Source: Pirellulales bacterium (lineage in GTDB: Bacteria; Planctomycetota; Planctomycetia; Pirellulales; JACPPG01). Taken from it: a DNA stretch of 35,195 bases. The notes under the pieces are model-generated. The model saw only the letters and a program-made list of their open reading frames with translations. It did no database searches and had not been told where the DNA came from. The stretch covers positions 1 to 35,195 of the forward strand of contig DASXEJ010000265.1 in NCBI GenBank assembly GCA_036490175.1, given 5' to 3'. Positions within the stretch are counted from its first letter, which is position 1, and each line of letters opens with the position of its first letter. The position numbers were made by a program, and so were the translations under genes. Below are positions 1 through 35,195 of this stretch, one piece after another.

Positions 1-749
1 TGCAGGGCCTCGGTCGCCGCAGTGGTTTGAGCAAGCTGATTGGAATTGTCTGAATAGTCAGACGCATTCGCAGCATAACCTGCTCCATACCCGCCTCCGT
101 AACCTCCGCCTCCATAGCCGCCTCCGCCGTAGCCGCCATAGCCTCCGTACCCGCCCATACCCATTCCCATTCCGAGGCCGTAGCCGAGTCCCAGGAGCCC
201 GAGGCCGCCCAGTCCTCCAAAGCCCAGTCCGCCGAATCCTAAACCACCGTATCCCAGGCCGCCGTATCCAAGTCCGTAGCCGCCGAACCCTTGATTAAAA
301 CCGCCGGCGAAACGTTGATTCGCGAACGCGCCTCGTCCAGCTTGAGTGGCCCCCAGATTTCCGCCGTGTCGCGTCAAGAAGTTGTTACCGCCGGCAGCGC
401 CCATCGCGCCTCGGCCTGTCGTGCCGGCTGCCATCCGACTGCTCGCACTGACGCTGTGGCGTGCCGCAAAGCTCTGTCCGCCGCCGTTGCCACCGCGGCT
501 AATTCCGGAAGAGCTAAAGCTGCGCGCCCCGCCCCCGCCGGACGCAGCACGATAGCCACCGCCGCCTCCCCGATACCCACCACCGCCCCCGCCGCGGTAA
601 CCTCCGCCTCCCCGCCCGCCTCCACCACCATGCCCTCCGCCCCCGCCATGGCCGCCGCCGCCACGCGCGTAACTCATGCTGCTGAAGTTTAGAACTGCTA
701 GCGCAACAAGTAGTGCCGTGACGATACGAGATGGTCTGCGCGTAATCAT
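1..749 (-). CDS. Glycine-rich exported protein, 3' end outside window
   Basis: This open frame starts at the ATG at 749 and runs without a stop to the window edge, giving at least 249 residues. The start is preceded by AAGGA eight bases upstream, a good ribosome binding site. The N-terminus is a clear Sec signal peptide: a basic MITRRPSR start, a hydrophobic core, and a likely cleavage after SYA near residue 28. The mature part opens with glycine/histidine runs, then a less repetitive middle, then tandem GYGGLG- and GFGGLG-like units and GGYGG repeats (roughly residues 165-230), followed by a more ordinary Asn/Ser/Thr/Gln-rich stretch at the cut. It looks like a low-complexity surface or matrix protein. 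No enzymatic domain is visible and I do not assign a function. Transcribed away from the ASCH gene. Confidence 0.8.
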   Translation of the reverse strand, partial: MITRRPSRIVTALLVALAVLNFSSMSYARGGGGHGGGGGHGGGGGRGGGGYRGGGGGGYRGGGGGYRAASGGGGARSFSSSGISRGGNGGGQSFAARHSVSASSRMAAGTTGRGAMGAAGGNNFLTRHGGNLGATQAGRGAFANQRFAGGFNQGFGGYGLGYGGLGYGGLGFGGLGFGGLGGLGLLGLGYGLGMGMGMGGYGGYGGYGGGGYGGGGYGGGYGAGYAANASDYSDNSNQLAQTTAATEAL

Positions 750-1351
750 TGTAAATCCTTCTTTTCGCGAGTATTCAATGGTGCCCAGCTTGTGACGTAG
801 AACTAATGCTACGCACTCGCAAGGGATGTGCCATTTCCTGGACGTCACGCCAATTTTCCGGGTATTTCGTCTCCGGACGTCCTGTGGTGCAATTATCGGG
901 GTAAGTCAATCGGTGCCAGGCGGATCACGGCGCGTGTTTGGCTATCAGGCTGGTTGCAAGCGAATCGGCCTGGTTTCCCCCAAGAGCGGCTTCGCATATA
1001 CGCGATTTCGGGCGCTCAATCCCCTACAGCGACAGGAATGCCCGGCCGGCTAATGTTAGCTATGCCGCAACGGCGGACTGTTTCGCTCCGAAGCGGTTAG
1101 AATGGCCGGTTGAGCAAAATGCCTACACGTGGCCGATATTCAGCACATCCGCGCTCCTGTCGGCGACGACTTTCTTTTGGGTCGGCCGCGCTTGTGTCAC
1201 GCGACAGTTTCAGGAAACCACCGGCAAATTCGCCTGATTGACGACGCCTACGTTGATCAACTACGCTACCGGACCGGTGCGTGTCTCATGGCCCTGCCGC
1301 GGCAGCGGGCTGGTCGGCGCGGGCGAAAACCCTTCAGATCAAGGGCCGGCA
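750..1351. other. Intergenic region without a recognised gene
   Basis: About 600 bases separate the divergent glycine-rich gene and the ASCH gene. The first bases carry the ribosome binding site of the glycine-rich gene on the minus strand. Short overlapping open frames occur here in several phases, but none has a domain I recognise or a convincing ribosome binding site, and no tRNA-like fold was seen. The open frame of the ASCH gene extends upstream to a TTG at 1238, but the conserved domain begins only at 1352. Confidence 0.5.
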
Positions 1352-1690
1352 GTGCTACTGTTCAAGAAGAGATTTCTGGCGGCCATTCGCGCCGGAGAAA
1401 AGACGCAGACCGTGCGGTTGTGGAAGCACCGCCGCATGAAGCCCGGACAGCGCAGCTATATTCCCGGCGCAGGGTACATCCAGATCGACTCGGTGGATGA
1501 AGTCGATTTGGACGAGCTGACCGACGAAGACGCCCGCCGCGACGGGTTCCAGAACGTCGAATTACTGCGCCGCGAGATCGTGCAGTTGTACGCTGACCAA
1601 CTGACCGAGGGCTATCGCACGTATCGCGTTATTTTCCACACCGTGGAAAAGGAAACGATGAGTGATGAATGCAAAATGCTGAGTGGCTAA
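1352..1690 (+). CDS. ASCH domain protein
   Basis: A protein of about 112 residues made almost entirely of one ASCH domain. It begins VLLFKKRFLAAIRAGEKTQT, followed by RLWKHRRMKPGQ, SYIPGAGYI and a DELTDEDARRDGF segment, which is the usual ASCH order (basic strand, K-T-x-T, PGQ turn, then the acidic helix). ASCH proteins are small beta-barrels related to PUA domains and are thought to bind RNA or nucleosides; some hydrolyse N4-acetylcytidine. The substrate cannot be told from the sequence. I choose the GTG at 1352 because the domain starts there; the frame is open upstream to TTG 1238 without a good ribosome binding site or any conserved residues. The last residues (SDECKMLSG) are encoded inside an inverted-repeat element, so the C-terminus appears recently altered. 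Confidence 0.72.
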   Translation: MLLFKKRFLAAIRAGEKTQTVRLWKHRRMKPGQRSYIPGAGYIQIDSVDEVDLDELTDEDARRDGFQNVELLRREIVQLYADQLTEGYRTYRVIFHTVEKETMSDECKMLSG

Positions 1691-1768
1691 ACTCACACTC
1701 CGGTCGCTCGACTCGCCTGTCTCGGCGTTCGTCTGTCTGACCAGTTCAGCGTTTCGCATTCATCACTC
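1660..1768. repeat. 109-bp palindromic element (23-bp inverted repeats)
   Basis: Bases 1660-1682 and 1746-1768 form an inverted repeat matching at 21 of 23 positions, with the identical outer core GAGTGATGAATGC. Pairing continues weakly inward. The element lies between the convergent ASCH and EF-G-like genes, includes the ASCH stop codon, and ends 10 bases before the EF-G-like stop. The size, the near-perfect ends and the position suggest a REP- or MITE-like dispersed repeat; it may also act as a two-way transcription terminator. No second copy was noticed in this window. Confidence 0.65.
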
Positions 1769-1778
1769 CGCGAGTCGG

Positions 1779-3875
1779 TTACTCTTCTTCCTCGTGCATG
1801 ACGGCCTTTTCCATAATTTCCTTCAGCGCGTGCGGCGGCACGACGTCGTAGCGGCTGAACTCCATCGTGTAGCTGCCTTGGCCGCCCGTCATGCTCGACA
1901 GGCTGCGCGCGTATGTGGTCACTTCGGCCAAGGGAACTTCCATCGTCACGGTTTGCAGGTCACCGCCGGCTGACTCCATGCCCAGCGGTCGGCCCCGCCG
2001 GCTCGACATATCGCTGTTCACATCCCCCAGCTTGTCACCCGGCACGGTCACGTGCAGTTTGACGATCGGCTCCAAGAGCGAGGGCCGGGCTTCGCGAAAC
2101 ACGTTGCGAAAGGCCATCGAGCCCGCCGTCTTGAAGGCGGCTTCCGAGCTGTCGACGGGGTGATGCTTGCCGAAGAAAACTTCCACGGCGACGTTCTGAA
2201 TTTTGAAACCCGCGATGACGCCTTTTTCCAACCGCTCTTTGAATCCCTTCTCGACAGCCGGCAGGAAATTGTTGGGGATGGTGCCCCCTACGATCGAGTC
2301 GACCCACAAAAAGTTGCGGGCCGCGTCGTAGTGATATTCGCGCATCGAGGGAAATCGCTGTTTGGTGGCGTACTCCTCGAGTTTGCTTCCCTCGGGCATG
2401 GGGTAAATTCGAATATGGACCTCGCCGAACTGGCCACGGCCGCCGGTCTGTTTCTTGTGACGGTAGCTCCCCTCGGCCTGGGTCTGGATCGTCTCGCGGT
2501 AGGGGATCTTGGGCTCCTTAGCGTCGACTTCGACCTTGTCGCGGCGTTTGAGTCGCTCGCGCAATAGCTGCAAATGCAGCTCGCTCATGCCGGTCATCAC
2601 CAATTCATGAGTCTGCTGGTCGTGGTCCAAACGGAGCGTGGGATCTTCTTCCACGATTTTGTGCAGCGCGCCGGAGAGTTTCCCTTCGTCACCACGCGTT
2701 TTCGGCGTGACGGCCAGGCCGACCATCGGCGTGGGAAAATGTATCGGGGTGAGCGTAATGTCACCCAGACAGGTGCCAGTGTGCAGCTCTTCGGACTTTG
2801 CCACGGCCACGATGTCGCCTGGGACCGCCACCTCAACCGGCTCTGTAGTGCCCCCCTGCACGCACAGCGGCTGGTGAATCTTGACCGGCTTTCGCGCGGT
2901 CGAAGCGTGCAGCGTATCGTCTTTCTTGAGGGTCCCGGACAAGACCCGCATATAGCTCAGCCGCTGCACGAAGGGATCGATCCGCGTCTTGAAAACCTGA
3001 GCCACGACCGGGCCGCTGGGGTCGGCATGAATCTCGACTTCGGTGCCGTCGGCCAGCGTCCCGTGGCGGATGATCTTGTCAGGCGGCAGCGCGCACAGCG
3101 CCAAGGCATCGAGAAATTCGGGCACGCCCAGGCCGGACTTGCCGGCCACGCAAACGATCGGAATTAAATTGCCAGCGGCCACGGCCTCGACGATCAGCCG
3201 TGAGATCTCTTCGGCCGTGGGGGGTGTCCCCTCGAAGTAGCGTTCGGTGGCACCTTCGTCGACTTCAATGATCGACTCGATAAGCGAATCCGTGAGCGAC
3301 TTCGGATCGACGAGCGCGCCGGTTACATCGGCCGGAGGATTAAGCGTGCTGGCCACGCCATGGAAATCGTGCCCGCTACCCAACGGAACGTTGAGCGGCA
3401 CGCAGGCGTTACCGAACACAGCGCGTATGTTCTTGAGCAACTCAGGGAAATCGATGTGATCCGAGTCCATCTTACTGATGACGATGATCCGTCCGAGGCC
3501 CGCCTTGCCGGCTTCCTGGAAAACGCGGCGGGTGTTGACTTCGACGCCCGAGTGGGCATTCACAAAGATGGCGGCCGTGTCGACACCGGCCAGGGCGGCA
3601 ATCGTTTGCCCGATAAAGTCTGGATAGCCCGGCGTGTCGATGACGTTGAAAATCTTGCCGGCGTGGTTGAAGTGAATCAGACTCGATTCGATCGTGTGCT
3701 TATGGTGCTTTTCTTCTTCGTCGAAATCGCAGACGCTGGTGCCGTTCTCGACGCTGGCGGGATGTTTGATTGCACCTGTTTTGGCGAGCAACGCGTCAGC
3801 TAAGGTCGTCTTTCCTGCTGACCCGTGCCCACAAAATGCAATGTTGCGGATGTCCTCGACCTTGTGCTGAGCCAT
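1779..3875 (-). CDS. Elongation factor G-like GTPase (EF-G paralogue)
   Basis: A 698-residue translational GTPase with the full EF-G domain order: G domain with P-loop GHGSAGKT at residues 16-23, DTPG at 80-83, then the beta-barrel domain II, and the C-terminal domains III-V. It differs from ribosomal EF-G in two signature places: DTPGH is DTPGY (Tyr84 instead of the GTPase-stimulating histidine), and NKMD is SKMD (134-137). The usual switch-I RGITI is also absent. These features match the EF-G-like/FusA2 subgroup, whose role is not settled, so the true EF-G is probably encoded elsewhere. The start at 3875 (MAQHKVEDIRN) has AAAGGA upstream; an in-frame extension to 3926 lacks conserved residues. 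It lies 84 bases after hisA in the same direction and may be cotranscribed. Confidence 0.93.
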   Translation of the reverse strand: MAQHKVEDIRNIAFCGHGSAGKTTLADALLAKTGAIKHPASVENGTSVCDFDEEEKHHKHTIESSLIHFNHAGKIFNVIDTPGYPDFIGQTIAALAGVDTAAIFVNAHSGVEVNTRRVFQEAGKAGLGRIIVISKMDSDHIDFPELLKNIRAVFGNACVPLNVPLGSGHDFHGVASTLNPPADVTGALVDPKSLTDSLIESIIEVDEGATERYFEGTPPTAEEISRLIVEAVAAGNLIPIVCVAGKSGLGVPEFLDALALCALPPDKIIRHGTLADGTEVEIHADPSGPVVAQVFKTRIDPFVQRLSYMRVLSGTLKKDDTLHASTARKPVKIHQPLCVQGGTTEPVEVAVPGDIVAVAKSEELHTGTCLGDITLTPIHFPTPMVGLAVTPKTRGDEGKLSGALHKIVEEDPTLRLDHDQQTHELVMTGMSELHLQLLRERLKRRDKVEVDAKEPKIPYRETIQTQAEGSYRHKKQTGGRGQFGEVHIRIYPMPEGSKLEEYATKQRFPSMREYHYDAARNFLWVDSIVGGTIPNNFLPAVEKGFKERLEKGVIAGFKIQNVAVEVFFGKHHPVDSSEAAFKTAGSMAFRNVFREARPSLLEPIVKLHVTVPGDKLGDVNSDMSSRRGRPLGMESAGGDLQTVTMEVPLAEVTTYARSLSSMTGGQGSYTMEFSRYDVVPPHALKEIMEKAVMHEEEE

Positions 3876-3959
3876 GAAACCATCCTTTGGGCTTGATGCG
3901 TAGTAACGTGGACTGCCGCGCGGCAAGTGCGCGAGGCCACGGGAACAACACCAAAAACG

Positions 3960-4691
3960 CTAGTTGTCGGTACTCCTCCTTTCGGCAGCAGACAGCGCCT
4001 CGCGCACGGTGAACTTGGCGTCGTATAAAGCGCGGCCAATCACACAGCCTGCCAGGCGCAGGGCCGCCAGCCGGCACACATCATCGACGGTATGCACGCC
4101 CCCGGAAGCAACGACCGGCAGACTGGTGGCGTCGCGCATCTCGGCCATGGCGGACAGATTTGGTCCGCACAACATGCCGTCGGCCGCGATATCTGTGTAG
4201 ATGATCGCAGCGACGGGCTCGGACGTGAATTGCCTCGCCAGATCCGTGGCCGGCACGCTGCTGGTCGCGAGCCAGCCGTCGGTGGCAACGTTTCCATCCC
4301 GGGCATCGATTCCCAACACCAGCCGGCCGGGAAACTCTCGACACAAAGCACGGAACCATTCGGGCTCGCGCAGCGCGCGTGTGCCGATCACCAATCGCGA
4401 CAAGCCGGCCTGGAGCAACGTGCGAATCGTGGCTTCGTCGCGGATGCCGCCACCTAGCTCGCACGGCACATCCACCGCGGCAAGTATTGCCTGCACGCTT
4501 GGCAAGTTCGTGGGTCGGCCATCGCGCGCGCCGTCCAAATCGACGAGATGCAGATACTGAGCGCCTTCGGCGACCCAATGCCGCGCCATGGCAACGGGAT
4601 CGTCGCCGAAAACGGTCTCACGGTTGTAATCGCCTTGTTGTAGGCGGACACATTTGCCGCCGCGCAAGTCGATCGCCGGCCAGATTTGCAT
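3960..4691 (-). CDS. hisA: Phosphoribosylformimino-AICAR ribotide isomerase (HisA)
   Basis: HisA catalyses the Amadori rearrangement of ProFAR to PRFAR, the fourth step of histidine biosynthesis, in the cytoplasm. The 243-residue protein is a complete (beta/alpha)8 barrel of normal length. The N-terminal MQIWPAIDLRGGKCVRLQQG carries the catalytic Asp8, and GIDARDG at 128-134 carries the second catalytic Asp129. The two phosphate-binding glycine motifs are present as GGGIRD (80-85) and ASGGVH (195-200). The start at 4691 is set by this conserved N-terminus; the frame is open further upstream to 4730 but those residues are not family-like. No other his gene is adjacent; the downstream neighbour is the EF-G-like GTPase. 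Confidence 0.96.
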   Translation of the reverse strand: MQIWPAIDLRGGKCVRLQQGDYNRETVFGDDPVAMARHWVAEGAQYLHLVDLDGARDGRPTNLPSVQAILAAVDVPCELGGGIRDEATIRTLLQAGLSRLVIGTRALREPEWFRALCREFPGRLVLGIDARDGNVATDGWLATSSVPATDLARQFTSEPVAAIIYTDIAADGMLCGPNLSAMAEMRDATSLPVVASGGVHTVDDVCRLAALRLAGCVIGRALYDAKFTVREALSAAERRSTDN

Positions 4692-4880
4692 ACCGCGTGC
4701 ATCCCCGCGCGCAACCAAGACAAAGGACAAAGTTCAAATATCGCACACAAAAATTCGACTAGCAAGAGTTGCCGCGTACGAGAAGCACGTCAAAACCTGG
4801 CGCGCAGGGCAACGCCTACCCTGACAAGTATACGCCGCAGAGTCGGCCCGAGTGTGCCGCGTACGAGGGCCCCCGATGAA

Positions 4881-4900
4881 GGCGGCCAACAAGGGCCGCC
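4881..4900 (-). terminator. Hairpin terminator after mcsB
   Basis: A perfect 7-bp GGCGGCC/GGCCGCC stem with a six-base loop starts nine bases after the mcsB stop codon. It is not followed by a clear T run, so it may need other factors or only protect the transcript end. Confidence 0.5.
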
Positions 4901-4908
4901 GCGGCAGC

Positions 4909-5997
4909 CTAATTCTGGTTCACGCCGTCGCCGCCGCGCTCTTCCTTGTTCAACAGGCGGCGCAGATAGCGGGCCCGCTCGATATTGCGGTCGGCCGTGT
5001 CCAACTCGCCCCCGGTGATCTTCTGCAGGTGGGCGGGCTGCGTGTAAATGAAGAGCTTGTTGACCGTGGGGATTTCCAGATCGTGGATCAGCCCTAGGTT
5101 GACCCCCATGCGCACGCTCGACAGCAAGTGCATTGTTTCTTCCGAGCTGATGGTTTGCGCCGTACGCAAAATCCCATAGGCCCGACTTACCCGATCGTGC
5201 AGATTTTCATGGCTTTCACGAACCAAAAACTCGCGCGCCTTGCGCTCGTAGTCGATAATCGTGGGGATTACGTCGCCGACCTGCTTGACGAGGTCTGCTT
5301 CGCTCCGCCCCAGCGTGATCTGGTTGCTGATCTGGTAGAAGTCTCCCATGGCCTGGGATCCTTCGCCGTATAGACCACGCACGGCCAGGCTGATTTTTTG
5401 CAACGACCGGAAAAGTTTGTCGATCTGTCGCGTGATAACCAGCGCCGGCAGGTGCAGCATCACGCTGACGCGCATGCCGGTGCCAACATTCGTAGGGCAG
5501 GCCGTCAGATATCCCAGATGCTCGTTGAAAGCATAGGTGATTTGCTTTTCGACCAGGTCGTCGACGCGATTAATCGTCTCCCAGGCGTTCTGCAGGTTCA
5601 GCCCGCTCTGGATTACCTGGATTCGCAGGTGATCTTCCTCGTTGATCATCAGGCTGATTTGCTCGTTCTCGGCAATCACCACGCCGCGCGGTCCATCCCC
5701 TTCGGAATGCTCGCGGCTGATCAACTGCCGCTCGACGAGAAACTGCCGATCCAAGGCGACCAACTTGTTGACGTCGACGAACGACAACGGCCCCAAATCG
5801 CCGATAGCCACGATCCGCTCGCGGAGCACGCGCTCGATCTCGGTGCGGTCGCCAGGATTGGCGCGGCTGATGAACGGAAAGTCGGCCAGATTGCGCGCCA
5901 GCCGGATACGACTGCTCATGACGATATCGGCTTCGGGTCCCGCGCCCCGCAGCCATTCGCCGCTAGTACGTGCCAAGCTGGTAAAATCCACGTTCAT
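4909..5997 (-). CDS. mcsB: Protein arginine kinase McsB
   Basis: McsB phosphorylates arginine side chains on proteins, in Gram-positive bacteria marking them for the ClpC-ClpP protease. This 362-residue protein has the phosphagen-kinase fold. Residues 28-37 (SSRIRLARNL) form the N-terminal nucleotide-binding motif, and CPTNVGTGMR at 167-176 holds the catalytic cysteine Cys167. The acidic catalytic loop region around INEEDHLR (118-125) is conserved. Near the C-terminus the motif known in McsB as RDxxRA, which binds phosphoarginine allosterically, reads RNIERA (337-342), with Asn in place of Asp. It follows mcsA by 155 bases and is probably cotranscribed with it. Neither ctsR nor clpC lies beside it, unlike the Bacillus operon. 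Confidence 0.96.
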   Translation of the reverse strand: MNVDFTSLARTSGEWLRGAGPEADIVMSSRIRLARNLADFPFISRANPGDRTEIERVLRERIVAIGDLGPLSFVDVNKLVALDRQFLVERQLISREHSEGDGPRGVVIAENEQISLMINEEDHLRIQVIQSGLNLQNAWETINRVDDLVEKQITYAFNEHLGYLTACPTNVGTGMRVSVMLHLPALVITRQIDKLFRSLQKISLAVRGLYGEGSQAMGDFYQISNQITLGRSEADLVKQVGDVIPTIIDYERKAREFLVRESHENLHDRVSRAYGILRTAQTISSEETMHLLSSVRMGVNLGLIHDLEIPTVNKLFIYTQPAHLQKITGGELDTADRNIERARYLRRLLNKEERGGDGVNQN

Positions 5998-6090
5998 TGA
6001 ATCCGGGATGCGTTCTCTAAAATGTCGATTCGCGTTTCAAATACCCTGGTCGCGACCGGCGGACCACTATCTCGAACTTTACCTTCTCGG

Positions 6091-6110
6091 GGACTTCCGT
6101 GCCGAAATCC
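6091..6110 (-). other. Small hairpin between mcsA and mcsB
   Basis: On the minus strand a 7-bp stem (GGATTTC pairing with GAAGTCC, one G-U pair) with a six-base loop sits in the 155-base mcsA-mcsB spacer. It could tune mcsB expression or mRNA stability. There is no T run after it. Confidence 0.3.
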
Positions 6111-6152
6111 ACCCGCGCCTGGCCGCGCGACAGACTCCAGGATAAACAGGCG

Positions 6153-6656
6153 TCAGGAAGATTGCTCGATCTGCCGAATTTCGTCCCGCAATTTCGACGC
6201 GCGCTCGTAGTCTTCGCCGGTGATTGCTTCTTTCATTTCGCGTCGCAGGCGGATCAGATCGGTCTGGCGATCGGTATTCGCCGGCGACCGTTGGGGCCGC
6301 TTGCCGACATGCTGCAATTCGCCGTGAATGTTCAGAATCAACGGCTCCAGTTCCTTCTGGAAGCAGACATAGTCGTGCGGGCAGCCTAATCGCCCCTCTT
6401 TGCGGAACTCGAAGAACGTGATGCCGCAGATCGGACAGGCCTGCTGGTCTAATCGGGCTAGCTCCTCCGCCGTCTGGCCGACGGCCAATTGCTGAGCCAG
6501 CGCACCGGCCAAGCTCTGGCCGCCAGGTTGTTCCTGTTCCGACTCGGTCAGATAGGCCCGGGCGTGTTGCTCGCAGAGGTGCAATTCCTGCGGCTTGCCA
6601 CCGGTCAATTCGGTGATGTGAAAGGTCGCCGGTTTGTCGCAGCGCTGGCACTTCAT
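6153..6656 (-). CDS. mcsA: McsA-type zinc-finger/UVR protein, McsB activator
   Basis: A 167-residue protein with two zinc-binding clusters and a C-terminal UVR motif, the arrangement of McsA. The first cluster is C3xxC6 with C28xxH31 (CEQH); the second is C74PIC77 with C92 and C98 (CPHDYVC). The UVR coiled segment spans about residues 132-165 (LRREMKEAITGEDYERASKL). McsA binds zinc and stimulates the kinase McsB, which here lies directly downstream. The start at ATG 6656 is fixed by the MKCQRC N-terminus typical of the family; upstream codons to 6890 look non-coding. Ribosome binding is not strong. Confidence 0.92.
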   Translation of the reverse strand: MKCQRCDKPATFHITELTGGKPQELHLCEQHARAYLTESEQEQPGGQSLAGALAQQLAVGQTAEELARLDQQACPICGITFFEFRKEGRLGCPHDYVCFQKELEPLILNIHGELQHVGKRPQRSPANTDRQTDLIRLRREMKEAITGEDYERASKLRDEIRQIEQSS

Positions 6657-7368
6657 CCGCGCGGTCCTGCGTGCTAAATCACGACGTGGGGAAAGCCACA
6701 AATCGGTTGCCGCAAAGCAGTTTAGATGCTTCGTTACAAAAGCCCAAGGGATTCTATCAGTACCCCCCAGAGTGTCAATGCCGGCCGCGCGCCGGCGGCC
6801 TTCGGGACGCTTTGAATCGGCTGGCAACCTTCCCTGGACGTCGGAGGCGACAGCGCGCTCGACGGCCGACACCGCTCGACTGAGGGGCACCTGTCACGAC
6901 ATTTCAGTTGGCGTTCGCATTGTCGCCCGCCCCGCGGCAGAAACCCGTAGATCGTCGGCGTCATGGTGGTCGCGGTGGCAGAGCATCATGCCCTCGCGTT
7001 CCAAATGATAGACATCTCGGCCCCATGCGGCATTAACCTGAGTACCTAGAATGCTGACAGCACCGTTTGCTCAAACCATTGCGCTCCGCACGGCGACCAG
7101 CTTCCGTTGTGAGGATTTTGGACCGCTGTTAAGCTAGCCCCACGGCAATGTTGTGCATAGCGTGGGCTGTCACGCAACGAACGCGCATGCGCGCGGCGAA
7201 CCTGGGCCTGCTGGTGGTGGTCGTTGTCGATAGTGGCCGGGGTGTCCAAGGGGTGCAAAAAGCTCTTATGCCGCGCCCGGCTGCGGATCGTACCTTCGCC
7301 TGGGGGATTTTGGTGCTGACCGCGTTGCCGCCCCCGTGCAACGCACCTACGACTGCGAGACATTGCGG
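6657..7368. other. Intergenic region between divergent mcsA and trpE
   Basis: Roughly 700 bases without a gene I can support. Open frames exist on both strands because the DNA is GC-rich, but none has a recognisable domain. It must contain promoters for mcsA (minus) and trpE (plus); I could not fix them. There is no short open frame with tandem Trp codons, so no classical trp leader peptide, and no CIRCE or CtsR box was recognised before mcsA. The coding frame of trpE is open upstream to a GTG at 7336. Confidence 0.5.
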
Positions 7369-8895
7369 ATGGGACACTACCCCGACTTCGACACGTTCTG
7401 TCGCCTCTCTGCGGAGGTGCATCTGGTGCCGGTCTACCGCCGGCTGCTGAGTGACATGTTAACGCCCGTGACCGCGCTGCGGCGAGTCGATTCAGGACGT
7501 TGCGCATGCCTGTTCGAGAGCGTTGTCGGCGGCGAACGGGTGGGCCGGTATAGCTTTGTCGCGGCCGGGCCCTTTCTCGAATTCGAAGCGCGCGGCAACG
7601 AGGTGACTGTGACCACCCTTGCAGCGGGCACCCCGCGTACCGAACGATTCACTTCGGCCGACCCCCTGGAAGAATTGAAGCGGCAGGTCGGCCGCTGGCG
7701 ATCCGCCACGCTGCCCGATCTCCCGCCGTTTTGCAGCGGCGCCGTGGGCTATGCCGGCTACGACGCCGTGCGGTATGTCGAGAATCTGCCCAACGCGCCC
7801 GAGGACGATCGCCATCTGCCCGACCTGGCGTTTGCCTTCTTCGATCACATGCTGGTCTTCGACAATATTACGAAGACGATGACGGTAGTGGCCATGGCGC
7901 GACTGGCCGACGGCCCGCGCAGCCGCGCGGAGCTACAAATCGCCTACGACGAGGCTTGCGGTCGCGTCGATGCCTTGGTCGAGCAAATGGCGACGCCCGG
8001 CTTCGACCCGCGCCCGGTGGATATCGTCACCGGCGGCGAACCGCGGGTGAAGTACGAATCGAATTTCACCCAGGCCGGCTTCGAGGCGGCCGTCGAACGC
8101 TGCCTGGAGTACATTCGAGCCGGCGACATTTTTCAGGTCGTCCTTAGCCAGCGGCTGAAAACCAAGATCACCGCCCCGCCGTTCGAAATCTATCGCACGC
8201 TGCGGATCGTGAACCCCAGCCCTTTCATGTTTTACCTGCGGATGCCGCAGGTGACGTTGGTCGGCAGCTCGCCCGAGATCCTGGTACGCGTGATGCACGG
8301 CGAGGTCACCGTCCGTCCGCTGGCCGGCACCCGGCCGCGTGGCGCCACCGATGAAGAAGACCGCCGCCTGGCCGACGAGCTGCTGGCCGATCCCAAGGAA
8401 CGTGCCGAGCACGTCATGCTGGTTGACCTGGGACGCAACGACGTAGGGCGTGTGGCCCGTTATGGATCCGTGGAACTCTCGGACGTCATGACCGTCGAGC
8501 GGTACAGTCACGTCATGCACATCACTTCCAACGTCACCGGCCAGTTGGCGCCGGGCCGTGACGCCTTCGATGCTCTGCGAGCCTGTTTGCCGGCCGGTAC
8601 CGTCTCGGGCGCGCCCAAGGTGCGTGCCATGCAGATCATCGACGAGTTCGAGCCGCACCGCCGCGGGCCCTACGCCGGCGCCGTCGGCTATTTCGACTTC
8701 GCTGGCAACATGGACACCTGCATTGCGCTGCGGACGATGGTCGTGCAGAACGGCTACGCCTATGTTCAGGCCGGGGCCGGGCTGGTGGCCGACAGCGTGC
8801 CTACGGCCGAATACCAGGAAACGCTCAACAAAGCCCGCGGCCTGCTCAAGGCGATCGAGATCACGGAAGAAAGAATGCAGGGACAGAAGAAATGA
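7369..8895 (+). CDS. trpE: Anthranilate synthase component I
   Basis: TrpE makes anthranilate from chorismate in tryptophan biosynthesis, with ammonia supplied by the TrpG subunit. The 508-residue protein contains the tryptophan-sensing motif as LFES (residues 48-51, usually LLES) and the whole chorismate-binding domain: GTRPRGAT, the [10 protein letters not shown] block, [28 protein letters not shown] and the C-terminal [19 protein letters not shown]. The feedback motif and overall pattern favour TrpE over PabB. ATG 7369 ([10 protein letters not shown]) fits the family start; GTG 7336 is an in-frame alternative. No trpG lies in the window. The next gene begins ten bases after the stop. Confidence 0.94.
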
Positions 8896-8905
8896 CGAAC
8901 GCGAC

Positions 8906-9349
8906 ATGAGCGAACCTGTCCCGATCGACATCCGCGTCACGCACCGCTACACGGCCACGGCCGAGCAGGTTTTTTCGGCCTGGCTCGACCCGGCCCAGTT
9001 GGGTCGCTGGATGTTCGGGCGTAACCTGCGTGACGAAACTGTCGTACGGATGGAGGTCGACGCCCGGGTAGGAGGCTCGTTCTCGTTCGTCGTATTGCGC
9101 GGCGGCCAGGAAATCGACCACGTGGGCAACTATCTGCAGATCGAGCCATCGCATCACCTGGAGTTCACCTGGGGCATTCGCGCCAACTTGCCGGAGAGCA
9201 GCCGGGTGACAATCGATATCGCGCCGCTGTCGACCGGTTGCGAGTTGGTGCTCGTCCACACGATCGATCCGAAGTGGGCTGACTTTGCAGCCAGCATCGA
9301 ACAGAGCTGGACCTCGATGCTGACCGCGCTCGCCAGCGTGATCGACTAG
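8906..9349 (+). CDS. SRPBCC/AHSA1-type protein
   Basis: A 147-residue protein with the START-like helix-grip fold of the AHSA1/SRPBCC group. The typical blocks are present: an N-terminal strand with TATAEQVFSAWLDPAQLGRWM, then GGSFSF, a GNYLQIEPSHHLEFTW strand and the C-terminal helix with SWTSMLTALASVI. Such proteins bind small hydrophobic ligands or act with co-regulated partners; the ligand is unknown. It starts ten bases after trpE and is probably cotranscribed, though nothing in it points to tryptophan metabolism. Confidence 0.85.
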   Translation: MSEPVPIDIRVTHRYTATAEQVFSAWLDPAQLGRWMFGRNLRDETVVRMEVDARVGGSFSFVVLRGGQEIDHVGNYLQIEPSHHLEFTWGIRANLPESSRVTIDIAPLSTGCELVLVHTIDPKWADFAASIEQSWTSMLTALASVID

Positions 9350-9386
9350 CGATCCTAAGCGCCCTCATTCGGCAATCAAGCGCAAG

Positions 9387-9413
9387 AAAAAGGCCGCCCT
9401 TGCGGAACGGCCT
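9387..9413 (-). terminator. Rho-independent terminator of the PEP-CTERM gene
   Basis: On the minus strand AGGCCG and CGGCCT form a 6-bp stem around an 11-base loop, followed directly by four further T residues. It lies about 20 bases after the stop of the PEP-CTERM gene at 9434 and between two convergent genes. Confidence 0.72.
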
Positions 9414-9433
9414 GAGCGCACTCATTGATACAC

Positions 9434-10159
9434 TTAGAGGGCTCGCTTGCGCCACCAGCCGACGCCACCAACGGTCAGTCCCAGCAGCGTCCAGACCAAG
9501 ACGCTCGCCGGCTCCGGTACCGCGCCTGGAATGTTTACGAGTCCGAGGCGAGCGTCTCCGTAGGCATCCTGTCCGCCGGCCACGCTGTAGCCGAACGATT
9601 GGCTTAGTCGCAGTTGTACGCTGCCCGACAAGGGCGAGAAGCCTGCCAAATTTAAGCTGTTTTCGGTGAACACGGCCCAGGGAATGGCAATCTCGATCAC
9701 CGTTGGGGCCGGCAAGGCAAGGGTGCCCGTCGTCATGGCATAGTTAATCTCGTTGTCCGCCGTCCCTGTGGCGTAGCCAACGTTGGTCGACCCACCGGGT
9801 ACGAAAGCATTGTTGTTTTCAATTTCAAAGCCAATCGTTGACCCGAGAATCGAATTGCCGAAATACAGGTTGGTAAATGTCAAACCGGTCGTGTTGTCGG
9901 ACGTGGTTTCTAAACCGACGTACAGATCGTTCGCATCGCCGGTCACGTAGATGTCGTAAGCAATACTATCCGTCGTACCGGTCGGAGCGCCAAAATTCCC
10001 TTCGGGCGCGCCAGGATCGTAGGTAACTTGCACCGGAGTTACTCCAGCCCAATCGGAACCGATGCTGCCATCCACGACAACGTCCGCAGTTGCCACCGCG
10101 GCAGAAGACACAACTGCCAGGACCAAGGTGCACACCACACATTGTAAAAGCTTCGACAT
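9434..10159 (-). CDS. PEP-CTERM sorted exported protein
   Basis: A 241-residue exported protein. It has an N-terminal signal peptide (MSKLLQCVVCTLVLAVVSSA, cleavage near ATA-D), a beta-rich Gly/Thr/Asn-rich body and a C-terminal sorting tag: VPEPAS, a hydrophobic segment and a basic WWRKRAL end. This tag is recognised by exosortase, which processes proteins at the cell envelope, often with exopolysaccharide. The body (VDGSIGSDW, a family-like opening seen in carbohydrate-binding type domains) is not enough to assign a ligand. GAGG lies seven bases before the ATG. A terminator follows, so it forms its own transcription unit with the structured leader at 10189-10258. Confidence 0.88.
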   Translation of the reverse strand: MSKLLQCVVCTLVLAVVSSAAVATADVVVDGSIGSDWAGVTPVQVTYDPGAPEGNFGAPTGTTDSIAYDIYVTGDANDLYVGLETTSDNTTGLTFTNLYFGNSILGSTIGFEIENNNAFVPGGSTNVGYATGTADNEINYAMTTGTLALPAPTVIEIAIPWAVFTENSLNLAGFSPLSGSVQLRLSQSFGYSVAGGQDAYGDARLGLVNIPGAVPEPASVLVWTLLGLTVGGVGWWRKRAL

Positions 10160-10188
10160 CCCAAACCTCGACTAAAAGAGTTGCCTAC

Positions 10189-10258
10189 GGATGCAGCGGC
10201 CCCGCGCAAGCAGGGCTTGTGTCGAACTCACCGAGAGCGACGTCATAGTTGTGCATCC
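10189..10258 (-). promoter_or_regulatory. Foldable 5' leader of the PEP-CTERM gene at 10159
   Basis: The 304-base stretch 10160-10463 has no gene. On the minus strand the leader ending 30 bases before the start codon can form a three-way junction: GGATGCA pairs with TGCATCC (7 bp), enclosing a hairpin GTCG-CTC with GAG-TT-CGAC and a second hairpin CAAGC-CCT-GCTTG. I know no riboswitch with this exact layout. In GC-rich DNA short stems arise by chance, so the fold is a proposal. A separate inverted repeat GGCAGGG/CCCTGCC lies at 10363-10402 and could end the upstream transcript. Confidence 0.35.
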
Positions 10259-10463
10259 CAAGTTTGTGGGCCGACGCGCCCCTGTTCCTGACACCAGAAT
10301 TCCGAAATACTGGCCGCGGGCTCGACCGAATTTCGCAACCCGTAAACACCCACGATTCAGGCGGCAGGGCAGGGGGGGACCAAATCCTACCACTACCCTG
10401 CCACCGAATTGCGGATAACGGAAGCGGCACTAGCTGGTTGCCGCCTTCGCGAAAGCGCCGCGG

Positions 10464-11366
10464 CTAGCGCGATTGACGGCGCCGATGGACACCGATTGCC
10501 AGCGCGATGCCAGCTGTCCAAATGGCGAAAGTGGCCGGCTCCGGAGTGGCGGCCGGAGGATTGGCAAAGTCGAAACCGGCGATGTTATCGACCGCCACCG
10601 AGTTGCCTGATCCGGCGTTCTCGCCGTTCATGTACATGAACAGCTCATTCGAGGTCGCCGTGTTGTCGATGCCGCCACGCAACGGATACGCGCTCGTTCC
10701 CAGCACGCCATTAACATACGCGTTGGCCGTGCCTGCCGCGTAATCCGCCACAACCGTGACCCGATTGTCTTGGCCGTTGGTGTACGATCCAAACGTCGTC
10801 AGGTTCGAGTTATCGACGTTGCGAAGGGCGTACACTCCCCCGTCAGGCCCCGTGGGGACCACGGCCACGCTAAACGCCCACTGACCATTGTCGCTGTTGG
10901 CGATTCTGGCACCGAAGAGGATCCCGGCGATGTCGCTCGGATCGCCATTGATGGTCATGGGTTGCGAGTTAGTAGTCGTCATGATCGACGGAGCCGTTAG
11001 AACGTCGATGTCGAAGGACAGCGTCATTTGCTCCGAGGCGACATTGAATCCGGTGTCCATGTACAAGGCACCCGTTTCGACGTTGGACGGAAGCGAGCTA
11101 AATACAGCTTGCTTCTGTGAATTCTGGACGAGAATCGTCCCCTCGGTGCTGGAATTTGGAGGGCTGTCTCCGTCTTCATTCTCAGTCGAGTAACCGCCCA
11201 GGGATCCCGGAGTCGTGATTACGGGGCCCGGCGGACCGACGGCCGGCGCAGATCCGACCGTGTCGCTGTTGAAGTTTTGGTCCAAAAATTGAATATCCGC
11301 CCGCACGATCGTGGACATCAGCGCGAGCACTCCTGCCACACAAGGCCCCATCATTAGCCGTTTCAT
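10464..11366 (-). CDS. PEP-CTERM sorted exported protein
   Basis: A 300-residue exported protein. From ATG 11366 it begins MKRLMMGPCVAGVLALMS, a signal peptide, with AAGG about nine bases upstream; the frame is open to 11399 but that start is less likely. The body is Asn/Ser/Gly-rich and beta-strand-like, and resembles lectin/LamG-like sandwiches seen in planctomycete surface proteins, though I see no sure family motif. The C-terminus is ATPEPATFAIW, a hydrophobic helix and RRRQSR, a PEP-CTERM tag for exosortase. It precedes the other PEP-CTERM gene in the same direction but with 304 bases between them. The two bodies are not obviously alike. Confidence 0.87.
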   Translation of the reverse strand: MKRLMMGPCVAGVLALMSTIVRADIQFLDQNFNSDTVGSAPAVGPPGPVITTPGSLGGYSTENEDGDSPPNSSTEGTILVQNSQKQAVFSSLPSNVETGALYMDTGFNVASEQMTLSFDIDVLTAPSIMTTTNSQPMTINGDPSDIAGILFGARIANSDNGQWAFSVAVVPTGPDGGVYALRNVDNSNLTTFGSYTNGQDNRVTVVADYAAGTANAYVNGVLGTSAYPLRGGIDNTATSNELFMYMNGENAGSGNSVAVDNIAGFDFANPPAATPEPATFAIWTAGIALAIGVHRRRQSR

Positions 11367-11460
11367 GCGCAAGCCTTTTCTTAAAAAGATGCTAATCACG
11401 AAGAATGATTTTTTTGATCCGAGTTCTCGCCGGAACCTAAAGACGATCTAGGTTTCGCAG

Positions 11461-11545
11461 TTGTCACTTCTGTGCCACGCGTCGGCGAGGTTCAGCCCTA
11501 CCCGGGTCACTGAGCTATGCGTCGCCGCTTTGCGATACCTGACAA
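11461..11545 (-). promoter_or_regulatory. Structured leader of the PEP-CTERM gene at 11366
   Basis: The 319-base gap 11367-11685 has no gene. On the minus strand a nested set of stems fits 11545 to 11461: TTGTCA/TGACAA (6 bp, outermost), CGC/GCG, CGGCGA/TCGCCG (6 bp), TCAG/CTGA and CCC/GGG around a five-base loop. A second hairpin, AACCTA/TAGGTT with a nine-base loop, follows at 11434-11454. The sequence GACGCATAGC inside resembles the GACGCAAAGC core of c-di-GMP-I riboswitches, but the rest of that consensus, including its first hairpin, is not present, so I do not call it one. A further weak inverted repeat CCACCT/AGGTGG at 11637-11677 may end the neighbouring transcript. Confidence 0.4.
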
Positions 11546-11685
11546 AGAAAAAAGAACAAATCAAAATAGATTACGCTTTCGCAAGCGACCGACCGTGCGA
11601 ATGGACGCTGGAACGTGCGTCTTCGCCATTGAAACACCACCTTCAGCCACGAGTCCGTACTCACGGTCGCCAGGTGGAAGGGACC

Positions 11686-12975
11686 CTATTGACCGCGCGC
11701 TAATGAGTGAGTTCGCTTCAGGAATTCGATCGCAAATTGATGCGGATCAAACTCTCCACGGTCGATCGCCGCCGCTCCGGCCGGATTTTGGCGGAAGCAA
11801 TACATAGTCCGATCGGACAACGGCGGCGTGCACAGCTCCAATAGCGATTCGGCAACCTTCAGCGCGTCGGCAGGGCGTTTACCTTTCAATAACGCATCGA
11901 CCGCGTTCACGTACCCCGAGGGATTATCCGGGTCGAGCTCGATCGTTTCGAAAACGATCGACAGGATTCGTTCGTCCTGCGGCGCGAGCTGGCCAAGGTA
12001 CTGGCTGAAGTTGGCCAAGGCGAAGCTGTTGTTCCGCAGCAACCGATAAGCAACCTCGCTGTGCGCAAGTATGAAAGGGACGTTCTGCTTGTTAAGCACG
12101 AGGATGTGCGGCAGCACCATATGCGATTTCCCATGCCCAGGCCCCGCGGCCAGGCCGGCTCTTAGAATGGCCTCGAGGTGCGGCGCCGGTCGCTCGTTGC
12201 CGTTCCAAATCGAACAGAACCGATTGAAGGCCAGTTGCGGATTGTCGGGCTCTTGTGCATTGGCAAGCTCCAACCCGCGCCGCGAGGCCTGACTATCCGG
12301 CGTGTCGTCGCTGAGCGGCGCTAGAGCGTCTGGATGAATCTCGCCGGCCTCGATCAAGCGCACGATCCCGCGCCAGTCGCGTTGCTCCCAGCAGCGGCCC
12401 GCGCGTAACAGCCCCTCCCACGATGTCGGAATGTGCTGCTGCCACCGCTGGGCGACGTCAGCAGTTATGGCAAGATCAAGCCGTTCAGCCACTTTCTTTG
12501 CAATGCTTGGCGAGAGAGCGGTAAGTCGGCCCGGCGTAATAGGCACAACCAAGTCACCGTCGCTGCCCTCCTTTCCTCGACGGGGAAAGAGACGGATCCG
12601 CAACTCGATCCGAGCCGGATCGTTGCTCTGTAAGTACCCGACGATCACCGAATTCGAATCTGCGCCGTTGGTGAGCATTTCGTCATGGCTTGCTGCACTG
12701 CGCGCAGCCGGCGCGAGATAGCCACTGTCTTCCCCGCCCGTGACGCTCACACGACGAGTGAATGTCAAATCGCGGCGTAGCAGGCTGGCCAAGATTCCTC
12801 CGACGCCGGGACCAGGCAACCCATTGGCCGTTTCTCCGCGGTCGGCAATAAACGCCCGCACCTGTATCACGGGCAATCGCGAGAGCCCCGCCAGTTGCTC
12901 CAATTTGTAGAGTGGTTGAAATGTATCACCACGCGACGAATGTCCTCGCAACAGGTGCCACATCTTCTGCCACAT
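11686..12975 (-). CDS. Hypothetical protein, TolB-like N-terminus plus TPR-like repeats
   Basis: A 429-residue protein without a clear signal peptide. Residues about 30-175 contain alternating strands and helices (PVIQVRAFIADRGET, then LASLLRRDLTF, SVIVGYLQSND, RIELRIRLFP, SIAKKVAERLDL) in an order reminiscent of the TolB-N-like/FlgO-like domain placed before TPR repeats in some adenylate-cyclase-type proteins. Residues from about 180 on are alpha-helical with TPR-like spacing (ELDPDNPSGYVNAVDALLKG, DALKVAESLLEL). The resemblance is by eye and weak. GGAG lies nine bases before ATG 12975. A terminator-like hairpin lies immediately upstream in its leader. No neighbour suggests a pathway. Confidence 0.7.
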   Translation of the reverse strand: MWQKMWHLLRGHSSRGDTFQPLYKLEQLAGLSRLPVIQVRAFIADRGETANGLPGPGVGGILASLLRRDLTFTRRVSVTGGEDSGYLAPAARSAASHDEMLTNGADSNSVIVGYLQSNDPARIELRIRLFPRRGKEGSDGDLVVPITPGRLTALSPSIAKKVAERLDLAITADVAQRWQQHIPTSWEGLLRAGRCWEQRDWRGIVRLIEAGEIHPDALAPLSDDTPDSQASRRGLELANAQEPDNPQLAFNRFCSIWNGNERPAPHLEAILRAGLAAGPGHGKSHMVLPHILVLNKQNVPFILAHSEVAYRLLRNNSFALANFSQYLGQLAPQDERILSIVFETIELDPDNPSGYVNAVDALLKGKRPADALKVAESLLELCTPPLSDRTMYCFRQNPAGAAAIDRGEFDPHQFAIEFLKRTHSLARGQ

Positions 12976-12995
12976 GGATGCTCGCTCCTCACGAG

Positions 12996-13044
12996 AAAAA
13001 AAAGTGGGGACTGCTTAGCAGGTAAGTTAATCTCGCGGCCCCAC
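12996..13044 (-). terminator. Terminator-like hairpin in leader of the TPR/TolB-like gene
   Basis: On the minus strand GTGGGG pairs with CCCCAC and is followed at once by eight T residues, with an inner palindrome CTGCT-A-AGCAG in the loop. This has the form of a Rho-independent terminator, but it ends about 20 bases before the start codon at 12975 and there is no gene on the same strand just upstream. It may be an attenuator. The rest of 12976-13246 has no gene I can support. Confidence 0.55.
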
Positions 13045-13246
13045 GACGCCAACCAAGTCACGGCCATGCCACAGCCGCGCACCGGTCCACGCGCAGCGAA
13101 AGCCGCGGAAAGGCTGTTTTTGGCTCTGAAATCGGGCTATTCGCAGCGAACCGTGGAGCGTTATTCGCAAGCTACGCTTTCTCATAGGGGCCACCACTCG
13201 GCGGCGGGAAGTCCGCCCCGCATAACACGAAAAGGGCAGAATCCTC

Positions 13247-13825
13247 ATGCCATACGTATGTCGGAATTGCGATCACTTCGACGCCGACGGAGCGCAGGGC
13301 GGAGCCTGCCCCAGCTGCGGTGCGGCGATGCGCTTCACGATGCTGGCCCAGACCGCGACGGCCACGCTCGACCGGCCCGCCCGCGAGGAGTGGAAGGATC
13401 CCTACGCCCACGGCTATGAAGAGATCGAGGCCACTTGGGCTTGTCGCTACGCGCAGATCGCGCTGGGGGTCTCGACGTATCTGTTCATTTATCGCTGGGG
13501 TCCGCGGATATTGCACTTTGTCGTCGGCGCCGAAGAAAAGTTGCCGAGCGACAAGAAGGCGGCACTGGTCATCGCGATCCTGATCGCCAATTGCATCGCG
13601 GCGTTCTCTGGCGGTTTCGCCGCCGGATTCTGGGCCCGCAATTGGATCGTGCAAGGGCTAGGCGTGCTCGTCGGCGTGTTGGCGATCCCGGTGGGCACGA
13701 TGCTCTTTGTTCCGCCGAAGGATTGGAACATGTTCGCCACGACGCTCGTGGCAACGAGTCTCCTCACGCTCGCCGGGGCGTACGTCGGTCACGTGATCGT
13801 GCGCCCGACGCGAATCCCGGTATAG
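13247..13825 (+). CDS. Zinc-ribbon membrane protein of unknown function
   Basis: A 192-residue protein that starts with a rubredoxin/zinc-ribbon-like knuckle pair (C5xxC8 and C21xxC24). About four hydrophobic segments follow: roughly residues 68-88, 103-125, 130-150 and 162-180, consistent with an integral membrane protein with a cytoplasmic metal-binding head. The start at 13247 is the first residue of the zinc knuckle and has a modest AAGGG upstream. I do not recognise a family with a known function. It is convergent with lon, 82 bases away. Confidence 0.72.
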   Translation: MPYVCRNCDHFDADGAQGGACPSCGAAMRFTMLAQTATATLDRPAREEWKDPYAHGYEEIEATWACRYAQIALGVSTYLFIYRWGPRILHFVVGAEEKLPSDKKAALVIAILIANCIAAFSGGFAAGFWARNWIVQGLGVLVGVLAIPVGTMLFVPPKDWNMFATTLVATSLLTLAGAYVGHVIVRPTRIPV

Positions 13826-13907
13826 CGATTGGGCGATAGCTTTCACCACTAAGACTGACTGCGAATTGACGAGCGGCTGGCGACATACCGCGCTGCGCCG
13901 AGTTGCG

Positions 13908-16259
13908 CTACCGCGCCGCCGCACCCGCCCGCTCCGCCAACTCCGGCACTGCCGCGGCCAACACGTCTTCGATTCGATCCGCCAGGATTACTTCCAGTTC
14001 TTTGCGAACGTTCTCCGGCAGGTCGCTCAGGTCTTTGCCGTTTTCGCGCGGTAGGATCACGCGGCGCATACCGGCGCGGGTGGCCGCTAGAACCTTTTCT
14101 TTGATGCCCCCCACCGGCAGCACCAGGCCCGTGAGGCTGATTTCACCTGTCATGGCGGTATCACTGCGAGGGGCGATGCCGCTGTAGAGACTGGCCAATG
14201 CCGTGGCCATGGTTACGCCGGCCGAAGGGCCGTCCTTGCGGATGGCGCCCGCAGGGACGTGAATATGCACGCCTGACTGGCGGATCGTGTCGCGATCGAT
14301 CCCCAGTTCGGCCGCCTTCGACCAGATGTAGCTTTGCGCCGTCTTGGCCGACTCTTGCATCACTTCGCCCAATTGGCCGGTGAGCATAAGCCCGCGCCCC
14401 TCGGGTAATAGCACTGCTTCGACATACAGCACCTCGCCGCCGGCTTCGGTCCAGGCCATGCCGGCCGCCACGCCAGGGGGCAATTGCCGGCGCATCTCTT
14501 CCAGCGTAAATCGTTCGGGCCCCAGCAAGTCTGCCAGATCCTGCGGAGCCGGGGCGACGGGCTGCGTGTTGCCATCGGCAAACCGCACGGCCACTTTGCG
14601 GGCGAGCCGGCCCAATGTCCGTTCCAACTCGCGCACGCCTGCCTCGCGCGTGTAGCGGCGAATCAGCCGGGCCAGCGTGTCGTCGGAAATCAACAGTTGC
14701 TCGGAGGTCAGTCCGGCCTCGGTCAACTGTCGGGGAATAAGATACTGGCGTGCGATCTGGGCTTTCTCTTCTGCCGTGTAGCCGGCCAACCGCAACAGCT
14801 CCATGCGATCCAACAGTGGCTGCGGAATCCGATCCAGCGTGTTGGCCGTGGCTACGAACAATACCTTGGAGAGATCGAATGGCAGGTCGAGATAGTTGTC
14901 GTGGAACTCGAAGTTTTGCGCCGGGTCGAGGATTTCGAGCAAGGCCGAGGCCGGGTCGCCGCGGAAGTCGCTTCCCAGCTTGTCGACCTCGTCGAGCATG
15001 ATTAGGGGGTTCTTCACGCCTGAGCGACGCAACGCCTGGATGATGCGGCCGGGCATGGCGCCGATATACGTGCGACGATGACCGCGCAGTTCCGCCTCGT
15101 CGTGCAGGCCACCCAGGCTCATGCGCTCGAACTTGCGCCCCAAAGCCCGGGCGATCGATTTGCCGAGCGATGTTTTGCCAACCCCCGGCGGCCCGACGAA
15201 GCACAGGATCGGCGCCTTGGCGTTCGGATTCAGCTTGAGCACGGCCAACTGCTCGACGATTCGCTCCTTGATCTCTTTGAGATCGTAATGATCTTCGTCG
15301 AGCACGCGGCGCGCCAGTGCCAAATCCAACACATCCTCGGTCGTCGCCTGCCAGGGCAACTCGAGCAACAACTCCAGGTACGAGCGGGTCAGTTGATAGT
15401 CTGGCGCCGCCGTGGGGAGGCGTTCCAGACGCGATAGCTCGCGGCCGGCTTCTTTGCGGACGTTTTCGGGGAGCGTCGCTTCCTCGAAGCGGCGGCGCAG
15501 CTCGGCGGCGTCGGCCTGCTCGGGGCTGCGCTCGCCCAACTCTTCCTGAATGGCGCGCAGCTGCTGGCGCAGCAGATACTCTTTTTGCTCGCGGCTCAAT
15601 TCGGATTGCGCCTGGCTGGCGATTTTCTGCCGCAGCTCGAGCACTTGCAGCTCGTGCGTAAGATGCTCGTGAATCTGCCGCAGCGCATCGGCCCGGCTGC
15701 TGGTTTCCAACAGAGCTTGGGATTTGGACAAATCCAGATTCAACATCGAAGCCAACAGATAGGCTTGATGGAGCGGATCCTTCACCTGGGCGAACATCTG
15801 TTCGACCGTGAACGGCGCGTCCGGTTGCAACAGCGCATGCACCGCGGCGGCCTGGTCGAGCATGGCCCGGGCCAGAGCTTCGACCTCGGTCCCTTCGCCC
15901 GTCGGCTCGGCCAGCGGCTGCACGCGGGCCTTGAGAAACGGCTTCGTCTCGACGGCCTCGAGCAACTCGATCCGGGCAATCCCCTGCACGATGATTTGAT
16001 AGCCATGCTCGGCACGGTCCATTTTCTTGATGGCCGCCAGGGTACCCACGCGATACAGATCGTTGATCCCAGGATCGTCGATGGCGATATCTTTCTGCGC
16101 GACCACGACCAAGGTTTTGTCCTCGGTCACCAAGGCTGCCTCGACCGCGGCGACCGAGCCAGGCCGTCCCACGGCCAATGGCAACAACAAATGCGGAAAC
16201 AGGACGCTGCTCTTCACCGGCAGGACGGGCGACAGGGTCGAACGCGGGCCCTCGGACAT
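13908..16259 (-). CDS. lon: ATP-dependent protease La (Lon)
   Basis: Lon degrades misfolded and regulatory proteins in the cytoplasm using ATP. The 783-residue protein is complete: N-terminal substrate-binding domain (about 10-205), coiled helical linker (205-300), AAA+ module with Walker A GPPGVGKT (356-363) and Walker B IMLDEVDK (420-427), and the peptidase domain with catalytic Ser679 in DGPSAG and Lys720 in GGIKEK. The ATG at 16259 overlaps the stop of the hsp20 gene by one base (TGATG), so the two are translationally coupled. The C-terminus ends in an Ala-rich tail after residue 760. Confidence 0.97.
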
Positions 16260-16627
16260 CAACTGGCTCCTTCCGTCTTCAGGCAGACGAGCAGCATACC
16301 GTCGCGAAATTCGCTGCTGATATCCGTGTGCTCGACGTCATCCGGCAAGTCGACGGCCCGTTCGAAGCGGTTATACGAAATCTCCATCGAGTACCAGTCG
16401 CCCCCTTCTTCCACGTTCCAGTCGCGGCGTACCCCCCGCAGCAGCAAGCGCCGGCCCACGACCGAAAGCTCGATGTCCTCGGGGCGAACGCCGGCAAGCT
16501 CGAATTTTAACAGCCATCCGCGCCGCGAGCGGTAGACATCGCAGCGCGGCTGCCACGCTGTCGCCTGGTAGCTGGGCGCGTTTCCGAGAAACAGGCTTTG
16601 CCTCAGTCGTTCGAATGGATCTGCCAT
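16259..16627 (-). CDS. Hsp20-family small heat shock protein
   Basis: A 122-residue alpha-crystallin-domain chaperone that holds unfolded proteins. The alpha-crystallin domain covers about residues 27-118: CDVYRSRRGWLLKFELAGVR, the strand VVGRRLLLRGVR, the YSMEISYNRFERAVDLPDDV segment, and the closing GMLLVCLK strand. The usual L-P-K ending is VCLK here. The N-terminal arm is short (about 26 residues) and the C-terminal IXI tail is absent, so oligomer assembly may differ. It is the first gene of a two-gene unit with lon; the stop and the lon start overlap by one base. The link of a holdase and a protease fits a heat-stress unit. Confidence 0.93.
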   Translation of the reverse strand: MADPFERLRQSLFLGNAPSYQATAWQPRCDVYRSRRGWLLKFELAGVRPEDIELSVVGRRLLLRGVRRDWNVEEGGDWYSMEISYNRFERAVDLPDDVEHTDISSEFRDGMLLVCLKTEGAS

Positions 16628-16974
16628 ACGATGAATTAGACCGGCGCCAGCGCGCAGGGCAAGCCCCGACCGCGGGTTAAATGACCGCCGTCCTGGCGCT
16701 CGGTTGTTTTGATGCTAACTCCTATCGCGCTAACCGCTCTGCCCACGATGGCCACTTTGTTGGGCACAGCCATCGGACAAGCCGACGCAAACCAGAATGT
16801 CCGAGAAACGTACCGGGCGCCGCGGGGATGACGTGGAATATTCCAATTGTGGGGCCGGATAACGCCTCTGGGAGCTAGCGGCAGTCGCGTCCCCGGGCAG
16901 TCCGCCCATGTCTGGCATGAATCGTGCGATACAATTGTGTACGTTCCACACGCCCCACGACGGAGATCGATAAC
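16628..16974. promoter_or_regulatory. Divergent intergenic region (hsp20-lon / PRC-barrel) with a palindrome
   Basis: About 350 bases without a gene I can support, holding the promoters of both divergent units. A perfect 12-bp palindrome TGGAATATTCCA lies at 16834-16845, about 207 bases before the hsp20 start and 130 before the PRC-barrel start. It is AT-rich within GC-rich DNA, like an operator, but does not match CIRCE or another heat-shock site I know. Confidence 0.35.
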
Positions 16975-17676
16975 ATGCTGCGAAGCACCGCGGAGCTAGC
17001 CGGGTTGGCGATACATGCAACGGATGGCAATATCGGCACGCTGACGAACGTTTATTTTGACGATGTCCAGTGGTGCGCGCGGTATTTCGTGGTCGACACC
17101 GGGCACTGGCTGCCGGGTCGCCTGGTATTGGTCTCGCCGGCCGCGGTTAAGAGCGTCGATTTAGAAGGGCGCACGCTGAACGTGCAACTAACAAAAGAAC
17201 AGGTCGAGAAAAGCCCTGGCATCGAATCGCACGAGCCGGTTTCGCGACAGCACGAACAGCGTGTGGCAAAATACTATGGATGGCCAGTTTATTGGCCGGC
17301 CGAGGGGGCGCTGGGGCCCGACGCCGACGATCAAATCACAGGGGACGCCCACCTGCGCAGCGCCAGCGAAGTGCAAGGCTATTACGTCCACGCCAAAGAT
17401 GGCGACCTGGGGCACGTGGCCGACTTTCTGATCGACGACGCGCTATGGGAGATCCGCTACCTGGCCGTCGATACCCGCAAGTGGCTGCCGGGCAAAAAGG
17501 TGCTCGTCGACCCTCGGGCGACCGAAAGTGTCGATTGGGCCAAATCCACCGTACATATCCGGTTGACGAAGGACGAACTCGAACACAGCCCAACGTATGA
17601 TGCCTCCGGCACCAGCGAGGCCGCGGACAAGGCTCATCTCGAGCAGTTCAAACGCTGGCCCACCTACTGGTATTAA
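16975..17676 (+). CDS. Double PRC-barrel domain protein
   Basis: A 233-residue protein with two PRC-barrel units. The first covers about residues 5-80 and the second about 125-205; each has the pattern of a strand with D-G-x-(I/L)-G-(T/H)-(L/V), a W/D segment with (R/I)Y(F/L)VVDT or YLAVDT, and (W/K)LPG. The two copies share the DTxxWLPGxxVLVxP and VDW/L core, so the gene arose by internal duplication. Between and after them are PVYW and PTYWY motifs. PRC-barrel proteins bind RNA or other ligands in ribosome maturation and photosynthetic assembly; stand-alone doubled forms are of unknown use. The ATG at 16975 has GGAG nine bases upstream. Confidence 0.85.
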   Translation: MLRSTAELAGLAIHATDGNIGTLTNVYFDDVQWCARYFVVDTGHWLPGRLVLVSPAAVKSVDLEGRTLNVQLTKEQVEKSPGIESHEPVSRQHEQRVAKYYGWPVYWPAEGALGPDADDQITGDAHLRSASEVQGYYVHAKDGDLGHVADFLIDDALWEIRYLAVDTRKWLPGKKVLVDPRATESVDWAKSTVHIRLTKDELEHSPTYDASGTSEAADKAHLEQFKRWPTYWY

Positions 17677-17975
17677 AGTCGCTTTTGGTACTCCGCCATG
17701 ATTCCAATTCCTTTCAAGTAAACGATTGGGAACGTGCCGGCGACATAATTATTATGATGGTTAGCAGCGCTGTTTATGTTCGGGCGATGTGTTTCTTAAT
17801 CGCGCAGGCTGGTCGATAGCAGGCCAGATGCGACAAGGAGGATTTGACCCAGGGGAAATCTGGAGATTAGGCAAACACGTATGGCACGTGAAATGCGGAA
17901 TTGATCCTTCTACTAACTGCACTGTGTCGGCCGGCTGGCCGTACGCACAGCGCAAATTGCTAGGGAGGCCTGACG
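17677..17975. other. Intergenic region, no gene
   Basis: About 300 bases between the PRC-barrel gene and the exported protein gene. An AT-rich stretch (ATAATTATTAT near 17746) may hold a promoter. GGAGG at 17970 belongs to the next gene. An open frame from 17789 continues out of frame into the next gene and has no recognised domain. I see nothing else. Confidence 0.4.
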
Positions 17976-18902
17976 ATGCATCGAATAATTGCCATTGCGG
18001 TTTCTCTTATGGTGCCAATGGGCTATGTGCCCGGCTTATGGGCCCAAATAAGCCCGTCCGGCTTTCAAGACCCCGCAGGCGCTAATCGCGGGGGAACCGG
18101 CAATCCGCCTAACGCGCCGCTTGCGCCTCTCGGAGGATCGACGCTGCCGCCAGGCGCGCCGGCCATGCCGCGAGAAATAGAAACCAATCCCGCGCTGCGT
18201 CAAGAAGTGCGGCACCCCTTTGGTTCGGCGATCTATCCGCACGCGCGCGGGTACGGTGAGGAAGAGGACCTAGAAACCAAGCCCAAAGATCCCGCAAAAG
18301 GATTCAATTTCAGCGAGCGACAGAATACGGGGCACGACGAGGCTTTTGTGGATAATGCCCATGTCGGCCCCGCTACGGGCAAGCTGGCTTCTGATTGGCG
18401 CTACGCCTTTTTCCAGGGGCGGCATTGGTACTGGATGCCGAACGAAACCTGGAACGTCTGGAATGGTAGCGCCTGGGTCCCGCACCGTTCAGGCATGTTC
18501 GCGGGCCGCGCTTACTTTGGATACGGCACGCAAGTGCGCGGGTACCGCTCGCTACCGCGCGGCTACAACAGCAGCACGTACGGTCAACCGTTAACCCGCT
18601 TGACTCAGCCAGACAGAGAAGGAACTGAGCGAAACGATCGCTACACAGCCCCGCTCGCCGGCACGAGTCGCGCTCTGACGGGAACCTCGGGCGGAGTAAC
18701 TCCGGTGCCGGGCGCCAATGCGCCCAACGCCCGTCGTCCACAGGTGAATCAGGCCGAGGTAGACCGCGCGCTCGCGAACGAATCGTCGCCCCGGACGCTC
18801 ACTGAACAAGAAGTAATCCAAGGCCCGTTCGATATTGAAGAGCCGGAAGACGCGCAGCCGGCGGCCGGCACGCTGCAAACATCTGGCACGGCGACGCCCT
18901 AA
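17976..18902 (+). CDS. Exported hypothetical protein
   Basis: A 308-residue protein with a signal peptide (MHRIIAIAVSLMVPMGYV, cleavage near LWA-Q). The mature region is Pro/Gly/Asn-rich with low-complexity stretches, and a Trp-rich core around residues 145-175 (HWYWMPNETWNVWN followed by WVPHR) resembling the short W-x-W sequence seen in planctomycete wall or surface proteins. A Lys/Glu-rich loop and a Gly/Tyr segment follow. No catalytic motif is visible. The ATG has GGAGG eight bases upstream. Not assigned to a family. Confidence 0.75.
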   Translation: MHRIIAIAVSLMVPMGYVPGLWAQISPSGFQDPAGANRGGTGNPPNAPLAPLGGSTLPPGAPAMPREIETNPALRQEVRHPFGSAIYPHARGYGEEEDLETKPKDPAKGFNFSERQNTGHDEAFVDNAHVGPATGKLASDWRYAFFQGRHWYWMPNETWNVWNGSAWVPHRSGMFAGRAYFGYGTQVRGYRSLPRGYNSSTYGQPLTRLTQPDREGTERNDRYTAPLAGTSRALTGTSGGVTPVPGANAPNARRPQVNQAEVDRALANESSPRTLTEQEVIQGPFDIEEPEDAQPAAGTLQTSGTATP

Positions 18903-19012
18903 TTCAACCCGTGCGTCAACTGCTATGATGGCGTTCTCACCCGTGGGAATGGTCCCAGCAAGGACCGCTCGCGGATGGGAATGCCATTTTTGTTCAGTTA
19001 GGATCCGTCGCG

Positions 19013-20155
19013 ATGAACGATCGCTGGAACGAGCTGCGCCAGGCAATGCCTGTTGCCAAGGAGTGGGCCTATTTCGATCATGCAGCCGTCGCTCCCTTGA
19101 GCGAACCCGCCCACCTGGCCATCACGCAGTGGGCTCAGGACATGACCGACAACGGCGATACGTATTGGCTTAAATGGGCGGCACAATTGGAAGATATCCG
19201 CCGCCGAGGGGCGGCACTTATCGGAGCAGACTCGGCCGAGATAGGGTTGGTGCGCAATACGACTGAAGGCATCAACCTGGTGGCCGAAGGTTTTCCCTGG
19301 CGCGAGGGAGATAACCTGGTCACTCTGGCAGATGAATTTCCGTCCAACCAATATCCCTGGATGAACCTCGCCAGCCGCGGTGTCGAGTGCCGGCGCGTGG
19401 CAACGCACGACGGACGCGTCGAGCTTGACGATATCGAACGCGCTTGCGACGCGCGAACCCGACTGCTGGCGGTTAGTTGGGTCAATTATGCCCATGGCTG
19501 GCGCAACGACCTCGATGCACTGGCCGAGCTTGCGCACGGCCGCGACGTCTTGCTCTTTGTCGATGCGATTCAAGCACTCGGCGTCTTTCCGCTTGACGTG
19601 CGCCGCACGCAGGTCGATTTCCTGGCGGCCGATGGTCACAAGTGGTTGCTGGGGCCCGAGGGGGCTGGGCTGTTCTATCTGCGGCGCGAGCATCTCGATC
19701 TGCTGCGTCCCGTGGGGCTGGGCTGGAACAGTGTCCGGCAGGGCAACGATTACACGCGCATCGAACTGAATGTAAAGCCTACGGCCGCGCGCTATGAAGG
19801 GGGCAGCTACAACATGGCTGGCTTGCTGGGGCTGGGCGCCAGCCTGGAGTTGCTCGGCCGCCACTCGACGGACGATATGGCGGCACGCCTGCTAGCGATT
19901 ACCGACGACGCTTGCGAACGCCTCTCGCGCGCAGGGGCCAAGCTGTGCAGCCACCGCGAACCCGATCGCGCCAGTGGTATCGTGGCCTTTGAATTGCCGG
20001 GCCGAGATTCGCTGGCGACGAAAAAGCAATTGCTCGCCAAAAATGTCGTCGTTAGCTGCCGTGCCGGGCGGCTCCGCATCAGCCCCCACGCCTATACCAA
20101 CGGTGAAGACCTCGACCGCCTGATCGCGGGCCTCAACGACATCGGTCGCACCTAG
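19013..20155 (+). CDS. Class V aminotransferase-fold PLP enzyme (cysteine desulfurase-like)
   Basis: A 380-residue PLP-dependent enzyme of fold type I, class V. Lys210 in DGHKWLLGPEG is the Schiff-base lysine; TTEG (83-86) and DAIQ (184-187) supply the usual phosphate and ring contacts. The C-terminal segment ends SCRAGRLRISPHAYTN, as in the desulfurase-like branch, but I do not see the mobile-loop cysteine motif of true SufS/IscS, so the reaction is open: desulfurase, selenocysteine lyase or another PLP reaction. AGGA lies about nine bases before the ATG. It is convergent with the sigma-factor gene. Confidence 0.86.
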   Translation: MNDRWNELRQAMPVAKEWAYFDHAAVAPLSEPAHLAITQWAQDMTDNGDTYWLKWAAQLEDIRRRGAALIGADSAEIGLVRNTTEGINLVAEGFPWREGDNLVTLADEFPSNQYPWMNLASRGVECRRVATHDGRVELDDIERACDARTRLLAVSWVNYAHGWRNDLDALAELAHGRDVLLFVDAIQALGVFPLDVRRTQVDFLAADGHKWLLGPEGAGLFYLRREHLDLLRPVGLGWNSVRQGNDYTRIELNVKPTAARYEGGSYNMAGLLGLGASLELLGRHSTDDMAARLLAITDDACERLSRAGAKLCSHREPDRASGIVAFELPGRDSLATKKQLLAKNVVVSCRAGRLRISPHAYTNGEDLDRLIAGLNDIGRT

Positions 20156-20186
20156 CACGTGCAGACGGGGCCCGGTCGTCGTCGAG

Positions 20187-21605
20187 TTACTGCTCCGACT
20201 TTGCTGATTGGGTGACCGCGGCCCGGATCATCCAATCCCCACCAAACGTTGGTTTCTTGGCGTCTTTACTCGGCAAGCCCACGAGCGAATGCTCGCCGCC
20301 AGTGCTAGTGTCGTAACTGACGTAGATCCCCTTGGTGGCCTCGGCGTTGAAATCGGCGACGATCCAGAACGACCGTGCCACCTCGACGGGTTTGTTGAAC
20401 TTCAATTCCACCCATTTGGCCTCGCCGCGCTCGAACCGTGCATACGGAGCCAGTTCCGTATGTAGAATTTGCTTTCGGTCATCGGCCAGGACATAAATCT
20501 TGAAGTCCTCCGTCGGTGCCTGGGGACGGCCATAGCGTGCGCCGTGTAGTTCGATGCCTGTCAGCAGCATATTGTCCGCCGGGGCGGCGAAGCGAATCAT
20601 TTCCCCAGCGCCGGCAATGCTCTTTTTGCCGTCCGGTGCTCCGTCACCATAGGCGAGTACGGTCGGTTCATTACCGCCGGCTGCCGGTTCCTTGGCTGTT
20701 GGAAGCGGCAGCTGGGCCGCGGCCACTGATGTGGCATCAACGGGCAATCCTACCGTGGCAACACGGTCTTCCAGCGCCGAGGACACCGTTGTTCGTGTGG
20801 GGAAACCCCATGCCAGCGCGGCTGCGCAGCCGGCAATCGATACAACTTCGATCATGTTTATCATGCGTCGGATCTCCGGTCTGGCAATCTTGCTAACGCT
20901 GGCAGGCGAATTCACGTTTACCGCATGCATCGCGGTCGCTATATCGGTCCCTTGACAGACATGGGCCAGAAGCGCAGCGGGCAATTGCTCACTCTGAATC
21001 GCTTCCAGGGCCAGGCCCGCCACGGGCATGCGGTCTACGCCACGCATCTTTAACCGCGCTCGCAATTCACGTCGGGCCCTTTGCAAGCGTCCCTTGAGCG
21101 CAGTTGGACTCAGCTCAAGCGCCCTGCAGATCTGCGCAGAGGACTGCTCTAACAGGTAACGCATTACAAGCGGATCGCGATACTTGGGCGGTAGGTGGTT
21201 CAATTCGTCGTATAAAATCTCGGTTTCATACACGTCGGCAATGGTGGCCGAGCGTTCGCAATCAACAACGACCTCGCGCTCGAGCGCGCACTCGCGGCGG
21301 CGCAAATATCGTCGCCGCAAACGCATGCTGATTCGGAACGCGGCACCGTAGAGCCAGCTCCCCACGGAATTTGCCTGGCGAATCCGATCCGCCTTTTCCG
21401 TAAACGTCAAAAACGTTGCTTGAAAGGCGTCCTCAGCATCGTGTCGCTGTCGCGTCAGGCGCGAACAGACCTGCCAAACCAGCGGACCGTGTCTCTCGAC
21501 GAGCGCGCAGAACGATTGCTGGTCCCGTGATTCGACAAAACGCGTCAACAGTTCACGGTCTGCAACAAGCGGGACACTGGCGGTTGTAAAGCCGGTATCT
21601 AACAT
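20187..21605 (-). CDS. ECF sigma factor with membrane anchor and extracytoplasmic C-domain
   Basis: A 472-residue protein. Residues about 15-95 are sigma region 2 (LLTRFVESRDQQSFCALVER; then RHDAEDAFQATFLTF and SVGSWLYGAAFRISM), and about 130-185 region 4 (LPPKYRDPLVMRYLLEQSSA, with the DNA-binding SPTALKGRLQRARREL). A single hydrophobic segment at about 250-268 (IEVVSIAGCAAALAWGF) looks like a membrane anchor. A Gly/Ala/Pro-rich link follows, then a beta-rich domain of about 140 residues (IELHGARYGRPQAP; YVLADDRKQIL; WVELKFNKPVEVARSFWIVADF; KGIYVSYDTSTGGEHSL). The fused domain recurs in planctomycete sigma factors and membrane proteins; its ligand is unknown. AGGGG precedes ATG 21605. Confidence 0.88.
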   Translation of the reverse strand: MLDTGFTTASVPLVADRELLTRFVESRDQQSFCALVERHGPLVWQVCSRLTRQRHDAEDAFQATFLTFTEKADRIRQANSVGSWLYGAAFRISMRLRRRYLRRRECALEREVVVDCERSATIADVYETEILYDELNHLPPKYRDPLVMRYLLEQSSAQICRALELSPTALKGRLQRARRELRARLKMRGVDRMPVAGLALEAIQSEQLPAALLAHVCQGTDIATAMHAVNVNSPASVSKIARPEIRRMINMIEVVSIAGCAAALAWGFPTRTTVSSALEDRVATVGLPVDATSVAAAQLPLPTAKEPAAGGNEPTVLAYGDGAPDGKKSIAGAGEMIRFAAPADNMLLTGIELHGARYGRPQAPTEDFKIYVLADDRKQILHTELAPYARFERGEAKWVELKFNKPVEVARSFWIVADFNAEATKGIYVSYDTSTGGEHSLVGLPSKDAKKPTFGGDWMIRAAVTQSAKSEQ

Positions 21606-21707
21606 GATCTACCCCTATAGTGCCGCAAGCAGGCACGGAGGAACGAAAATCCGTGAAGATTTTACACGAGAACCGGACCGCCAGAAGCAGTTCCAAACCG
21701 ACGCAGG

Positions 21708-22574
21708 TCAGAATTCGATCGTGGCGGCGTCGAAGACGGGGCCTTCCACGCAGGTACGGCGGTAGTCCCAATTGCCGGCCTCGTCGCGCACTTTGGCGAC
21801 GCAGCTAAAGCAGATACCGATGCCGCAAGCCATCGGTGATTCGAGCGAGACTTCGCAAGGGATGGTCGCTACGGCGGCGATTTTCGCCACGGCGTGCATC
21901 ATCGGCTCGGGCCCGCAACAGACGATATGCGATGGCGGCGTGGGGCCATTGATCTCTTGACGCAACAGGTCGGTCACCAGACCATGATGCCCGGTCGAAC
22001 CGTCATCGGTGCTGGTGAGCACGCGGACTCCGAGTGAGGCGAAGTCGGCCACCCCGGCCAGGTATTCTTGGCTGCGCGCCCCATAGCATAGCGTGACCTG
22101 TTTTGCGGCCGCGGCACGCGGCACGGTGCCGAACACGCGCTTCCCCAGATACTCTCGCGCCAATGCCATAAAGGGCGTCTGTCCAATGCCGCCCGCCACC
22201 ATCATCAGGTGATCGGTCGCGCGCGGGGCAAAGCCATTTCCCAGCGGGCCCCAGGTATCCAGTTTCTGCCCAGGTACGGCTTGTGCTAACCGAGAAGTGA
22301 ACTTGCCCACAACGAGGTAAACGACGTCGAGTCCCGTTGGTGCGCCATAGGCATCAACCACGGTGTCGTACAGCGCCAGCGGTCGCCCCAGCAGCGGATC
22401 GTTGCAGCCTGCCAGGCGCATCATCAGAAACTGGCCCGGCACGATGCGTTGGGCGATTTCAGGACAGTCGAACCGCACGCGAAACGTGTCGCGGGCGAGC
22501 CGCACATTCTCACGTACCACGACCGTGCGCGAGACAGCATGGTCGGCAAAGCAGGTCGCATCCGTGAGGCCCAT
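21708..22574 (-). CDS. pyrK: Dihydroorotate dehydrogenase electron-transfer subunit (PyrK-like)
   Basis: PyrK carries electrons from the FMN dihydroorotate dehydrogenase PyrD(B) to NAD via FAD and a 2Fe-2S cluster, in pyrimidine synthesis. The 288-residue protein has the FAD-binding RPLALYD (64-70), the nucleotide-binding GGIGQTP (128-134), and the four cluster cysteines 250, 255, 258 and 275 (ESPMACGIGICFSC, RRTCVEGPV). It starts at 22574, where the ATG overlaps the rluB stop by one base, so translation is coupled. The partner pyrD is not in the window. The pairing with an rRNA modification gene is not functionally obvious. Confidence 0.92.
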   Translation of the reverse strand: MGLTDATCFADHAVSRTVVVRENVRLARDTFRVRFDCPEIAQRIVPGQFLMMRLAGCNDPLLGRPLALYDTVVDAYGAPTGLDVVYLVVGKFTSRLAQAVPGQKLDTWGPLGNGFAPRATDHLMMVAGGIGQTPFMALAREYLGKRVFGTVPRAAAAKQVTLCYGARSQEYLAGVADFASLGVRVLTSTDDGSTGHHGLVTDLLRQEINGPTPPSHIVCCGPEPMMHAVAKIAAVATIPCEVSLESPMACGIGICFSCVAKVRDEAGNWDYRRTCVEGPVFDAATIEF

Positions 22575-23863
22575 CAGCCGCGGCGTCCTTTGCGCTTGTG
22601 CCGGACGATCGTGCCGGCAGGCTTGCTGCCGCTCCGCCCTTCGCGCGGGGGCTTCTTATGGCCCGATTCTGCAACACCTCCGCGCGGCGGCCTTTTGCCG
22701 ACGGCGGGCGTTGCGCCGTCGCGAGATTTTACTTTTTCGACTCGCCCTCGATCCGTGCGCGTTCTGCCCGTCGATGGCCTCTCAGAGGGCGCCCGATCGC
22801 TTCGGGAGCCGTCCGACGGTTTTCTTCCGAGCGCTATCTTGCCGATCGGCAGCTTTGCAACCGGCGTCTCGCCAATGACGGTTCCTTGGCGAACCGATTG
22901 CGGCAACGGCCTTTCGACCTCGCGGGCACGCTCTTTGGCGACCGGCGGCTTTTGTTCCACTGGCGCCGCGTCCGTGGCCGGCCGCGGCCGACTTGGTGCG
23001 GGCCCTTTCGTAGACGGCTTGCTAGCGCGGGCCAGACGGTTGCGTCGATGATCGCGCAGCCCCTTCACTTCGTCAGATGTCAAACGTCGGCTTTCGCCTG
23101 CAGCTAGTTCGCCCAGGCGGACATTGCCGATCGCGATGCGTTTGAGCCGCAGCACCTTGTGCCCAACCTTGGCCAACACGCGGCGGATCTCGCGGTTCTT
23201 GCCTTCGCTGAGCACGATTTCGAGCAATGCGCTTTGCTTCAAAGTCTTCTTGACGCGGGCGCCCGTGACGCGAGCCACTCCTTCGGCCAGATAGACTCCG
23301 CGGCGCAGCGTGGCGAGGACTTCCAAGTCGGGCGTGCCGGCCACCAGCACGTGATACGTCTTCTCGACTTCGTAGCGCGGATGAGCCAGCCGATTGGCCA
23401 ATTCGCCATCGTTGGTGAGCAATATCAGCCCCTCGCTCGACATATCGAGCCGCCCAACGGCAAATAGCCGCTCGCTGACGTGGGGCAACAGATCGATCAC
23501 CCGTGGCCGACCTGATGGATCGAAGTTGGTCGACACAACGCCCTGCGGCTTGTTGACGATGAAGTACGCCAATCGTGTGCCCGCAAGCGCCGTGCCGTCG
23601 ACTGAAACGCGCGCATGTGGCGCAACTTTGGTGCCAAGTTCGACGACGGTCTTGCCGTCGATCTCGACGCGTCCACTGGTGATCAACTCTTCGCACTGTC
23701 GGCGGCTGCCAACCCCTGCACGAGCCATGAATTTTTGCAACCGCACTGCGCCGCCGGGCGCCTCGCCCTCTGGTTTGCGGGACGCATCAGCCCCTTTCCG
23801 CTCTGCCCGTTTGCGCGGGCTTGCAGGGGAGCGATCTTTTTGGGGGGCGCGAACTCGCTTCAT
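22574..23863 (-). CDS. rluB: 23S rRNA pseudouridine synthase, RluB/RsuA family
   Basis: A 429-residue pseudouridine synthase. Residues 41-88 form an S4 RNA-binding domain (RLQKFMARAGVGSRRQCEEL), and the catalytic domain follows with Asp140 in GRLDMSSEGLILLTNDGEL and the KNREIRR motif at 222-228. The N-terminus (about 40 residues) and, unusually, the C-terminus from about 270 to 429 are Arg/Lys/Ser/Pro-rich and predicted disordered. Members of this family modify a 23S rRNA uridine; the exact site and RluB versus RsuA/RluE naming are inferred. It is the first gene of a coupled pair with pyrK. Confidence 0.92.
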   Translation of the reverse strand: MKRVRAPQKDRSPASPRKRAERKGADASRKPEGEAPGGAVRLQKFMARAGVGSRRQCEELITSGRVEIDGKTVVELGTKVAPHARVSVDGTALAGTRLAYFIVNKPQGVVSTNFDPSGRPRVIDLLPHVSERLFAVGRLDMSSEGLILLTNDGELANRLAHPRYEVEKTYHVLVAGTPDLEVLATLRRGVYLAEGVARVTGARVKKTLKQSALLEIVLSEGKNREIRRVLAKVGHKVLRLKRIAIGNVRLGELAAGESRRLTSDEVKGLRDHRRNRLARASKPSTKGPAPSRPRPATDAAPVEQKPPVAKERAREVERPLPQSVRQGTVIGETPVAKLPIGKIALGRKPSDGSRSDRAPSERPSTGRTRTDRGRVEKVKSRDGATPAVGKRPPRGGVAESGHKKPPREGRSGSKPAGTIVRHKRKGRRG

Positions 23864-24006
23864 TCCAGGCAGCTCCGGCGTACCGCGGCCAATAAACTAT
23901 GGCGGCGTGGAGCGTCTAGCATACCTCAGATGACGCCCCAGCGGCAGCACCCCGGATGCGCGCGACAGGGGCGATTTCGGTGCTCAACGCTGCTTGGAGA
24001 TGGAGA

Positions 24007-24294
24007 TTACGGCCCCGAGGCCTGCCAACGATCGGGTGCCATGCCGGCGCCGGTTGCCGGGCTGATCGAACGGATCGCGCGGTCGGCTTCCGGCGGAGGA
24101 TTGAGGTAATCGCGCGGTCGCGCGCTGCCGTCGTCGTGCAATGTCGTGGAGTCCGGATAGGGATCGAACCGTTGGGCGCGCGTCCGCTGTGTGCGAGCCG
24201 TGCCCGGCGTGAACCAATCCGGTCCAGCGATATCAGAACAGCCCGCAAGCGCAACAAGCAAAGGCACAGTGAAAACTGCGACACCATAAGCCAC
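24007..24294 (-). CDS. Small lipoprotein with DPYP/PPPEA motif
   Basis: A 95-residue lipoprotein. I start it at GTG 24294, nine bases after GGAGG, because this frame gives a signal with lipobox VALAGC (Cys at about residue 18). The mature part contains AQRFDPYP, an 11-residue spacer, RPRDYLN and PPPEADRA. The same spacing occurs in the next upstream gene. The Pro-rich body suggests an extended, surface-exposed protein. No fold is recognised. It precedes rluB by 143 bases. An alternative ATG out of frame at about 24287 lacks the lipobox. Confidence 0.65.
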   Translation of the reverse strand: MAYGVAVFTVPLLVALAGCSDIAGPDWFTPGTARTQRTRAQRFDPYPDSTTLHDDGSARPRDYLNPPPEADRAIRSISPATGAGMAPDRWQASGP

Positions 24295-24571
24295 AGGGCA
24301 ATTCCTCCGTGGAATGCATCTCGCCCGAACGGGCACGTACGAGACTCTACCCAATCGGGTGCCATCGCGCGCTCGACTGCGCGGCGGAGCTTGACCCAAC
24401 GAGCGTGGGGCGCCGGCAAGCGATTAGGCGCGGCGGATTATAGGCGCAGCAGGCGCGCTAATGGAAGGCGAAACCAAGCCCGCTAGCAGGCGAGGTGCTA
24501 TCGCCGTCAACGACTGCGACGTGCGCAATGCCAAGCAAGAGGACTCTGCAGTCGATGGTCTGCCCCCCTTG

Positions 24572-24961
24572 CTATTCCGCAGGCTGCACAACCTCGGGGG
24601 TCGCCGGAGCCTGCACCACCGGCGCCGTGCGGCGCGACGATGGAAGCCGCTTGCGAATGTTTGGATAATCGACCGGGGCTGAAGAACGCAACCAAGGAGC
24701 CGAACGCGGAAATGTGCCCGGGTTTGGGTAGCGCCCGCGCGTGGCTTCCGGAGGTGGATCGAAGAACCCGCGTGGACGCGTGCTATCGGTCGGTGTGCCC
24801 ACGCCCGGTAGCGGGTAAGGATCCCAGATTTGGGCGTCGGCAATTTGCGCGCGAGGCGGGGGGGGATCGAAAAGGCGCGGCATTTGGATGTTGCCCGCCA
24901 AAGTTTGCGCTGCCGTCAAAGTTACCAGGATCGCAACCACCGGCCCCGAGATGCGACGCAT
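24572..24961 (-). CDS. Small exported protein with DPYP/PPPEA motif (paralogue of the 24007 gene)
   Basis: A 129-residue protein with a signal peptide from MRRISGPVVAILVTLTAAQT and a likely cleavage after TLA. The body contains AQIWDPYP, an 11-residue spacer, RPRGFFD and PPPEATR, matching the downstream lipoprotein without a gap over about 49 residues (some 19 identities by my count). It has no lipobox cysteine. The Pro-rich tail ends in VVQAPATPEVVQPAE. GGGAGA lies eight bases before ATG 24961; an in-frame extension to 25117 is not supported. Likely a duplicated surface protein of unknown use. Confidence 0.68.
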   Translation of the reverse strand: MRRISGPVVAILVTLTAAQTLAGNIQMPRLFDPPPPRAQIADAQIWDPYPLPGVGTPTDSTRPRGFFDPPPEATRGRYPNPGTFPRSAPWLRSSAPVDYPNIRKRLPSSRRTAPVVQAPATPEVVQPAE

Positions 24962-25172
24962 CGATTTCTCTCCCGGCACTTTCGTGCAGCTAGCAAGAAT
25001 GGGAGCCGCTTTTGCGGCAATAAGTGCCCCTCGCGCGGGCGGCACGTAGGATTCTTCGGCCGACACGGACGCCAGACAAGCACTGGTCTCTAGGGACAGC
25101 ATCGACGCCCCTTGCAACCCGGCTTGAAGAACCAGGACCGTGAATTACCGGCACATTCCTTGGACCAGGCAT

Positions 25173-26144
25173 CTAAGGCAAATAGGCGTCCAGCACAATC
25201 GCGCTGGACGCTGGAATCAGCTGAGTCGAGCCGCGTTGAGCGGGTAGCAGAATGGTGTCGCCCAAAACAAGAGGCCGCGCGACAGGATCACCGCTGATAG
25301 AAACCGAGCCTGCTAACACGCTAAGAATGTGAAAGCGATCATCGCTGACAACTTCCCGTGGCGCGCTCAACGTCAATCGATCGAGTAGGAATTTATCGCA
25401 AGCAACCAGGCGCTCACGCTGCGACTCGTCTGTAACCATCGGTCGTACCGGTGATACAGGGCCGATGGCATAATCGATTGCGTCGAGCGCCGCGTCGATA
25501 TGCAGATCGCGTGGCTGCCCGTCCGGTCCCACGCGATTCCAATCGAACAGCCGCCAGGTCGTATCGCTCGCTTGTTGAATCTCGGCCACGACCAGCCCTG
25601 CGCCGATCGCATGCACGACACCGGCAGGTAAAAAAATACAGTCGCCGACCTGGGGTGAAAAACTGTGTAGGCACAAGTCGCATGTACCGCGTGACAACTC
25701 GCGTGCCAGTGCCGCGCGATCGAAGCCGCGCTTCAGGCCCGCATAGATCAAGCTGCCCGGTTCGGCGGCCAGCACGACCCAGGCTTCGGTCTTGCCAAGA
25801 TCTGGCGGCAACAGCCGCGCGGCACGCGTATCGTCAGGATGAACCTGCACGGAGAGCTTTTCCCGCGCATCGAGAAACTTGTAGAGCAACGGAAATCGCG
25901 ACTGCGGGGCGTGCCGGCCGAGCAGTTCGCCGCCCCGCTCATTTACAAGATTTGCCAGCGTCGTCCCTTCGAGCGGTCCACCAGCGACGATGCTTTGATC
26001 GGCGTCGTGATCGCAAATCTCCCAACTTTCGGCACATGTGGCACTATCCCCAATGGGCTTGTTCAGCAGCGTTGCCAGCCTTTGCCCACCCCACAGGTAG
26101 CGTCGGAAAAGGGGTTGAAAGCGAAGCGGATAAAGCGGCGTCAT
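25173..26144 (-). CDS. manA: Mannose-6-phosphate isomerase, class I
   Basis: ManA interconverts fructose-6-phosphate and mannose-6-phosphate, feeding mannose into sugar-nucleotide synthesis. The 323-residue protein has the cupin zinc site of the compact class I form: Gln100 and His102 in QVHPDD, Glu120 in KTEAW, and His178 in GVVHAIG, plus the LFDWNR motif. The N-terminal RYLWGG segment is typical. It is divergent from tatC (261 bases) and upstream of the two small exported genes on the minus strand. Confidence 0.94.
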   Translation of the reverse strand: MTPLYPLRFQPLFRRYLWGGQRLATLLNKPIGDSATCAESWEICDHDADQSIVAGGPLEGTTLANLVNERGGELLGRHAPQSRFPLLYKFLDAREKLSVQVHPDDTRAARLLPPDLGKTEAWVVLAAEPGSLIYAGLKRGFDRAALARELSRGTCDLCLHSFSPQVGDCIFLPAGVVHAIGAGLVVAEIQQASDTTWRLFDWNRVGPDGQPRDLHIDAALDAIDYAIGPVSPVRPMVTDESQRERLVACDKFLLDRLTLSAPREVVSDDRFHILSVLAGSVSISGDPVARPLVLGDTILLPAQRGSTQLIPASSAIVLDAYLP

Positions 26145-26405
26145 GAGCGTGAATTGCTGGATGATTTCGAGGCGACTTACGAGCGTTCAAACTGTCTCAA
26201 CCGTCACGGCCATCACGTTGCCCGGCACTGGCCGGAATGCTATGATCGAACAGGTCGTTCCCGCCGGTGCGAATCCTACCCGACCCCCGGTTCTGTTCCC
26301 ACGGTGCGCGTCTCGCGGCGCCACGAAACCCGTCCTCAATGGTCCACTAGTGTTTGCCCTAGCACGCGGGGCGGCTGCCCCCAGTTTGCGTGGAACAGCC
26401 CGTAC

Positions 26406-27578
26406 ATGACACCGAAACCCAACGCCGACCTGTTCCAAGATACCACGATGACCTTCGGGGAACACCTCGATGAGTTGCGTGGTGCGCTGTTCAAGGCCTT
26501 GTTGGGACTGATGCTGGGCTGCATCGCGGGGTTTTTCCTCGGCGACTACATGGTCAAGTTGATCTTGAAGCCGCTCGAGGGGGCGCTCGAATCGTACTAC
26601 TCCAACAGTTCGATCGAAGAATACAAAAAGTGGTCCGCAAAACGGGAGGAGAAGGGGCTGCCGAGTCCCTATTCTCTCGAACAGCTCAACAAGCTGGTTT
26701 ATGAAGACCAGATGCTGTTCGAGATCATGTACATTGATCCTCGGCAAGCACTGGACGAGGCGTCGCGGGCGATGCCGCAATTGGCCAGCCGGTTGAGGTT
26801 GCCGGCGAACGATACACCGCCTGCTGCGGACGCAACGTCGACGCCGGTCGCCACGGACTTCCCCGCTGAAAATGCCCGCGCCGAAAATCCCGCTGATGAA
26901 GCACCCCGCACCGGGGACAACGTCGCGGGCGATGGTATCCTAGCGCGGCTGGCGCCTATTCTGCTCTTTCATCCGGCATCAGAAGACGATCGAGTTCACG
27001 CCAAGAGTTTTAGCTTTCCGGAAACCTTCACGATCTGGCTGAAGGCCTCGCTGGTGGTGGGCACGATTCTTTCCAGCCCGTGGGTCTTTTATCAGATTTG
27101 GGCGTTCGTAGCGGCGGGCCTGTATCCGCACGAGCGGCGCTACATTCACGTGTTCTTGCCGTTCAGCCTGGGGTTGTTCTTGTTGGGTGCCGCGACGGCG
27201 TACCTGTTGGTGTTCAAGCCGGTGCTGAGTTTCTTGCTGACGTTCAATAGCAGCCTGGGTATCGATCCGGATCCACGAATCAGCGAGTGGCTCGGATTCG
27301 TGATGTTGCTGCCGCTAGGGTTTGGGATCAGCTTTCAATTGCCGCTGGTGATGCTGTTTCTGGATCGCATTGGCATCTTTAGCGTTCGTTCTTACATGGA
27401 GAAGTGGCGCATCGCAGTGCTGGCGATCTTCATCATCTCGGCGGTTCTGACACCGGCCGATCCGTACAGCATTTTGTTCATGGCAGTGCCGCTGACGTTT
27501 CTCTACTTCGGCGGCGTACTGCTGTGCTACTTCCTGCCCAAAAATAGCGGTCCGCTGGACGAGGCACCCGGGCGGTAA
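26406..27578 (+). CDS. tatC: Twin-arginine translocase subunit TatC with enlarged first periplasmic loop
   Basis: TatC recognises twin-arginine signal peptides of folded proteins in the inner membrane. The C-terminal half is a standard TatC: SFPETFTIWLK (203-213), SPWVFYQIWAFVAAGLYPHERR (Glu243 equals the Escherichia coli Glu103) and the later transmembrane segments to YFLPKN. The first helix is at about 27-52, after FGEHLDELR (17-25). Normally about 25-30 residues separate helix 1 from the FPETF segment; here about 145 do, including a Lys/Glu helix (60-105) and an Ala/Pro/Thr/Asp-rich linker (133-175). Total length is 390 rather than about 250. ATG 26406 is the best start, because the upstream open frame carries no TatC residues. 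Confidence 0.92.
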   Translation: MTPKPNADLFQDTTMTFGEHLDELRGALFKALLGLMLGCIAGFFLGDYMVKLILKPLEGALESYYSNSSIEEYKKWSAKREEKGLPSPYSLEQLNKLVYEDQMLFEIMYIDPRQALDEASRAMPQLASRLRLPANDTPPAADATSTPVATDFPAENARAENPADEAPRTGDNVAGDGILARLAPILLFHPASEDDRVHAKSFSFPETFTIWLKASLVVGTILSSPWVFYQIWAFVAAGLYPHERRYIHVFLPFSLGLFLLGAATAYLLVFKPVLSFLLTFNSSLGIDPDPRISEWLGFVMLLPLGFGISFQLPLVMLFLDRIGIFSVRSYMEKWRIAVLAIFIISAVLTPADPYSILFMAVPLTFLYFGGVLLCYFLPKNSGPLDEAPGR

Positions 27579-27787
27579 GCAATCCGCCTGCCGGGAATGC
27601 GTACAGCGCGGCAGCGCGCAATTTAGTAACTAAGCAAGTCGAGACTGAACATCGGGCGACATCCGCCCGCGCTTTGACAACGTTCGCGCATTGGCCAGCA
27701 GCATCGAACGCGCGTGCTCTGCGGTTGTTGCGCGAATGCGCGGTGTGAGCGCATAAAGTCTGATAACGCGCCAAATCATCGCGGGTG

Positions 27788-27864
27788 GTTGACTTGCAAA
27801 TAACGCCGGTGGCACCTAGGCGCATTTGACAATGCACGCACTAGGCGTCGTGCAGCAAGTCAAC
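27788..27864. terminator. Large palindromic structure between convergent tatC and gap
   Basis: GTTGACTTGC (27788-27797) and its perfect reverse complement (27855-27864) enclose 57 bases that hold a smaller hairpin (GCACG/CGTGC) and the repeat CTAGGCG twice. It lies 14 bases from the gap stop and in the 299-base tatC-gap spacer, so it may serve as a terminator for gap on the minus strand, or both genes. Another short palindrome, TTAGTAACTAA, is at 27623-27633. The rest of 27579-27877 has no gene I can support. Confidence 0.45.
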
Positions 27865-27877
27865 GCATGGCCATCGA

Positions 27878-30129
<2,252 letters not shown>

Positions 30130-30143
30130 CTCAATCGCTGCTA

Positions 30144-30189
30144 GCGCGGCGCATCTGCAAACAGTAATCGCAAGACTTTGCCGCCGCGC
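30144..30189 (+). terminator. Terminator between convergent pyrF and ndk
   Basis: GCGCGGCG and CGCCGCGC form an 8-bp stem around a 30-base loop, followed on the plus strand by GATTCTATTCT. It lies 14 bases after the pyrF stop and 48 before the ndk stop. The loop is long, so the call is tentative. Confidence 0.4.
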
Positions 30190-30236
30190 GATTCTATTCT
30201 CTAACCGTTTTCTAACTGTGACATAGAAGCTGCCAC

Positions 30237-30698
30237 TCAGCTCTCGTCGCCGGCGCGCAGCCATGGAGTGAGGGTCAAATCTCCGGCGCAGATCTCGTTG
30301 GAACGGAAGTAAAGTTCGATTTCGCGCGCCGCGGCTTCCGGACCATCGGAAGCGTGAACCAGGTTCATTTGCCGGCTGGAGCTGAAGTCTCCGCGAATCG
30401 TGCCCGCGGCGGCCTTTAGTCCGCTCGTCGCACCCAACAACTCGCGGACGACGCGAATGACTTCTAGCCCTTCGACGACGGCGGCGACAATCGGGCCGCC
30501 GGTGATGAAGCTCTCGAGGGCGGGAAAAAAGGGCTTGCTGACGTGTTCGGCATAGTGCTTCTTAGCCAGTTCCGGCGTGACACGCATCATTTTGCAGGCA
30601 ATGATATTCAGACCCTTGTCTTCGAATCGGCTGATAATGCGGCCCATGAGCCGCCGCTGCACGCAATCGGGCTTGAGAAGGATAAGAGTGCGTTCCAT
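30237..30698 (-). CDS. ndk: Nucleoside-diphosphate kinase
   Basis: Ndk moves the gamma-phosphate between nucleoside triphosphates and diphosphates. The 153-residue protein is a complete single-domain enzyme. LLKPD carries Lys9, and NLVHASDGPEAA carries Asn112 and the phosphorylated histidine His115; the GSR/SSSRQMN region is normal. The C-terminus is about ten residues longer than usual and ends in an Asp/Glu/Ser tail. GGAG lies nine bases before the start. It follows pncA by 208 bases on the same strand, with the 23-bp palindrome between. Confidence 0.97.
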   Translation of the reverse strand: MERTLILLKPDCVQRRLMGRIISRFEDKGLNIIACKMMRVTPELAKKHYAEHVSKPFFPALESFITGGPIVAAVVEGLEVIRVVRELLGATSGLKAAAGTIRGDFSSSRQMNLVHASDGPEAAAREIELYFRSNEICAGDLTLTPWLRAGDES

Positions 30699-30770
30699 GG
30701 TCGATGTCTCCGGACGTGATTAAGTCGGTGTTTCCTTCGCGCGCCAGCCGTACCAAGCGACCTGGCGCCG

Positions 30771-30793
30771 CTTGTTTGGCCATGCCAAACAAG
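30771..30793. promoter_or_regulatory. Perfect 10-bp hairpin palindrome upstream of ndk
   Basis: CTTGTTTGGC and its reverse complement GCCAAACAAG are separated by only CAT, at 73 to 95 bases before the ndk ATG. There is no T run on either side, so it is more like an operator or a protected mRNA hairpin than a terminator of pncA. The regulator is not known. Confidence 0.45.
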
Positions 30794-30906
30794 GGCTGCC
30801 GCGCAAAACCCAGTGCCAGCGCCCCTCCGCGGGACGGGCTATTGTAAGTTGGCGAAGAGCGGGGATTTTAGGTGATCGGCCGGGTTGTCTCAAGCCGGGT
30901 AGAGCG

Positions 30907-31548
30907 TCAACCTGTCGCTGGCGACCGACAGGCCAATACCTCGGCACTGGTTTGCAGTCGCACACCGCGCTGCTCGAGTTCCGCAAGCGCAGCAACCACG
31001 TCGCCGGGCCGCCGATCGATTCCCCGGCACGCATCCACGATCAGGTGAACGACGAAACCAAGGCGCAGCGCGTCGCGCGCGCTAAATGCCACGCAGTATT
31101 CAGTGGCCAAACCGGATAGAAAAACCTCGGCGACACCTGCGTTGCGTAAGTACTCCACCAGCCCCGTGCCACGGCCGGCGTCGTCGAAAAATGCGCTGTA
31201 GCTGTCGACCCGAGGATCAGCTCCCTTGTGAATGATCTTCGCCACCTTTCGCGTGACGAGCCGGCGAGACAACTCTGCCCCCGCAGTGTTCTGCACGCAG
31301 TGCGTTGGCCACAGGATCTGGTCACGGCCGTTGACGTCGACGATGTCCCCCGGTTTGCAACCGGGATGATTCGCCACGAAGCTGACGTGGTCTGGCGGGT
31401 GCCAGTCCTGGGAAGCCACGACAAGCTCAAACTGCGCCTGCAAACGGTTGATCACATCGACGATTTCATTTCCACGTGGCGCCGCCAGCGCGCCGCCTGG
31501 TAGAAAATCATTCTGCAGGTCAATGATGATCAGGGCGCGGTTGGTCAT
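30907..31548 (-). CDS. pncA: Nicotinamidase
   Basis: PncA hydrolyses nicotinamide to nicotinate in NAD salvage. The 213-residue isochorismatase-fold protein has the catalytic triad Asp10 (IIIDLQNDF), Lys108 (IHKGAD) and Cys152 (TEYCVAFSA), and metal ligands in SQDWHPPDH (Asp48, His50, possibly His54) with His83 in WPTHCVQ. Length is normal. It is 208 bases upstream of ndk and may be cotranscribed. An AT-rich palindrome TTTCTGCAGAAA lies 64 bases before the start. Confidence 0.95.
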   Translation of the reverse strand: MTNRALIIIDLQNDFLPGGALAAPRGNEIVDVINRLQAQFELVVASQDWHPPDHVSFVANHPGCKPGDIVDVNGRDQILWPTHCVQNTAGAELSRRLVTRKVAKIIHKGADPRVDSYSAFFDDAGRGTGLVEYLRNAGVAEVFLSGLATEYCVAFSARDALRLGFVVHLIVDACRGIDRRPGDVVAALAELEQRGVRLQTSAEVLACRSPATG

Positions 31549-31611
31549 GCACGCATCCTCGAACGAGTCGACGGCGCCCGCGCGACGCGCATGCCGGTTC
31601 CAACGTTTGCA

Positions 31612-31623
31612 TTTCTGCAGAAA
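31612..31623 (-). promoter_or_regulatory. Palindrome upstream of pncA
   Basis: TTTCTGCAGAAA is a perfect 12-bp palindrome, about 64 bases before the pncA ATG, flanked by GCA and ATGC. A possible operator; low confidence because short palindromes occur by chance. Confidence 0.25.
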
Positions 31624-31731
31624 AATGCCGACCGCGATGTGCCATCACCTCCCTCTCCTGCTATTGACGAAGGGAAGCCGGGCACGATGGCAGGTACAGC
31701 TGACACCTCAGTCGATCTATGGCATTCCGAC

Positions 31732-33417
31732 CTAAAAACCCTGGGGTACCTCTTCTCCGCCGGCGGGCGAGAAGAATAGCACAATGTTTGGGTTCTTCTT
31801 CTGGTCGACCACCTTGGCGGTGCCGTCGGCAAACAGCGCTTGGAATTTCAGCTTGGCCAGGTGCGTAACGTTCGCGCCCGGGTCAGCCCGATCGAATTTC
31901 AGGTCAGTAGGCTTTGTCCAAATGGCGCCCCGCTGGTCGAACACTTCGACGACGAGAATGGTAGCTCCCTTGGGATCGGTAATAGAATCGGGTTTAGGAG
32001 CGTCCTGTCCCTCGAAGACGGTGCCTGCACCAGTGGGCATCAAATAGTAGGTATGGCCGTCGAAGGGCTGGCCAGGCGTACGGTAAGCGCGGGGCATGCG
32101 GTCAATCAGCGGCTTGTTGTGTTCGCTATCCCACGGTTCGTCCAGATGAAATTCCTTGTACAACGCCTCTTCGCCCAAAAAGGGGAGAAGCCCCACCCGC
32201 CAACTGAGCAACGGCTTGCCGTCGGCGCTGAGGATGGCCGGTGCGGGATAGGCGCCTTGGGCGGCGGCCACAGCATCCAGAGCTGCGCCAATCTTGACCA
32301 GGTGGTCATGCGACGTCTGTTGCTCGGCAGCGGAAACCATACTTGTCACTGGCGCAATCAGCATCGAGCCCAATGCGTAAATCTGGTTCTGCAGGGGAAT
32401 CCCGACATAGGTCAGCCGCAATTGCTGCCCCTCTTGCTTATGCGTAAAGTGCGATTTGAATCCGTCAAACATTTCCGACAGCACCATGGCAGGGCCCGCG
32501 GAGCCGATGCCTCCCGAGGGATCGATATTCGCGACCATCTCGTCGACGCTCTCGCCAATTTTCTCGACGACATTCAAAACCAGCGCTTCCGTCGCGATCG
32601 CCCCCTCTTGGTCCTTGGCGTGCAAATCCATGGTGATGCCGGTGACGGGCGTGATGTCGAATTTGACAATCGCCTCGTCGATGTTCTTCGGGACCTCCTT
32701 GACGGCGTCGAACGGCGGTTTGTCGAACGGGGCCGGAAGCTTGCTAAACACCAGGAAAGTCATAATCTGCGGCCGAATCAGCGCCAACTCGACGACGAGT
32801 AGTGCGCCCGCGGCATCATCTGATTTACGGAGTGTCGTCAACAGCGGGCTCTCGGCGTCGGCCGGGGCCGCCAGCATCTTCTTTAAGGTCTCCTCATCGG
32901 CTGTGACGACCGTACGATCATCTGCGAAGAAAAGGCAACGCCCTCCCTCGAGGGGACGATAATACTTGCGATCTCCGTCAGTTACCTCGTCCCACTCCGG
33001 CGAAATCGCTTGTCGAAGCTGCTGCGGATCCTCCGGCTTCTTAAAGCGGATAATGGCACCCACAAAAAACTCGCCAAGTTTCTTGCCGAGTCCTCCGATG
33101 ATCATGACCTGTTCCAGCTTGGCAGGCTCATATCCCGTATCCGCCTGAATCTGGCGTGGCAGCAGTGTATTCGAGAATATTCTGAAGTTGGGCGCCGCGA
33201 AAAGTTGATGCGGGTCAATCGCCAGGGCCACCGCGGCGTCGGCGGGAACAAACGACAAATTTAACGGCTTCGGTGTTTTCAAGGGCAGAGGAACTGAATT
33301 TGTAATATCGATAGGGCCGCTCTTGCCTGCCGGAGCAGGGATGCTTGCCTTCCGCTCGCAACCTACCGCCACGCCAAACAGAGCCACAACCACTGCTAAA
33401 CGACAAATCGAGTGCAC
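31732..33417 (-). CDS. Lipoprotein with C-terminal DUF1559-like domain
   Basis: A 561-residue exported lipoprotein. The GTG at 33417 has GGAGG six bases upstream, and the signal ends with lipobox VAVGC near residue 20. Residues about 50-350 form a beta/alpha body (LSFVPADAAVALAIDP, LEQVMIIGGLG, CLFFADDRTVVTADEE), seen in other planctomycete proteins of unknown use. Residues about 380-540 resemble the core of DUF1559 (LLSWRVGLLPFLGEEALYKE, LDEPWDSEHNKPL, PKGATILVVEV), but without the pilin-like N-terminus or the H-X9-DG end. It is therefore a DUF1559-type module on a lipid anchor. The order around it, with a DUF1559 pseudopilin and DUF4198 protein, suggests an envelope gene group. Confidence 0.82.
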   Translation of the reverse strand: MHSICRLAVVVALFGVAVGCERKASIPAPAGKSGPIDITNSVPLPLKTPKPLNLSFVPADAAVALAIDPHQLFAAPNFRIFSNTLLPRQIQADTGYEPAKLEQVMIIGGLGKKLGEFFVGAIIRFKKPEDPQQLRQAISPEWDEVTDGDRKYYRPLEGGRCLFFADDRTVVTADEETLKKMLAAPADAESPLLTTLRKSDDAAGALLVVELALIRPQIMTFLVFSKLPAPFDKPPFDAVKEVPKNIDEAIVKFDITPVTGITMDLHAKDQEGAIATEALVLNVVEKIGESVDEMVANIDPSGGIGSAGPAMVLSEMFDGFKSHFTHKQEGQQLRLTYVGIPLQNQIYALGSMLIAPVTSMVSAAEQQTSHDHLVKIGAALDAVAAAQGAYPAPAILSADGKPLLSWRVGLLPFLGEEALYKEFHLDEPWDSEHNKPLIDRMPRAYRTPGQPFDGHTYYLMPTGAGTVFEGQDAPKPDSITDPKGATILVVEVFDQRGAIWTKPTDLKFDRADPGANVTHLAKLKFQALFADGTAKVVDQKKNPNIVLFFSPAGGEEVPQGF

Positions 33418-33535
33418 GCGGCACCTCCGGAATCGGCCAGGAAAGATTTAATGACATGGGCCCGCGATCATCGCCAACCGCCAGAGGCGAACATGCCCAC
33501 TGGCGCCCCTACCATCACAGGCGCTTTGATACCGC

Positions 33536-33565
33536 AATATAGGCTCCGTTCTGCTAGGGACGCAA
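33536..33565 (-). promoter_or_regulatory. Possible sigma70-like promoter for the lipoprotein gene
   Basis: On the minus strand TTGCGT is followed after 18 bases by TATATT, about 120 bases before GTG 33417. The match is fair only. The 308-base stretch 33418-33725 has no gene I can support. Confidence 0.3.
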
Positions 33566-33725
33566 GAACCGCAAGCGGATGGCGAACTCTACCGCAAAAT
33601 CATTCGCATGCATTCGGGTGGCTGCCGCCCGCCCAGCAAGTAGATTCCCAGAGAAGTACGGTGGCAGCGAAGCGCCGGGTGATGTCTATTCCGCGATACC
33701 TTCAGGCTGAAATCGTCTCATCCCA

Positions 33726-34541
33726 TTAGGGGTAGCTGCCATCTTGTATCAGCACGACTTTGTCGGGATACATATCGACGACCGCCGTGGACCAGTCGAG
33801 CGAAACCGCGTGTCCGTCGAGGTATAGATAGTTTGCCACCCGTGCATGCCGAGCATACGCGATCCAGGGTTGAATCGTGAGCGTGCCCAGCCAGATGTCA
33901 TAGTCGTCCTGCCGCGGATCGCCGTCGGCGGGGGGCGTGAACGCGCTGGCGTCGCGTTCCGAGAAGCAGACGAATTGCGACGTGCCGACTTCGGTCAGGA
34001 AACGCGCGAAAGTCCAACGACCGTAGCGGAGCGTCTTATGACTTAATAGCGAGTTCATCAGGTAGCTGGTGCGCTGCTGGATGCCGTCGATCACCCCGTC
34101 GGAACCAATAAACGGCTGCGGTTCGGACAGATCTGTCGGGCAGCGATAAATTGCCGCGCTACCGGTGATGATGCCGGCCCGCGCAAGCTCTTCGTCGGCC
34201 TCGGGCGCGCCGCCGACGAAGGGCATGATTTTGTCTTCCCAGTAGATTTCGGCAAACGACTCCGAAGCGCCCGTATTGGAAAGCACGTCCGCGTTGAACG
34301 GATGGTGCAAAAAGAACTGGCCGACGTTCGCGTCATAATATTGTTGCACGGCCAGCCCAATCTGCCGATAGTTCGACAAGCACTGAGCCCGGCGGGCCGC
34401 TTCTCTTGCCATCTGCACGGCCGGCAACAGGAGAGCAATCAGAATCCCGAGGATCGCGATGACGACCAAAAGTTCGACGAGCGTAAAACCCGCGCGAACA
34501 GGGGCGCAACGGCGAGCCTTCATCCAGAGGGCAATCGTCAT
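33726..34541 (-). CDS. DUF1559 pseudopilin-like protein with H-X9-DG tail
   Basis: A 271-residue planctomycete protein. The N-terminus [18 protein letters not shown] (about 18-36) is the type IV pilin/pseudopilin prepilin-peptidase signal and hydrophobic helix, continuing [17 protein letters not shown] as typical for DUF1559. The C-terminus has the H-X9-DG motif ([13 protein letters not shown]). A periplasmic beta-rich body lies between. These proteins are abundant in planctomycetes and are thought to be type II-secretion-like or surface components; the function is unproven. ATG 34541 is the first start; ATG 34523 ([13 protein letters not shown]) is an equal alternative. Confidence 0.9.
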
Positions 34542-34655
34542 GTCAGATTATTCGCTTCACAAAAAAAGTGCGATATGCGCAGAACGGCATTGAACTGGTC
34601 GTCCCCCGTGCTTGGGTTCGTCCTGTCCGAGATTCTACTCGCTCGGCCGTACGCG

Positions 34656-35195
34656 TCACTCGCCAATAGTGTCGCAACACGGACAAAGTTGCGGCACGAA
34701 CACCGTCAGGGTCGCCGAGTATTTGGTCCCTTTATAACCTTCGCCAGCAGCCGTTGCATCCGTGTGATGCACCACCACAAGGTAGGTATTTCCCTCCTGG
34801 GGGGTAAAACTCGCGCGACCTTGCGAATCTGCCCTACGCTCGTAGAGGTCGTCGAATCCCTCGCGCAGTGAAACTCCGCGTGGGATGAACGAAACCCGGG
34901 CGTCCGCCAATGGCGCGCCGTGGTACAGCACCTGCACAGCGATGGGGCGGCCGGGGCCCATCGGAGTTACCGGGTTATTTGTGGGAACTAATTCCAGGGC
35001 ATGGCCCAGCGGCGCATCGTGCAGCGGGTACGTCGCCGGCACGCGATCCAGTGAAGGGCTGACCACGAAGTATGTTTTGCCGCTTTTGATCGAGCGCAGC
35101 GGAGCGTATGTCACGACCTTGTCCGAGGTATGCGCAACGAGGTAGCTGCCAGGCACCGTCGGCACGAAGCGCGTGGACCAGAATCCCTCGGCCGG
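34656..35195 (-). CDS. DUF4198-type exported protein, 5' end outside window
   Basis: An open frame from the window edge to the stop at 34656, giving 179 visible residues; the start is beyond the window. The visible part includes FWSTRFVPTVPGSYLVAHTS, KSGKTYFVV, PIAVQVLYHGAPLADARVSF and a Gly/Asp-rich loop, then the final beta-strand FTPQEGNTYLVVVHH. This agrees with the DUF4198 family of periplasmic beta-sandwich proteins, often found with metal-uptake genes. The C-terminus holds CPCC before DTIGE, three cysteines in four residues, which could bind a metal. No transporter is visible here. Confidence 0.78.
   Translation of the reverse strand, partial: PAEGFWSTRFVPTVPGSYLVAHTSDKVVTYAPLRSIKSGKTYFVVSPSLDRVPATYPLHDAPLGHALELVPTNNPVTPMGPGRPIAVQVLYHGAPLADARVSFIPRGVSLREGFDDLYERRADSQGRASFTPQEGNTYLVVVHHTDATAAGEGYKGTKYSATLTVFVPQLCPCCDTIGE

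Follow-up and report, generated by a model that had tools for sequence, protein, structure and literature searches.

A planctomycete-restricted family of small lipoproteins with a conserved linear core and a soluble paralogue in one genus

We analysed a window of 35,195 nucleotides (contig DASXEJ010000265.1 of the Pirellulales bacterium assembly GCA_036490175.1, positions 1 to 35,195 of the forward strand) that carries two short neighbouring genes for exported proteins, designated here gene 1 and gene 2. Both lie on the minus strand between manA and an rluB-like gene, with a divergent tatC located upstream of manA. The features of the locus are as follows.

22574..23863, minus strand: rluB-like S4/RNA pseudouridylate synthase (Pfam S4 and PseudoU_synth_2), the downstream neighbour
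24007..24294 (stop included), minus strand: gene 1, small lipoprotein of 95 amino acids, from the ORF and its translation
24085..24231, minus strand: conserved 49-residue core of gene 1 (IAGPDWFTPGTARTQRTRAQRFDPYP...ARPRDYLNPPPEA), from the gapless match to gene 2 and the conserved columns of family alignment A1
24238..24240, minus strand: lipobox cysteine of gene 1 (ALAG/C, the stroke marking cleavage), from the sequence
24572..24961 (stop included), minus strand: gene 2, exported paralogue without lipobox, 129 amino acids, from the ORF and BLASTP to gene 1
24620..24721, minus strand: C-terminal block of gene 2, PGTFPR..PWL.S.APVDYPNIRKRL.SSRRTAP, from the alignment of five genus orthologues
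24743..24889, minus strand: conserved 49-residue core of gene 2 (IQMPRLFDPPPPRAQIADAQIWDPYP...TRPRGFFDPPPEA), from the gapless match to gene 1
25173..26144, minus strand: manA, type I mannose-6-phosphate isomerase (Pfam PMI_typeI_cat), the upstream neighbour

The best start of gene 1 is a GTG at 24294 with GGAGG nine bases 5′ of it, and the N-terminus reads VAYGVAVFTVPLLVALAG up to the predicted cleavage site before the lipobox cysteine, followed by CSDIAGPDWFTPGTARTQRTRAQRFDPYP... in the mature chain. Its lipobox, LVALAG/C, conforms to that of bacterial lipoproteins processed as Lgt/Lsp substrates. Gene 2 begins with ATG and encodes an ordinary signal peptide; with no cysteine anywhere in its sequence it does not qualify as a lipoprotein. 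BLASTP aligned the two proteins with 27 identities over 68 positions (E=1e-10), and their best gapless 49-residue match contains 21 identities, whereas 300 shuffled controls averaged 10.8 and never exceeded 15. This confirms the first-pass annotation of the locus, which had described small exported paralogues in tandem with a gapless match of about 49 residues and around 19 identities. Its further claim of a duplicated pair with one lipid-anchored and one unanchored member also holds, the difference in anchoring being present in all five genomes of the genus.

Elsewhere in the window two neighbouring minus-strand genes (9434-10159 and 10464-11399) encode exported proteins with PEP-CTERM-like tails, VPEPASVLVWTLLGLTVGGVGWWRKR and TPEPATFAIWTAGIALAIGVHRRR, which suggests that an exosortase sorting system may operate in this genome. 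An ECF-type sigma factor (Sigma70_r2, r4_2) at 20187-21605 on the minus strand has a C-terminal extension of nearly 300 residues without Pfam cover, and a plus-strand gene at 17976-18902 encodes an exported protein of 308 residues containing the stretch WYWMPNETWNVWNGSAWVPH and without a Pfam match.

A search with gene 1 identified a homologue in 52 of the 57 genomes searched, its own genome counted, and an alignment of 42 homologues from this search gave the profile A1. With A1, family members turned up in 79 of the 82 genomes sampled from the order, and 62 genomes of one further family (f22) in the same class were also positive. A profile combining members of both groups, run over 392 genomes of the phylum, had 39 positives, every one of them from the order or from f22. 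A narrower profile search of genome contigs yielded 12 loci. No member was found in the other sampled lineages of the class or phylum, and scoring up to 150 candidates per genome brought up no convincing member in f21, f23, f24 or f25, families of the same class. Records with the gene carry the names Pirellula sp., Pirellulales, Thermoguttaceae, Planctomycetaceae and unplaced planctomycete bacteria, and judging from these the order is probably the Pirellulales. Genomes outside the genus nearly always have one copy of the lipoprotein gene. Gene 1 is thus shown to belong to a planctomycete-restricted family of small lipoproteins, usually present once per genome and sharing a strongly conserved linear core. 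The homologues extend far beyond the close relatives to which a local duplication, the outcome that the annotation had named as fatal to its own proposal, would have been confined.

The core of the family can be written P..F.PG...Q..RA.RFDPYP..d.GP...G.RPR.Y..P.PE..R, and members share a common layout that starts with a Gly-Cys lipobox and a short Q..RA helix, continues with DP[YF]P, a gap of ten or eleven residues and RP, and finishes with P.PE..R and a variable tail. A lipobox is present in essentially every member from the order. Glycine precedes the cysteine in 45 of 50 tabulated motifs and aspartate occupies position +2 in none, the table including a few misassigned positions such as that of the soluble copy of genome G004. 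The absence of aspartate at +2 agrees with the Lol rule for outer-membrane lipoproteins, which is an enterobacterial rule and may not hold in planctomycetes. The mature chain has a median length of 72 residues. Invariant positions in A1 are the lipobox cysteine, Gln33, Asp41, Arg56 and Pro57 (first-row numbering); the invariant set of the mixed alignment A3 consists of Gly-Cys, Asp-Pro and Arg-Pro. The conserved residues are distributed at fixed spacing over about 45 positions, flanked by a variable signal peptide and a variable tail which in some members, such as those at loci L050 and L061, is long and proline-rich. The identical spacing of DPYP and RPR noted in the pair recurs across the family, with a DPYP-to-RP gap of 11 residues in 40 of 54 proteins from the order and of 10 residues in 18 of 20 proteins in the set from the second family.

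AlphaFold2 models of the two proteins were of low confidence (pLDDT 62 and 63), having been built from shallow alignments of 13 and 10 rows limited to window and related-locus sequences, and contained little structure beyond the signal helix. The main element was a single short helix, spanning residues 33-42 or 36-45, that covers ARTQRTRAQR or the corresponding segment, accompanied in gene 1 by an additional low-confidence helix near residue 70. The models may therefore miss a small fold, whether one adopted only on binding a partner or one that more aligned sequences would bring out.

Both genes adjoin manA in all five genomes of the genus, with a soluble orthologue in each of the four other genomes, and the soluble copy is limited to the genus. 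In a tree of the family the two copies from the five genus genomes make up one clade each, with support of 100/99 and 98/94, placing the duplication before the divergence of these five genomes; the same tree resolves the two genus clades but, with too few columns, not their relation to the remaining family. The C-terminal block of gene 2 is absent from gene 1 and kept in four of the five gene 2 orthologues, that of G004 retaining only its beginning, PGTFPR..P. Gene 2 is thereby shown to be a paralogue at genus level in which the core was retained and the lipid anchor lost, and which carries a C-terminal block of its own. Tandem duplications of the lipoprotein occur in other lineages at L055 (G044) and L063 (G032), where both copies have a lipobox, so that among the genomes examined loss of the anchor is specific to the genus. 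At L037 (G001) and L039 (G003) the lipoprotein gene is inverted, the order of manA, gene 2, rluB and pyrK being unchanged. The idea that the pair constitutes a functional unit was not borne out, the lipoprotein nearly always standing as a single copy outside the genus.

Comparisons between species of the genus (five genomes) gave dN/dS values of roughly 0.06-0.38 for gene 1 and gene 2 alike, synonymous sites being nearly saturated, and on this basis both are coding. Gene 1 and gene 2 are under purifying selection. The codon-level selection whose absence the annotation would have counted against the pair was found in both frames, ruling out a non-coding or neutral repeat.

Among the 45 loci of the order outside the genus, a co-directional manA lies upstream in 28 and a co-directional rluB downstream in 21; one or both are present in 32, and a divergent tatC in 16. 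The remaining 13 loci keep the gene with neither manA nor rluB detected nearby, as do all 18 loci examined in f22. The annotation had asked whether pairs are conserved next to rluB or manA; both are conserved neighbours of the lipoprotein within the order, but it is nearly always a single copy and not a pair that they accompany outside the genus. In seven of the 18 f22 loci (L099, L106, L107, L112-L115) the downstream gene encodes an exported prenyltransferase-toroid-repeat protein and the next an NPCBM/NEW2-domain protein, both assigned by Pfam on one example of each, and a glycosyltransferase adjoins the gene in three of the 18. Since the neighbours differ in f22, the conserved order reads as ancestral gene order and not as a functional link. 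Besides manA and rluB, pyrK and tatC are also conserved neighbours in the order. We rejected an assignment of function from these four, the gene being kept where neither manA nor rluB was detected nearby at 13 of 45 loci in the order and 18 of 18 in f22.

Neither protein matched Pfam-A or NCBIfam at E values up to 10, and searches with relatives (18 against Pfam, 42 against NCBIfam) gave scattered marginal hits only. A sequence-profile search of PDB chains returned no matches at E up to 10, and no description of the family or its motif was found among searchable papers on small planctomycete lipoproteins. The annotation's remark that no named family applies is upheld by the lack of matches in Pfam, NCBIfam and PDB. 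The family is new and uncatalogued, while its kind, the small lineage-restricted lipoprotein, is familiar. Braun's lipoprotein Lpp is a small outer-membrane lipoprotein that forms a coiled-coil trimer and is linked to peptidoglycan through its C-terminal lysine. The proteins described here resemble Lpp in their predicted architecture of a small outer-membrane lipoprotein but are proline-rich, and gene 1 ends in ASGP, without the C-terminal lysine of Lpp, while its orthologues end variously. As proteins of unknown function restricted to a lineage they resemble the planctomycete-specific hypothetical proteins of Planctopirus limnophila, in which 1477 of 4258 proteins are confined to the Planctomycetes and 108 proteins of unknown function are both essential and phylum-specific (PMC10632474).

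LptM (YifL) of Enterobacteriaceae is a small outer-membrane lipoprotein of ~6 kDa that docks on LptD/LptE and whose mature chain combines a conserved N-terminal part with a dynamic C-terminus (PMC10567701). The present family would resemble it as a small lipoprotein with a proposed mode of docking on an envelope machine, a likeness of mode and not of descent, but its conserved motif differs and it is restricted to planctomycetes. The LptM model (NCBIfam NF047847) was touched weakly by two of 42 members (best E=0.061), too weakly for membership, and gene 1 itself gave no listed match to it at E up to 10.

The reading that we favour, tentatively and at somewhat less than even confidence, is that a small outer-membrane lipoprotein docks an extended linear motif onto a partner in the envelope, and that the paralogue offers this motif as a soluble protein. 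Export, lipidation and conservation of the predicted lipoprotein are well supported from sequence; outer-membrane localisation, by analogy with the enterobacterial +2 rule, and docking onto a partner are steps that we infer. The lipoprotein would leave the cytoplasm through Sec and receive its lipid at the Gly-Cys lipobox; lacking aspartate at +2, it would then be delivered to the outer membrane. Its mature chain would be mostly unstructured, with the core (Q..RA helix, DPYP turn and extended GP...RPRxY...PPPE..R) docking as one continuous peptide and the variable tail acting as a spacer. The docking target would be a conserved envelope protein for which the lipoprotein serves as an assembly or stabilising adaptor. 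In the genus the soluble copy would show the same docking peptide in the periplasm, serving there as a further adaptor with an additional contact surface, or regulating the site to which the lipoprotein docks.

The docking model draws on the lipobox without +2 aspartate, a core of fixed spacing between a variable signal peptide and tail, and predicted disorder. It draws also on how widely the family is kept (79 of 82 sampled genomes in the order, 62 in the second family), on purifying selection on both copies, on the retention of both in five of five genus genomes, each as a supported clade, and on LptM docking on LptD/LptE as a precedent (PMC10567701). Against the model, no partner was found and gene order points to none, manA, rluB and pyrK being housekeeping genes whose order is not kept in f22, and the structure models are of low confidence, resting on 13 and 10 sequences. 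Also against it stands the absence from the other families of the class, which implies that the partner, or the need for it, is lineage-specific.

The annotation itself had suggested a surface or scaffold function with one membrane-bound and one soluble member. On such a reading the lipoprotein would be a repeated structural element of the planctomycete envelope, for example of a coat or of surface pits, with the soluble copy co-assembling. The lipid anchor, the proline-rich composition and the long proline-rich tails of L050 and L061 are compatible with such an element, as is the suggestion of envelope carbohydrate from the toroid-repeat and NPCBM genes that follow seven of the 18 f22 loci. 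We consider it unlikely nonetheless, given a short chain that is as a rule present once per genome, in which no self-association domain is predicted and whose neighbours are not conserved between lineages; the predicted disorder is no less compatible with a linear-motif adaptor than with a scaffold. Less likely again is that the soluble paralogue acts as a decoy titrating the partner of the lipoprotein, such that the copies are opposed and not cooperating: the same core does occur without an anchor in five of five genus genomes, but the conserved C-terminal block of gene 2 suggests an additional function.

A role tied to manA, for example in a mannose-containing surface polysaccharide, would account for the co-directional manA immediately upstream at 28 of 45 loci and for the adjacent glycosyltransferase at three f22 loci, but the gene persists at the 13 loci of the order and the 18 of f22 without manA or rluB detected nearby, and we regard this role as improbable. 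That the family is the planctomycete equivalent of LptM, with LptD as its target, seems more improbable still. Size, lipobox and disorder are similar and two of 42 members touch the LptM model, but that match is marginal and limited to those two, and recognisable LptD is commonest in f23, a family without the lipoprotein. LptD was mostly undetected where the lipoprotein occurs and no correlation between the two was seen, the LptD model being too weak in this class to decide the matter. The composition rich in proline and arginine could have indicated a low-complexity or non-coding duplication without function; this is refuted, to near certainty, by purifying selection on both copies, the spread of homologues throughout an order and a second family, and the fixed motif spacing.

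The docking reading could be extended, speculatively and with little confidence, to a family that acts as a core envelope factor specific to the order and one other family of the class: its members would be the lipid-anchored subunit, bearing the linear motif, of an outer-membrane machine peculiar to planctomycetes, and the soluble copy of the genus would have been recruited as a distinct subunit. The planctomycete envelope is unusual, and many of its proteins have no counterpart elsewhere. A lipoprotein that is small, almost universal and present once per genome, with a fixed docking-like motif, offers a compact handle on its machinery, and a genus with both anchored and soluble copies provides a natural comparison of the two forms.
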